Source: Rhizophagus irregularis (lineage: Eukaryota; Glomeromycota; Glomeromycetes; Glomerales; Glomeraceae). Taken from it: a stretch of DNA of 64,000 bases. Shown here in pieces: positions 1 through 64,000 of the stretch. The stretch covers positions 1,860,001-1,924,000 of the forward strand of contig NC_089429.1 in NCBI RefSeq assembly GCF_026210795.1, given 5' to 3'. Under the pieces are notes generated by a model. It was given only the letters and a program-made list of their open reading frames with translations, did no database searches and was not told where the DNA came from. The position numbers were made by a program, and so were the translations under genes. The stretch's first letter is position 1. Each line of letters begins with the position of its first letter.

Positions 1-269
1 TCATTATCCAATAAAGGAAGGAACTGTATATATTTTGGTTATATTGCTACCTTTTTATGTATTTTGCTCGGGCCCTGCGCTAATAGTTACCCAATCATCT
101 ACGAAATGATCAACATTGATTAATAAAAAAACTTGTGGCGTAAAATGTAATCGATCGACAAATAATTGTGTAACTGTGTACGAAAAATGGATAAATTTAC
201 TCCCATTTTGAGTAAATTTTAAAAAACAAACTTTTTTCCTTTCCCTCTTTTTTTCTTTCTTCATTAAAT

Positions 270-1913
270 ATGGCATGTTCAAAAATATGTTCAGGAAATT
301 TAGTTGAATTAGCGGAAGAAATTATTCAATATTTGAGAGACGATATATCGTCATTATATTCATGTATTTTAGTTAATAGATTATGGTGTCGTATAGCAAT
401 TCCATTATTATGGGAAGATCCATTTTCGGTTCCTACACAAAAATTTGATTTTATTAAAATTTTATTACGTAGTTTAAATGATGAAGATAAAACAAGATTA
501 ATTGTAAAATATGGATTTAATAATAATGAATTTTCCCCTAAAACATTATTTAATTACCCTGGTTTTATTAAACGTTTAAATACACAAAACATTAGATTTT
601 GTATTGAAAATTGGGTTCCAAATTTAACAAATAATTTTGCAAATTCAGCAAATTTATTTTATTGGTTATTATTTAAAACTTTTATTAAAAATGAAATAAA
701 TTTAAATTCTTTTGAAATAGTAATGCTCATAAGTAGAGATCATAAATATTTTAATGAAGTATTTGATTTAATATTAAAAAATCCGAAATTTATTTATAAT
801 ATTAAAAATTTAATACTTCATCTTAACTTACTTCCAGGTGTAATGAATATCGTTCCTTTTTTAAATTTTTTAATTTCTAATTGTAATTCAATTTCAACAA
901 TTTATTTTAAAATTAATAGATGTTTTATTTCATCAATTGAAAAATATTTATCAGAAATTATTCTTTCACAAAAAAATCTTTTAAAAATTTCATTTGAATA
1001 TAAAACTCTTACTTTATATGATTCATTATTATTAACATTGAAAAATCAAAATTGTTCAAACACTTTAAATACAATTATATTTTATTGTATTGATTTTGAA
1101 AATATAATTGATAATTTAAAAGTAATTAATAATTTGAATGTTTTAGATACAATTCATATTCTTTATTGTCATTCTTTAAATTCTAATTTCATTCAACAAA
1201 TAATTAGTATTACCAAGTCATTTAAATTGAAATCTTTATTTATGAGTAAAATATTACAAATAGATTCATTACAATTATTATTACAAAAATTTGGTAATTA
1301 TTTAGAAAATTTTGGATTTGAATTTGGAGATGATGAATATAGTGAACCAAAACGTCAATTACTTGAATTGGTCGTAAAATATTGTACAAAAATTAAATAT
1401 TTTGATTTGGCAGGACCTGATGATAATAATATTAATCCAACATTTAATTTAATTAAGAATAATATGCAAAATCTTAATCATCTTTTTATAGAATTTGATC
1501 TTGAATTTGATGATTATAATTTAAGTGATGATGTTATTAAAATTAGTTCAATTATATTACAAAATTTAGGTCAAATCCTTCCTTCTAGATTAGAATATTT
1601 ATGTTTGGAACTTAGTTTTAATATGAATGATTTGGAAATATTTTTAAATAATTCTCAGAATACTTTTATTAAAAAATTATTAATTAAAAATATAGTACAA
1701 GATGGAAATGATAATCATATTTTATCTTTTATAAAAGATTTTATAAAGAAAAAGAATATGGTTAAATATTTGGCTTTTTCAGAATTTTTGGATGATAATT
1801 ATAATGATTTGTTTTCTTTAAAAGATGAAGTAAATGAATTTAAATCATATAATATAGAAGTTCAAAAGTATAGTGATTTATATATTCGTACTTATGATTT
1901 TGTAAATAATTAA
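270..1913 (+). CDS. F-box/LRR-like protein, divergent paralogue
   Basis: Single-exon gene of 547 aa starting MACSKICSGN, the N-terminus shared by the whole F-box family in this window. Residues about 10-52 form the F-box: hydrophobic helix LVELAEEIIQYL, then SCILVNRLWCRIAIPLLWEDPF. The rest is Leu/Ile/Asn-rich with irregular leucine-rich repeats, such as the NLGQILPSRLEYLCLEL block near residue 435. Family knowledge: the F-box binds Skp1 in an SCF ubiquitin ligase and the repeats pick the substrate; the substrate is unknown here. It is the most divergent member (VPTQKFDFIKILLRSLNDEDK where the others have KNYHFIEIYLHYLNDDDK). The promoter module of the paralogues is not recognisable in the 269 nt upstream. 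The start is set by paralogue alignment. Confidence 0.93.
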   Translation: MACSKICSGNLVELAEEIIQYLRDDISSLYSCILVNRLWCRIAIPLLWEDPFSVPTQKFDFIKILLRSLNDEDKTRLIVKYGFNNNEFSPKTLFNYPGFIKRLNTQNIRFCIENWVPNLTNNFANSANLFYWLLFKTFIKNEINLNSFEIVMLISRDHKYFNEVFDLILKNPKFIYNIKNLILHLNLLPGVMNIVPFLNFLISNCNSISTIYFKINRCFISSIEKYLSEIILSQKNLLKISFEYKTLTLYDSLLLTLKNQNCSNTLNTIIFYCIDFENIIDNLKVINNLNVLDTIHILYCHSLNSNFIQQIISITKSFKLKSLFMSKILQIDSLQLLLQKFGNYLENFGFEFGDDEYSEPKRQLLELVVKYCTKIKYFDLAGPDDNNINPTFNLIKNNMQNLNHLFIEFDLEFDDYNLSDDVIKISSIILQNLGQILPSRLEYLCLELSFNMNDLEIFLNNSQNTFIKKLLIKNIVQDGNDNHILSFIKDFIKKKNMVKYLAFSEFLDDNYNDLFSLKDEVNEFKSYNIEVQKYSDLYIRTYDFVNN

Positions 1914-2879
1914 TGGGTAACGATTCTGAAGGTATATATGATATATATTAATACAATTCTGATATAAATAAAAAAGGTATATATAAGTTTTATATGATAA
2001 ATAAAAAAAGGCATATTTTATATGATATTTTAACATGACACAATGATTGTAAACTTTATATTCGTGTATTTCTTTCGTTTAACAATTCCGTTATTTAAAA
2101 TGTTCGTTACAGAACGTATTTTGTAAATTTGGACATAAAAGAATCTTAGGGAGAAAATCTATCAATAGCTAATAATTATATACAGGACGTTGATACCCTA
2201 ACTTTTATTCTATATTATTAATAATCTGGTTAAACTGATACCATTAATGTAATAATAATATTTCGCATTATAGTACCTAATGCTGCAGCTAGAGTAATTA
2301 GGCCTTACTAATTTCAACCCATAATTCACCACCACAACTATAAGTTTTATATATACTGTAGTTGTAATTTTGCAACTATTTAAAAAACAGTTGAGATGCC
2401 ATCCTTAGCTGAAAGCATATACTTTGCTTATATTTTCCTAAGTTTTTCAAATTTGTTTATTTTGCAATATTTGTAGCATAAAAAATAATAATAGTATTAA
2501 TTAAACCTTTTATTTGGTTATTTTTGAGGGTGCTAAGCAATTTTAATTAGTGCACCTTCTTTGATTTAGGCCATAGTTTTTATGAAATCACATACTATCT
2601 TGTTGAGCACCAGCGGTGCATTTTAGTGAAGTCATTTCAAATAATTTATTATAATATGTACAGTAATAATATTAAAACTAGTATCATAAAAGCAATATAT
2701 AATAACCATAACCATTAATCCCAAATTAATCCAATTCAATCTCACTGAGTATTCTAAAAATGTATTTGTACAAATTGTAAAAATCCTGATATTGTTATAG
2801 TTTTAATATTTCTATTTAGTAAATATTAAAAATTGTCTGTAATATTTATGTGTATACTCCTAACATGATACAAATATAG
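1914..2879. other. Gene-free AT-rich intergenic stretch
   Basis: No open frame with family resemblance on either strand. It holds the 3' flank of the F-box gene, including short imperfect repeats of a tataaataaaaaaggtata-type sequence just after the stop, and a small hairpin GCACCAGCGGTGC near 2608. Nothing else is recognisable. Confidence 0.6.
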
Positions 2880-3240
2880 TTAAAAATGCAATGAGTAGTT
2901 AATTGCCATGTAAATATTATCCAATTTTATGATCTCAAAAATGGAAAACAAATATTTATTGGTTATGGAGTATGCTGGTTGTGAATCATTACAATTGTGT
3001 ATTGATTTTTTAATTTGATTAAATCAAGCAATAAATTAAATATACAGTATATTCATTTTAGCATACATAAATGTACTTGTACATCAAAATAGAATAAAGT
3101 TTGCAGACTTTGATTTATCAAAAAAATAATCAATGCATCACATAATCCAGCAGATATCCTTGGTGTAATTCCTATATTGACCAAAATATTTAATAATATT
3201 AGAAATAAGTATAAAAAATTTGCATTATTCATTTTTATTT
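2880..3240 (+). pseudogene. Protein kinase relic (mid kinase domain)
   Basis: Decayed fragment of the local kinase family. About 2911-2938 reads NIIQFYDLK. After a +1 shift it reads MENKYLLVMEYAGCESLQLC (from 2941), the hinge region of kinase subdomain V. After a stop and a gap comes KFADFDLSKK near 3100, corresponding to subdomain VII with DFD in place of DFG, followed by a shifted activation-loop remnant (NASHNPADILGVIP). Stops and at least two frame changes exclude function. The relic ends where a MITE begins at 3268. Kinase identity is moderately secure from the order and spacing of these blocks. Confidence 0.65.
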
Positions 3241-3267
3241 ATGTATTAGAAATGGGTTTATATACTT

Positions 3268-3803
3268 ATATGGTGCCAGAAGTCTATACTTGTCAATAAA
3301 AATGTAATACTTAAAATCTTTCAACTCCTTAAAAAAAATACAATTTAGAAAAAATAAACTGGCAACTTTATTCTTTGAGGTAAGCTCTATCAAATTACCA
3401 GTCAGATTTTTAAAAGAAGATCTACGTAAAAAGTTATAAGCATGATTTTCATATGATCAGACCAAATTTGAAACAAAATATGTTGGCCAGAACTTATGAT
3501 AATTTGGGTCGAATTCATGTATTGTGATAATGCCAGCCCGAATTATCATAATATGAATCAAATGTAATTTTTTTTAAAAAAAATTTTTTATCAATGTATG
3601 ACTCTTATGAAATGGTAGTTGCGATTTTTTATCCACTTTTTTTTATGTTTTATCTTGTTTGTAATAAAAAATTTTCAAAACTGCATTATATTAGTACTTA
3701 ACACAAGAAATCCAGTTTTTATTGGCGGAATTCCAGATCACATGTTATAGAATCAGCTCAAACAAATCACGTGATTATCGAATATAGACTTCCGGCACCA
3801 TAT
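3268..3803. mobile_element. MITE-like element with ~25-bp terminal inverted repeats
   Basis: The left end reads ATATGGTGCCAGAAGTCTAT. The reverse complement of the right end reads ATATGGTGCCGGAAGTCTAT, and similarity continues a few bases inward. The element is about 536 bp, has no coding capacity and holds an internal inverted repeat around AATTTGGGTCGAATTCATG / CCCGAATTATCATA. No clear target-site duplication is visible, so the superfamily is unassigned. It interrupts or abuts a kinase relic. Confidence 0.65.
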
Positions 3804-3824
3804 TTGATAATTTATAAAAAAAAA

Positions 3825-4022
3825 TGATTTATTCAAATTACAAACTTAGAAATTTGTAAAATATTTACTACTCTAGTTTTAGTGTTTAAATAATTCTAAG
3901 AAGAGACATATTTAATATTTGGATAAAATATAAAAAAAAAAAGAATTATTTAAATTACAAACTAAGAATCTTTAAAACATTTCACTACTCTAGCCTTAGT
4001 GTTTAAATAGATCTAAAAAGAA
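3825..4022 (-). repeat. Two tandem copies of a kinase 3'-flank sequence
   Basis: Two imperfect ~85-bp copies (about 3825-3905 and 3940-4022), each holding attacaaactaagaat, ctactctag and ttagtgtttaaata in the same order. A third copy lies at about 50080-50130, downstream of the other kinase gene. All lie 3' of minus-strand kinase genes, so this is probably a conserved 3' UTR or downstream region duplicated with the genes. It could hold transcript 3'-end signals (inference). Confidence 0.6.
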
Positions 4023-4184
4023 TAAAATGAGGAACAATTTTTGTTAAATGTATGGTATCAAATATTACTATATCTTTTTTAAAACACAAATAATTATGTT
4101 AATTTTCATTTGTTTTAATATCTAAATATTAAATAAATAAAATTAATTAATTTATTTTATAATATACCATATATTATATACACT

Positions 4185-5384
4185 TTACATACCTAATTTC
4201 TTCAAATTAAACATGCATTCATTCAAATCTCCGCTTACTAGCATTTCACTCACTTGTACACTAGTTTGTGAATTTTTACTTTCAAGAATTTCATTCAATT
4301 GTTCACTAGTAAAATCAAGTAAGCGACTTGTATAAAAAGCCTGTGAGTGAGATTCAGTAGCAAGATTGTTATGCCCAATTGGTGCATTTATAAATTCCAT
4401 AATATTGCATTTTAATTCTTCATTAATTTCTTCAATTTTCTTACCATAAGGAGGAAAAATCCATTCATAAATAATTTTTAAAACTTCCTTAGAAGATGGC
4501 CTTTTTAATGGATCTTTATCCCAACATTTTTTCATCAAATCTACATAGCATTGTGGAGTATTTTCAATAATTTCAGGACGTTTACCTTCACAAATACTTA
4601 AACTAAGTTGAATATCATGTGCTCTATTATTATATGGTGGTATTCCAGATGTAAATTCCCACATAATCATAGAAAAACTGTATATATCACTAGCTGGAGT
4701 ATAAGATTTACCTCTTAAAACTTCAGGTGCCATAAATGGTACAACACCATAAATATCATATTTTTTCAAAAATGATTTTACAGGTTTACATAATCCTAAA
4801 TCACTAATATAAATTTTACTCTCATTATGATTTAAAATATTGCCATCATGAAGATCACAATGAATAAGATTTTGTTTATGTATATTATCAAGTCCAGAAA
4901 TAATTTCATACAACATGTATAATTTTTGATCCCAATCACTTTCAATTATTCTTGTTAAGTTTTCTCTTAAATTACCTTTGTTTGCATAATCCATTACTGC
5001 CATATATTTCAAAGTATCTGGATTTTTTGTAAATCCATAAAAATAGATAATTTCAAATGAATTTAAACAACTTTCATGATATTTCCACTATAAAAAATAA
5101 TAAACATATTAATATAAGTAAATTATAATTTAAATTAAAAAAATAAATAATATAAATATCATACTTCATTTAAAAATTCATTTAAATTTTCATTTAAAGT
5201 ATTATGGCATTTGAGAATTACATCTTTATTATCTCCATCATTCATCAACCATGTAGCTTTATATATAGTACCAAACCCTCCTTCATTAAGATATTCAACA
5301 TTTTTAAATTTATTATAAGGAATCCATCTTAACATTTTTTCATGAATAAATTTATCTATGATTTTATTTCCACTTTTTCCAAAT
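4185..5384 (-). CDS. Protein kinase domain, last two large exons of a multi-exon kinase gene
   Basis: Two exons: 5165-5384 and 4185-5087, joined by a 77-nt GT..AG intron (5088-5164). The upstream exon encodes FGKSGNKIIDKFI, then IPYNKFKNVEYLNEGGFGTI (Gly-rich loop) and VILKCHN (ATP lysine). The downstream exon begins WKYHESCLNSFEIIYFYGF and carries HCDLHDGN (catalytic loop with Arg replaced by Cys), DLG, APE (MAPEVLRG), SDIYSFSMIMWE and the CW..DP..RP subdomain XI signature, then a C-terminal tail with FYTSRLLDF. Ser/Thr kinase-like; Asp and Asn of the catalytic loop are kept, so it may be active. The stop follows TTAG|GTATGT, which could be another donor, so a longer tail is possible. The exon at 5384 starts with a single base completing a codon, so more exons lie upstream. 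Confidence 0.9.
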
Positions 5385-5439
5385 CTATAATTTAAAAAAT
5401 TAAAATTATATTAAAGTTTATAATAAAATTTACACTGAA

Positions 5440-8283
5440 ATTTAAGATTAAAATTAACACTTACTCTAAAATTTAAATAGGAATTTAAGATAATATATGT
5501 CTTAGTTTTTTGTATAAATATTTATAATAATACATAACCTACCAACTAAAGTAATAGAAATTTTAAAATAAAAGAATACAGTTAACAAATAAATATTATT
5601 AAAATATATAACAATAGAAATAACAAATAACTTACAAGCTTTATTATTAAATAATTTTTTAAATAAAGAATTTAGTTAGTTTAAATTATGTGTATATATT
5701 ATAACAATAAATAATAATAGAATTAAATAAATAACTTATAACTTACGATCTATTAAATAAATAATTTAGTTAGTTTAAATTATATGTAAATATTATAACA
5801 ATAAGTAATAATAGAAATGAATAAATAACTTACTAACTAAAAGAAATTACAAAATAATTTTTTAAATAAAGAATTTAGTTTATATGTAAATATTATAATA
5901 ATAAGTACTGATAATAGAATTAAATAAATAACTTACTCTCTATATTATTTAAATAATTATTTAAATAAAGAATTTAGTTTAACTTATACGTAAAAATCTT
6001 AACAATAAGTAATAATAAAATTAAATAACCTACCAACTAAAGAAATTACAAAAATAATTTTATAAATAAAGAATTTAGTTAGTTTAAATTATATGCAAAT
6101 ATTATTGTAACAATAAGTAATAATAGAATTAATTAATAACTTACACCCTATATTATTTAAATAATTTTTTAAATAAAGAATTTAGTTAATTTAAATTATA
6201 TGCAAATATTCAGTTATAACAAAGTAATAGTAATAAATAACTTACACCCTATATTATTTAATTTAAATAATTTAAATAAAGAATTTAGTTAATTTAAATT
6301 ATATGCAAATATTATAACAATAAGTAAATATAGAATTAAATAAATAACTTATAACTTACGATCTATTAATAAATAAAGAATTTAGTTAGTTTACATTATA
6401 TGTAAATATTATAAAATAGAATTAAATAAATAACTTACCAACTAAAAGAAATTACAAAATAATTTTTTAAATAAAGAATATATTTATTTAGTTAGGTTAA
6501 ATTATATGTAAATATTATAATAATAAGTAATAATAGAATTAAATAAATAACTTATAGCTTACGATCTATTAAATAAAGAATTTAGTTAGTTTAAATTATA
6601 TGCAAATATTATAACAATAAGTAATAATAGAATTAAATAAATAACTTATAACTTACGATCTATTAAATAAGAATTTAATTAGTTTAAATTATATGTAAAT
6701 ATTATAAAAATAAGTAATAATAGAATCAAATAAATAACTTACACCCTATATTATTTAAATAATTTTTTAAATAAAGGAATTTAATTAGTTTAAATTATAT
6801 GCAAATATTATAACAATAAGTAATAATAAAATTAAATAAATAACTTATAACTTACGATCTATTAAATAAAGAATTAAATTAGTTTAAATTATATGTAAAT
6901 ATTATAAAAATAAGTTAAATAAATAACTTATAACTTACGATCTATTAAATAAAGTATTTAGTTAGTTTAAATCATATATTATAACAATAAGTAATAATAG
7001 AATTAAATAAATAACTTACTCTCTATATTATTATTTAAATAATTTTTAAATAAAGAATTTAATTAGTTTAAATTATATGTAAATATTATAACAACAAGTA
7101 ATAATAGAATTAAATAAATAACTTACCAACTAAAAGAAATTACATTAAATAAAGAATTTAATTAGTTTAAATTATATGTTAATATTATAACAACAAGTAA
7201 TAATACTAGTATTAAATAAATAACTTATAACTTACGATCTATTAAATAAAGAAATTAGATAGTTTAAATTATATGTAAATATTATAACAATAAGTAATAA
7301 TAGAATTAAATAAATAACTTATAACTTACGATCTATTAAATAAGAATTTAGTTAGTTTAAATTATATGTAAATGTTATAACAATAAGCAATTGAATTAAA
7401 TAAATAACTTACTCTCTATATTATTTAAATAAATAAAGAAATTAGTTAGTTTAAATTATATATAAATATTATAACAATAAGTTATAATAGAATTAAATAA
7501 ATAACTTACTCTCTATATTAGTATTTAATGATTTTTAAATAAAGAATTTAGTTTAAATTAAATATTATAATAATAAGTAATAATAGAATTAAATAAATAA
7601 CTTACTTTCTATATTATTTAAATAATTTTTTAAATAAATAATTTAGTTAGATTAAATTATATTTAAATAGCAATAAGTAATGATAGAATTAAATAAATAA
7701 CTTATAACTTACGATCTATTAAACAAAGAATTAAGTTAGTTTAAATCATATACAAATATTATAACAATAAGTAATAATAGAATTAAATAAATAACTTACC
7801 AACTAAAAGAAATTACAAAATAATTTTTTAAATAAAGAATTTAGTTAGCTTAAATATAGAAATATAGACGTCATATAACTTACACCCTGTAGTATTATTA
7901 ATTTTTAATCAGTTAGGTATAAATATAATAGGAAAGTATTTACTATAAATTAATATATCACTTACAATCTATTTAAATTAAAAATATAATTAGTTAAATT
8001 ATATTAAAATATTAGATGTCAATAAATAAATATATTAAATATAATAATATCCTTAAGTATTATAACTTACCAGCTGTAATATAATTAATTATTTATTTAA
8101 ACAAAGTATTTAGTTATTTGAGTAAAATAAACAAAGTAAAAAACTAAAAATTTAAATAACTGATAACTTACAAACTATAGTATTAATAATCATTAAATAA
8201 ATTATTTAGTTATATATATAATATAGTTAGTTTGTATTTGTACATTATGCAAGTATTTTAATATTTTTGCTTGTTTAATATAC
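5440..8283 (-). repeat. Tandem array of ~29 intron-like units separated by 3-nt candidate microexons
   Basis: Units of 79-124 nt, AT-rich and mutually similar. Read on the minus strand, each unit begins GTAAG (one GTAGG) and ends in AG, and units are separated by exactly three bases. The 28 triplets end at 8174, 8073, 7968, 7886, 7802, 7715, 7608, 7512, 7415, 7332, 7238, 7129, 7022, 6941, 6858, 6745, 6659, 6565, 6441, 6362, 6248, 6147, 6036, 5939, 5836, 5749, 5638 and 5545; a 1-nt gap follows at 5465. Triplets vary (ATC nine times, TTG five, AGA and GGT four each, six singletons) while the flanking AG and GTAAG/GTAGG do not. Exon 8284-8331 ends in phase 1; 28 triplets plus one base restore frame into 5384, with no stop in the 29 joined codons. 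Splicing of every unit is a prediction. Confidence 0.8.
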
Positions 8284-8445
8284 CTGTACTCCTTTCCTTA
8301 AATCCTCCAGTATCATTTCCTTCAAACTCTACTATATTGCAAAATTGTTTAAAATTTTTATGGGATAATTCTAATTTTATATTATATATTTATGCTGTAT
8401 TATTACCTTTACTAATACATTGACCCATTACTATATCAAATTCTT
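8284..8445 (-). CDS. Two predicted upstream exons of the kinase gene
   Basis: Minus-strand exons 8406-8445 and 8284-8331 with an intron of 74 nt (8332-8405). The first reads EEFDIVMGQCISK between GATTAG and GTAATA. The second reads VEFEGNDTGGFKERST between a TATAG acceptor and ACAG|GTATAT. Only one frame of each exon is open, and these frames are compatible through phase-1 junctions. A possible earlier exon ends at 8506 (ACTAATAAG|GTATTT), giving an intron of 60 nt (8446-8505), but its reading back to about 8613 (hydrophobic, IFICTNK at the end) is weak and no start codon is certain. The zinc ribbon seen in the sister kinase was not found. Function is inferred from position 5' of the kinase domain. 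Confidence 0.55.
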
Positions 8446-8613
8446 CCTAATCAAAAAGATAAAGTAAATATCTTTTTTTCTTTTTTTATTATTTATATTA
8501 AATACCTTATTAGTACAGATAAATATGGTAACAATATTTATGCAAATACAATATGCTGACAAGTATTGCATGTATGACAAAACAAATTTTGCATGTCCGG
8601 AAATGCATGTCAA

Positions 8614-11487
8614 TCATCTTGTTGTTACATAGTAGTAAAAATCACAAAATAGAGAAAGTTTTCTCAATACATATTATATAAATTTTTTAAGTCATTAAGA
8701 TTATGTTTGGCTACTAAGATTACTTAGAAGACAAAGAACAGCAAAGGTAGTTCTAATTATTATCACTTTTGATTTTTAATCAAAAACCAACTTGAAAATG
8801 ATCGGCATATACTTAATTTTTTTTATTTTAATATTTTTAATATTTAATACTTATAAAACTATTATAAATCAAATAATTTAATGAAATTATATTTAAACAC
8901 GTAGATAATGTATTATTTTTTTTATCAAATATTTATATTAAAATTATTTACAATTAAGTATACACAAAATTTTTTTATTAAAATAAAACTAGAAAATAAG
9001 TTTATTAATTATAAAATATTTAACTTTGAAATTAAAAGTCATGTGAGGGTGAAAATTTTTGGGTGATATTGGGAACATCCACCCATATAATCAACTAGTA
9101 TTTATATATATTATTTTTTTTTTGTCAAATCGTGTAATGAGGAATAATGCTAAAGGTTGCAGATTCCAATAAGTAGTCATTTGATTTTTTTCCATCTGCC
9201 TATTTTGATTACTAATGCTAATTTTTTTCTTTTTTAAATTTGCTTTCTTCTTTTTTTTAGTATTGCTTGACTACTAATTTTTTTTTTAAAAAAAAGAGCA
9301 ATTCAAAAAATTATTTATTTTTTTTTTCTTTAGGTTCAGTTGGAGATCTTTGTATGTGCATGCTGTGTACTATGTAGATACAGGATTTTTACCTTTTTTT
9401 AATGATAATTGATTATTATCATTTTTTTTTTATTTTTAAAAAACTCTAAACAATAATAAAACAATTGAATTTTCTGTATACCATCAATTGATAATATTAG
9501 TAAAACTAATTAATTTGCAGATGATCAGGAATAATTAAACCAAAAATGATTAACAAATGACCCAACTATCACTATTCTGATCAAAAGTCTGGGAGTAAAC
9601 TCCATATTTATCCCATATTTTACCCAGATAATTCTAGTATTTAATCCCAGCAGATCAACCTATATTTTATCCCAGATTAATTCATTAAACTTCACTGGCA
9701 ATTATATCACCTATCTATTCGCACAATATTATTTAAAATAATTCAATTTAATATTCATATTTATAGGTCACTTCATTAGTATTAAAAGATTTATAAAAAT
9801 AATATGCAAAGAGTGAATTTATTCCTAACACAAGGGTAAATCACCCCCTAAAATTCAATTTTTTATTGGTTAATCACTAATAATTTTAAACTTTTTTTAT
9901 TTAAAAGACAAGAACATAATTTTTTTTATATAAAATGCTTATTTTATATAAAAAAGTAATGAAATTTATTTGTTACATACATTTATTGTTATGTTATAAA
10001 AAGTATTTATTTGAAAGTTTATTTACTAGTAACCAGTTTTTCAATTTTATTTATTTACTTTTAATGGAACTAGTAATAATACAAAAAAAATAGAAATCTA
10101 CAATAACAAATTTATATTGAAAGAATTAATAAAAAAAGTTGTATGAGATCATAGTTAAAGGATAAAATGTAACAAAAGCAACTGATGTTAAAGATAAAAT
10201 GGACAAAATCCACCAAAGAACAAAACAACTAGAAAATTGCAAAATAAAGAGACTTCAAGATATTAAATGCCATTATACCAATAATGTCATAAAATACCAA
10301 TATGAATATATTCGTTATGATTTTAATTTTGAAAATAACTGTCTTTTTAGGAATGATTAATAAGAGAGTTTCTTTAACAGGGTTGGTATTATTTGATGAA
10401 GGAGAAATAATGCCAAAATAAAAGATATCACAACTTTACAATGGTTTTTTACACCATTCAGTAAAAAATGTTAGTAAAGATAATATCTTATTTAGACATA
10501 GTAAATCAAGGAAACTTATTGATCTTTTTTTTTGGAATAGGTGATTATTATTTACACCTATTAATGAAGTACCTAGGTGAAAGAGTTCGCTAATAATGTT
10601 TGTTAGGTTTTAAACTGTAACCAATCCAATTTTTTTTAAAAAAAATAAATACTCTATGACTGAAAAAGGTTTTATGTTTCAAACATATAATTCGCTAAGC
10701 CATTAATAAATCCCATCTAACACTTAAATTTAATTGTTCAAACCATTCGATTATTTTTAGTTTATTTCTGGCAAAATTGTGACATTGGATTACTAATTTT
10801 GTTTTAATTAGAGAATTTATATTTTTTTTTGTATTTAGTTAAACTGGAAGTTTTACTTAATTTAGGCAGATATGATGAAAAAATTAAATGTGATTATATA
10901 ATTTTGGTTGAAAATTTGAATTTTATCGTATAAACACATGATCTAATTGGTCGCTTTTTCTATCATCTTTTTTTTAGTTTAACAATTTAATTAAATTGAA
11001 ACAATAAAAATAACACATCAATAAACAAATAGTTAGCATTACTTAACTTAGTAAAATCTTGCGAAGTAAAATTGTATTTTGATAAAAAAAAAAAATTTCT
11101 CGATCATGATGATCATTTTTATTAGTTAATGATGAAAAAAAACATACTTTAAACACCAAATCTTGCATAGATTAATAATATCCCGTAATTCTTAAAATGC
11201 TAGAAATATTATAAAGCTACTGTACAAGGGGTGGGACAATGAACTAACTGAATGAACAGAACGAACGTAATTAACGTTAACATTAACGTTAACAATAGAA
11301 TTTGTCTTCAAGTGGTTTCCTTTTTAGAAAGTCGGCCAACCATTTTTAGCTTTGATTGACTGGTTACACAATTTTTTACAAATCAAACTTTCCATGAAAG
11401 TACAACCATAATCAAATGATGTAATTATCCTTTATCACGAAAGTCTATCTATCATCTTGACACAAAAATGAAAAATACCATTGTACC
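8614..11487. other. Gene-free AT-rich stretch with many homopolymer runs
   Basis: No credible coding frame. It contains many T and A runs, a short stretch with repeated TTATCCCA words (about 9590-9680), and a GTTAACGTTAAC-type direct/inverted repeat near 11270-11292. I recognise no RNA gene. Confidence 0.5.
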
Positions 11488-11765
11488 ACACTTATCTATA
11501 TTTATACAAGTAATACAATTGTAAATCGAAGCAATTTTTTTTCTTTTCTATCTATATTTGTGCAAGAATACTATTTCTCACCCTTATTATGTTTACAAAA
11601 TCGGTTGAAAAATTGAAAAAGCTTATTACACGAGTAATACAATTGTATTACCCTTATTATGCTTATAAATCGATTGATAAATTTAGTTTTTTTTTTGCAA
11701 AAGCTTATCTTACATAAGTAATAAGTTTTATAAAGGTTATAAAAATCGATTGAAAACTTGGCGTT
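11488..11765. repeat. Three imperfect ~90-bp direct repeats
   Basis: Three degenerate copies share, in order, a word like aagtaatacaattgta, a pyrimidine run, cccttattatg, and aaatcgattgaaa / aaatcggttgaaa. They lie directly upstream of a kinase relic on the plus strand, so they may be duplicated promoter sequence of that dead gene (inference). Confidence 0.5.
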
Positions 11766-11833
11766 CTTTTTTCTTATTCTTTTTTTTTCTGCAAAAAAGT
11801 TTCATCTTTAATTTTAAGATAATAATCTTATAA

Positions 11834-12210
11834 ATGAAAAATAACTATGGAGCATGTAAAAATTGTGACGAACAATATACGAATTTATATAATGTAAAGT
11901 ATGAATGATATAAATCATACTATATCACGAACTGGATTAGTAAGAATGAAAGAATCAATAATTTAATTCAAGAGATGCAATCAGAAATGGATTATATGAT
12001 AATTGAATGGATACCATATAATCAGTTTGATAATATTGAAGAATTAGGTGAAAAAATTTTTGATAAAGTATATTCAGCAATATGGCGATGAGTCGATGAC
12101 TCTTTGAATTATAATAAGCAAAAAATGAATATATAAGAAACCCGAATAAAATAGTTGCTTTAAAATTTTATAATGATCAAAATATTGTCAACAAATTTTT
12201 TAATGAACAG
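11834..12210 (+). pseudogene. Kinase pseudogene, N-terminal zinc ribbon and N-lobe
   Basis: Starts MKNNYGACKNCDEQYTNL, with the C-x2-C half of the zinc ribbon found in this kinase family. It continues NWISKNERINNLIQEMQ, then IIEWIPYNQFDNIEELGEKI (the normal WIPY segment and a damaged Gly loop) and, after a frame change, NPNKIVALKFYNDQNIVNKF, which contains the ATP-binding lysine. In-frame stops lie after the ribbon (TGA), after AIWR (TGA) and in the insert. It ends at a still recognisable donor, GAACAG|GTAAAT. No catalytic C-lobe follows, so this is a truncated 5' fragment. Confidence 0.75.
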
Positions 12211-13036
12211 GTAAATCAAATTTAAAAACATGGAATAAATAGATAAGCAATACTATTTAGGAGAAAGTCGCTTCGCATGAGTTTTACAATATACTGTATG
12301 TACCCAAATACAAATGGCAACAAAATTGCTTATTTTTTGTTATTAGCTGTTGACGAAGTAGAAAATCATCTATAAAGTCGAGATGGTTCTGTTGTGCATA
12401 TTGAACATAAAAATATATACCGTATGCAAGAAAATACAATTGGAATAAAACAACCTGTGGGTATATCCGGAAAAAACATCGCAAATAGAGCACACACAAC
12501 AACCAGTACTTTTTGGAATAAGTCAACCGAATTACTTTCCCTCGTACTCGTGAATAAATTTTTTTTTGGGAATCAGAGCAGATATAATACAGCAATGAAA
12601 TAGTCTACTAAACAAAACACGAGAGAATTGCCTCATTCATCAATAAGAGTAAAGGCACTAGCGCACGAGAAAAACTGCTATTTAGAATGCTGAACTTAAG
12701 TTTAAAGTCAGGGTATTCGCTTATAGCCAAAATACTGAAATTAAGGCATGATTTCGATGAGCTTAAAAAGAATTTTGTAAATCCCAGATTAGATATATTC
12801 AGATAGTTAAGGAAATTCTCAATGAAGCAACTTGGTTTCATAGAAGGTGCGACACAGAATGATCACGATGAACAATAGATTACAATTTACAAATCATGGT
12901 GAATACTGATTACCAAATATTGAAATACATATGAAGGGACATATACGGAAGCAGTATCCTCTCATTTCTAAAATCACCAACAAACCACATTGACATCACA
13001 TCAAACTTCTCTTAAACTAAAGAAAAACTCGCAAAT
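12211..13036. other. Unassigned stretch, no supported gene
   Basis: Overlapping short ORFs on both strands at 12284-12603 show no family features. A plus-strand frame of about 66 codons (about 12607-12810, hydrophilic, containing NKSKGTSAREKLLFRMLNL) is open but has no start or partner exon I can defend. Base composition is slightly less AT-rich than the surroundings, so a decayed gene is possible. Confidence 0.35.
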
Positions 13037-13563
13037 ATGACTGAGTCTCAGTTTCCTCGCTATCTGTTTCCTCAGTTCACAGAAGAAGAGTTAGAAGAAG
13101 CAAGTAAAAGATCAAGGACTTCCGTGAATTGGACTGAATATAATAAGTGGGTCAAGGACGGCAAACCTTACGAAGAAGAAGATTTCATTGATCAAAAATG
13201 TAAAAATGATTCTCAACAAAGATCAGTTGGTAAATCCATTGATTTGTATCCATTCTATTATTTCATTTTTATGTATATATTAAGTTGATAAAGCCAAACT
13301 TGTAAAATTTTTTTGAAGGAGCAAAACGAGGTAACCTTATCAGAAAAGGAAGATCAGGACATGGAGTTAAATCTAACGATAGTTCCGGGAAGACAACTAG
13401 AAAGGCCTGGAAAAAAAGCATTGTATTTGCTTCCACAAATACTAAATCCAAAACCACCACTTGTAAAGACGGTGAATATAGTAATAAAACACTTGGATCC
13501 AATAAAATATCCCATTCTATCAAACTACACGAACATGATGATTCAAAATCTGCAAAAAGATAA
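13037..13563 (+). CDS. Small hypothetical protein, two exons
   Basis: Exon 1 (13037-13229) starts MTESQFPRYLFPQFTEEEL and continues with an acidic/aromatic stretch (VNWTEYNKWVKDGKPYEEED). A donor GTTG|GTAAAT and acceptor GAAG|GA bound an 89-nt phase-1 intron. Exon 2 (13319-13563) is strongly basic (GAKRGNLIRKGRSGHG, KTTRKAWKKS) and ends in TAA. Total 145 aa. No family recognised; an acidic N-terminus followed by a Lys/Ser/Thr-rich tail would suit a nucleic-acid- or chromatin-associated protein, but that is speculation. Codon use is less AT-biased than in the F-box genes. Caution: another frame is open across exon 2 and beyond (13313-13849), so the second exon's frame is not secure. Confidence 0.5.
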
Positions 13564-15334
13564 TTTCCTTCATGTTTTGATCGGGCTCAGTATTAGAGCG
13601 GAAGTTAGAGAATTTATACTCGATAAAGTAAGCAATCAATTGAAAATTAATGGACCAACAATCACCAATTATCATATTGTACCCAAAGGTTCTTACATGT
13701 ACACATTATATCTACCAAATAACCATTTTCTAATCTTACGCCATCTGAAGGGTAGATGGTATAGAGCTTTGGCTTACTTTTCTAATCACAACACTTATTC
13801 TAATTTTCTCAATATATTCTTTACGAATAAGACTTTTACAACACCATAATATTTTTATAATATGAACTGCAATGTGTAATTTTTCTGTATACTTAACATA
13901 TTCTTATTTAATATTTTTTTATAGCGCAGTATGATTGCAAATGTAATTTTCTATAATCTCTAACATATTTTTACATTAAAATATCATAATACTTTTAACT
14001 ACGCATTATGAATAGCAATATATAATTTTTCTTACAAACAATAAATCAAAGTCTCATTTTTATATAGCTATATGTTTTTTGTGTGATTTGGCGAGTGGGA
14101 TTGTGGAAACATGTATGCTATTATTTCTCGCTGCAATCGATATAGATTTGAAATGTGTAATGCAATTCTTTAAAAGAATCTTGCTAAGAAAACCCTATTA
14201 ATGTATGGTGGAATTGAGGAGTAATTTCGTGACAAAATCATTTTTACGTGATAATCTGTTTCCACACAAAACAAGTGTTTTGGCTTTGAAGTATGTAAAA
14301 TATCTAGGGTATAATGTTATAAAATATATACACATATATTATTATTGAAATTTAATGGTTCGACTAGTTCAGTTTGTGCTCCAAACTACTAGTTTCAGGT
14401 CTCAAACTAGATGAAACTAGGTTTAATAACCTGGTTTAAGACCTGGACTAACTGTTAAATAAACTCTAGATATTTTTTAAAATGACATGTTCTCATTTAA
14501 TTATTTTCGGTTTGAGTAATCCGGTTTAAATCAGTTCGGAATAAACCACTTAACATCCCTATTAATTTGTATAAGTTAGTGTTAAGATTTCACACATTCT
14601 TTACAACCTGTATGTAGTATTGCGCATGTGAAGATTATTAATTAGATTTTTATTGCTTGTTTTTAAAATTTAATTTTAAATGTTTTCATTTACTCATTTA
14701 TTAAATTTTATAAAATAAATTTATCTGCAAAGCTTAGATTAACCTGTATAAATAATTTTGAATTGCGCGACTTGTGATTTGATCTATTCCGTAATTATTA
14801 TGGTTTGAATAATTTGATTGGCTGTCGGGTCATGTGTACGTTCCAATGGAGGATTCCATTGTTATTTATATTCCCTAATTTTGTTATTCATACCCCCATG
14901 GCCAGAATTAAGGACTGGATCTTATTATTTCGTTTTCAGTCTATTTTTGTTAAACCGGTTCTTTTTTAATTTTTAATATTATTTTTTTCTATTTTTTTAA
15001 TTTTGAAACTGAATTTATAATATTTTTCATCCCAGTTTTTTCTCTTTATAGTAATCTATATTAATATTTTTTATATCGATTTGTTGGTCCAATAATAAGC
15101 ATGATTTTTATTTTTAGTAATTTTTTTATTATTGTTTTATTAATTTTCTTTTCTATTTTTCTTTTTTTTTCATTCTTTCACTTCTTAGGTTTGCATTAGC
15201 GATATAATTTAAGTAAAAATTTTTTTTTTATTGAATAAATTGTATAAATATGCTTTGTGTAATTTTTTTTTACTTGAAAGATAAGAAAAAAACATGCTAA
15301 TATTTAATGGGATATTGATTTAAACTCATTTAAT
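13564..15334. other. Intergenic stretch without supported gene
   Basis: To 13849 one plus frame remains open (a possible alternative exon of the upstream gene). Around 14353-14560 there are scattered related words (ggtttaa, actagtt, aaactag) that could be a decayed transposon end. The rest is AT-rich, with T runs at 14940-15250. Confidence 0.45.
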
Positions 15335-15353
15335 CCTGTTGCAATGCAACAGG
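15335..15353. other. Perfect hairpin
   Basis: CCTGTTGCA-A-TGCAACAGG, a perfect 9-bp stem with a one-base centre, immediately 3' of the F-box pseudogene on the minus strand. It could be a protein-binding palindrome or a transposon footprint; nothing in the sequence decides. Confidence 0.6.
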
Positions 15354-15371
15354 CCACTGAGGCCAGTATAT

Positions 15372-16535
15372 AACTATTTAATTCATTTATAAGCTCATCA
15401 ACTTGAATACCATAAATTTAAACTCTTCTACTTTATTGTTCAAATAAAACAGATCTTTCCTTGCAAATGAGAAGACTCTCTATAGCTAATTAGGTGACTC
15501 TTTTTTCTTTTGTAATATATTTCTTACAAGGTAAAATATTTTCACTTTCTTGATACAATTACTTACTGAATAATAATTTTCTAGTAATAATATTTTGAAA
15601 ATTTTTGAAAATTTTTAAAGAATACCTCCAAATCATTTACATTGAATTTAAGCGCCAAACCTAAATATTCTAAACTATAAGGAAGAATTTGTCCTAAATT
15701 TTGTAATACAATTAAACTATCATAATCTAATTTGATCAGGATTAAATCGGTAAATAGTATCAATATTAAAATAATCAAGATTTTGTTATTAAATCAATTG
15801 CTGAAAAAATATTTTGATCATTATTTTACAATTAAAATAAATTTTTTTGAGTTTTTGCTGTGAATCAATCAGCCTGTATAAATCTTTTTCAACAAGATCA
15901 CAAGAAAGAATATGAAGTGATGAAATTGTAGTGTAATTAGAATAAAAAAACATTTTATAAATGATATTAAGTTCCTAGACATAATAATTTTTGGGATTTT
16001 AATACCATAAATTAAATTGGATTTTGTAAGGTTAATTGTAGAGTAGAATTGAAAGAATCATCGTCAAGCATCCCAAAAGTCCATGAAATTTCAAAAGTAT
16101 GTAAATTAGTATCATTTTTATTAATATTTTGATTAATGACAGGAAAACAAAATAACTATTTCAGTTCTTTGTTAAAGTTTGAAACTCTTGTTTTTGCAAT
16201 CCAACTTTTAATAGAAAACTAAAGTTTTGTATACTTAAACATTTAATAAAACTAGGATAATTAAGTAATGTATTTGAAATAATAATGAATCAGTAATAAT
16301 TCCATATTCATTTAATTTTATTTTGTCATCATCATTTAATTTGTGTAAGTAAATCAATAAAGCAGTAATTTTTAAGATGCCATCCTGAGAATGGGTCCTC
16401 CATAATAATGGAATTGCCAAACGACACCATAATATATTAACTAAAATACATCGAAAAGTCATTCGAAAATATTGTATAATTTCGTACGTCTGTTAATTCA
16501 GGTTGGTCTCCTGAAAAAATTTTTAAGCATGCCAT
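15372..16535 (-). pseudogene. F-box/LRR pseudogene
   Basis: Starts at an ATG (16535) with the family's MACLKIFSGD-like N-terminus. Frameshifts follow almost at once. Recognisable blocks are CILVNILWCRLAIPLLW (16462 downward), LHKLNDDDKIKLNEYGIITD, then VLQNLGQILPYSLEYLGLAL and FNVNDLEVFFKNFQKF (15778-15581), and a C-terminal GIQVDELINELN-like end near 15372. The gene is shorter than the ~1600-nt norm, with internal deletions and multiple stops. The KLNEYGIITD block places it with the genes at 36.5 and 44.5 kb, not with the larger subgroup. Confidence 0.85.
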
Positions 16536-17870
16536 ATTTGCAAAAGAGGAAAGAGAGATATTATATTTAAAATTTTCAGATATTTAGACATAACGGATCA
16601 ACTGATCATAACATTTATAGAATCAACGTGACTCAAACAATATTCACTTCACTATTTAACTTTAAAAATTAATATTTTGAAAAACATTGCTAATTAAACA
16701 GTTAAAAGTGTATGGAGAATAATCCTCATTTCTCTCTAACTTAAATGAAAAAAATTATTTAACTTACAAAATTTAAACTTAAATTTACTCAATCCTTTTA
16801 TATATGTTCTTATTCAAAAATTCTATTATTTATTAACATTTTTAACCTTTGAGATCTTTGATAATTAGTGAAAAGCTATTTCTATATTTTGTTAGTCCTA
16901 GTTTGCTTATTAATTAATATCATCAACTTTTTAAAACAGCCTAAAATTTCGGTCCGCTTTTAGAATAATGAAAGTTAATTTGTATGCAGAAGACTTCAAT
17001 TTAAAAATAATATTTCTTTATTGATTACATTTATATTACTAAATTCTTAGAATTTTTACTTATTTGCTATACAAAATATAAAATTAACTTTTATAGTTGC
17101 GTTCAGAACCCTTGTTAGTTTTTATATTTGATGCGAATCCTGATGATGACATGTATTGAATTGTACGTATTTTCAAACAACTTTATTATGAAATTACAAG
17201 TAAGGAATAAAATGCTACCAGATCTTTCTAGAACTTTGATGAGTTTTAATCTAATCCAACTTATAATTCCCCGTATGTCCACATAGCATGAAACAAAACT
17301 ATATTTAGTATGACAACTAATTTAATTAGTAATTTAGCTATCTAATTTTTTTGCTAATAATGAACATACGCAAAGGATTTGTAGATGATCTTTTGTCATC
17401 TTTCTAATTTAATTATAACATTCATCAATCAGGGTTGCTTCAAGATGCATGATCACTATGCTTGTACTATACCTATAATCGTACCTAATACTTTAGATTA
17501 TTTATCTTAATTTTAACGAAATAAATGAAATTTTTTCATTTGGATATTTTTATAATTTTATCACATACTCCTAATTAGTAAATATTAGTTACCATCTAAA
17601 AATTTATTACAAAAACAGCATTTACCTTCAAACAGATTCAAATGATTAGTAATTTGGCCTCTTTACATTTTTTTATCTATTAATTTATAACTTATTTATT
17701 TATTTTAGGATTGTCTATTAGTTTAGAAAGTTAGGCAAGTTTTGCACTTACTATCGTTTGTTTACTACTAACAATAGATAGTATAAAAAATGACGTGTTA
17801 TGTACATAAATGAAAAATGATAAACATTTTCTTTAAGCATTGTATGAGGCAGCGGCATCACTACACGATA
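16536..17870. other. Intergenic: divergent upstream regions of two F-box loci
   Basis: No gene. GGATCAACTGATCAT near 16595 resembles the TGATCA palindromes upstream of intact paralogues. The stretch at 16910-17700 (words such as catcaactttttaaaacagcct and ttggcctctttacattttt) recurs at 21690-21900, showing that an upstream region was duplicated. Confidence 0.5.
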
Positions 17871-17894
17871 TTTGTCGCACAATTTTTTTTTGCA

Positions 17895-17950
17895 GATCAT
17901 GATCATGTGTAGTAACTTGTGCAACAAACGGAGTTTCCGCTCCGAAATTC
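17895..17950 (+). promoter_or_regulatory. Conserved F-box upstream module with TGATCA palindrome
   Basis: GATCATGATCATG (17895-17907), then GCAACAAACGGAGTTTCCGC and TCCGAAATTC (17921-17950), 69-98 nt before the ATG at 18019. CGGAG..CTCCG can pair. The same module precedes four other paralogues in this window, on either strand. Confidence 0.75.
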
Positions 17951-18018
17951 AAATAATAAATTTATCATATTGGCGTAACTTTGGAATCCCCTTTTCTCCC
18001 TTCTTTTTTTCATTTAAT

Positions 18019-19686
18019 ATGGCATGCTCAAAGTTATTTTCAGGAGACTTACCCGAGTTAATGAACGAAGTTATACAATATTTTCATTATGATCATAAAA
18101 CATTACATTCATGTATATTAGTTAACAGATTATGGTGTCGTTTAGCAATCCCATTATTATGGGAAGATCCTTTTTCAATTAAAGATCCTAAAAATTATCA
18201 TTTCATTGAAATTTATTTGCATTATTTAAATGATGATGATAAAACGAAATTAAATGAATATGTAATTCATAATGAATTATTTCCTTCAAATGCATTATTT
18301 AATTATCCTAGTTTTATTCAACATTTAAGTTCATTTAAGATTTGTTGTTCTATTGAAAAGTGGATTACAACTGTTGGGACTTCAACAACTAGTAATGAGC
18401 AACATTCTAGATATTTTACACGAAAAACAAATTTACAAATTCCAATCTCTACAAAATTAATATATAAGTTGTTATTTCTAATATTCATTGAAAACGGAGC
18501 AAATTTGCATAGTTTTGAAGTTACGTTTATTAGGAAGATTGAAATTGATTATTTTAATGAGATTTTTGAATTAATTTTACAAAATCCGAATTTCATTTAT
18601 AATATTAAAAATTTTAAAATTGATTTCCATGAAATAACTGATAACATAATGGAGTTTTTAAGAAATATCTACTCTAATTGCAAATCAATTTCGTCACTTG
18701 ATTTTCAATTTCCATCATGTAATTTTAATTATTCAGTAATTGAAAAAAGCTTATCACAATTAATTAAATCTCAGGAAAATCTTCAAAAGATTTTATTTGG
18801 TTATAACGATTCACCATTGCATCATTCATTATTATCATTAAAATATTCTGATTGTTCAAATACATTAAATACAATTATATTTTATCATGTTGATTTTAAA
18901 AATATAGTTGTTTTAAACGAAGCCTTTAATCAGCTGAATGCTTTAGAATCAATTCATATTGTTTATTGTTATTCCCTAGATTCTAATTTTGTTCAACAAA
19001 TTAGTAATGTCACTAAACCTTTTAAATTAAAGTCTTTATTTATGCGTGGAATTTTACAAATTGAATCATTAAAATTGTTAATGCAAAAATTTGGCAATTA
19101 TATAGAAAATATTGGAATTACGAACAAAGAATCACAACAATTATTACAATTAATTATAAAATATTGTAGCAATATTAAATATTTGGTTACTACTTGGTTA
19201 GATACTACTAAGAGTGTTTATTTATTATTTAGTTTAATTGAAAATATTACACAAAATCTTAATTATCTTACAATTAATTGTCCTCGTTACTCTGAAAGTT
19301 ACTATTTTAGTTCAATTATATTACAAAATTTAGGACAAATACTTCCTTTTAAATTAAAGTATTTAAATTTAATTCTTATGATTAGTAATACGATTAATTT
19401 GGAAATATTCTTAAAAAATTTACAAAATACTTTTATTAAAAGATTGTTAATAAAAAATGTAATAGTGAAAGAAGAAAATGAAGATATTTTCCCCTATATA
19501 AAAGAATATATTATGAAAACGAAAAGAGTTGAGTATTTGGCTATTTTGGAGAATATTGATGGAAAATATGAAGATTTATTTTTCCAGAAAGAAAAAGTGA
19601 AGGTATTCCAATTACATGGTATAAAAGTTTTAAATTACAGTGATTTGGTTATTAATGTTTATGATTTTATAAAAGAAATTTGTTAG
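18019..19686 (+). CDS. F-box/LRR-like protein
   Basis: Intronless, 555 aa from MACSKLFSGD. F-box at residues about 9-52 (LPELMNEVIQYF ... SCILVNRLWCRLAIPLLWED), followed by the family block KNYHFIEIYLHYLNDDDK and degenerate leucine-rich repeats to the end (NLGQILPFKLKYLNLIL near residue 445, tail VYDFIKEIC). Predicted SCF substrate receptor (family knowledge); substrate unknown. The frame is open 49 codons further upstream, but that DNA is the conserved upstream module, which is read in other frames in the paralogues, so MACSK is taken as the start. Confidence 0.94.
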   Translation: MACSKLFSGDLPELMNEVIQYFHYDHKTLHSCILVNRLWCRLAIPLLWEDPFSIKDPKNYHFIEIYLHYLNDDDKTKLNEYVIHNELFPSNALFNYPSFIQHLSSFKICCSIEKWITTVGTSTTSNEQHSRYFTRKTNLQIPISTKLIYKLLFLIFIENGANLHSFEVTFIRKIEIDYFNEIFELILQNPNFIYNIKNFKIDFHEITDNIMEFLRNIYSNCKSISSLDFQFPSCNFNYSVIEKSLSQLIKSQENLQKILFGYNDSPLHHSLLSLKYSDCSNTLNTIIFYHVDFKNIVVLNEAFNQLNALESIHIVYCYSLDSNFVQQISNVTKPFKLKSLFMRGILQIESLKLLMQKFGNYIENIGITNKESQQLLQLIIKYCSNIKYLVTTWLDTTKSVYLLFSLIENITQNLNYLTINCPRYSESYYFSSIILQNLGQILPFKLKYLNLILMISNTINLEIFLKNLQNTFIKRLLIKNVIVKEENEDIFPYIKEYIMKTKRVEYLAILENIDGKYEDLFFQKEKVKVFQLHGIKVLNYSDLVINVYDFIKEIC

Positions 19687-20825
19687 ATAATAACTAAGGT
19701 TACACATAGTACATATAAATCATTTAAATTGTATAAATAAATTGATATAAATAAATATAACAATTTAAGGAAATAATTTTAATATTACTATTCTTTTTAT
19801 TGTATGCCAAAGTAATAGAATTTAAAGTTATTTTTTAATCAAATTTTATTATTTACATTATTAAGGATCATATTCTAATCTCAAAATTGTTACCAATTAG
19901 CTACAATAATTACTGAGATTCTATATATTTTGACAGTGATTGTTTTATAATTATTTATACTAAACATATATAATACTACTAAAGAATTTAATACCAATAT
20001 ACTGTAATCTATACTGTAATCTTATCATAATTAAAAATATCATTGTTTACCCTCGTTATAAAACATAATAAAGATTTAAAAGAATTGAGCTCACTTTAGT
20101 CAATTTAAATGTAAAGATATATATATCAAAAAAAAAGATAAGAATTCAATGCTAAAGATTAACAAATTTACAAATTTAACAAGCTTGATTATTATTCTTT
20201 ATTTGCATATAAAATATTTGAACAATTTTTATCCTTCAATGTCAATATTAATAATAACTGAATGACATTAGCAATGTTTTTTTAAAATAAAATTGTTTAT
20301 TAGGACATTTAATTTATTGACTTATAGTATTTACATAACTTATTAGCTATCTACATTTTTTAATAATTTATAGACTTGGAATAGTAATATAGTGTTAACG
20401 TCAGTTCTTTAGTTGCTTAAAATTATTAAGCAGTAAGTTTAATTAAAAATGTATTAAGCAGAAGGATCGGAGAGGTCAGGAATTAAGATGATTAACATAA
20501 ATCTTATACAAAACAATCAATTCTAACAAATCCGACCAGATGCGAATAAAGTATAGCTTCCCAATTAGCCTATACGATCAGACGCAAATGAAGGATTTAC
20601 AAACAATCAAAAACAAACAATAGGAAATAAGAAATAAAGTGTATAAGACATAATTCAGGACAAGGTGTATATTTAGAATATAGACTTTATTATCATCATT
20701 AAACTTTAGGACTTTTTGACCCTTAATACATGGCATGAGTGCGCGCTTTATTCAACCTTGCAAATACGATCTATTTATAATAAAATTTACACTAATTACA
20801 ATATATTGAATATATACTATATATG
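19687..20825. other. Gene-free 3' flank
   Basis: AT-rich, with no open frame of interest. A slightly GC-richer patch at 20460-20750 (gaccagatgcgaat ... cgatcagacgcaaat) carries two related words but no recognisable element. Confidence 0.5.
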
Positions 20826-20958
20826 TACTATATAAAATATATAAAATATATACTATATGAAATATATAAACTATATGGAATATATAAACTATATGGAATA
20901 TATAAACTATATGAAATATATAAACTATATGGAATATATAAACTATATGAATTATATT
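20826..20958. repeat. 18-bp AT minisatellite
   Basis: About six to seven copies of an 18-bp unit of the form GAATATATAAACTATATG. The period is a multiple of three, so it yields meaningless open frames on both strands. It ends a few bases from one target-site duplication of the neighbouring SINE. Confidence 0.85.
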
Positions 20959-20963
20959 TAATA

Positions 20964-21485
20964 TATTACATTTATCCACTATTTTTTTATTTTTTATTTT
21001 TAGAAAACAGAAAAGCGAACCCGTAGATTCAATTATACAGAGAACATAAAAGTCTATATATAATACTATCACTACATGGCAAGCCACCCCGAAGCGTGAC
21101 GAATTCTGTTCTTTTATGGAGTAGGTGAACACGAGTCAGAACCACGAACTTTCCCAAGAACACCCGCCTTGAAATAAAAAATTGGTAGCCCAGGATAGGA
21201 TTACTCCCCCTGGGTGTCGACTACCGAGGTAGTCTACCATTGGTTGATACCACGGTTGTGACCGAAGTCGGTGTGATACCATGATCTACGCACTTTCCCA
21301 CCACTAGGGCTACGATCTACACCTTCTAGGCCTATGGTATAGGCCCACGCAGTATAATTCATAGAGCATCCGTTGGCTGGACGGATCGAACCTGCGTCCT
21401 CCATTCCTGTCTTAGACAATCATAGGAGGGGTACACCATGCCAGTGCACTAGGTCAGCCACGACCCTATTACATTTATCCACTAT
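20964..21485 (-). mobile_element. tRNA-derived SINE with 19-bp target-site duplication
   Basis: The body (20983-21466, 484 bp) is flanked by a perfect 19-bp direct repeat, TATTACATTTATCCACTAT, at 20964-20982 and 21467-21485. On the minus strand the element starts GGGTCGTGGCTGACCTAGTG, an A-box-like pol III promoter. It has a clear B box GGTTCGATCC (21392-21383), continues as GC-richer sequence unlike its surroundings, and ends in an A-rich tail (AAAAATAAAAAATAAAAAA). Internal pol III promoter, A tail and a long target duplication are the hallmarks of a retroposed SINE mobilised by a LINE. No coding capacity. The perfect duplication suggests a recent insertion. Confidence 0.88.
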
Positions 21486-22330
21486 GTTGCATATATTCGA
21501 CATTCGCAACATAGATCGTCATCATGTGATCATGAACTTATTCTTGTGTAACAATAGTATATTGGTCGATCAATATCTCAATTCTTTAACAATAATAATA
21601 ATAATATTCTTTTTTAAATTATGAAATATTTGATAATTTGGGAAATTCTAATCCTATACTTTTGTTAATAGTCTTACTTACTAGTTTACTTACTAATTAT
21701 AATAACATCAATTTTTAAAACAGCCTGCAAATTCACTATGATTTTTGTAGTACCTGTATTAAGTCAGATATATTTTAATTTAACGTAATAAATGAAATTT
21801 TTTATTTGGAGTTTTTTACCGTCTCATAATTTATTTCAAAAATCAAGCAGTTCATCTTTAAACAGATTCAGATTTGGCCTCTTTACATTTTTTATCATAT
21901 AATATTTACTATTTTTTTATATCGCTTTTTATAATACATTTCTCAAAAAAAGTAATATTATTTTTCTTACTTTTACAATTTTACAATTAAATTAACAAGT
22001 TATGACAATAATAGCATTAGTTTGGCGTTACCTTGAAAATTCACCACAGCCGAAATTTAACATGATTTAGAACAAAATGTATATATTTTATGTATTTTAT
22101 ATAATTATTATTAAACGTAAAATTTAATTTTCTTTTGAACACAAATCTTTTTATAGCCTTTTATTTTTAAGAAAATGTTGCATATTGAAAGTAGAAAAAA
22201 GTCTTTTTAATCTTATCCGTTTATTTCACATTTTAGTAATCCGCTCGATTTATCATGATTATCATTTTATAATGTACAGCAATAATTAATAAAAATTAAT
22301 TTATGATTTTATTTATAAATATAACCAAAG
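21486..22330. other. Intergenic, partial copy of F-box upstream DNA
   Basis: No gene. 21690-21900 resembles 16910-17700 (upstream of the F-box gene at 18.0 kb), though no F-box start follows here. Probably the remains of a duplicated locus. Confidence 0.45.
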
Positions 22331-22349
22331 AATAAAATTTTTATAATAA

Positions 22350-22760
22350 AAATTTATTATTAATATTTTTTTGGGAGGAATTGTAATTATCCCCTCATCA
22401 TTATACTTAGCCACCAACTCATTGTGCTCATTTGTCCATGCACCATCCAGCTTGTAATAACTCTCAAATTTAATTGGAATCTTTTTTGGGTATTTCCAAC
22501 TCTCAAAAAATGATTCTAACTCTTCTGTTGTGAAATTCCATTTGTATCCAAATGAAAATATTCATATAGTTTAGGAGATACATTACTTAAAATCCTTAAT
22601 AATTTGTCTCCATTGGGATCTACTACTTCGCGGGTAGCAACAACATCAACTCTGGGATCTTATTTTTTCGAATTGTGTACAATTAGAAAAAATTCTGCTA
22701 ATTTCTATCGAATTTGTAGGGTCAATATTTATAATTAACTTCATAGGTGTGGCGATATTG
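22350..22760 (-). pseudogene. C-terminal relic of a second F-box/LRR family, copy 1
   Basis: Minus-strand blocks in three frames: NIDPTNSIEISRIFSNCTQF (about 22735-22678), VDVVATREVVDPNGDKLLRI then SNVSPKLYEYFHLDTNGISQ (about 22655-22530), and FTTEELESFFESWKYPKK through ESYYKLDGAWTNEHNELVAK to the 3' end near 22350. Frameshifts separate them and there is no N-terminus, so it is dead. The family differs from the MACSK-type genes. It resembles the C-terminal region of other RNI-like F-box proteins of such fungi; this assignment is from style only. Confidence 0.6.
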
Positions 22761-22879
22761 CCCTAATCAGTTGATTGTTTTTATCTGGATAATCTTCATA
22801 CCCACTAAGTGGAAAGCGTATATTTTCTAATTGTATAATAAAAGTGAATAAAATTTTTATAATAAAAATTTATTATAAA

Positions 22880-23225
22880 TATGTTTTTTCTTCGGAATTG
22901 TAATTATCCCCTCATCATTATACATAGCCACCAACTCATTGTGTTTATTTGTCCATGCACTATCAGCTCATAATAACTCTCAAATTTAATTGGAAATCTT
23001 TTTTGGTATTTCTAACTCTCAAAAAACGATTCTAACCCTTCTGTTGTTGTGAAATTCCATTTGTATACAAATGAACATTTTCCGTATATTTCTAGGAGAT
23101 ACATTACTTATAATCCTTAATGATTCGTCTCCATTAAGATTTACAACTTCGTGGATAGCAGTAACATCAACTTTGGGATCATATACATCTGCTGTAAAGC
23201 TTATTTTTTTTCTAATTGTGTAATC
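22880..23225 (-). pseudogene. C-terminal relic of the second F-box/LRR family, copy 2
   Basis: The same blocks as copy 1, more decayed: FTADVYDPKVDVTAIHEVVN, then LNGDESLRIISNVSPR, then a frameshifted EEL/ESF segment. Copies 1 and 2 and a third stub at 23228-23310 each end in the same flank (gaataaa-tttttataataaaaattt then aattatcccctcatca), so the 3' portion was tandemly duplicated. Confidence 0.55.
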
Positions 23226-23576
23226 AAAGAGAATAAATTTTTATAATAAAAATTTATTATAAATATTTTTTTTTTCGAAATCGTAATTATCCCCTCATCA
23301 TAACTTACTTAAAACATTTATTTTGAAATTCTGGAGGAATATCCAGGCATTTGTTGACCCAATGACCATTTTTTTACAAAAAATACACGTGTTACTGTCT
23401 TCCTTAAACAAGATGCACTTTTGATTTTTCTAGTCCAAATATAGTAAATTAAGTTATTATTAACCGAATGCAATAAATCAAAGTTATTAATATGGCAAGC
23501 CGAGCTGGACTAAACTATCAGGCATTGGGCGGGTGAAAAATCAAGCATGGATTGACAAAATATTACACCGTGCCTG

Positions 23577-23990
23577 ACATTTTACCTGTTCATGCTTGAT
23601 ATTCATCTGTCCGTGCTTGATATTTATCTGTACGTGTTTGATATTTTTATCTGTTCATGCTTGATGTTTATCTATCACGTGCTTGATATTTTTATCTGTT
23701 CATGCTTGATGTTTATCTGTACGTGCTTGATGTTTTATCTGTACGTGCTTGATGTTTTATCTGTACGTGCTTGATGTTTTATCTGTACCGTGCTTGATGT
23801 TTATCTGTATGTGCTTGATATTTATCTGTACGTGCTTGATGGTTTTATCTGTACGTGCTTGATAGTTTTATCTGACCATGCTTGACATTTTTATCCGTCC
23901 GTGCTTTATGTTTTTATCCATTTGTGCTTGATATTTTTGTCCGTCTGTGCTTGATGTTTTTGTCCAACTGTGTTTGATTTAATCCAACTA
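23577..23990 (+). repeat. ~22-bp minisatellite, left arm of foldback element
   Basis: About 17 copies of a unit of the form CGTGCTTGATGTTTTATCTG, with 20-24-bp length variants. Its reverse complement forms the matching array at 27060-27430. Confidence 0.88.
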
Positions 23991-25164
23991 TGTTTGATAA
24001 TTTTATCTTTGTCAAAAATTAGTTTCTTTGTCAGCACAGGGTTGATATATTGTTGGTCACATGTTTTTAAGTTTAGCGTAGTTTTAAAAAAAAATTTTTT
24101 TTTTTATTGGCTTTTTTTTATAAACAAATTTTGTAGAGAATTTTTATTTTTAATATAGGCAAAGGCTTTGTTTGGTAGAATTTCTTTGGGAATTTTTTAA
24201 TAAGATTGATAAAAAATTTCGTTAGAAAATTTTTTTCATTGATAGGGACATTTCTGAGTTTTTTTTTTTGATGATAATTTCGGAGAATTTTTTTTAATAA
24301 GATTTTTTTTTTGACATATACTTAATTTGTTGGAACAATTTTTTCTTTTAACAGGAGAGATTTTTTTTTTTTTGATAGAGAATTAATTGAGAATTTTTTT
24401 TTTTGTAGAAAATTATTTGAAGAATTTTTTTAATAGGGAAGATTTTTTTTTGATAGATAATTTCGTTACTAAAAATTTTTTTAACAAGTGAGATTTTTTT
24501 TTGATAGAGAATTTCGTTAAGAATTTTTTTTTAATAGGAGGGAGTTTTCCTTGATAAAGAATTCTTTTGGGAATTTTTTTTAATAGTATTTTTGACGGAG
24601 AATTTTATTAGAGAATTTTTTTTTTTTTTTGATAGAAATTTCATCATAGAATTTTTTTTTAATAGGTAAGATTTTTTTTTTTTTTTTGATAAAATCATTT
24701 CGTTAATAATTTTTTTAACAGGAGATTTTTTTTTTGATAGAAAATTTCGGTAAAGAATTTTTTTTTTAATAGGAAGGAAGTTTTTTTTTATAGAAATTCT
24801 TTTGAAAACTTTTTTTAATAGGTAAGAATCTTTGAATTTTTTTTTAATAGGGAAAATGTATTTTTTGATGGAAGATTTTTGTTAGAAATTTTTCTTAATC
24901 ATGGATATTTTTTTTGATTGAGAATTTCATTAGAGAATTGTTGGTTGAAAAGCCTTTTTATTTTTTTGATGGAGAATTTTGTTAGAAGTCTCAATAGAAA
25001 ATTTTATTGAAAATAGTTTTTTTTTAATAAGGGTATCGAGAATTTTGGCTTGAAATTTTTTTTTTTAATAAAGAATTTCATTAGAGATCTTTTTTTTTTA
25101 TAAAAAATTGATTGAAAATTTATTGGAAAATTTTTTATTAAATTTTACAATTTTAATAAATTTT

Positions 25165-25645
25165 TACTCCTCTTCATCTTCCCATTACTTCTTTTAATCT
25201 TCCATCGCTCCTTTTCGTCTCCCATCACTCCTTTTTGTCTCCTATCACTCCTTTTCGTCTCCCATCACTCTTTTTCGTCTCCCATCGCTCCCTTTCGTCT
25301 CCTATCACTTCTCTTAATCTTCTCATCACTTCTTTTCGTCTCCCATCACTCCTTTTCGTCTCCCATCACTCCTCTTAATCTTCCCATCACTTCTTTTCGT
25401 CACTCATCACTCCTCTTAATCTTCTCATCACTTCTTTTCGTCTCCCATCACTCCTTTTTATCTCCCATCACTCCTCTTCATCACCCATCACACCTCTTTG
25501 TCTCCCATTACTTCTTTTCGTCTTTCATCACTTCTTTTTGTCTCCCATCACTCCTCTTAATCTTCCCATCACTTCTTTTTTTTTATCTCCCATCACTCTT
25601 CTTTGTCACCCATCACTTCTTTTCATCTCTCATCATGTCCTATTT
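25165..25645 (+). repeat. ~21-bp pyrimidine-rich minisatellite in foldback loop
   Basis: More than 20 copies of a unit like CTTTTCGTCTCCCATCACTC, with variants CTCTTAATCTTCCCATCACT. The plus strand is almost wholly C+T, a composition able to form triplex (H-DNA). ORFs through it are artefacts of the period. Confidence 0.88.
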
Positions 25646-27059
25646 CTTCTTTTGGTTCCTATCACTTCTTATTACTCTTTTTTACTCCCTTTCATCTTCT
25701 ATTACTTTCCATTACTCCATTGTTATTTTATTTTTTTTCCTTGATCATTGTAATTTACTTATCTTTTTTATTTATTGTTATTGTTTCTTTTATTTGTACA
25801 TTTCAATAAAAATAAATATGGTGATTTTATTCTTTAAAATCGTAAATGTGACTTAAATTTTAATATTTGTAAATAAAATTTCATTAAATAAGATTATTTT
25901 GAATAAATATGTTTGCAAAAAAATTTTTTTAAAAAATATCTATAATAACCGATCAAAAATTAGATACATATTTGAAAAAAAAACCCCAGGCGATGATCGC
26001 CTAGGCGACATTTAGCAATCCCAATTTTTATTTATATATATTAAAAGTATTTAAAATAGTAGATTTTCAAAAATGTTTTTATGCCAATTAATGATAAAAA
26101 GAAGAAACACTGCAAACAAATTTCTGCTATATACTTTTCTTAAAGTTAACATTATTAACTTTTTAATTTATGTCGGCTCATGCGGAGCTTTACTAGTATA
26201 TAAAATTTGCTTAATTTACTATGCTACTTAGGATTCTATCATAGTTTTTTTTAATTTTATCTTGATCTTATTAATGTAATTTAGTATTTTTTTTAATTTT
26301 ATAAAAAAAGATCTCTAATGAAATTCTTTATTAAAAAAAAAAATTTCAAGCCAAAATTCTCGATACCCTTATTAAAAAAAAACTATTTTCAATAAAATTT
26401 TCTATTAAAAAAAAACAAAATATTTTGTTATAAAGTATAGAAAAGAGTAAAATGTATTGTAAGAAAAAAATTGAGACTTCTAACAAAATTCTCCATCAAA
26501 AAAATAAAAAAACTTTTCAACCAACAATTCTCTAATGAAATTCTCAATCAAAAAAAAATATCCCTGATTAAGAAAAATTTCTAACGAAAATCTTCCATCA
26601 AAAAATACATTTTCCCTATTAAAAAAAAAATTCTTTACCGAAATTTTCTATCAAAAAAAAAATTTCCTGTTAAAAAAATTATTAACGAAATGATCTATCA
26701 AAAAAAAAAATCTTACCTATTAAAAAAAAAATTCTATGATGAAATTTATATCAAAAAAAAAAAAAAAATTCTCTAATAAAATTCTCTGTCAAAAAATACT
26801 TTCACTTATTAAAAAAAATTCCCAAAAGAATTCTTTATCAAGGAAAACTCCCTCCTATTAAAAAAAAATTCTTAACGAAATTCTCTATCAAAAAAAAATC
26901 TCACTTGTTAAAAAAAATTTTCTAGTAACGAAATTATCTATCAAAAAAAAAATCTTCCCTATAAACTTAAAACATGTGACCAACAATATATCAACCCTGT
27001 GCTGACAAAGAAACTAATTTTTGACAAAGATAAAATTATTGAACATAGTTGGATTAAAT

Positions 27060-27430
27060 CAAACACAGTTGGACAAAAACATCAAGCACAGACGGACAAA
27101 AATATCAAGCACAGATGGATAAAAACATAAAGCATGGACGGATAAAAATGTCAAGCATGGTCGGATAAAACCATCAAGCACGTACAGATAAAACCATCAA
27201 GCACGTACAGATAAATATCAAGCACGTACAGATAAACATCAAACACGTACAGATAAAACATCAAGCACGTACAGATAAAACATCAAGCATGTACAGATAA
27301 ACATCAAGCATGAACAGATAAAAATATCAAGCACGTGATAGATAAACATCAAGCATGAACAGATAAAAATATCAAGCACGGGACAGATGAAAATCAAGCA
27401 TAAACAGGTAAAATGTCAGACACAGAGTGA
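27060..27430 (-). repeat. ~22-bp minisatellite, right arm of foldback element
   Basis: Reverse complement of the left-arm array (units of the form ATCAAGCACGTACAGATAAA). Copy order and variants differ from the left array, so the arms have diverged by unit gain and loss. Confidence 0.88.
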
Positions 27431-27539
27431 CATTTTGTCTAGCCATGCTTGATATTTTATCGCGCAATGTCTGATAATTTTGTCCAACTCGGCTTGCCAT
27501 ATATTAATTAAATAACTTTACAGTACGTATTTACCTGGT

Positions 27540-27990
27540 CGCATTATACTTAGCCACCAACTTATCGTGTTCAAATTTAATTGGAAATCTTTTTGGTATT
27601 TCCAACTCTCAAAAAATGATTCTAACCCTTCTGTTGTGAGATTTCATTTGTATCCAAATGAAAATTTTCATATAGTTTAGGAGATACATTAATTATAATC
27701 CTTAATGATTTGTCTTCATTAAGATCTACAACTTCGCGAGTAGCAAACAACATCAACTTTGGGATTATGATGTACATCCGCCGTAAACCTTATTTTTTCT
27801 AAGAGTGTACAATTAGAAAAAATTCTGTTAATTTCTATCAAATTTGTAGGGTCAATATTTATAGTTGAGAGATATAGGGGTAGCACCCTTAGTGATAATC
27901 CTATGCTTGATAACATTTGTACGTCCAATTTCTGTCTGACTTTTCGCGCAGATATCTGCATAATCATTTAATAGTTGCTGAAATTGGGTT
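27540..27990 (-). pseudogene. C-terminal relic of the second F-box/LRR family, copy 3
   Basis: The minus frame from 27967 reads LSLRVLPLYLSTINIDPTNL, then EINRIFSNCTLLEKIRFTAD and HHNPKVDVV; after a frameshift comes ATREVVDLNEDKSLRI, then VSPKLYENFHLDTN. It matches the copies at 22.4 and 22.9 kb and is less decayed in its upstream part. No F-box remains. The foldback element separates it from the other copies. Confidence 0.6.
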
Positions 27991-28573
27991 TGTTGCTGAT
28001 AATCCAAGGTCTAAGGTGTAAATCGGGGTTGGCTTTTTCTTCAGTAAAGACTGAATTCAGCTTGGGCTAGAAAAATAGCAGGGTTTGATTATAGTTAACT
28101 TTTCGATATTGCCCTAATCAGCAGTTGATTATTTTTGTCTGGATAATCTTCAAACCCATTAAGTGGAAAGCGTATATCAATTTTAAAATGTTCTCACCGG
28201 CTTTTCAATTATTAAACTTTCAATACTACTTGGTAAAAACGTACTAGTTACAATATTTTTCTAGTAGTACAAAAGAGAATTGTTTTACATTATTACATTT
28301 ATCAAAAATTAATTTATAAATTTCTTCTAGTATAATTAATTAATGAAAACGAATTAATTTTCTATAATTTATTTTTTTTTTTAGGAGTAAATTAGGTCTT
28401 ATTATCGTTTAGTTACTAAAATATGAAACAATTATGGTATAAAAAAATGATGTACAAATGAAAATTATGAATATTGATTTTTTTTTTTTAAAAAAAAAAT
28501 AAACATATGACCGACTATCAAGCTTTATTCAATTAAGATCGGTATGATATTTGTCGCACAATTAATTTTTGTA
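27991..28573. other. Intergenic
   Basis: Minus-strand remnants of the same F-box/LRR relic may reach 28170 (words shared with 22770-22830). The remainder is AT-rich upstream DNA of the next gene, with a perfect T9A9 palindrome near 28480-28500. Confidence 0.4.
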
Positions 28574-28622
28574 GATCATAGTGATCATGTGTGCAACAAA
28601 CGGAGTTTCCGCTCCGAAATTC
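28574..28622 (+). promoter_or_regulatory. Conserved F-box upstream module
   Basis: GATCATAGTGATCATG, then GCAACAAACGGAGTTTCCGC and TCCGAAATTC, 91-140 nt before the ATG at 28713. Identical to the module at 17921-17950 over its core 30 bases. Confidence 0.75.
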
Positions 28623-28712
28623 AATAAATTTACCATATTTGACGTGAACTTCTTATTTCGGAATCTCTTATTTCGGAATCCCCTTTTCTCTCTTCCTTTT
28701 TTTTCGTTTAAT

Positions 28713-30398
28713 ATGGCATGTTCAAAGTTATTTTTAGGAGATTTACCTGAGTTAATAAGCAAAGTTATACAATATTTTCGTTATAACCATAAAACATTAC
28801 ATTCATGTATATTGGTTAATAGATTATGGTGTCGTTTAGCAATCCCATTATTATGGGAAGATCCTTTTTCAATTAAAGATCCTAAAAATTATCATTTCAT
28901 TAAAATTTATTTACATTATTTAAATGATGATGATAAAACGAAATTAAATGAATATGTAATTCATAATGAATTATTTCCTACAAATACATTATTTAATTAT
29001 CCTAGTTTTATTCAGCGTTTAAATACATACAAAGTTTGTTATTCTGTCCAAAAGTGGATTGCAACTGTTAAAACTTCAACAACGAGCAATGAGCGATATT
29101 TTGTACGAAATACAAATTTAACATTTATACAAATATTAAACTTTACAAAATTAATATACAAGTCATTATTCTTAATATTCATTGAAAACAAAGTAAATTT
29201 GCATAGTTTTGAAGTTACGTTGCCTAAAGATATTGATATTGATTGGTTTGATGAGATTTTTGAATTAATTTTACAAAATCCGAATTTCATTTATAATATT
29301 AAAAATTTTGAAATTAATTTGTATATAATAACTGCTGATAACATAACAAAATTTTTAAGAGTTGTCTACTCTAATTGCTATTCAATTTCATCACTTTATA
29401 TTATAGTTCCAAAGTATTATGATATTTCTACTTATTCTATAATTGAAAAAAGTTTATCACAATTAATTAATTCTCAAGAAAATCTTCAAAAGATTTCATT
29501 CGGTTTTAATAAATTCCCATTGTATCATTCATTATTATCATTAAAAAGTCATAATTGCTCAAACACATTAAACACAATTATCTTTTACTATGTCAATTTT
29601 AAAGATATAATTGTTTTAAATGAAGTATTCAATCAACTGAATGTCTTAGAATCAATTCATATTGTTTGTTGTTATTCCTTAGATTATAATTTTATTCAAC
29701 AAATTAGTAATGTTATTAGACCTTTTAAATTAAAATCTTTATTTTTGCATGAAACATTACAAATTGAATCATTGAAATTATTAATACAAAAATCTGGTAA
29801 TTATCTAGAAAATTTTGGAATTAGTTTTGGAATTACAGACAATGAATCACAACAACTACTACCATTAATTATAAAATATAGTAGTAAAATCAAATATTTG
29901 GAAACTACTTGGTTAGATAATGAGAGTGTTTATTTATTATTTAGTTTAATTGAAAACATTACACAAAATCTTAGTTACCTTATAATTAATTATATTGATT
30001 TTAATTACTTTGATAGACATAATATTAGTTCAATTATATTACAAAATTTAGGACAAATTCTTCCTCTTAAATTAGAATATTTGAATCTAATTCTTTCAGT
30101 TAATACAAGTGACTTGAAAATTTTTTTAGAAAATTTTCAAAATACTTTTATTAAAAAATTTCTAATTAGAAATACAAAGAATGATGAAAGTCAAGATATT
30201 TTGCCTTATATAAAAGAATACATTGTAAAAAAGAAAAGAGTTAAGTATTTGGCTATTTCAAAAACTTTTTATGGAGAAAATGAAGATTTGTTTTTTCAGA
30301 AAGATGTAGTAAAGGAATTTCAATTACATGATATTCAAGTTTTAAATTATGATGATTTGCTTATCGATTTTTATAATTTTATAAAAGAAGTTGATTAG
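28713..30398 (+). CDS. F-box/LRR-like protein
   Basis: Intronless, 561 aa from MACSKLFLGD. F-box at about residues 9-52, then KNYHFIKIYLHYLNDDDK and the long leucine-rich region; C-terminus YNFIKEVD. Closest in layout to the gene at 18.0 kb. An in-frame ATG exists at 28587, but the sequence between is the conserved upstream module, read here as ATNGVSAPKF and in the 18.0-kb gene as CNKRSFRSEI, so it is untranslated or non-conserved. Predicted SCF substrate receptor. Confidence 0.94.
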   Translation: MACSKLFLGDLPELISKVIQYFRYNHKTLHSCILVNRLWCRLAIPLLWEDPFSIKDPKNYHFIKIYLHYLNDDDKTKLNEYVIHNELFPTNTLFNYPSFIQRLNTYKVCYSVQKWIATVKTSTTSNERYFVRNTNLTFIQILNFTKLIYKSLFLIFIENKVNLHSFEVTLPKDIDIDWFDEIFELILQNPNFIYNIKNFEINLYIITADNITKFLRVVYSNCYSISSLYIIVPKYYDISTYSIIEKSLSQLINSQENLQKISFGFNKFPLYHSLLSLKSHNCSNTLNTIIFYYVNFKDIIVLNEVFNQLNVLESIHIVCCYSLDYNFIQQISNVIRPFKLKSLFLHETLQIESLKLLIQKSGNYLENFGISFGITDNESQQLLPLIIKYSSKIKYLETTWLDNESVYLLFSLIENITQNLSYLIINYIDFNYFDRHNISSIILQNLGQILPLKLEYLNLILSVNTSDLKIFLENFQNTFIKKFLIRNTKNDESQDILPYIKEYIVKKKRVKYLAISKTFYGENEDLFFQKDVVKEFQLHDIQVLNYDDLLIDFYNFIKEVD

Positions 30399-30539
30399 TT
30401 ATTTATGTAATCTAAATATATAGAATGATGTAAAATTAAATACAGTAACTAAAGAAACAATTTTAATATTACTATGCTTTTTATTGTATATCAAATTTTT
30501 CTAACTGAATCAAGTAAACATACTGAGATTCTTATTTTG

Positions 30540-30857
30540 ACTGATTATTATGTTTATAAATAATTACAGTATGTTGATAAATAATTACAGTATAATTACA
30601 GTATGTCTATATATAAAGAACTACAGTATGTTTATAAATAATTACAGTATGTTTATAAATAATAATACAATATGCTTATAAATAATAATTACAGTATGTT
30701 TATAAATAACAATTACAGTATGTTTATAAATAATACTAATTTCAGTATGTTTATAAATAATTACAGTATGTTTATAAATAATTACAGATGTTTATAAATA
30801 ATAATTACAGTATGTTTATAAATAATAATTACAGTATGTTTATAAATAATTACAGCT
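30540..30857 (+). repeat. ~21-24-bp minisatellite abutting an F-box start
   Basis: About 14 copies of ATTACAGTATGTTTATAAAT with small spacers. It fills the space between the previous gene's 3' flank and 47 nt before the next ATG, where the paralogues carry the conserved upstream module. The module is absent here. Confidence 0.88.
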
Positions 30858-30903
30858 AATCCATAAAATGGCAATTTCAGAATTCCTCTCTCTCTCTCCA
30901 ATA

Positions 30904-32520
30904 ATGGCATGTTCAAAGTTATTTTCAGGAGATTTGCCAGAATTAATAAACGAAGTTATACAATATTTTCGTTATAACCATAAAACATTACATTCATGTA
31001 TATTGGTTAATAGATTATGGTGTCGTTTAGCAATTCCATTATTATGGGAAGACCCATTTTCAATTAAATCCCCTAAAAATTATCATTTCATTGAAATTTA
31101 TTTACATTATTTGAATAATGATGATAAAGCAAAATTAAATGAATATGTAATTCATAATGAATTACTTCCTTCAAACACATTATTTAATTATCCTAGATTC
31201 ATTCAACGTTTAGATACATATAAAGTTTGGTTTTCTATTGAAAAATGGGTTGCAACTGTCGGGACTTCAACAACAAGAGTAAAACATATTTTTAGATCAT
31301 TATTTCTGATATTCATTGAAAATGAAGTTAGTTTGCATAGTTTTAAAATAAAAATAACTCCAACATGTGGTGATATTATTGAATTAATTTTACAAAATCC
31401 AAATTTCATCTGTAATATCATATATCTTCAACTTGATTTTGATATGATGATAACTGATAATACAAAAAGATTTTTAATATTTATCCATTCGAATTGCAAT
31501 TCAATCTCATCACTTGATTTTCTATTCCCATCAATGGCATCAAGTGTATATTATCATTCAATAGTTGAAAAAAGCTTATTACAAATAATTAAATCTCAAG
31601 AAAAACTCAGAAAGATTTCATTTAGGTTTATTGAAGAATATCCAATTTACCATTACTTATCATCATTAAAAAACCCTAATTGCTTAAATACATTAAATAC
31701 AATTATGTTTCATCATATTGATTTCAAAAACATAGATATTTTGAGTGAAGTATTTAATCAATTACATGTTTTAGAATCAATTCATATTATTAATTGTTAT
31801 TCTTTAGATTCTAAATTTATTCAACAGATTATTAATATTACAAAACCATTTAAATTAAAATCTTTATTTTTGGATGATAAAATAAGTGAATTAATATTAG
31901 AACCATTAATACAAAAATTTGGCTGTTATTTAGAAAATTTTGGAGTTAATCACAATATATCACAAAAATTACTACAATTAATTATAAAATATTGTAGCAA
32001 AATTAACTACTTGGGTCCTATTCGATTTAATCATAAAAATAACAAGAATGTTTATTTATTATTTAGATTAATTAAAAATATTACACAAAATCTTAATTAT
32101 CTTACAATTGAAGCCTCTAATATTAGCTATAATTATATAAATTATGGTTCTAGTTCAATTATATTACAAAATTTAGGACAAATTCTTCCTTTTAAATTAA
32201 AATATTTGAATTTGAGTCTTACAATTAATACCAGTGATTTGGAAATATTCTTAAAGAATTCTCAAAGCACTTTCATTAAAAAATTGTTAATAAAATATAT
32301 AAAGAAAGAAGAAAATGAAGATATTTTCCCCTATATAAAAGAATATATTATGAAAACGAATAGAGTCAAGTATTTGGCTATTGTGGAGAATTTTAATGAA
32401 AAATATGAAGATTTATTTTCCCAGAAAGATAAAGTGGAGGAATTCCAATTATATAGTAATATAAAAGTTATGTATTACAGTGATCTGGTTAATAATACCT
32501 TTTATTCAATTAAAAGATGA
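30904..32520 (+). CDS. F-box/LRR-like protein, internally shortened
   Basis: Intronless, 538 aa from MACSKLFSGD; an in-frame ATG at 30868 would add 12 residues (MAISEFLSLSPI). F-box about 9-52. Relative to close paralogues, about 25 residues are missing after VGTSTT (residue about 125), joining directly to VKHIFRSLFLIFIENE. The frame is kept. Otherwise full length, ending NTFYSIKR. It lacks the shared upstream module, so its expression may differ. Predicted SCF substrate receptor. Confidence 0.92.
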   Translation: MACSKLFSGDLPELINEVIQYFRYNHKTLHSCILVNRLWCRLAIPLLWEDPFSIKSPKNYHFIEIYLHYLNNDDKAKLNEYVIHNELLPSNTLFNYPRFIQRLDTYKVWFSIEKWVATVGTSTTRVKHIFRSLFLIFIENEVSLHSFKIKITPTCGDIIELILQNPNFICNIIYLQLDFDMMITDNTKRFLIFIHSNCNSISSLDFLFPSMASSVYYHSIVEKSLLQIIKSQEKLRKISFRFIEEYPIYHYLSSLKNPNCLNTLNTIMFHHIDFKNIDILSEVFNQLHVLESIHIINCYSLDSKFIQQIINITKPFKLKSLFLDDKISELILEPLIQKFGCYLENFGVNHNISQKLLQLIIKYCSKINYLGPIRFNHKNNKNVYLLFRLIKNITQNLNYLTIEASNISYNYINYGSSSIILQNLGQILPFKLKYLNLSLTINTSDLEIFLKNSQSTFIKKLLIKYIKKEENEDIFPYIKEYIMKTNRVKYLAIVENFNEKYEDLFSQKDKVEEFQLYSNIKVMYYSDLVNNTFYSIKR

Positions 32521-33760
32521 TAAATAAATATATTATGATATTTTGTAGTAATAGAGGTATTATTCGATTACTTAAGTCTCCTTCGAAATGGTTGATTTTA
32601 GTATTTATCAAACATATTCTATAAGCTTGTCAGATGCAAAGATTTGTTACCTTTTTAATTTCTGGACTGGAATTTCTTTTTTGAAACTTTTTTTGTAATA
32701 ACTGTAAGGACTATGTAAAGGGAGTTGGGCTTTCAATTGCATTAAAGGAACGTACTAACATTCAAAAACAGTATTTTTACTTTTAACTTTGAAATTTCAT
32801 TTGAATCACAATAATTAATCCATAGTGAGCGCAAAGGCAAAAAATAATAATTAAATTTTATTTTATTAATGATGATTCAATGAGCATCAATATGCCCGTT
32901 ATAAATGAAATAAATTAAAGAACTGGTTTTACAAATTGCAAACTTTTAATGTAAGTATTCTACTACTTTTTCTATAAATATTTGATAGCTTAAATACTAT
33001 ACATATCTGTTTTAGCATTTGTAAATTGCTTTAAGAATAAAAATGCCAATAAAAATAATCATGAATTAATTTAATTATGCAGGAAATCACATGAATTAAT
33101 ATATGAATCATTAAATAATCGACTATGATGTTTATGAATTTAGTATGTAGTAAGAATAAATTATTTATTATCATGGATTTAATTGGATTAAAATCAATAA
33201 AACATTACTAATGATAAAACGAAACTTTTCAAAATGGTTTCGATAATTGATTTTTTGATCATTCGCAATCTTTTTTTTTTATAAATAAAAACATTATTAA
33301 TAATTGTACCACACAAGTTTCATGAATTGTATTCATAATGCTTACTACAAAATATTGTGAAAATTATTTGTTTACAAATTTTGAAGCAGAGATTTTTTTA
33401 CCATAAATAATAAAGCTTTCGTGGTTTATTTGGTTAATGTCTCAATCATATGATTTATAAACGCACCATAGTTATCGTTATAAGCAACCAATTACAATGT
33501 TTTTTTCAAATTCGGATACCTTTTAAATAGTTAGTAATAGTTAATCAGAATTTCGATAAATAACAAAATTCAGTATTAATGTATTAAAAATATTCTAAAT
33601 ATTAATCCAATACATTAATTAGTATACGAAAGTATAATAATAATATAATGATTAAATTATTTCTTTAAATTATCATACTGTAACTTTATTCTTTAAATGA
33701 TAAATATATGGTATAACTTTATTTATATTGATGATACAAAAATAGTAATACATAAAATAA
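32521..33760. other. Gene-free region between convergent F-box genes
   Basis: 3' flanks of the plus-strand gene ending at 32520 and the minus-strand gene ending at 33761. AT-rich; no ORF, RNA gene or transposon end recognised. Confidence 0.5.
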
Positions 33761-35416
33761 TTAATAAGTTTCATTTATAAAATCATAAATATCAATAAAC
33801 AAATCAAAATATTTTAAAATTTGAATATCATGTAATTGAAATTCCTTTACTTTATCTTTCTGAAAAAACAAATCTTCATTTCTTCCATGAAAAGTTTCTG
33901 AAACAGCCAAATACTTAACCTTTTTCTTTTTCATAATATATTCTTTTATATAAGAGAAAATATCTCCACTTTCTTCTTTTCTTATATTTCTGATTAACAA
34001 TTTTTTAATAAAAGTATTTTGAGAATTTTTTAAGAATACTTCCAGATCACTTGTATTAATTGTAAGGCAAAGATACATATATTCTAATTTAATAGGAAGA
34101 ATTTGTCCTAGATTTTTCAATATAATTGAACTATAATCAACATTAAAAGCATCAATTATAAGATAACTGAGGTTTTGCGTAATATTTTCAATTAAACTTA
34201 ATAATAAATAAATACTCTGATTATCCAGCCTAATAGGACCCAAATATTTAATTTTACTACAATATTTCATAATTAATTGTAGTAATTGTTGTGATTCATC
34301 GTTACTAATTCCAAAATTTTCTAAATAATCGCCAGACTTTTGTATTAATCGTTCTAATGATTCATCAACTTCACCCAGAAATCCCAGAAATAAGGATTTC
34401 AATTTAAATGGTTTAGTAATATTATTAATCTGTTGAATAAATTTTGAATCTAGAGAATAACAATAAATAATATGAATTGATTCTAAAACATTCAGGTGAT
34501 TGAAAGCTTCACTTAAAACAACTATATTACCAAAATCAATATGATAAAATATGATTGTGTTTAATGTATTTGAACAATTAGAGTGTTTTAATGATAATAG
34601 CGAATGGTGTAAAGGGAATTCGCTATAACCAAATAAAATCTTTTTGAGATTTTCTTGGGAACTAATTATTTGTGCTAAGCACTTTTCAGTTGGATAATTT
34701 TCAACATATGATGGAAATAGAAAGTGGAGTGATGAAATTGAATTGCAATTAGAATAAAGAAAAGTTGAAAATCTTGTTATGTTATTAGTTATTGTATTAA
34801 AATCGAGTTTAAAACTTTTAATATTATAAATGAAATTCGGATTTTGTAAAATTAATTCAAAAATCTCATCAAAATATTCAAATTCTTTATGATTAAACAT
34901 AATAACTTCAAAACTATGTAAGCTCACCCCGTTTTCAATGAATATTAGAAATAATGACCTAATAACTAGTTTTGTAAAGTTTGACATTTGTGAAGATGAT
35001 AAATTTGTATTTTGTATAAAATAGCTGGAATGTTGTTCTTTAGTTGTTGAAGTACTACCAACAGTTACTGCCCACTTTTCAATAAAATTACAAACTTTAT
35101 GTGTATCTAAACGTTGAATGAATCTAGGATAATTAAATAATGTATTTGAAGGAAATAAGTCATTATTAATTATATAATCATTAAATTTTGCTTTATCATC
35201 ATTATTCAAATTATGTAAATAACTTTCAATAAAACGATAATTTTTAGGGGATTTAATTGAAAATGGATCTTCCCATAATAATGGAATTGTTAAACGACAC
35301 CATAATCTATTAACAAATATACACGAATGTAATGTTTTATAATCATAATGAAAATATTGTATAACTTCGTTTATCAACTCAGGTAAATCTCCTGAAAATA
35401 ACTTTGAACATGCCAT
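33761..35416 (-). CDS. F-box/LRR-like protein
   Basis: Intronless, 551 aa from MACSKLFSGD (ATG 35416-35414). F-box residues about 9-52 with CIFVNRLWCRLTIPLLWEDPF, then KNYRFIESYLHNLNNDDK, leucine-rich repeats, and tail IYDFINETY. The open frame continues 58 codons upstream through the conserved module, read there as QQTEFPLRNS, a third frame compared with the paralogues, so the start is placed at MACSK. Predicted SCF substrate receptor. Confidence 0.94.
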   Translation of the reverse strand: MACSKLFSGDLPELINEVIQYFHYDYKTLHSCIFVNRLWCRLTIPLLWEDPFSIKSPKNYRFIESYLHNLNNDDKAKFNDYIINNDLFPSNTLFNYPRFIQRLDTHKVCNFIEKWAVTVGSTSTTKEQHSSYFIQNTNLSSSQMSNFTKLVIRSLFLIFIENGVSLHSFEVIMFNHKEFEYFDEIFELILQNPNFIYNIKSFKLDFNTITNNITRFSTFLYSNCNSISSLHFLFPSYVENYPTEKCLAQIISSQENLKKILFGYSEFPLHHSLLSLKHSNCSNTLNTIIFYHIDFGNIVVLSEAFNHLNVLESIHIIYCYSLDSKFIQQINNITKPFKLKSLFLGFLGEVDESLERLIQKSGDYLENFGISNDESQQLLQLIMKYCSKIKYLGPIRLDNQSIYLLLSLIENITQNLSYLIIDAFNVDYSSIILKNLGQILPIKLEYMYLCLTINTSDLEVFLKNSQNTFIKKLLIRNIRKEESGDIFSYIKEYIMKKKKVKYLAVSETFHGRNEDLFFQKDKVKEFQLHDIQILKYFDLFIDIYDFINETY

Positions 35417-35485
35417 ATTAAATGAAAAAAAAGGAAGCATGTCGAAATTAAAAATTACGTCATATATGGTAAATTTATCGTACGA

Positions 35486-35556
35486 ATTTCGGAGCGGAAA
35501 TTCCGTTTGTTGCACAAAATCCTGTATTTGCACATGATCACTACTAGTACATGATC
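35486..35556 (-). promoter_or_regulatory. Conserved F-box upstream module
   Basis: On the minus strand GCAACAAACGGAATTTCCGC then TCCGAAATTC (35513-35484), preceded by two GATCATG words (35532-35557). The core lies 69-97 nt before the ATG at 35416. Confidence 0.75.
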
Positions 35557-35590
35557 TGCTTGCTTCTATATAAAGAATATTGAGCGACAA

Positions 35591-36423
35591 ATATCAACTC
35601 TAAATCCGAAAAATGATATCACCGAACATTGTCTGGCTTATCTTCAAAATACGCACTTTTCTTCAAAAAAAGAGACGTTGCAAAAAGTACTAGGGAAAAA
35701 AAGACTAAAAACAGCTGGCCATTTCCGAAGGATTAATTTCCTCGCCTAGAAGGACGATTTCGTATTCTATTCCTTTAGTCTTCGGGTTGGTTTTCGAAAT
35801 TTTTTGGCTTCTGAAGGCGCAGAAAAAATATCATCACGTTTTCTGGACAAAAAAAAAATATTTTTTGGGGATAGTGAACCAATGAGGATGTTAGTAGATG
35901 AGGTGATTTTGCAGATCAGGAAGTTCGGAATAAATTAACCCGTCGTTAAACAACAATAAAAAATTTGCACTTTGTGACGTCACTTGACGATCATTAGATG
36001 TGTGGACGAACGAGAACTTCTACCATTGGGGAGATAGGAAAGGAGAAGGAATTATTCCATGCGCCTATGCTTGACAGGTGATGTATGAGACTTCATTATT
36101 CATTAGTAGAAATTTGGCGAAAAAAATAGTTTTTTCCGTTGTTTTGTGTTTATGTATGTTATTTTTTTAGCCTTTTTGTTCTTACTTGTAATAAGATAGA
36201 TATAGATTACATTGGTTTAGTTCTAGATAGGTAGTTAGAATGGTTAGTTATCTTCTTTCCAACATGATGCTTAACATAATTTCAAATAGGTGAGGCCTTA
36301 ATAAATAATTAATTGTTCAGAAAGTTTAGACATTTAATTTTATTAATCTGTTATTAGTACGCAAATCAAGAGTCATTCAACTGACGTAAGAAGAAACTTG
36401 TTTGTGTCACATGATCAAACAAA
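35591..36423. other. Less AT-rich intergenic stretch
   Basis: No gene. Base composition is more mixed than nearby, and it holds a CRE-like palindrome TGACGTCA near 35976. It could be divergent promoter DNA for the genes on both sides or an unrecognised repeat. Confidence 0.45.
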
Positions 36424-36478
36424 TGATCAGCTGATCTGTTGTGTTCAAATATCGCGGGGAATAAGAATTATGGAAATT
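36424..36478 (+). promoter_or_regulatory. TGATCAGCTGATC palindrome and diverged upstream module
   Basis: TGATCAGCTGATC at 36424-36436 followed by GTTGTGTTCAAATATCGCGG and GGAAATTCCGAAAA, 68-122 nt before the ATG at 36546. It resembles the region at 44383-44430 upstream of the sister gene. Confidence 0.55.
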
Positions 36479-36545
36479 CCGAAAACTTTATAATTTTTTT
36501 TGAAATTTTTAAAAACATCATAATATCCCTTTTTCTTTTTCAAAT

Positions 36546-38150
36546 ATGGCATGTTCAAAAATATTTTCAGGAAATCTGCCTGAATTAACAAGTAAAATTA
36601 TGCAGAATTTTCAAGAAGATTTTTCGACATTACATTCATGTGTTTTAGTTAGTAGGTCATGGTGTCGTTTGGCAATTCCATTATTGTGGGAGGACCCATT
36701 TTATAAGTATCTTCCTAAAAATTATCATTTTATTGATATTTACTTAGATAAATTAAAGAAAGATGACAAAGTAAAATTAAATGAATATGGAATTATTACA
36801 GATTTATTTCCCTCAAATACATTATTTAATTATCCTAAATTTATTAAATGTTTAAATATAAAAAATACTGTTTCTTCCATTAAAAATTGGATTGAAAATG
36901 CAAAAGTTTCATCTTATGATAAAGATTTGAAATTGTCAAATTTTATTTTTTTTTCATTAATCAAAGTATTTATTGAAAATGAAGCTAGTTTACATACTTT
37001 TGAAGTTCAATATATTTTTAATAGTGATTATTTTAAATCCTCCTTTCAACTAATCCTACAAAATCCAAATTTCATTTGTAACGTTAAAGACCTAAAATTT
37101 GATTTTCGCAGATTAACTAGTAATTTATTGTCATCACTAAAATGTTTTTATTCTAATTGTAAATCAATTTCATCACTTTATATTTATTCTTTGATAGAAA
37201 ATTATGCTGTAAAAGATTTATCTAAAATAATTCATTCACAACAAAACCTTAAAAAGATTTGTTTTGATTCTGAAATTTGTATTTTAAAAAGTTTAAAGAA
37301 TTCCAATTGTTCAAATACCTTAAAAACGATTATATTTTATGGAATTGATTTCGAGAATTTGAAATTTGATTTTAATGAGATATTTGAACAATTAAATGTT
37401 TTAGAGTCTATTCATATTCTTTATTGCTCTTCTCCTTTAAATTCTACCATTATTCAACAAATTGTTAATTTAACTAAACCATTTAAATTGAAATCCTTAT
37501 TTATAGATGAATTTTATGCAACACAAATTGAGTCATTAAAATTATTATTACAAAAGTCGGGTAATTATTTGGAAAATATTGGATTTGAATTATCAATGGA
37601 TCATGAAACTGATCTACAATTCATTAAATTGATCAAAATTTATTGTAATAATATTATATTTTTAGAAGTATTTGGATATGGTGATCAAAATATTTTCGCA
37701 TCATTTGATTTAATTAAAAATGTTCAACAAAATCTTAATTATCTTACTATTAATTCTCAATCAAAACTTAGTTCAATTATATTACGAAATTTGAGACAAA
37801 TTCTTCCTAATAGATTAGAATATTTAAGTTTGGATCTTAAATTCAGTATAAACGATTTGGAAGTGTTGTTTAAAGATACTAAAAATGTTTTTATTAGGAA
37901 ATTATTAATCATAAATAGGCAAGAAAGCGATGACATTTTACCTTGCATTAAGAAATATATTATGAAAGAAAAAAGGGTCGCATATTTAGCTGTAAAGGTT
38001 TTTTTTATTTCCTCTAATAGAGTAACAACTATAAAGGATCTTTTTCATTCAAAGGATGAAGTAGAAGAGTTTAAACTTTATGATATTCAAGTTACAAATT
38101 ATGATGTTTCACGCATTCAAGTTTGTAAATTTATAAATGAAATGTATTAG
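36546..38150 (+). CDS. F-box/LRR-like protein, subgroup 2
   Basis: Intronless, 534 aa from MACSKIFSGN. F-box about 9-52 (SCVLVSRSWCRLAIPLLWEDPF), then the subgroup block KNYHFIDIYLDKLKKDDK and VKLNEYGIITDLFPSN, which pairs it with the gene at 44.5 kb and the pseudogene at 15.4-16.5 kb. Leucine-rich region to tail VCKFINEMY. Predicted SCF substrate receptor. Confidence 0.94.
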   Translation: MACSKIFSGNLPELTSKIMQNFQEDFSTLHSCVLVSRSWCRLAIPLLWEDPFYKYLPKNYHFIDIYLDKLKKDDKVKLNEYGIITDLFPSNTLFNYPKFIKCLNIKNTVSSIKNWIENAKVSSYDKDLKLSNFIFFSLIKVFIENEASLHTFEVQYIFNSDYFKSSFQLILQNPNFICNVKDLKFDFRRLTSNLLSSLKCFYSNCKSISSLYIYSLIENYAVKDLSKIIHSQQNLKKICFDSEICILKSLKNSNCSNTLKTIIFYGIDFENLKFDFNEIFEQLNVLESIHILYCSSPLNSTIIQQIVNLTKPFKLKSLFIDEFYATQIESLKLLLQKSGNYLENIGFELSMDHETDLQFIKLIKIYCNNIIFLEVFGYGDQNIFASFDLIKNVQQNLNYLTINSQSKLSSIILRNLRQILPNRLEYLSLDLKFSINDLEVLFKDTKNVFIRKLLIINRQESDDILPCIKKYIMKEKRVAYLAVKVFFISSNRVTTIKDLFHSKDEVEEFKLYDIQVTNYDVSRIQVCKFINEMY

Positions 38151-39159
38151 TTATTTATATTTATACGTAAACAAGATTATATATTCAAATTTATTTAACA
38201 AAATTTTATCGCTGTGGAATTGATATAAATGTAACATTGCAGTACGAGATCTAGAAGCTGAATCTGGAAGATAACTTATAAAACCTTTACTTATGCAACA
38301 AAATAACTAATTTTTAATGCATTATTAGCTTATGTATTAACAAATAAGTCATCCAAAGAATAAAATATTATGTAATAGTAACTATCATTATGTAACAGTA
38401 TGTATTTTTCCTTCTTTTTTTCTTATTATTAAATTATTAGAAGTCCTACAATCGAATAAAGTAATATTTTATTAACAATCGTAGGATTATTATAACTAAT
38501 ATAAGTTATTGTGATGGTTCAACGATAGTATATAAAAATATAAGTAGGTATTTATATGATATTTTCATTTGATGTTAAAACTTATTGAATAACAAATTTA
38601 AATTAAAAAACTAATTTATAATTGCAAATATATTTTATAGCAAAAAATATCAATCATCGAAATCAACATTATTCCAATAGTCTAACCAATAACTATTATT
38701 TAATATTCATTTTAAAATCATTTTGTAATCATTGCTTATCAAGATGCAAAATTTATCCCATTCCTTTTTTTGAAAGATAAAATTTGGTTACTAGTTTGAA
38801 AGCCTTAAAGGCAACGTTAAATTCAACATCATACTTATATTTTAGTTAAAGCGAATGAGGCGCACTTTAGATTCTTACTTCTTAATCAAATTTTGTAATA
38901 TCAATTATTGATTGAGCCAATCAATTATTAATCAATCCCGAATTATCAGCTTCAATCAAAATTGAATGGATTTCATGCAAAAAAAAAACTTTTTCTAAAC
39001 TAACAGTTATAGAAAAAAAATACATAGAAAATATCCTTCAATTTTTTTAATTTAGAAGATTAGATGATCGGTATGATTTTTAAATATGATACTATTTTAA
39101 TATTAAAATTTTTAACAAGAATAATAAACGTAAATACCTAAACATATTACACCAACTCA
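38151..39159. other. Gene-free AT-rich stretch
   Basis: 3' flank of the F-box gene; short direct repeats such as attatgtaatagtaactatc and attatgtaacagtatg near 38370. No coding signal. Confidence 0.5.
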
Positions 39160-39420
39160 AAATACTAAAAAATCAATAATGGCATCTGAGTCTATATAGA
39201 TTTGATACTGCAAGTATTTGGAAGTACTGTCAAAGCAGTCACGATTGCCATTACTTCTGCCTTGGTGGAAAAAGGTAAGAATGCAATGTTTCCTTTGAAT
39301 ATTGGATGGTTGAGTTAGTATATTCTGTTTCAATCCATCCAAAATCATTTACAAGATATCGTTGCAATCTGTTTAACTGTACCATCAGTATAAGGCTAAG
39401 GGAATCAGCGTTGCGCATAC
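39160..39420 (-). pseudogene. RNase H relic of a LINE-type retrotransposon
   Basis: Minus-strand blocks: a degenerate DGTVKQIA-like segment near 39390, then NDFGWIETEYTNSTIQYSKG and NIAFLPFSTKAEVMAIVTAL (with the Glu of the KAE motif), then, after a frameshift, QIYIDSDAIIDFL with the final catalytic Asp. The order D ... E ... D with the STKAE / IYTDS spacing is that of RNase H domains in non-LTR retrotransposons. A stop and a frameshift make it dead. Such a LINE would be a candidate source of machinery for the SINE at 21 kb (inference). Confidence 0.65.
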
Positions 39421-39805
39421 AAAACATTTGAAGAATTTTTTTCTAAATTAAACGGCGTTAATGGTGATATTATATTTAATTTTTATTGGCAATTATGTTT
39501 CTAATAAAACATATGGCTATATAAAAAGAGTTAGTAAGAAGGTTCTAAATTAATGTTGCTAGTACAGATTGTATAGTTTCATCACTAGGTATAGTAGACG
39601 TTGATTCGGTATGAAAGTCGATGGATTAGTACGTAACCACCTATATATATTTTTTAGCAGCTTGTGCTCAACAGCTGATTGGTAACATTTAATACAATAC
39701 ATTGATACATTATTAGTATACTTTAATTTTATCAAGTAAATAGTGTAACTTTATTTATTGTAATAATAATATAAAATAATCTAAATTACATACTATAATA
39801 TATAG
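39421..39805. other. Intergenic
   Basis: AT-rich 3' flank of the minus-strand F-box gene; nothing recognisable. Confidence 0.5.
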
Positions 39806-41458
39806 TTAATAAGTTTCTTTTATAAAATCATTAATATCAATAAACAAATCTTTATATTTTAAAACTTGAATATCATATAATTCAATTTCCTCTACTTTGT
39901 CCTTCTGGAAAAACCAATCATTTTCTTCATAATGAAACGTTTCTTTAATAGCCAAATATTTAACTCGTTTCTTTTCCACAATAAATTCTTTTATATATGG
40001 GAAAATATCTTGACCTTCTTTTTCCTTTATTCCATTAATTAACAATTTTTTAATAAAATTATTTTGTAAATTTCTTAAGAATATTTCTAAATCATTTGTA
40101 TTAATTCTAAGAATTAAATCCAAATATTCCAATCTAACGGGAAGAATTTGTCCTAAATTTCGTAATATAATTGAACTAGCATCATAATAATGATCATTAT
40201 AGCTAATAACAAAGGGATCAATAAAAAGATAATTAAGATTTTGATTAATAAGTTCAATTAAGTTGAATACTAAATGAATACTCTGACTATTCGGCCAAGT
40301 AGGAACCAAACATTTAATTTTGCTACAATACTTTATAATTAATTGTAGTAATCTTTGTGATCTTGATCTACTGTAAATAAATCCAAGATTTTCTAAATAA
40401 TCGCCAGACTTTTCTATTAATGGCTCTAATAATTCATCGTTTTCATCCATTAAATCCAAAAATAAAGATTTCAATTTAAATGGTTTAATAATATTATTAA
40501 TTTGTTGAGTAAATTTATAATCTATACTATCACAATAAATAATATGAATTGATTCTAAAACATTCAAATAATTAAATACTTCACTTAAAACATCTATTTT
40601 TTCAAAATCAACGAAATAAAATATAATTGAATTTAATGTATTTGAACAATTAGTATTTTTTAATGATAACAATACTAAATTGTCCAAGAATCGACCATTA
40701 CAGTCAAATGAAATTTTTTTAATATTTTTTTGAGATTTAATTATTTGTAATGAAATTTTTTTAATTGTTGAATTATGAAATTTTAAATAAAGTGATGAAA
40801 TTGGATTACAATAATTAGTAGAATCGAGAAATCTAATAAATTTTATTATGTTATTATTTATTATGATATCAAAATAAAATGTTAAACTTTTAATATTATT
40901 AATGAAATTCGGGTTTTGTAAAATTAATTCAATAATCAAATCAAAATATATCATATCAGGATTATTAAATATTTTAACTTCAAAACAATGTAAATTGACT
41001 TCGTTTTCAATGAATATTAGAAATAATGATTTAAACATTAATTTTGTAAAGTTTGACGGTAAATTTCTATTTCGTATGGAGGTTATAAGAGTACTACTAC
41101 CAACGGCTTTAGTCCATCTTTCAATAGATTTACGAACTTTACTTGTATCTAAACGTTGAATGAATCTAGAATAATTAAATAATGTATTTGATGAAAATAA
41201 ATGATAATCAATTTCATAATCATTTAATTTTGCTTTATCATTATCATTCAAATAATGCAAATAAATTTCGATAAAACGATAATTTTTAGGAAATTTCTTT
41301 GAAAAAGGATCTTCCCATAATAATGGGATCGCTATACGAACCCAGAATCTATTAACCAATATACATGAATGTAATGTTTTATAATCATAATGAAAATATC
41401 GTATAACTTTGTCTAATAATTCAGGTAAATCTCCTGAAAATAACTTTGAGCATGTCAT
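39806..41458 (-). CDS. F-box/LRR-like protein
   Basis: Intronless, 550 aa from MTCSKLFSGD (ATG 41458-41456; Thr replaces the usual Ala). F-box about 9-52 with CILVNRFWVRIAIPLLWEDPF: the normally invariant Cys of LWCR is Val here. Then KNYRFIEIYLHYLNDNDK, leucine-rich repeats, tail INDFIKETY. Predicted SCF substrate receptor. Confidence 0.93.
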   Translation of the reverse strand: MTCSKLFSGDLPELLDKVIRYFHYDYKTLHSCILVNRFWVRIAIPLLWEDPFSKKFPKNYRFIEIYLHYLNDNDKAKLNDYEIDYHLFSSNTLFNYSRFIQRLDTSKVRKSIERWTKAVGSSTLITSIRNRNLPSNFTKLMFKSLFLIFIENEVNLHCFEVKIFNNPDMIYFDLIIELILQNPNFINNIKSLTFYFDIIINNNIIKFIRFLDSTNYCNPISSLYLKFHNSTIKKISLQIIKSQKNIKKISFDCNGRFLDNLVLLSLKNTNCSNTLNSIIFYFVDFEKIDVLSEVFNYLNVLESIHIIYCDSIDYKFTQQINNIIKPFKLKSLFLDLMDENDELLEPLIEKSGDYLENLGFIYSRSRSQRLLQLIIKYCSKIKCLVPTWPNSQSIHLVFNLIELINQNLNYLFIDPFVISYNDHYYDASSIILRNLGQILPVRLEYLDLILRINTNDLEIFLRNLQNNFIKKLLINGIKEKEGQDIFPYIKEFIVEKKRVKYLAIKETFHYEENDWFFQKDKVEEIELYDIQVLKYKDLFIDINDFIKETY

Positions 41459-41540
41459 ATTGTCAAACGAAAAGAAAGAGGAGAGAAAAGGATATTTCAA
41501 AATTAGGAAGGTATGTCAAAATATGATAAATTTATTATAT

Positions 41541-41570
41541 AATTTCGGAGCGGCAATTCCGCTGGTTACA
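41541..41570 (-). promoter_or_regulatory. Conserved F-box upstream module
   Basis: On the minus strand TGTAACCAGCGGAATTGCCG then CTCCGAAATT, 83-112 nt before the ATG at 41458. Matches the paralogue modules with a GTT to ATTG change in the spacer. Confidence 0.72.
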
Positions 41571-41594
41571 CATGTTATTTATACAATGATCTGA

Positions 41595-42292
41595 TTATTA
41601 AAAAATATTGTATGACAACTATCGGAATTTCGATCAACCGGTTATGTAACTGTATAAGCCTCCTATTATTTAAACTAGATAGATAATGTATATTTAATTA
41701 AATAAATTTATTTTATATTTTTTATATTTTTAATCTACTGTTTTTTGCGACTATGCTGCTGACATTCACGTGCAAGTTTTTTTGGCATTCTTTGAGAGCT
41801 TTACTATTCATTTTTATTATATATAATTTTATAAAAAATTTTTGTGGCTGATTTATAAGGTTGATGATCCTTTTTGGAATCCCGCAAATAACTGTTGACG
41901 AATGGAAGCAGGGTTACACAATTTAGTACAGGTAATCTGAACGTGACACCACGTGACTGCAACGATTTTATCGAGCGTGACTGCGTGACTTTGATTTGTA
42001 TTTTTTGTTCTAATAAAGCAAAGTTTAAGAACTTTGGACAAATTACTGTATATAAACCTTAGTAATTAAATGAGAATTGTTCAGGAGGTACAGTAAATAT
42101 CTATATAATAAATAAAAGATTGTGTAATCGTTATATTTAGAGTGACCCGTATATGCGTCTGATATATCCGTGTTTTTTAAATTTGTACCATGTTGATTAT
42201 TAATGTAATTAAATTGTTTTTTTAGAAATTAACTTATTAAGTTAATATGCATTATTTATATCCTGGCTAATTAGGAATAAATAAAATTTTAC
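41595..42292. other. Intergenic
   Basis: No supported gene. The patch at 41900-42000 is less AT-rich (gtgacaccacgtgactgcaa) and contains a CACGTG E-box-type palindrome; a short minus ORF there has no family features. Confidence 0.45.
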
Positions 42293-42340
42293 TAGAATCG
42301 GACAAATGATCGGCCGATGGACCGATCATTTCCGATTCTA
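42293..42340. other. 48-bp near-perfect palindrome
   Basis: Arms TAGAATCGGACAAATGATCGG and CCGATCATTTCCGATTCTA around a short centre; one arm has one extra base. Contains GATCGG words also present near the ends of the dimeric element at 48 kb. Could be a tiny transposon derivative or a cruciform-forming site. Confidence 0.7.
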
Positions 42341-42469
42341 AAATAATTCACCCGCCATTTACACATTAGTAAGCATTTTATAGTATATCATCTCATATTT
42401 ATTGTTGAATACTATTTCTTTCGCTTGGTTTTTTTTTCATTTAAAAAAAAATGATCAAAAATTTTAAAA

Positions 42470-42800
42470 AGCTTCAGAACTAAAAGAAAGTTTTCCTTAT
42501 TAGAAAATTTTTTAACAAGGAGATCTTTTTTTTTCGATAGAGAATTTTATTAAAGAAGTTTTTTTTAATAGGAGGGAGTTCTTCTTGATAAAGAATTTTT
42601 TTTTGAGAATTTTTTAATAAGATGAAAATATTTTTAAGGAAAGAATATTTTTTTAACAAGGGTTTTATCGAAAATAATTTTTTTAATAAGGGTATTGAGA
42701 ATTTTGGCTTGAAATTTCGTTAGATCTGTTAGATCTATTTTATAGAATATTTATTGGAAAATTTTATTGGAAAATTTTGTAATTTTAATAAATTTATAAA
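42470..42800 (+). repeat. Solo fragment related to the foldback element's T-rich arm
   Basis: Shares ordered words with 24450-25140: aataggagggagtt, cttgataaagaatt, tattgagaattttggcttga, ttggaaaattttattgg. It shows that the arm sequence of the 23.5-kb element is dispersed in the genome. Confidence 0.7.
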
Positions 42801-42819
42801 TTAATTAGAAAAAATGTAT

Positions 42820-43134
42820 TTGTAACAGCCTGTTATATATCTTATTTGTAACATCCTTTTTTTATTTTTTTTTAATAATAAATTTAATATGTGTTTCACA
42901 AATAAAATTTTTATATGCCAAATTTAATTTGGAAAACTTTTACTTAATGTACTTAAGACAGTTTCATAGACAAAATTTTAAGTTATAAGCAGTTTCTTGA
43001 AATTTTTTAAAAAATTCTTTTGTCTTAGTTACACAACTGATCTTTTGTTTTTGTTTACATTACGCCTGATCTTAAATTTTAATTGGATAAAATTGGGGGT
43101 TGTTACAAATAAGACGCGTAACAGGCTGTTACAA
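42820..43134. mobile_element. MITE with ~33-bp terminal inverted repeats
   Basis: Ends TTGTAACAGCCTGTTA and TAACAGGCTGTTACAA, and the complementarity continues inward through TCTTATTTGTAAC. 315 bp, non-coding, with no convincing target duplication. It sits directly after the solo foldback-arm fragment. Confidence 0.72.
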
Positions 43135-44091
43135 TTAGATTTATCCAATTAATTATTATTTATTTTTAATATATTTATATTGTAAATATAATTTATATCA
43201 TTCTAACATAATTATACTGTAAATATAGCTGTATTATTCTAATATAATCATATTGTAAATTTAATTTGCCATATACTTTTATATTTTAAATTAATATATA
43301 ATTACTATTATCCTTATTGACTAATTATTAACTCTAGTAAATAAACGAAACTATATACCATCTATTAGTTAATTAAATATATATATACATTGAAAGAAAA
43401 TTCTGATTTATATTTAGAAAAATTTAAGTATTATACGATACTAAGTTCATTGGTTCAGGTGAAAAGCAACAGGTTACTATATTTAATTTATATCAAATAT
43501 TACAAGACATATCTGCCGACGGAAGAAACGTAATATTTATTATTTCACAACCTCTAATTTCAATTGCGTTACATGAACATCTTGTGCGGACTAGATAAAA
43601 AAATGTAATACCATTCATAAATACAAATAAACAATGCAAAGTTTAAAGAGATTTATCGTTCTGGTACAGACAAGCCTTTCATGTTATTAAATATAATAAT
43701 TAACTATATTTATTTTTAAAAGTTTTGGCATGCAAAGTTGTAAACACTACTAGTAATTATAAGATTTTGTGTGATTTGATTCTAATATTATAATTTAAAA
43801 AATTTTGGGTAATTATATATTTTTTTCAAGTTAGGCAAATTTTATATTCAAAATCTGAGAGTATGTGACCTTTTTAATACCATATCAATAATAAATTTTA
43901 TTTTAATATTATCCCTATAAAAAATTTTTCAGAAAAATGATCATTTATCGGAGTTTTTTTTTTCAGAATTTTTTATAGGGTGTTAGAACCACCACATTTA
44001 AAGCTTTATTAGAATTATAAGCTAATGAAAAAAATATCTATATATTTTTTGAGTCACATGACTAAAATTTGCATCATACCAAATAAGGATT
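43135..44091. other. Intergenic with short tandem repeat
   Basis: 43155-43262 carries about three ~38-bp copies (tattctaatataatcatattgtaaat-like words). A plus frame of about 55 codons at 43430-43600 (contains YDTKFIGSGEKQQVTIF) is open but has no start or family. Confidence 0.45.
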
Positions 44092-44282
44092 GCACCTCTG
44101 AAATCTGTGACAGGTTATGCCGATCGCGGTGACAGATAACGGGTGACAAATAATTTTTTGGCACGAAAAAAATTCTAAGTCCCTCAGATACTTAGTGTTT
44201 TTGAACTCGTGGCTGCACGTGAACAGGTGACGCGTATACATCACTCCTTCCTATCTCCACCTGTCACAGATTTCAGAAATGC
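44092..44282. mobile_element. 191-bp MITE with 9-bp target-site duplication (Mutator-like size)
   Basis: Perfect 9-bp direct repeats ATAAGGATT at 44083-44091 and 44283-44291 flank inverted ends CTGAAATCTGTGACAGG / CCTGTCACAGATTTCAG starting a few bases in. Non-coding. A 9-bp duplication with such ends suggests a Mutator-like family (inference). It lies 216 nt upstream of the next F-box start. Confidence 0.82.
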
Positions 44283-44382
44283 ATAAGGATTCCGATGTAA
44301 ACTCGCGTTTACTTAAATTAAGATTAGATAGCTGCGGTTATTTAATTATTGCATTGCGATTACACTAATTATAGACATGTCA

Positions 44383-44452
44383 TGATCAGCTGATCCATTG
44401 TGTCTCGGGGGAATAGAAACTCCGAAACATTATATAAATTTTGTTGAAAATT
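44383..44452 (+). promoter_or_regulatory. TGATCAGCTGATCC palindrome and diverged upstream module
   Basis: TGATCAGCTGATCC at 44383-44396, then TTGTGTCTCGGGGGAATAG and AAACTCCGAAAC, 46-115 nt before the ATG at 44498. Parallel to the module at 36424-36478. Confidence 0.55.
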
Positions 44453-44497
44453 TGAAAATTTTAAATCATAATATTCACCCTTTCCTTCTTTTTCAAT

Positions 44498-46099
44498 ATG
44501 GCATGTTCAAAATTTTTTTCAGGAGATTTACCTGAATTAACAAATGAAATTATACAGTATTTTCGGAATGATTTTTCTACATTACATTCATGTATTTTAG
44601 TTAATAGATTATGGTGTCGTTTGGCGATTCCATCATTGTGGGAGGACCCGTTCTCAAAGGGGTATCCTAAAAATTATCACTTTATTGATATTTACTTACA
44701 CAAATTAAATGATGACGACAAAATAAAATTGAATGAATATGGAATTAATACTGAAGTGCTTCCTTCAAATATATTATTTAATTATTCTAGTTATATTAAA
44801 TGTCTAAACACATACAGAGTTCGTAGTACTATTGAAACCTGGGCTATAAACGCAATGGTTTCAAACTTTGACGCAGTTTTGAAATTGTCAAGTTTTATTT
44901 TCATATCATTAATCAAAATATTTATTGAAAATGAAGCTACTTTATATACTTTTGAATTTAGACTTCTATATGACAAGGATTTAAGTAGTTATGTTTGTTT
45001 CAATTCCGCTTTTCAGTTAATCTTACAAAATCCCAATTTTATCTGTAATGTTAAAAATCTGAAAATTTATTTAAATAGTTATAGTGATTTATCACTATTT
45101 ATGAAATGCTTTTATTATAATTGCAGATCAATTTCATCACTTTATGTTCATTCTTTAATAGATGATCCTGTTGAAAAAGGTTTATCCAACCTGATTAATT
45201 CACAACAAAACCTTAAAATAATTCATATTGATTGTAGTAATAATTCTTTAAAAAATTTTCAAATTTCTAATTGTTCAAATACTTTAAAATCAATTATATT
45301 TCATAAGACTTATTTAGAATATTTGGGAATTAATTTTAATGAGATTTTTGATCAATTAAATGTTTTAGATTCTATTCATATTCTTTATTGTTATTCTTTA
45401 AGCTCTACTATTATTCAGCAAATTATTAATCTAACTAAACCATTTAAATTAAGATCTTTATTTATGGATAGAAGTTCTATATTACAAATTGATTTATTAA
45501 TATTATTATTACAAAAGTCTGGTAATTATTTAGAAAATATTGGATTTAGATCATCAATAAATAACAATTATAAACTACAAGCATTTAAATTAGTTAAGAT
45601 TCATTGTAATAAAATCAAATTTATAGATTTACAAGGATTTGATGATAAAAATATTTTTTCAGCATTAAATTTAATTGAAAATATTCAACAAAATCTTAAT
45701 TATCTTTCAATTTGTTTGTCAAAATTTGGTTTATATCAATCAGATAATCTTAGTTCACTTATATTACAAAATTTAGGACAAATTCTTCCTAATAGATTAG
45801 AATATTTAAGTTTGGATCTTAAAATCAATATAAATGATTTGAAAGTATTTTTCAATAATTCTCAAAATGTTTTTATTAGGAGGTTTTTAATCAGAGAAAA
45901 GACGCATCAAGATAGTGAAATCATTTTATCTTGTATTAAGCAATATGTTATGAAAGAAAAAAGGGTCGCATATTTAGCTACAGATAGTATTCCTATTGGT
46001 TCTAATGATGTAGAAGAGTTTAAAGTTCATGGTATTCAAGTTATGAGATATGATCAATTACATATTCAAGTTTATGATTTTATAAACGAATTGAGTTAG
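44498..46099 (+). CDS. F-box/LRR-like protein, subgroup 2
   Basis: Intronless, 533 aa from MACSKFFSGD. F-box about 9-52 (SCILVNRLWCRLAIPSLWEDPF), then KNYHFIDIYLHKLNDDDK and IKLNEYGINTE. Leucine-rich region; NLGQILPNRLEYLSLDLK is shared with the 36.5-kb gene, its nearest relative here. Tail VYDFINELS. Predicted SCF substrate receptor. Confidence 0.94.
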   Translation: MACSKFFSGDLPELTNEIIQYFRNDFSTLHSCILVNRLWCRLAIPSLWEDPFSKGYPKNYHFIDIYLHKLNDDDKIKLNEYGINTEVLPSNILFNYSSYIKCLNTYRVRSTIETWAINAMVSNFDAVLKLSSFIFISLIKIFIENEATLYTFEFRLLYDKDLSSYVCFNSAFQLILQNPNFICNVKNLKIYLNSYSDLSLFMKCFYYNCRSISSLYVHSLIDDPVEKGLSNLINSQQNLKIIHIDCSNNSLKNFQISNCSNTLKSIIFHKTYLEYLGINFNEIFDQLNVLDSIHILYCYSLSSTIIQQIINLTKPFKLRSLFMDRSSILQIDLLILLLQKSGNYLENIGFRSSINNNYKLQAFKLVKIHCNKIKFIDLQGFDDKNIFSALNLIENIQQNLNYLSICLSKFGLYQSDNLSSLILQNLGQILPNRLEYLSLDLKININDLKVFFNNSQNVFIRRFLIREKTHQDSEIILSCIKQYVMKEKRVAYLATDSIPIGSNDVEEFKVHGIQVMRYDQLHIQVYDFINELS

Positions 46100-46546
46100 T
46101 TATATAATTCTTGAGATTTGTTAAATAATTTTATTTTACAAAATTATAATGGAAAGTTGATAATATAATGAGTAAATGGAAGTGTATGGTTCTTGTAACA
46201 TAAAGTTTTAGATACATTGCAAAATTCATATGACATTATTTTTTTTTATCCAGTATAGTGATAATTTATAAAATTTTTTTTTTTTTTAATAAAGTCCAAC
46301 TGGCTGAGATATGAGCCAATTTCAGTTATTATTTATATCATTTAATTTTATGAAAGAAAGATAATTTTCCAAGATAATAAGAGCGATAGTGTTTATGTAA
46401 AACGAAAAAATACGATTTTTTCATATTATTTATTATTTTTATTCTAGTCAAAATTAATGATAACTAAATTTTATATTAAATATATCTAGTAAAAATAAAA
46501 TTTTGTAAAAGTGGGTATCTAAACGGATTTATTATTATATTATATC
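46100..46546. other. Intergenic
   Basis: AT-rich 3' flank of the F-box gene; no feature. Confidence 0.5.
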
Positions 46547-46748
46547 AATTCGTGATCCACGAGTCCGTGATCTACGAGTCAATTGCAAATGATCTACAGA
46601 AAATGGGAATCTGGCGTGTCAAATAATGAGAGAAATTTATTAATTTATTTTAAAGAACAAACTATTTGAGACTTTGGGGCTTTATTTAAGGAATGAAAAT
46701 CGGGTATCAGGAAAATATTACTAGTGATCGACTCACGGATCACGAATT
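46547..46748. mobile_element. ~200-bp MITE-like element
   Basis: Inverted ends AATTCGTGATCC / GGATCACGAATT, extending imperfectly (ACGAGTC / GACTCAC). The left side has a second GTGATCTACGAGTC word. Non-coding; no clear target duplication. Confidence 0.6.
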
Positions 46749-48007
46749 AATATTATTTAAGTATTGTACATAAATAATACTATTAATAAATATATTTTAT
46801 AAAAATATTATTTTTACTTCTAAAGAAATATAAAGAGTATTTTTTATTTTATGAAAAAATAAAGAAATATGAAGATTTGTATATAAACAAGTAAAATGTT
46901 TTTAAAAGTCTTATCGCGAGATTATCTTAAAAAGTTAATAATTCCAGCCAGTTTAAGTTTACAAACGTATTTTAATAAGCTAACGAACATTTTTGCACGA
47001 GGCAAAAATTCAAATTAATTAGAAAAATATGTCCTTTTCGAAATTTTTACTTAATTTTTTTTTCAATCAATTTTTACCCTCGCTTTCTTTTTAAAAAGTT
47101 ACCATGCAATCTATATGACTTGACTTTGATTAACCGGAATCTTATTAAAATCTGGTTATAAGAAATCCATGAATATGTTTTATATATATAAGTTATTTTT
47201 AGTTTAAGGTTATATTTATAGTTTATTTTATATATGTATATAGTTTATTTTTTTTATTTTTCTAGTTTATATAGTTTTATTTATTTATTGGGCATATAGA
47301 AGGAAATCGGAGGCTTAGATGTGATGGCTAAGATAGGAGTGGCTTAACTGGACGGCTAAATCGTCTGATCAGCGATAAATCACATTGCCACCTTGATCTA
47401 CAACAAATAGTGAAATAGTACTTTATTTAATAATGCAGTAATATAAAATATTGACACGAGTAATAATCAATACAATGCTTGGTTAATATAATAATGTAAT
47501 ACTAAAAATTAATCTCAAAAATCTCCTTTTTACTTGATCAAATACGCTTCATAAAAATTGTTTGGTCTTCCTTTCTAAACTCTTCCAATATTGATTTTGG
47601 CATCCTTTGATTTTAATAAATCCTTTTCATTTTCATGGTTTCCCGTCAAAAGTATAGTTTTCCACCTTTGATAAATTTTAAATTTCCAAAAATTGATCTT
47701 CAATCCCATTTCTTATTATAATAATATTCCGAACATAGTTCCCAGATCTAATCTAAAATAAATCCGAACACAAGAATAGTTTTACATCGTTACGGATGTT
47801 ACATTCCACAATTATAACACTTTAAAATTTTCTACACTTTTAAAAACTAAATATGATACTGCGTCCTACAATTAATAAATTCACTAGGTAATTCCTGGCA
47901 TTACACCGGAGGGCAAAATTGGCCGGATGGTGAATTTGTTCGATAGACGCGTACGAATTTGTACAGAATTTTGAACGATATATAAGGACCGATTTGCGAA
48001 GGATTTG
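46749..48007. other. Intergenic
   Basis: No supported gene. A minus frame of ~55 codons at 47870-48007 (contains RSKFCTNSYASIEQIHHPAN) is open up to the transposon insertion but has no recognised family; it may be a gene remnant split by the insertion. Confidence 0.4.
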
Positions 48008-48016
48008 GGAAGATAT

Positions 48017-49302
48017 AACAGGGCGGACATGCATTATATCACAATGTCGATCACTTGCCGATCATGATATAAGTGATATCACGTTAAATTTGAAGCTTTA
48101 TTCCAAGCAATAAATGTTCTGACAATTTATGTTAAATTATTTTATTTAATAGTTTCAGTTATCAATAAATTAATATAAAAGTATTGTGGCAAAATAAGGT
48201 GTGTTTCCAAAGTTAGATTTTACGTCAAATTTTCAATAATTAATATATATGCTATATATATGCCGATCATCTGCTAACGTGACTTTGAAGCTTCGGGCGA
48301 AGCCACAGATCTTCGGGCGAAACTTGAAACTTTTACAGTATATTATTTAGGTATTCAAGAATCAATGGCTAAAATAAACCTGGATAATTTTTGATAACCC
48401 AAAAGTTATCATTAAATAAATGTTTACAATTATTGTAAAATTAATATATGTCTGATATTTGACAAAATCTTTATGAATTATTTTAAGAACTAATTTATTA
48501 ACAATAAATAAAATAAAGTAAATAAAATCGAAATTTTTTACATTATTATGTAGAATTTGTGAAAAAACTAATTCAACGGTATTTTTTTATGTGATAATAT
48601 TGGACAAGTGATCGGCAAAATGATCGGCAATATCGTGATAATATGGGGATGTCCGCAACAGGGCGGACATGCATTATATCACAATGTCGATCACTTGCCG
48701 ATCATGATATAAGTGATATCACGTTAAATTTGAAGCTTTATTCCAAGCAATAAATGTTCTGACAATTTATGTTAAATTATTTTATTTAATAGTTTCATTT
48801 ATCAATAAATTAATATAAAAGTATTGTGGCAAAATAAGGTGTGTTTCCAAAGTTAGATTTTACGTCAAATTTTCAATAATTAATATATATGCTATATATA
48901 TGCCGATCATCTGCTAACGTGACTTTAAAGCTTCGGGCGAAGCCACAGATCTTCGGGCGAAACTTGAAACTTTTACAGTATATTATTTAGGTATTCAAGA
49001 ATCAATGGCTAAAATAAACCTGGATAATTTTTGATAACCCAAAAGTTATCATTAAATAAATGTTTACAATTATTGTAAAATTAATATATGTCTGATATTT
49101 GACAAAATCTTTATGAATTATTTTAAGAACTAATTTATTAACAATAAATAAAATAAAGTAAATAAAATCGAAATTTTTTACATTATTATGTAGAATTTGT
49201 GAAAAAACTAATTCAACGGTATTTTTTTATGTGATAATATTGGACAAGTGATCGGCAAAATGATCGGCAATATCGTGATAATATGGGGATGTCCGCCCTG
49301 TT
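48017..49302. mobile_element. Tandem-dimer DNA transposon with 9-bp target-site duplication
   Basis: Two nearly identical direct copies: 48017-48656 (640 bp) and 48657-49302 (646 bp), differing at only a few bases. The outer ends are perfect inverted repeats AACAGGGCGGACAT / ATGTCCGCCCTGTT, and the whole dimer is flanked by a perfect 9-bp direct repeat GGAAGATAT (48008-48016 and 49303-49311). At the centre, copy 1 ends GTCCGC and lacks the last six bases of its terminus. The single flanking duplication shows that the dimer behaves as one insertion, or that a monomer was duplicated in place. Non-coding; 9-bp duplication suggests a Mutator-like family. Confidence 0.9.
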
Positions 49303-49390
49303 GGAAGATATGCGGTTTTTTATTTGATATAGAAATAAATATACGAATATTATAAAGCGCCGACCCTGTGAAATTCAGCTTTACCTTTAA

Positions 49391-49600
49391 TTAATAGTAA
49401 TTTCTTAATAAAAGTGTTTTGTGAATTTTTAAAAATATTTCCAGATCATTTATCCAAAAAGCAAGCGCTAAACATAAATATTCTAATTTTTGAAGTCCTA
49501 AGTTTTGTAACACATTTGGACTTTGAATTAGTATCATCACGTGAAATAGTAAATCTTCATTAATTAATATTACGTTCAATGTTCCAAGAAATATCAACAA
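49391..49600 (-). pseudogene. F-box/LRR C-terminal fragment
   Basis: The minus frame reads NEDLLFHVMILIQSPNVLQNLG, then LQKLEYLCLALAFWINDLEI, matching the NLGQILPxRLEYLxLxLxxNxNDLEIF block of intact genes with the QILP segment deleted. About 70 codons remain; no N-terminus. Confidence 0.8.
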
Positions 49601-49639
49601 GACTTTGTTGACGTCCTATTTTATTACATCATCGCTTGA

Positions 49640-49865
49640 TATTTGACCTTTATTTTAAAGATTGGATATATGCCGGGTCTTCGAAAATTGGATTTTTGGT
49701 CGAGGTTCAGGAATATACGCCATGAAAGCCGTAATAGCAGGACGAGGATTTAGTTTTTGAGGGTTTGGAAACGGGTTACCAGATGAATATTAATTAAAAG
49801 ATGAAAACTGGACGCAATCTAATCAAATGTTGGTAAAATGGGTTAACGCTTTTGATGAATAATAA
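49640..49865 (+). pseudogene. Possible kinase N-lobe relic
   Basis: A plus frame reads WIFGRGSGIYAMKAVIAGRG (Gly-loop-like, then AMKAV), a stop, then DENWTQSNQMLVKWVNAFDE, which has the spacing of the W-x-S..Q..L segment before the ATP lysine in this kinase family. Damaged and short, so the assignment is tentative. Confidence 0.35.
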
Positions 49866-50256
49866 TCATTTTAAATATTTATAACATATTTATTAAAATT
49901 TATACAATTGAAAATAATAATCAAATGAATAATTTATAAATAATTTTTTATTGCAAACACTAATATGTTGTTACACAATTACTCTGTTGTCACATAATAT
50001 TTTATAATAAATTTATAATTACTATCTTTATTTAATAATTGAAAAGTCCTATAAAAAATAGAGAATTGAATTATTTTAAATTACAAACTAAGAATCTTTT
50101 TACTACTCTAATCTTAGTGTTTAAATAATTCCAAAATAAAATAATAAATAGTAAAAAAATGAATTTATTTTCAAGTAAATTAATTTAAAATCCATCTAAA
50201 GAGAATAAATATATTAGTAAATAAATATAATATATTATTTTAATATCATTAAAATA
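49866..50256. other. 3' flank of the kinase gene
   Basis: Contains at about 50080-50130 the sequence attacaaactaagaat .. ctactctaatc .. ttagtgtttaaata, shared with the tandem copies at 3825-4022 downstream of the other kinase gene. Confidence 0.6.
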
Positions 50257-52422
50257 TTAAATTATAAACAAACCATCGGGAGTTTCTTGTTTATCTTTTT
50301 CTTCTGAATGAATATTTGGATTATTTTGTACTTCATCTATATAAATAAGATAAATTAGAATAATAATAACTGATCATTATTATAAATAATTTATTTTACT
50401 TACCATTAATACTAATATTTGATCGTTGCTGCATTATTTCTCTCGCGTAGTCATTTTGAACGTCATCTATTATTTAATAAATCAAATTTAATAAAATATT
50501 CATTCTTATATTCAACGAAAATTAGAATTAAATATTTAAGGCTTTACCGTTCTCCATTTTCAATTTTTTAAATAATCTGGACGATTCTTTACTATCATTA
50601 TCTATAATCAAGATATAAATTAGTATTTATTCATTATAAAACACTAATATAAGAATAAATTACCTTTAAAATTAATTTTACTTGATTTACTAGCTATAAT
50701 GAAAATCAATCATATGTTATTTTATTTATATAAAATTCAATATTATTTTAATAAATACTTACCATTACTAGAAATACTAAAATCATATGATCTAGTGGTA
50801 TAAAATGCTGTTTTTTTTTAAAAAAAAAAGATTATTAATTAAAGGATTTATACTAAAACATTATTAACTTTATATTACCTTTTTGTTCTTCTATTATTAT
50901 TCAATTAAAAAAAAGTATTGTTAATTATAATGTTAAAGAAAAAAAACCAAATAGTTAATGAACATTAAAAAGCATACCTTCTGTTGCATTTTTTGGTTCA
51001 GGTAGATTTTCAAAATTATGAATTTTACTTGTAAATATTTTACTACTCATGATATTGCTTGTTTTTTCGTCTACTTGTATTATTGATTGAGGTAGTTCAT
51101 CAGGTTTGTTTTGGTAATATGATTTAATTTCGCTTATTTTATTAAAGAGTGTATTAGTATCAGGTCTTTTTAGTGGATTAGCATCCCAACATTGTTCCAT
51201 TAGACTTTTATATTCGGAAGGAATTTCTGATATAATTTTTGGTCTTATACCATCAATGATATTAATTGCAAGGATACAATCATGTTCATAATTCATAAAT
51301 GGAGGTTGTCCAAATGAAATTTCCCACATAAGCATTGCAATACTATAAATATCAGATTTATAAGTATACCCTTTTCCATTAATAACTTCGGGAGCTATGT
51401 AAGGAAGATTTCCATATATACTTGTTGATGGTTTGTCTGCAGGACCGCAAAATCCAAGATCACTAATACGCCAATGATCATTAAACTGTGAATATAATAT
51501 ATTTCCAGAATGCAAATCTCTGTGAATTGAATTCTCTTCATGAATCCAATAAAGTTTATCAATAATTAAAAAAGTAATTTTAATTCTTTCATTCCATGTA
51601 AGTTGATTATGATTTTGTTGTAAATATTCTCTTAAATTTACATCCAATTTATACATTACGAGTAAATAATTTCCATTTGATGGATTTTGTGTTAAACCAA
51701 AACATTGAACGATAGATTGATGTTTGTTGCCTAAAGTTAAATGTGATTTAGCCTTTAAAAAATAATAAATATTATTATTAACAATTAAATTTTAAATTTA
51801 AGTTCTTTAAATATTTTTTAAACTTACAAACCTCTTCAAACCAACTTTGACTTGCATTTTCAATATTTTTTAATTCTTTAAGTATTACAGCAAGAGTTCC
51901 AAATCTTATTAATTGTTGCTCTTTAGAATCCCATTCTTCATAAGGTCCATCAATCCGCTCTGCTGTATAAATCTCTGAGAATCCACCTTTTGTAAGATAT
52001 TTAATATTTTCTAAATTATTATAAGGAATCCATTCAATTACAGTATCAGGTGAAAGTGTTTCCATTTGACAATTTTTTATTAAATTATCAATAACATTAT
52101 TTCCAGAAGTCCAACTTGAAAAATTAGATTTTAAATAATTTCGAACACAATATTCACAATATAATGTAGCTAAACATTTTTGGTTACAATTTTCACAAAT
52201 TCTTCTTGTCCCTGAATTATAAATAATTTTATCTCGGTCATAAGATTGATTAGTTAATCTTATTGCTTCAGTTTTTTCTTCTTCTGTAAGAGATTTGTCA
52301 GCAAGAATGAATTGTTTACTAAATTCGTATTGTTCATGAAGGCCAACGTGAATATTATAATCAATTGACGTAAATGATTCACTAATTACTGCTCGCATTA
52401 ATTTTTTCCGAATATTGGACAT
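50257..52422 (-). CDS. Zinc-ribbon protein kinase, complete 8-exon gene
   Basis: Exons 51832-52422, 50978-51752, 50879-50890 (12 nt), 50763-50807, 50664-50693, 50548-50601, 50404-50466 and 50257-50336; introns 62-88 nt with GT..AG; total 1650 nt, 549 aa. Start MSNIRKKLMR; a longer frame to 52509 is hydrophobic and lies outside the conserved N-terminus. Zinc ribbon C76-x2-C79 ... C89-x2-C92, then WTSGN. Kinase domain: LTKGGFSEIY loop (143-152), Lys182, HRDLHSGN (His274-Asn281), DLG (295-297), APE (317-319), SDIYSIAMLMWE, and CW..NPLKRP. The tail has FYTTRSYDFSIS, then short repeated exons (DNDSKES, DDVQND, DEVQNN). All tail introns are phase 1. Probable active Ser/Thr-type kinase of the lineage-expanded fungal family; its signalling role is unknown. 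Confidence 0.93.
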
Positions 52423-52566
52423 TTTTGTAAAAAAAAGAAATATTTTTAAGTGCAAAAAAAAAATAAAGTTTCCATAGACGGTTAAACAAATAAGTTGTGC
52501 AACCACCAAAATTTTAATATTGTCTACCTGTCATGTGCTGCATGTGCTGCATTGTAAACAAAATAA

Positions 52567-52580
52567 TGATCATCTGATCA
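52567..52580. promoter_or_regulatory. TGATCATCTGATCA palindrome upstream of kinase
   Basis: Lies 145 nt before the kinase ATG. One base from the TGATCAGCTGATCA form found upstream of F-box genes. Candidate shared regulatory site. Confidence 0.5.
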
Positions 52581-55500
52581 TAAAATATAGACAAAATAAT
52601 CCGTCATTACCGACAACTTGGATCCTTTATTTTTTATTATACACGTTCTGTAAAAACTACAAAGGTACAAATGACGTTAAGGTTAAGCTTTTGTAGACTA
52701 GAATTATTTTCTGCAAATTTAATTTTGATGTTTTGGGAAAAAACCTATTTTCAAATAATCATAGAATTCAAAAAATGGAAACACCTTTAAATTCATAATA
52801 AAATAAAATTTCAATTGTCATATTTGTGATGATGATTTTCTATGTTATCAATAAATTTCAATGGTAATAAAAAAATATTAAATATTTAGTAATGGATTAA
52901 TTTTCTTTTTTTTTTCAACAATATTTATTTTAGTTATTACTTAGGATTTTTTTTTTTTTTTTGGAAATTGATGTTTAATGAGCCAAATTTGAAGTTTCGA
53001 ATGAAAAGGCGAAATCAAAAATTCAATTTTGATTATAAAGTTTTATTTCATAATATTTCGATATTATAATGTAGTAACATATTTTTCAGGCAAATTTATT
53101 GCCTTTTTCGTAACATAATGAGCTTATAAAAATTAAAAGTTAACCATGTTTTAAATAATTTCGCTACTCAATAAAACTTTCTAAAAAAAAATTCAGAGAT
53201 CATCTCTTGATAATTTTTTATTGCAGGAAAAATAAAATTATTGTAGTTGGAGACTAAAGTCACTAAATATTTAAGAGTATACTATCCATTTTTTAGGTAT
53301 ATCTGGATGACATTATTGATGACTATATCTATTTGGTGAGCGACTCTATAAAATGATCCTTATTTAAACATCATTTTTTATTCACTTTTTAATGGAAAAA
53401 ATCATTTACTAGGACTTCCTAAGAATTTAGGTCATTAGAAAATTATACTCAACATTTTGCAAATTATATAAAATTCTTGAAGAATATCCTAAGGGTTCAC
53501 AAGTTTTTTTGTAAATTTTCTAAAATACTTCGAAAATATAAAATAATAGATGTTATTATTAGCAAAGAACAATCGCATTATTGAAGTGAAATTGGCTGAT
53601 AATAAAAACGTGATCAATATGATAATGTAATAGACTAGTAGGTAAAATTTATTTATTCATCAATGCATTTTTAACAACTTACAATATTCTGATTATTTTT
53701 TCTTTTATTTAATTTAGTAATTGAAGTGAGATTCGATTCAATTCATCATATTCTCTTTCATTACCAGCAAATAATTAAAAGGACTTTTAGAGTTATTTAA
53801 ACTGATAACAATGACGTTTGATAAATGAAACATTGTACCATGTTAAAACCAAAAACAGAAATAACACATTTTAGAGAAGTTTATTTGTCTGGCTATCACG
53901 TGGAATATTACTTAACTCTTTCAATATCTGTATATTTTCGAAAACGTATTTAAAGATTTGTTTTATTTTATTTTTTTTCTTAACATGACAAAAAGGATTT
54001 GGTGATTAATTATTTATCATACTGCATTATTTCGTAACAAATTTATGTTAACCTATTATTATTACCTTTAAATAGCAAGTAGGCCAAAAACAATCTGTCA
54101 TTCCCTATTAAAAGAAAAAATTATATTAAATCATATTAGTAAGTTTAAGAGCGATACTACATACTATATATCCTAACGGTCGTAGAAATTTTTACGCCAA
54201 GTTTTACCGGATTTACGAAACAAAATTTTTTTTAAATCTGAAATTTATAAATATTTTCTTTTTTTTTTAATATGTGGGAAAAATAGAAATTGTTTATAAA
54301 TTAATAAATATCAAGTAAATTAGCACATAAATTCTTGATATTTCACGTTGGAACCATTTACTCATTATTCACGAGGCGAGTGATAAACATTTAGCTAAGT
54401 TAACAAACTTCTACTCAATTCTAGTTGAAAAAATTAACTTTGGCCAAAATTGGTTAAACTCTTACCTGGAAATAAGAAATGATTTATATATTCTTCTGAG
54501 TGTTTATATCATGAGAAGAGTTACGCAATTTTTTGGTAATCATATTTGACTAATTTACTCGTGAAGATTATCTAATTTCACTTTATATCTATGTAATACC
54601 AAATTAAGTGCTTTAAGAATCACTACATCAATTATTTATAAATTTTTTTTAATAATAGTGTCCTTGTTTTATTTATAAATTTACTAATTGAGAAGAAAAA
54701 AGATTTCATTGACCAAACAAAAAAAATTTGTGATTTTCTCGTTAGCATCACGCATAGATCTTTACAAAAAAATTTATATTATCTTACGTAATTTTTTAAC
54801 TTGCTATTTTACACATGCTTCTACATATTAATTTTATTACATGCTAAAAATAATAAATGAAGTAACTTATTTTTACTATTTTTAGGGAGTCCGATCTAGC
54901 CAGCCAAGATTGAGTAATTGGTCATTGTAATAAATTATTTTTTACATAGAGAAAGAAAGAAAATTAATTTTAATTTTTGATTTTATTTTTACGTGTTATA
55001 AATTCTGTTACTCAAAAATCCTTAAATCTCAGCATCATCACAATTATTTTAGTATAATTGATCTGTAAATGTAAATTTGAAAAATAGTTAGTATATTATC
55101 TACCAAAAAATCTAATACTGAAAATTTATATTGTGTTTTTTAACTAGATATAAGTAAACTCAAATGTGATTTATATATAAGCAAATAATATATGATGAGA
55201 ATTCTAGTATTCAATTCCTTTGTATCATCCGTGAGTTAGTGTCCAGGTGAAATTAGGATTAGGAGACTATTAAAACTTTTTTTTGAATTTAAATAGAAAC
55301 TAAATAAACAAATAAAAGTTCTCATAATAACCAAAATCTTATTTAACCCTAAATCCTAGATTCATCTTTTAATACGCTTTAATCATTCTATCAAAATAAA
55401 TTTCCAATCGTTTCTTATTATCAATTAATTAAATTAATTAATAAAAGAGTGAAAAAAAAGTTTCAGTTTGGGAAAAAAAATTAAACCTAAACGGGAAAAT

Positions 55501-56409
55501 AATGAGAAAAAACAAATTTTTTAAAGGATGAAAAAATTTAAACCAAAAATATTTGAAAAAAAAAAACGGACAAAAAAATTAATAATAAAAAAAAAAAGGC
55601 TGAAATTGGATTAGTTGATTGGAATGCACATGGATCTATGGCATGGGATTTCAAGTTACACATAGTCAAACGTTACGGTTACACATTGTATTTTTTTTAG
55701 TTATATAAAAATTGATCGTCACATCGTCATGACGTCACGTCTTTTTTTCTTTTTTTAATAATGAACTTTATTAATATTATGAAAAAAATCAGTCGACGTA
55801 AAAAAACATCTTATCAATAAAGTATCTACACTAAATACATGACTAAAACTTTGCTAGTCTAAACTAATCTAAGATTTTTGATTAGTACATTACAATAAAT
55901 CCATTCCAAACCTAACCTCCATATTTAATTCTATATTATCCATAACCACAAAACAAAAATTTGTCCACGAAAATTAGTAGTGAATCCAAACAGTTCCTAC
56001 GTCTGATAAGATTAATGATCAAAACAGCAGTAAAATCTGTAGTGAGTTGTACTATAATGAGAATAACTAATTTGAAAAAATGACGAAACAGTAGTGACAC
56101 AAAATCATACCAATTTCGTTTTGAACTCTTAACGGTTTCCGCCTAGTATATCTAATATTGTTAATAAATGTATTTGTTTTTATTAAATTATATCTGATAT
56201 TTATACTTAAAAATAATTTGGTATATCAAAATGATTACTAGGATGAACAGAATTGTCCAACTAAACTTGTATTGTCTATAAATGAATATATCTTATTTGT
56301 TACATAACAATAATTATAATTATAGGTAAATACAATTACAGAGCGCAAAGTAAGGTAGTAATATATTCTCTTTTATTTCTTTAATACAATTTATTAGGCT
56401 CAATTATAT
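52581..56409. other. 3.8 kb without a recognisable gene
   Basis: Read on both strands: AT-rich, A and T runs, no frame with family features and no tRNA-like arms. A CRE-like TGACGTCA lies near 55732. No transposon ends found. Confidence 0.5.
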
Positions 56410-57540
56410 TCAACAACATTCATCATCTGAATTATCAGTTTTAGTATATTTGCCTATTTTAATTAAAAAAACATGTTGTAAAACTGTTGGTGTGAAAACT
56501 ATAGATACTATATATTGCATGCGTAAATAATGAGTTTACTTACTATTTTTTTGAGTTTCATTCGGTTCATTCTTTAATTCTTCAGAATTACGCTTTCTTG
56601 AAGAATTTACGGATACAGTTAAGCTTTGAGTAGCGGAATTTGTATTTTGTATGGATGAACTAAAAAATGTATGAAATTAGTATTATTTATTTTATATTAT
56701 TAGCAATTTATATAGAATTAATTACCTTTGAATATTATTTATATCAAATTCATATTCTTTTTTAATATATTCTGAAAAATTAATAAAAGAATTAATAAAA
56801 GATATCTAAGTTAAATATAAATTTAAAGAAGTAAATTCAATTATTAATATCTTATCGTCTACCTAATGGTTCAAGTTTTTTCATTAATGGCTAATTATTA
56901 CTTAATAATATAACATACCTTGTTTGACATTAAATGAGATCATTGAAGAAGAATTTATAGTCGAAGCTTTTGAAATCAAAGAACTTAATGCTCTACTTGT
57001 ATAAATTGCTTTTGGATGAGATTTTTCACTAAATTCGGGTCCAAGTTGCTTTAATTGTATTAATACTAATCTCTTTTTTTCAGCTTGTTTAAATACTTCG
57101 TCTCCATACATTTTGTTAAGAGATTGCTCTATTTCATAACTAGTTGGTCTTTTTAAAGGGTCAGAGTCCCAACATTTTTTCATTAAATTTGCAAAACATT
57201 CAGGGGTGTCATTTGTAATTTCAGGGCGTTTTCCATCAATAATTTCATAAATAAGTTCAACGTTGTGTTCAATATTAGCAAAAGGTTTACAACCTGTCGT
57301 AACTTCTCACATAATCATACCAAAACTATATACATCAGATTCTTTTGAAAATGCAGAACCTTTAAATATTTCTGGTGCAATATAAGGTATCACTCCATAT
57401 ATTTCATTATTTGATAATGTATTATTTGCAGGTTGTGATAATCCTAAGTCTCCAACTTTCTAATATTTAGAAAATAACATATTTCTACTATGAAAATCTC
57501 GATGTACAAAATTATTATTATGAATATGCCATTTTGGGTA
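56410..57540 (-). pseudogene. Kinase pseudogene, C-lobe plus well-kept tail exons
   Basis: Minus strand from about 57540: HIHNNNFVHRDFHSRN, a TAG stop, then KVGDLGLSQPANN, YGVIPYIAPEIFKG, SDVYSFGMIM, a TGA where Trp should be, EVTTGCKPF, and CW..DPLKRP. The N-lobe and zinc ribbon are missing. The tail exons are still clean: 57183-56914 ends VKQG at a donor. Then come an exon with YIKKEYEFDINNIQ (about 56772-56727), one with SRKRNSEELKNEPNETQKN (56660-56545), and a last one reading KYTKTDNSDDECC with stop at 56410-56412. Two nonsense changes and the missing 5' half make it dead, probably recently. Confidence 0.85.
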
Positions 57541-58619
57541 ACAAAAATATTTGAAATTACTTTTTTTTATTGCTTTTTAAATGATCATTCCACTATTCAA
57601 TTTGGTATAACAAGTAGTGATCTAATCGGGATAGTAATTAAGAAGTGGTATTCTCACCGCCATAACTTTCGCCAGGGACTGTATAACATTCAAAATTCAC
57701 AAATAAATCTAATTTTTAAATTTATTAAACTAAACACAAATATTATTAAATATAAATGACTAATTTAATACATTCCATAATTAAAATGATTTTCATTTCA
57801 TAATTTATTTCTCAATACGATGTAAAAAAAAGTTTTAAACTCGACTACCGATCAATAAAAGAATTTAAGATATATATATTTTTTTTTAATAAGAATTCTT
57901 AAGATCATTTGAGTTAATTACACGACTTCGTAAAAGTGAGCCTTTCACGGATCCATTCACAGGAAATGTAAATAATTTGTTAAATTCCGTGATCTAAGGT
58001 TATTAATTCCGGAAATGAGGCTTTTATGGAAAAAAAATGGAATATAAAAAACTGATTGACTTTTTTTACAGGGCGACAAAAACTTAAGTATACTATTAAC
58101 CCAGTAACTACTTCAGTTTTTTCTTTAGATACTTTACTTAAAATAGATTCATGGATTAAATAAAAACAAAAATAAAACCGAGATTCGTACGTAAAATAAT
58201 TAATAATTCTTCTTTGATTTATAGAATATCACTAAATAATTACACTATTCTTTTACGAATTCAATAATATATTCACTTGTACAATAAGTTCAAAATAACT
58301 TTAATATCAAGACATGAGTTTAAAATGTACAAATGGCAAGGCAAATTCGGCTAAAACAAAGAAAGAATGATCTCCACATAGAAGGCGTAACAATCGGAGA
58401 AAATCCTGATATCTGGACGATAATTTTGCCGATACGTCACGTGAGATAACGTTTTAGAAATGTTGATACGTGGAACAATTAAAATTCAAACGATGCTACA
58501 AATACAAAACGGTTAAAGCTGAACTTTGTTTTACCAAATATTATGAAGATATATATAGACGAGGAATTAATATATTACTATATATGTATTAAAATAGTAA
58601 CCATGTGTATTACTTCAGA
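57541..58619. other. Intergenic
   Basis: No gene. 57645-57690 (gtattctcaccgccataact) is a GC-richer patch of unknown origin. 58400-58600 is likely the promoter of the next gene: CACGTGA near 58439 and a TATA-like ATATATATAG at 58550-58559. Confidence 0.45.
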
Positions 58620-58856
58620 ATGTTTGATTCAAGATTAACGCCACGTGAAATAAAGGAAAAATTTAGTTGGCAAGCGTGTAAGAAACTAGCGAATGATGTG
58701 GAAGGAAACGGTGGTACAATTATTAAAGACAACATCGAGAAATATGGCGACTGCTTTGGAAAAATAATTAGAATTAACAAAGTTGAGTATATTCTAATTT
58801 ATTTTAATAGCAAAAACGATACGATGAAAACCATATACATCAACTATGGAAGATGA
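58620..58856 (+). CDS. Small hypothetical protein, frame possibly continuing after a shift
   Basis: ATG at 58620 gives MFDSRLTPREIKEKFSWQAC, then a mixed alpha/beta-looking sequence ending TMKTIYINYGR (78 aa). Codon use is less AT-biased than in the F-box genes. Beyond the stop, reading continues in another frame as MEDDLGKGLQVKKQDDLIDR to 58934, and then in a third as FIKRRTHKTTLTSN ... QKEDQVEEFN to 59060. No GT..AG junctions joining these are obvious, so it may be a frameshifted relic or have unrecognised introns. No family recognised. Confidence 0.5.
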   Translation: MFDSRLTPREIKEKFSWQACKKLANDVEGNGGTIIKDNIEKYGDCFGKIIRINKVEYILIYFNSKNDTMKTIYINYGR

Positions 58857-59060
58857 TTTAGGAAAAGGATTACAAGTGAAGAAACAAGACGATCTAATAG
58901 ACAGACGGAAATTTTATAAAACGGAGAACTCATAAGACTACGTTGACGTCTAACACGAATAACAATAACTTTTCGGAGGACAAACAATTCCGCGACGCAC
59001 CAGATAGTTTAACAGGTTCGACGGTTCAGAAGGAAGATCAGGTTGAAGAATTTAATTAAT

Positions 59061-59421
59061 TTAACGAGGCTTTTAGTGAAAGGATTACATATATCAATGG
59101 TAAGACAATAGGATCTACAGATAAAGGTAAAGAAAAAGGTGGCTATTGCTCAAGGTGAAAGAGTAGTAAATAGAGGTATCGATAGCGCTATAATAGCTAT
59201 AATAGACTGTAGTACAATATATTTAGTTTTCTATAGCATAGTTTCAAATTTTGTATTAAATAGATACTTTATTGACTCAATGTATTTACTTACGCTGACA
59301 TTAGAATTGGTTACGTTTGTAATATTTTCAATATTAATAAAGGAAAAATATATATATATATATAATATAACTTTATTTATTGCAAATAATATAAAATAAT
59401 CCAAGTTGTATACTATATAAG
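59061..59421. other. Short stretch with a hydrophobic open frame
   Basis: A plus frame from about 59115 to 59399 encodes two hydrophobic segments (SAIIAIIDCSTIYLVFYSIV and YLLTLTLELVTFVIFSILI) without an ATG start. It could be a terminal exon of the preceding gene or chance. The end overlaps the 3' flank of the F-box gene. Confidence 0.35.
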
Positions 59422-61089
59422 TTAATAGTAAATTTCTTGTATAAGATCATAAATGTTAATAATCAAATCTTCATAATTTAGAACTTGAATATCATATAAT
59501 TCAAATTCTTTTACTTTATCTTTCAAAGAAATCAAGAATTCATTTTTTCCTCTATAATTTTCTGTAATAGCCAAATATTTAACTCGTTTCTTTTTCATAA
59601 TATATTCTTTTATATATGGGAAAATATCTTGACTTTCTTCATTCTTTGTATTTCTAATTAACAATTTTTTAACAAAAACATTTTGAGAATTTTTTAAGAA
59701 TATTTCTAAATCATTTGTATTAATTCTAAGATGTAAATTCAAATATTCTAATTTAAAAGGAAGAATTTGTCCTAAATTTTGTAATATAATTGAACTAGAA
59801 TGATAATTATCATTATAACTAATAGCAAGGGCATCAATTAAAAGATAATTAAGATTTTGGTTAATATTTTCAATTAAATTGAATACTGAATAAATACTCT
59901 GATTATCTGGCCAAGTAGGAACCAAAAATTTAATTTTACTACAATACTTTATAATTAATTGTAGTAACTTTTGTGATTTATAGTGACCAACTCCAAGGTT
60001 TTCTAAATAATTGCCAGACTTTTGTATTAATGGTTCTAATGATTCATTCATTTCATCCAAAAATAAAGTTTTCAATTTAAATGGTTTTGTAATATTATTA
60101 ATTTGTCGAATAAATTTAGAATCTAAATAATAACAATAAATAATATGAATTGATTCTAAAACATTCGAATGATTAAATACTTCACTTAAAACATCTATAT
60201 TTTTAAAATCAATATAATAAAATACAATTGTACTTAATGTAATTGAACAATAAGGATTATTTAATGATAATAAAGGATGGTATAAGGAGTATTCATCACC
60301 AAAACCAAATGAAATCTTTCTAAGATTTACTTGAGATTTAATTATTTGTGAAAAATTTTTTTCGATTATTGGATAAACATGAAATGAAGGAAGTAGAAAA
60401 TTAAGTGATGTAATTGAATTGCAATTAGAACAAAGAAATTCTAAAAATTTTATTGTGTTATATTTTGCATCATCAAGATCAAGTGTTAAATTTTTAATAT
60501 TATAAATGAAATTACGGTTTTGTAAGATTAATCCAATAATCTCATCATAATATTCAATATCACTAAATGTAGCCATTGACATTTTAAAACTATGCAAATT
60601 AACTTCGTTTTTAATGAATATTAGAAATAATGATCTAAAAATTAGTTTTGTGAAGTTTGATGTTTGTGAAGCTGATAAATTTATATTTTGCATAGAATAA
60701 TTGGAATGTTGCCCTCTTCTTGTTGAAATCCTGACAGTTGCAACCCATTTTTCAATAGAGAAACAAATTTTATATGTATCTAAACGTTGAATGAATCTAG
60801 GATAATTAAATAGTATGTTTGAAGGAAATAATTCATTATGAATTACATATTCATTTAATTTTGCTTTATCATCATCATTCAAATTTCGCAAATAAGTTTC
60901 AATAAAGTAATAATTTTTAGGAAGTTTAACTGAAAATGGATCTTCCCATAATAATGGAATTGCTAAACGACACCATAATCTATTAACCAATATACACGAA
61001 TGTAATGTTTTATAATCATAATGAAAACATTGAATAATTTCGTTCGTTAACTCAGGTAAATCTCCTGAGAATAACTTTGAACATGCCAT
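59422..61089 (-). CDS. F-box/LRR-like protein
   Basis: Intronless, 555 aa from MACSKLFSGD. F-box about 9-52 (LPELTNEIIQCF ... SCILVNRLWCRLAIPLLWEDPF), then KNYYFIETYLRNLNDDDK, leucine-rich repeats and tail IYDLIQEIYY. Close to the genes at 33.8 and 39.8 kb. Predicted SCF substrate receptor. Confidence 0.95.
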   Translation of the reverse strand: MACSKLFSGDLPELTNEIIQCFHYDYKTLHSCILVNRLWCRLAIPLLWEDPFSVKLPKNYYFIETYLRNLNDDDKAKLNEYVIHNELFPSNILFNYPRFIQRLDTYKICFSIEKWVATVRISTRRGQHSNYSMQNINLSASQTSNFTKLIFRSLFLIFIKNEVNLHSFKMSMATFSDIEYYDEIIGLILQNRNFIYNIKNLTLDLDDAKYNTIKFLEFLCSNCNSITSLNFLLPSFHVYPIIEKNFSQIIKSQVNLRKISFGFGDEYSLYHPLLSLNNPYCSITLSTIVFYYIDFKNIDVLSEVFNHSNVLESIHIIYCYYLDSKFIRQINNITKPFKLKTLFLDEMNESLEPLIQKSGNYLENLGVGHYKSQKLLQLIIKYCSKIKFLVPTWPDNQSIYSVFNLIENINQNLNYLLIDALAISYNDNYHSSSIILQNLGQILPFKLEYLNLHLRINTNDLEIFLKNSQNVFVKKLLIRNTKNEESQDIFPYIKEYIMKKKRVKYLAITENYRGKNEFLISLKDKVKEFELYDIQVLNYEDLIINIYDLIQEIYY

Positions 61090-61200
61090 ATTTCCAAACG
61101 AAAAGAGAGAAAGAGAGAAAGGGATTTTAAAATTAAAAGTTACGTCAAAATATTGATTTATTTCGAGAGAGCTATTATTAAAAAAAAAAAATTATGATGT

Positions 61201-61280
61201 AATGTCGGAGCGGCAATTCCGTTGGTTGCATAAGTTATTGTTATGTATTTGTACATTGCATGATCAGCTGATCAGCTGAT
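61201..61280 (-). promoter_or_regulatory. Conserved F-box upstream module with double TGATCA palindrome
   Basis: On the minus strand TGCAACCAACGGAATTGCCG then CTCCGACATT (61230-61201), 112-141 nt before the ATG; further out, TGATCAGCTGATCAGCTGAT (61261-61280) has two overlapping palindromes. Confidence 0.75.
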
Positions 61281-61443
61281 TTAAAAAAAAAATTCCCAAA
61301 GCCATTTTGTGCGACAAATATCGGAAGTACAAACCCAAAAAATGGTGTTCGTACGTACCTATTTTATAATAATAATGTTATCAATATTATATAAAATTTT
61401 TATTTGTCTGTATTTAATAATAATTTAAAAAGAAATTGTTTTA

Positions 61444-62955
61444 TATGGCGCGCCGATGTGGACAGATTGGTATTTTATTAATACCAACTCCTGCTATTTA
61501 AAATAATACTAGCACTTGTATTTTAAAATTACTGAATTTGCCTAAAATGGCAATTCCTTTTTATATTATTAGACAGATTTGTATTTGTTTAATACCAAAT
61601 TTCTCTAATTAAATATTACCAACTCTTGTAATTTTAAAATTAGTAGATCTTTTTTCTTTAATAGACAGATTCATATTTTTTTATTGCCTCCTTTTTTCAT
61701 TAGAAGATCTTTTTTCTTTAATAGACAGATTTGTATTTTTTTATTATTAGCTCTGACGATCATTTTTATTCGCTAAATCTCACCGCAGGTGATCCTTACC
61801 GCAGGTGATTTTATTCCGGCCAAATTATAATTCCAGCTGGAGTTAATTGTGTAACCTAATAAAAAGTTTTGACTTTTTTAGTAACAATGTGGTATAAAAA
61901 TTGCACCAATGAGTTCGGAAGATGCCCGTTTCTAATCAAATATGCAGTTAAATTTTGTGTAGCCTCACTGAATAAATCACTTTACTTAAGAAATCTATTT
62001 CGTAATGGTCAAAAGTGGTCTATTTGACCTTAAAAGTGGTCAAACTTGACCTTATTGATGGTTAAAAGTGGTCAAATGACTCAGTTGCCTTAATTGATGG
62101 TCAAAAGTAGTCTATTTGGTGGTCAAATGTAACCATCAGCTACCTTAATTGATGGTTAAAAGTGGTCAAACGTGGCCATCAGCTGCCTTAATTGATGGTC
62201 AAAAGTGGTCAAATATGCCCTCGCCTTTAACTACCAATTATTAGTATAACCAAACAGAAATTTTCGAAAAATTTCTATGTGCTATATGACCACTTTTTAG
62301 GGTCAAATAGACCACTTTTGACCATCAATTAAGGTAGCTGATGGTCACGTTTGCCACTTTTAAGGTCAAATAGACCACTTTTGACCATTACGAAATAGAT
62401 TTCTTAAGTAAAGTGATTTATTCAGTGAGGATACACAAAATTTAACTGCATATTTACTTATAAACGGGTATCTTCCGGATCTATTAGTGCAATATTTATA
62501 CCACATTGTAACTAAAAAAAATCAAAAACTTTTTTATTAGGTTACACAATTGAATTTGGCTGGAATTATAATTTGACCGGTGAAATCACCTGCGGTGAGA
62601 TTTAGCAGATCTGCTAATGAATAAAAATGATCGTCAGAGCTAATAATAAAAAATATAAATCTGTCTGGTAAAGAAAAAAGATCTGCTAATAAAAAAAGGG
62701 GATAATAAAAAATATAAATCTGTCTATTGAAGAAAAAAAGATCTGCCAATTTTAAAATTACACGAGTTGGTAATATTTAATTAGAGAAAGTTCGTAATAA
62801 ATAAATATGAATCTGTCTAATAATGCAAAAAGAAATTGCCATTTTAGACAAAAATCTGCCACTTGCAGTAATATTAAAATACATGAGCTGGTATTATTTA
62901 AATAGTGGAAGTTGGTATTAAAAAAATACCAATCTGTCCACGTCGGCGCGCCATA
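61444..62955. mobile_element. 1.5-kb foldback element with 6-bp target-site duplication
   Basis: Direct repeat GTTTTA at 61438-61443 and 62956-62961. Ends TATGGCGCGCCGATGTGGAC / GTCCACGTCGGCGCGCCATA. The two halves are reverse complements almost throughout (arms about 61444-62190 and 62280-62955), including CACCGCAGGTGAT / ATCACCTGCGGTG and GAAATCTATTTCGTAATGG / complement. The centre is built of ~25-bp repeats of TTGATGGTCAAAAGTGGTC. No transposase. Both ends carry the GGCGCGCC palindrome, an unusually GC-rich word here. A ~700-bp-stem hairpin RNA would form if transcribed. Confidence 0.9.
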
Positions 62956-62961
62956 GTTTTA

Positions 62962-64000
62962 AATGCATTTCCCATTAAACTTATGTACAGTATATAACAC
63001 ATGTCATTCTTTATACCATCTTTTCATATTTGCGTTGCTATAGAAAAGAGATCATAAATAATGTAATTAAATACGCAGTATTAAACACAATTAAATCAAA
63101 ATTTCTTTATTATACAGGTGAACTAAATAAATTGTTAATTAATGGAGCTTATATGATTTCTGGTATAACCATACTTTGAATTTTAATATGTAAATACTGT
63201 AATATATTATAAATCATGATATTTTATTTCTTTTTATAATTTCATATAAAGTTGATTTGAGAATACATAACCAAAAGGTTAAAATCATGTTATTATAAAA
63301 TATAGTCTAAACCTGTGAAAGTTAATTTTTAAGAAGTGTGAAAATTTTATAATTATAAATAGATATAAAGTTAGCAATCAACTTTTTAACCGGAGAATAT
63401 TAAATTATTAATTCGAAATGACCTAAAATTCCAGCCCGCATATTCAAAAAAAATTTATATTTAAACTACTAATATGAAGAATGATAAAGTAAATTTTGTT
63501 TCTAATTCGAAAAATGATGTCACTTGCTTGATAAAGTTATTTATGTTGCTAAATTCATTTGTCCTCTATATAATGATAAGATATAAATAATAAGCAGAGT
63601 GAGTAGTAGACTAAAATTAACAAGCATACAGTACGGGAGTATTGACATAGTGTACGTTATAAGATAAAAATTTTAAAATTTTTAAAACCTTTGGAACTAA
63701 ATATTTTTTACGAATTCGTATTTGGAAGCTATTATTATTTTTTTCTTTTTTGAAAATAGTTTATATATTTATTATACATGTTAAAATATCTAGATTTAAT
63801 CCAGTATCGCTTTACACTTCAAGCATATTCCAAGAATTATCAATGTTTGTCGGCCAAAATTAAAAATTTCGATAAATACATTATATATAAAGAAATGTGT
63901 GAGCTATAAATTTTTTTTTTTTTTAAACACTAAACATTATGACATGACATCACTATGACATGACATCACAAAAAGATAAAAATATTTATTTTTATTTTAT
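62962..64000. other. Gene-free AT-rich stretch to window end
   Basis: No ORF or repeat of note apart from a short direct repeat (ATGACATGACATCAC twice, 63938-63970) near the window edge. Confidence 0.5.

Follow-up and report, generated by a model that had tools for sequence, protein, structure and literature searches.

A kinase gene of Rhizophagus irregularis and dozens of its relatives appear, from their sequence, to encode part of their proteins one amino acid per exon. The gene lies on the minus strand of the window, as the whole analyzed stretch of 64,000 nucleotides is called herein. In the reading that we favor, with a probability of roughly 0.9, the 3-nt exons would be constitutive, the introns between them would be removed one by one, and the joined codons would spell an N-terminal kinase linker residue by residue. 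An earlier note on this DNA had proposed 28 serial 3-nt exon candidates and one 1-nt exon; all of these were recovered on the minus strand, and the phenomenon proved larger than first reported.

Anatomy of the Window Kinase Gene

Exon 1 (8407..8428; this and all following positions are on the minus strand) contains the ATG start, encodes MGQCISK, and leaves in phase 1. Its beginning, MGxxxS, is a candidate N-myristoylation-like signal. Exon 2 (48 nt, 8284..8331) also leaves in phase 1. The kinase part of the joined ORF consists of kinase exon 1 (5165..5384, FGKSGN...FLNE) and kinase exon 2 (4185..5087), which extends to the stop codon. In total, the joined ORF encodes 425 aa, and the protein contains a PF07714 protein kinase domain (E 3.4e-43, 148.3 bits vs. 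the Pfam cut-off of 23.1).

The array (5385..8283) separates exon 2 from the kinase exon and comprises 30 introns of 76 to 121 nt, each of the form GTA[AG]G...AG. Within it, 28 AG-NNN-GTA[AG]G units were found, with the first triplet base running from 8174 down to 5545, followed by AG-A-GTAAG. The ten triplet values reported previously were all found again: TTT (exon 1 of the array, 8172..8174); CTG (exon 2, 8071..8073); ATT (exon 3, 7966..7968); GGT (exons 4, 7884..7886; 16, 6743..6745; 21, 6246..6248; and 22, 6145..6147); TTG (exons 5, 7800..7802; 12, 7127..7129; 19, 6439..6441; 23, 6034..6036; and 28, 5543..5545); ATC (exons 6, 7713..7715; 10, 7330..7332; 11, 7236..7238; 14, 6939..6941; 15, 6856..6858; 17, 6657..6659; 18, 6563..6565; 20, 6360..6362; and 26, 5747..5749); AAA (exon 7, 7606..7608); AGA (exons 8, 7510..7512; 9, 7413..7415; 13, 7020..7022; and 24, 5937..5939); TTA (exon 25, 5834..5836); and CTT (exon 27, 5636..5638). 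The donor is GTAAG in nearly all units, as had been stated, but GTAGG occurs twice rather than once, after exons 23 and 28 (first base 6033 and 5542, respectively). The predicted joined 85-nt insert is VSDWFDQKKNHLENHRYHLDRWFEINPFE.

If exon 2 were joined directly to the kinase exon, the frame would be lost. The 1-nt exon A (5465..5465) would convert phase 1 to phase 2 and restore the kinase frame, a restoration that the earlier note had taken as evidence for the 3-nt exons. This argument fails: the 1-nt exon is sufficient alone and any number of 3-nt exons is frame-neutral, so the frame is uninformative about the triplets. The same restoration is compatible with a single intron of ~2.8 kb reaching from exon 2 to the 1-nt exon, in which the repeats would be filler, and such repeats do occur in introns; the remaining introns of this gene, outside the array, are however only 75-77 nt long. 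Of the two unchosen phases of the window array, one contains stops and the other is open too.

Recurrence in the Genome and in the Kinase Family

At least 151 matches to related kinase exons were found in the genome. In the 41 genes analyzed (the window gene and 40 paralogs), arrays of 5 to 42 3-nt exons were found by program in 38, and an array was seen by eye in two more, so the one-codon exon array proposed for the window gene recurs widely; one gene is without any. No units were obtained by program for L043 and L044, and none for the paralog L019, in whose sequence no array was seen. Of the 38 program-scored arrays, 37 end in a 1-nt exon, and the ends of the arrays are alike between paralogs: (CTC) TTT CTG ATT GGT ... 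CTT TTG A. A matching donor was located in 10 paralogs, and in these the exon upstream is open and has the same exit phase.

A genome-wide search with the pattern ATAG-N{0,9}-GTAAGTTATTTATT returned 777 + 836 = 1,613 matches, vs. 1 + 0 for the reversed control; against this control, the window array is not a product of chance. The gap was exactly 3 nt in 99 of the 100 matches listed and 6 nt in the other. By extrapolation, the genome would hold roughly 5,500 one-codon exons. Three lone units (L049-L051) exist away from kinase genes. One array of ~85 units (L045) contained stops under the dynamic program, which assigned lengths other than 3 nt to seven of its exons, and was stop-free under the pattern; it was left out of the tallies. 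Among the kinase-exon matches listed, none is stop-free through the linker, as an intronless processed copy of the array would be.

After inspection, 33 of the 38 program-scored arrays were intact. Real lesions were found in the other five: a weakened donor (L017), a lost acceptor (L020), two exons of 2 nt besides a lost triplet (L025), a missing terminal 1-nt exon (L035), and a 1-nt exon inside the array (L039). The kinase part is without stops, and its dN/dS lies between 0.57 and 0.89 in comparisons with five relatives. These numbers bear on the possibility that the arrays are a minisatellite in decaying genes, with a conserved core resembling splice sites by accident. Tandem Repeats Finder does report a 94-bp tandem repeat at the window array, and the lone units away from kinase genes point the same way. 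Nevertheless, most arrays are intact, the compared kinase parts are free of stops, all three splice signals recur, and the triplets vary freely between a fixed AG and a fixed GT, which leaves this explanation with a negligible probability.

Exon Lengths and Splice Signals

Exon lengths were obtained by a dynamic program in which length was free from 1 to 12 nt at a cost per intron. A version allowing exons up to 60 nt was rejected, having entered non-coding upstream DNA or used internal AGs. With length free, 1,072 of the 1,139 array exons are of 3 nt; the others are of 1 nt (43, of which 37 terminal), 6 nt (13), or another length (11). These exons lie within the length definition of micro-exons (at most 30 nt; PMC8042270), very short exons between splice sites.

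The array introns have the features of the major (U2-type) class, with GT-AG ends, a branch point, and U1-like donor pairing. CTRAY was found 12-70 nt upstream of the acceptor in 809 of 1,078 introns, vs. 161 after shuffling. In contrast to the exons, intron lengths are evenly spread modulo 3 (365, 363, and 350). If retained, 1,035 of at most 1,078 introns would introduce a stop in frame. By nearest-intron alignment, the array introns are near-identical to each other, and the triplets vary far more than their introns (introns aligned alone, each unit used once). In the gene-pair alignments of arrays (best eight pairs), the pairs were picked by intron likeness, so this contrast is biased there to alike introns.

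Imperfect donors are accompanied by a more frequent G at the last exon base. This G was found in 259 of 923 cases before GTAAGT, 72 of 138 before other GT donors, and 13 of 15 before GC donors, all of the latter being GCAAGT. Counting distinct gene-triplet-donor sets, the values are 128/475, 53/113, and 6/8, respectively (Fisher p 9e-6, GTAAGT vs. the rest), and each batch is significant alone. Together with the branch-point motifs, this compensation backs the proposed one-codon exons, whose splicing we infer; filler inside one long intron would not link G to the base preceding an imperfect donor.

Stop Codons and Codon Usage

In the predicted phase, joining neighboring triplets gives a stop at none of 1,018 junctions (414 distinct pairs; paralogs share descent, so the junctions are partly non-independent). 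Within-gene shuffles of the same junctions give 31.5 stops on average, with a minimum of 14 in 3,000. Any run was split where an intron exceeded 140 nt or an exon length was not divisible by three. For five exons to which the program had given 7 or 10 nt, a length of 3 nt and a weaker donor were adopted in the first, hold-out, and 41-gene tallies; in the donor and 1,018-junction tests four of these were reset, the fifth (L020) being a misreading. Applied to trinucleotides taken from the introns at 28 offsets, the stop test showed no depletion (ratios 0.84 to 1.33).

For a hold-out set of 20 paralogs, predictions were written first. Stops were found at 0 of 502 junctions (shuffle mean 18.2, minimum 7 of 2,000). 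The prediction that only lengths of 1, 3, 6, and 9 nt would occur failed in part, with three 2-nt exons, one 4-nt exon, and one 10-nt exon. In the other two phases, the first batch gave 1 and 81 stops and the hold-out 3 and 80. Codon use in the predicted phase is the closest to that of the kinase exons, with a mean log probability of -4.21, vs. -4.77 and -5.44 for the other phases and -4.42 for 500 shuffles (best -4.32). The triplet-encoded peptide is hydrophilic (GRAVY -0.99).

This stop avoidance, restricted to neighbors and to the predicted phase, indicates selection on neighboring triplets as joined and translated, and it supports the claim that the array adds one codon per tandemly duplicated intron, with splicing predicted from sequence. 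Intron filler would not shun stops between neighbors alone and in one phase alone, and we regard the single long intron as very improbable.

A different possibility is that the triplets are used but that each mRNA lacks some of them through variable skipping, so that every gene would yield isoforms of different length, all in frame. The frame is kept whichever 3-nt exons are included, and very short exons are generally difficult for the spliceosome, as described for micro-exons in PMC4317164. Joining triplets at lags 2 to 6, however, gives stops in 33/949, 29/884, 24/827, 29/773, and 25/721 cases, i.e., ~3 to 4 per 100, like shuffles, while neighbors never do. Selection has thus not guarded skip junctions, and variable skipping appears unlikely, although it is the more plausible of these alternatives.

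Proposed Mechanism and Significance

In the constitutive reading, each triplet would be a one-codon exon entered in phase 1 and left in phase 1, flanked by complete spliceosomal introns, each with GTAAGT as its donor, a branch point resembling CTAAC, and TAG as its acceptor. Intron definition would remove these introns singly. Each removal would lengthen the upstream exon by three bases and place the exon end before the next GTAAGT donor; the final 1-nt exon would then bring the message into the phase of the kinase exon. We infer this splicing order, as well as the translation of the joined codons and the linker role of the product, a kinase with an N-terminal linker spelled residue by residue. 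Were a codon-plus-intron unit duplicated in tandem or deleted, the linker would become longer or shorter by whole residues with the frame unaffected.

More tentatively, these genes may represent a new kind of gene, a diversity generator with a codon plus an intron as its repeat unit, present in perhaps 190 kinase genes (~5,500 exons). Units would be gained and lost in tandem, recombination might homogenize the introns while diversifying selection acts on the codons, and the linker would change in both length and sequence, residue by residue, with the frame safe. Such change without frame risk is as one would want for self/non-self or partner recognition.

If transcripts confirm the arrays, one genome would contain serial constitutive 3-nt exons by the thousand, whereas single exons of this size have been curiosities. 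The spliceosome would then be able to add single codons dozens of times per mRNA, a hard test for both exon-definition and intron-definition models, and protein length would follow tandem-repeat number in one-residue steps. The N-terminal parts of many R. irregularis kinase models would probably be wrong, because ordinary aligners would likely fail to place 3-nt exons.

Comparison with Known Systems

Introner elements are near-identical introns present in many copies per genome and dispersed over many, unrelated genes, where their insertions carry target-site marks. Near-identity is shared by the array introns, which are however serial and three message bases apart and, as judged from the kinase family plus six other places that were read, tied to one kinase family.

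No serial 3-nt exons were found described in the literature searched (open PubMed Central papers). The micro-exon genes (MEGs) of Schistosoma mansoni, as presented in PMC10526429, are 35 genes for secreted proteins, each with 10 to 20 short exons; the exons are of 6 to 81 bp, mostly 15 bp (3-81 bp in the abstract), and the introns of 100 to almost 5,000 bp. Judged by this account, both systems are gene families with a central run of tiny exons, mostly multiples of three, and symmetric runs of this type were found in the arrays. In contrast to MEGs, nearly all array exons are of 3 nt, and the introns, at ~96 nt, repeat one another. The products are kinases, and by eye the window protein has no N-terminal secretion signal, MGQCISK being a hydrophilic start.

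Single tiny exons are known from several organisms. Arabidopsis APC11 has a constitutive single-nucleotide exon, for which the authors favored intron definition and recursive splicing; the smallest alternatively spliced exon known at that time was 3 nt (PMC4674806). A tiny constitutive exon is thus common to APC11 and, by prediction, the arrays, but that account concerns one exon in one gene and, as far as cited here, no array. The 1-nt exon of Fusarium CYP621A, inferred via phase and relatives, confirmed by reads, and termed the first in a fungal gene (PMC12940212), is described as one exon per gene, whereas the predicted 1-nt exon recurs here in nearly every array. Isolated exons of exactly 3 nt, as in the arrays, are cited in PMC8042270 for mouse Ncam and Drosophila TnT, the Drosophila exon being alternatively skipped; these animal cases are given as single exons.

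The ratchet points of recursive splicing, as described in PMC8605326, resemble the arrays in the juxtaposition of acceptor and donor and in stepwise removal. An AG/GT ratchet point, with the acceptor directly abutting the donor, leaves nothing in the mRNA. In the arrays, AG and GT are separated by three bases, and each step would leave these three coding bases in the message.

A Kinase Gene with Predicted Serial One-Codon Exons

The kinase gene on the minus strand of the window contains 28 serial predicted exons of 3 nt (triplets; 8174 to 5543) and a 1-nt exon (5465), as claimed in the earlier note. This array is preceded by exon 1 (8428-8407), encoding MGQCISK, and exon 2 (8331-8284), and is followed by the first and second kinase exons (5384-5165 and 5087-4185). 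The array introns (n = 30) are 76 to 121 nt long. Joined from the sequence, the exons give a predicted product of 425 aa with the kinase domain PF07714 (Pfam, 3.4e-43), in which the triplets encode VSDWFDQKKNHLENHRYHLDRWFEINPFE, continuing into FGKSGN. The frame logic previously offered as evidence for the 3-nt exons does not hold: such exons are frame-neutral, and the 1-nt exon alone restores the frame.

An extra AG-T-GTAAAT is located at 5434 within the last intron, ~30 nt past the 1-nt exon; of the 21 genes in the first batch read, 9 have its counterpart. It is probably a decoy, since splicing there would put the reading out of frame and leave a preceding intron of only ~30 nt. Elsewhere in the window, a large inverted-repeat structure (23536-27457) looks like a mobile element. 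Its complementary arms of 279 nt (97%), 147 nt (98%), and 115 nt (99%) are made of ~23-bp and ~50-bp tandem repeats, and a 20-bp repeat array (25166-25635) lies between them.

Distribution of the Arrays

The kinases counted in R. irregularis DAOM197198 number 2,533 (PMC10234402). In the genome searched here (32 contigs, 146,748,485 bases), at least 151 matches to a query of the linker and first kinase exon were found. Forty paralogs, picked non-randomly across the ranks of the match list, were read in two batches of 20. A program that allowed any exon length between 1 and 12 nt called arrays in 19 paralogs of the first batch and in 18 of the second. In paralogs L043 and L044, arrays are visible by eye and the end point set by the program is misplaced. 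No array was found in L019, one of the 41 genes read including the window gene; there, foreign sequence lies directly upstream of the 1-nt exon. In total, 1,077 3-nt exons were found in 38 of the 41 genes, 5 to 42 per gene, a count that takes five longer program exons as 3 nt (raw count, 1,072).

Genome-wide, the pattern ATAG-N{0,9}-GTAAGTTATTTATT had 1,613 matches, against 1 for the reversed control. It recovers 317 of the 1,077 predicted 3-nt exons; assuming equal recovery everywhere, the genome would contain very roughly 5,500. Six places with pattern matches outside the listed kinase matches were read. Three of them (L046-L048) have a kinase within ~2 kb, and the remaining three (L049-L051) are lone units of triplet and intron. 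Another locus, L045, is one long array of ~85 units, with stops when read by the program and none when read by the pattern.

Stop Codons at Triplet Junctions

In the predicted phase, each junction codon consists of the last base of a triplet and the first two of the next, a stop being T followed by AA, AG, or GA. In the first batch, stops were found at 0 of 531 neighbor junctions (mean of 5,000 shuffles 13.4, minimum 3). Predictions were recorded before the second batch was retrieved, and there stops were found at 0 of 502 (mean of 2,000 shuffles 18.2, minimum 7). Pooled, none of 1,018 junctions and none of 414 distinct pairs has a stop. For triplets two to six apart, the values are 33/949, 29/884, 24/827, 29/773, and 25/721. 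In the two non-predicted phases, the stops number 1 and 81 for the first batch and 3 and 80 for the second. When intron trinucleotides at 28 offsets were put through this test, the ratios were 0.84 to 1.33. Joining of direct neighbors in the predicted phase appears to be the only account that explains this pattern in the genomic sequence. Regular skipping of triplets is argued against by the limitation of stop-free junctions to direct neighbors and one phase.

The prediction that exon lengths would be restricted to 1, 3, 6, and 9 failed in part in the second batch. In eight arrays, the reading gave internal exons whose length is not a multiple of three, and a ninth, L035, lacks the terminal 1-nt exon. 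On inspection, L011, L018, L022, and L034 proved to be misreadings (intron insertion, spurious first donor, wrong AG of AGAGA), and real lesions were found in L017, L020, L025, L035, and L039. After inspection, 33 of 38 arrays are intact. In L025, the 2-nt exons read GA where the third copy reads GGA within a G run, and they may therefore stem from an error in the assembly.

Splice Sites and Proposed Splicing Mechanism

All 1,078 introns have the acceptor AG, and 922 have the donor GTAAGT. CTRAY was found 12-70 nt upstream of the acceptor in 809, compared with 161 when shuffled. Intron lengths are spread evenly across mod 3 classes, whereas exon lengths are uneven.

A G before an imperfect donor is expected from pairing with U1 RNA. 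The last exon base is G in 28% of cases before GTAAGT (259/923), in 52% before other GT donors (72/138), and in 13 of 15 before GC donors. For distinct combinations, the association has p = 9e-6; for each batch taken separately, p is 0.0014 and 0.0022. The 15 GC donors over all genes are all GCAAGT, most of them in L023; the GC-AG introns are mostly preceded by ATG triplets.

Exon definition would be impossible at 3 nt. Short introns with strong donors could instead be removed one by one through intron definition, each new triplet becoming the end of the upstream exon, directly before the following GTAAGT. Where the donor is strong on its intron side, the triplet would be free to vary; where that side is weak, G at -1 would assist.

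Divergence and Probable Length Change of the Arrays

In 31 independent intron pairs of 97 to <100% identity, the flanking triplets agree in 55% (5') and 58% (3'); differences affect 23 to 45% of the triplet sites, against 1.4% for introns. In 55 pairs of identical introns, agreement is 60% (5') and 80% (3'). Diversifying selection on triplets could produce this contrast, as could homogenization of introns around retained codons or introns that were already nearly identical when they arrived. The kinase part is fast-evolving but stop-free, with dN/dS of 0.57 to 0.89 (five relatives).

Tandem blocks recur within the arrays of L011, where a spacing series is present twice, and L045, which suggests that array length changes by whole units. 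In L030, L013, L020, and L041, the exon preceding the array has its own in-frame repeats of the EEFE-GSGT type; thus, the N-terminal part may vary in a second way. Unrelated DNA is inserted in single array introns of L005, L011, L016, L020, L022, and L023. Array reading continues beyond the insertion in most of these loci, and in L005 and L011 it is unharmed.

Comparison with Known Micro-Exons

Single 3-nt exons (PMC8042270), 1-nt exons (PMC4674806, PMC12940212), and runs of longer micro-exons (PMC10526429) are already known. The earlier suggestion that a series of one-codon exons is undescribed agrees with a search of the open PubMed Central literature, in which no description of one was found. 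We consider the components known and the architecture, as predicted from sequence, to be of a new kind if transcripts confirm it. For the 1-nt exon of APC11, successive intron definition, the route proposed here for the 3-nt exons, has also been proposed (PMC4674806).
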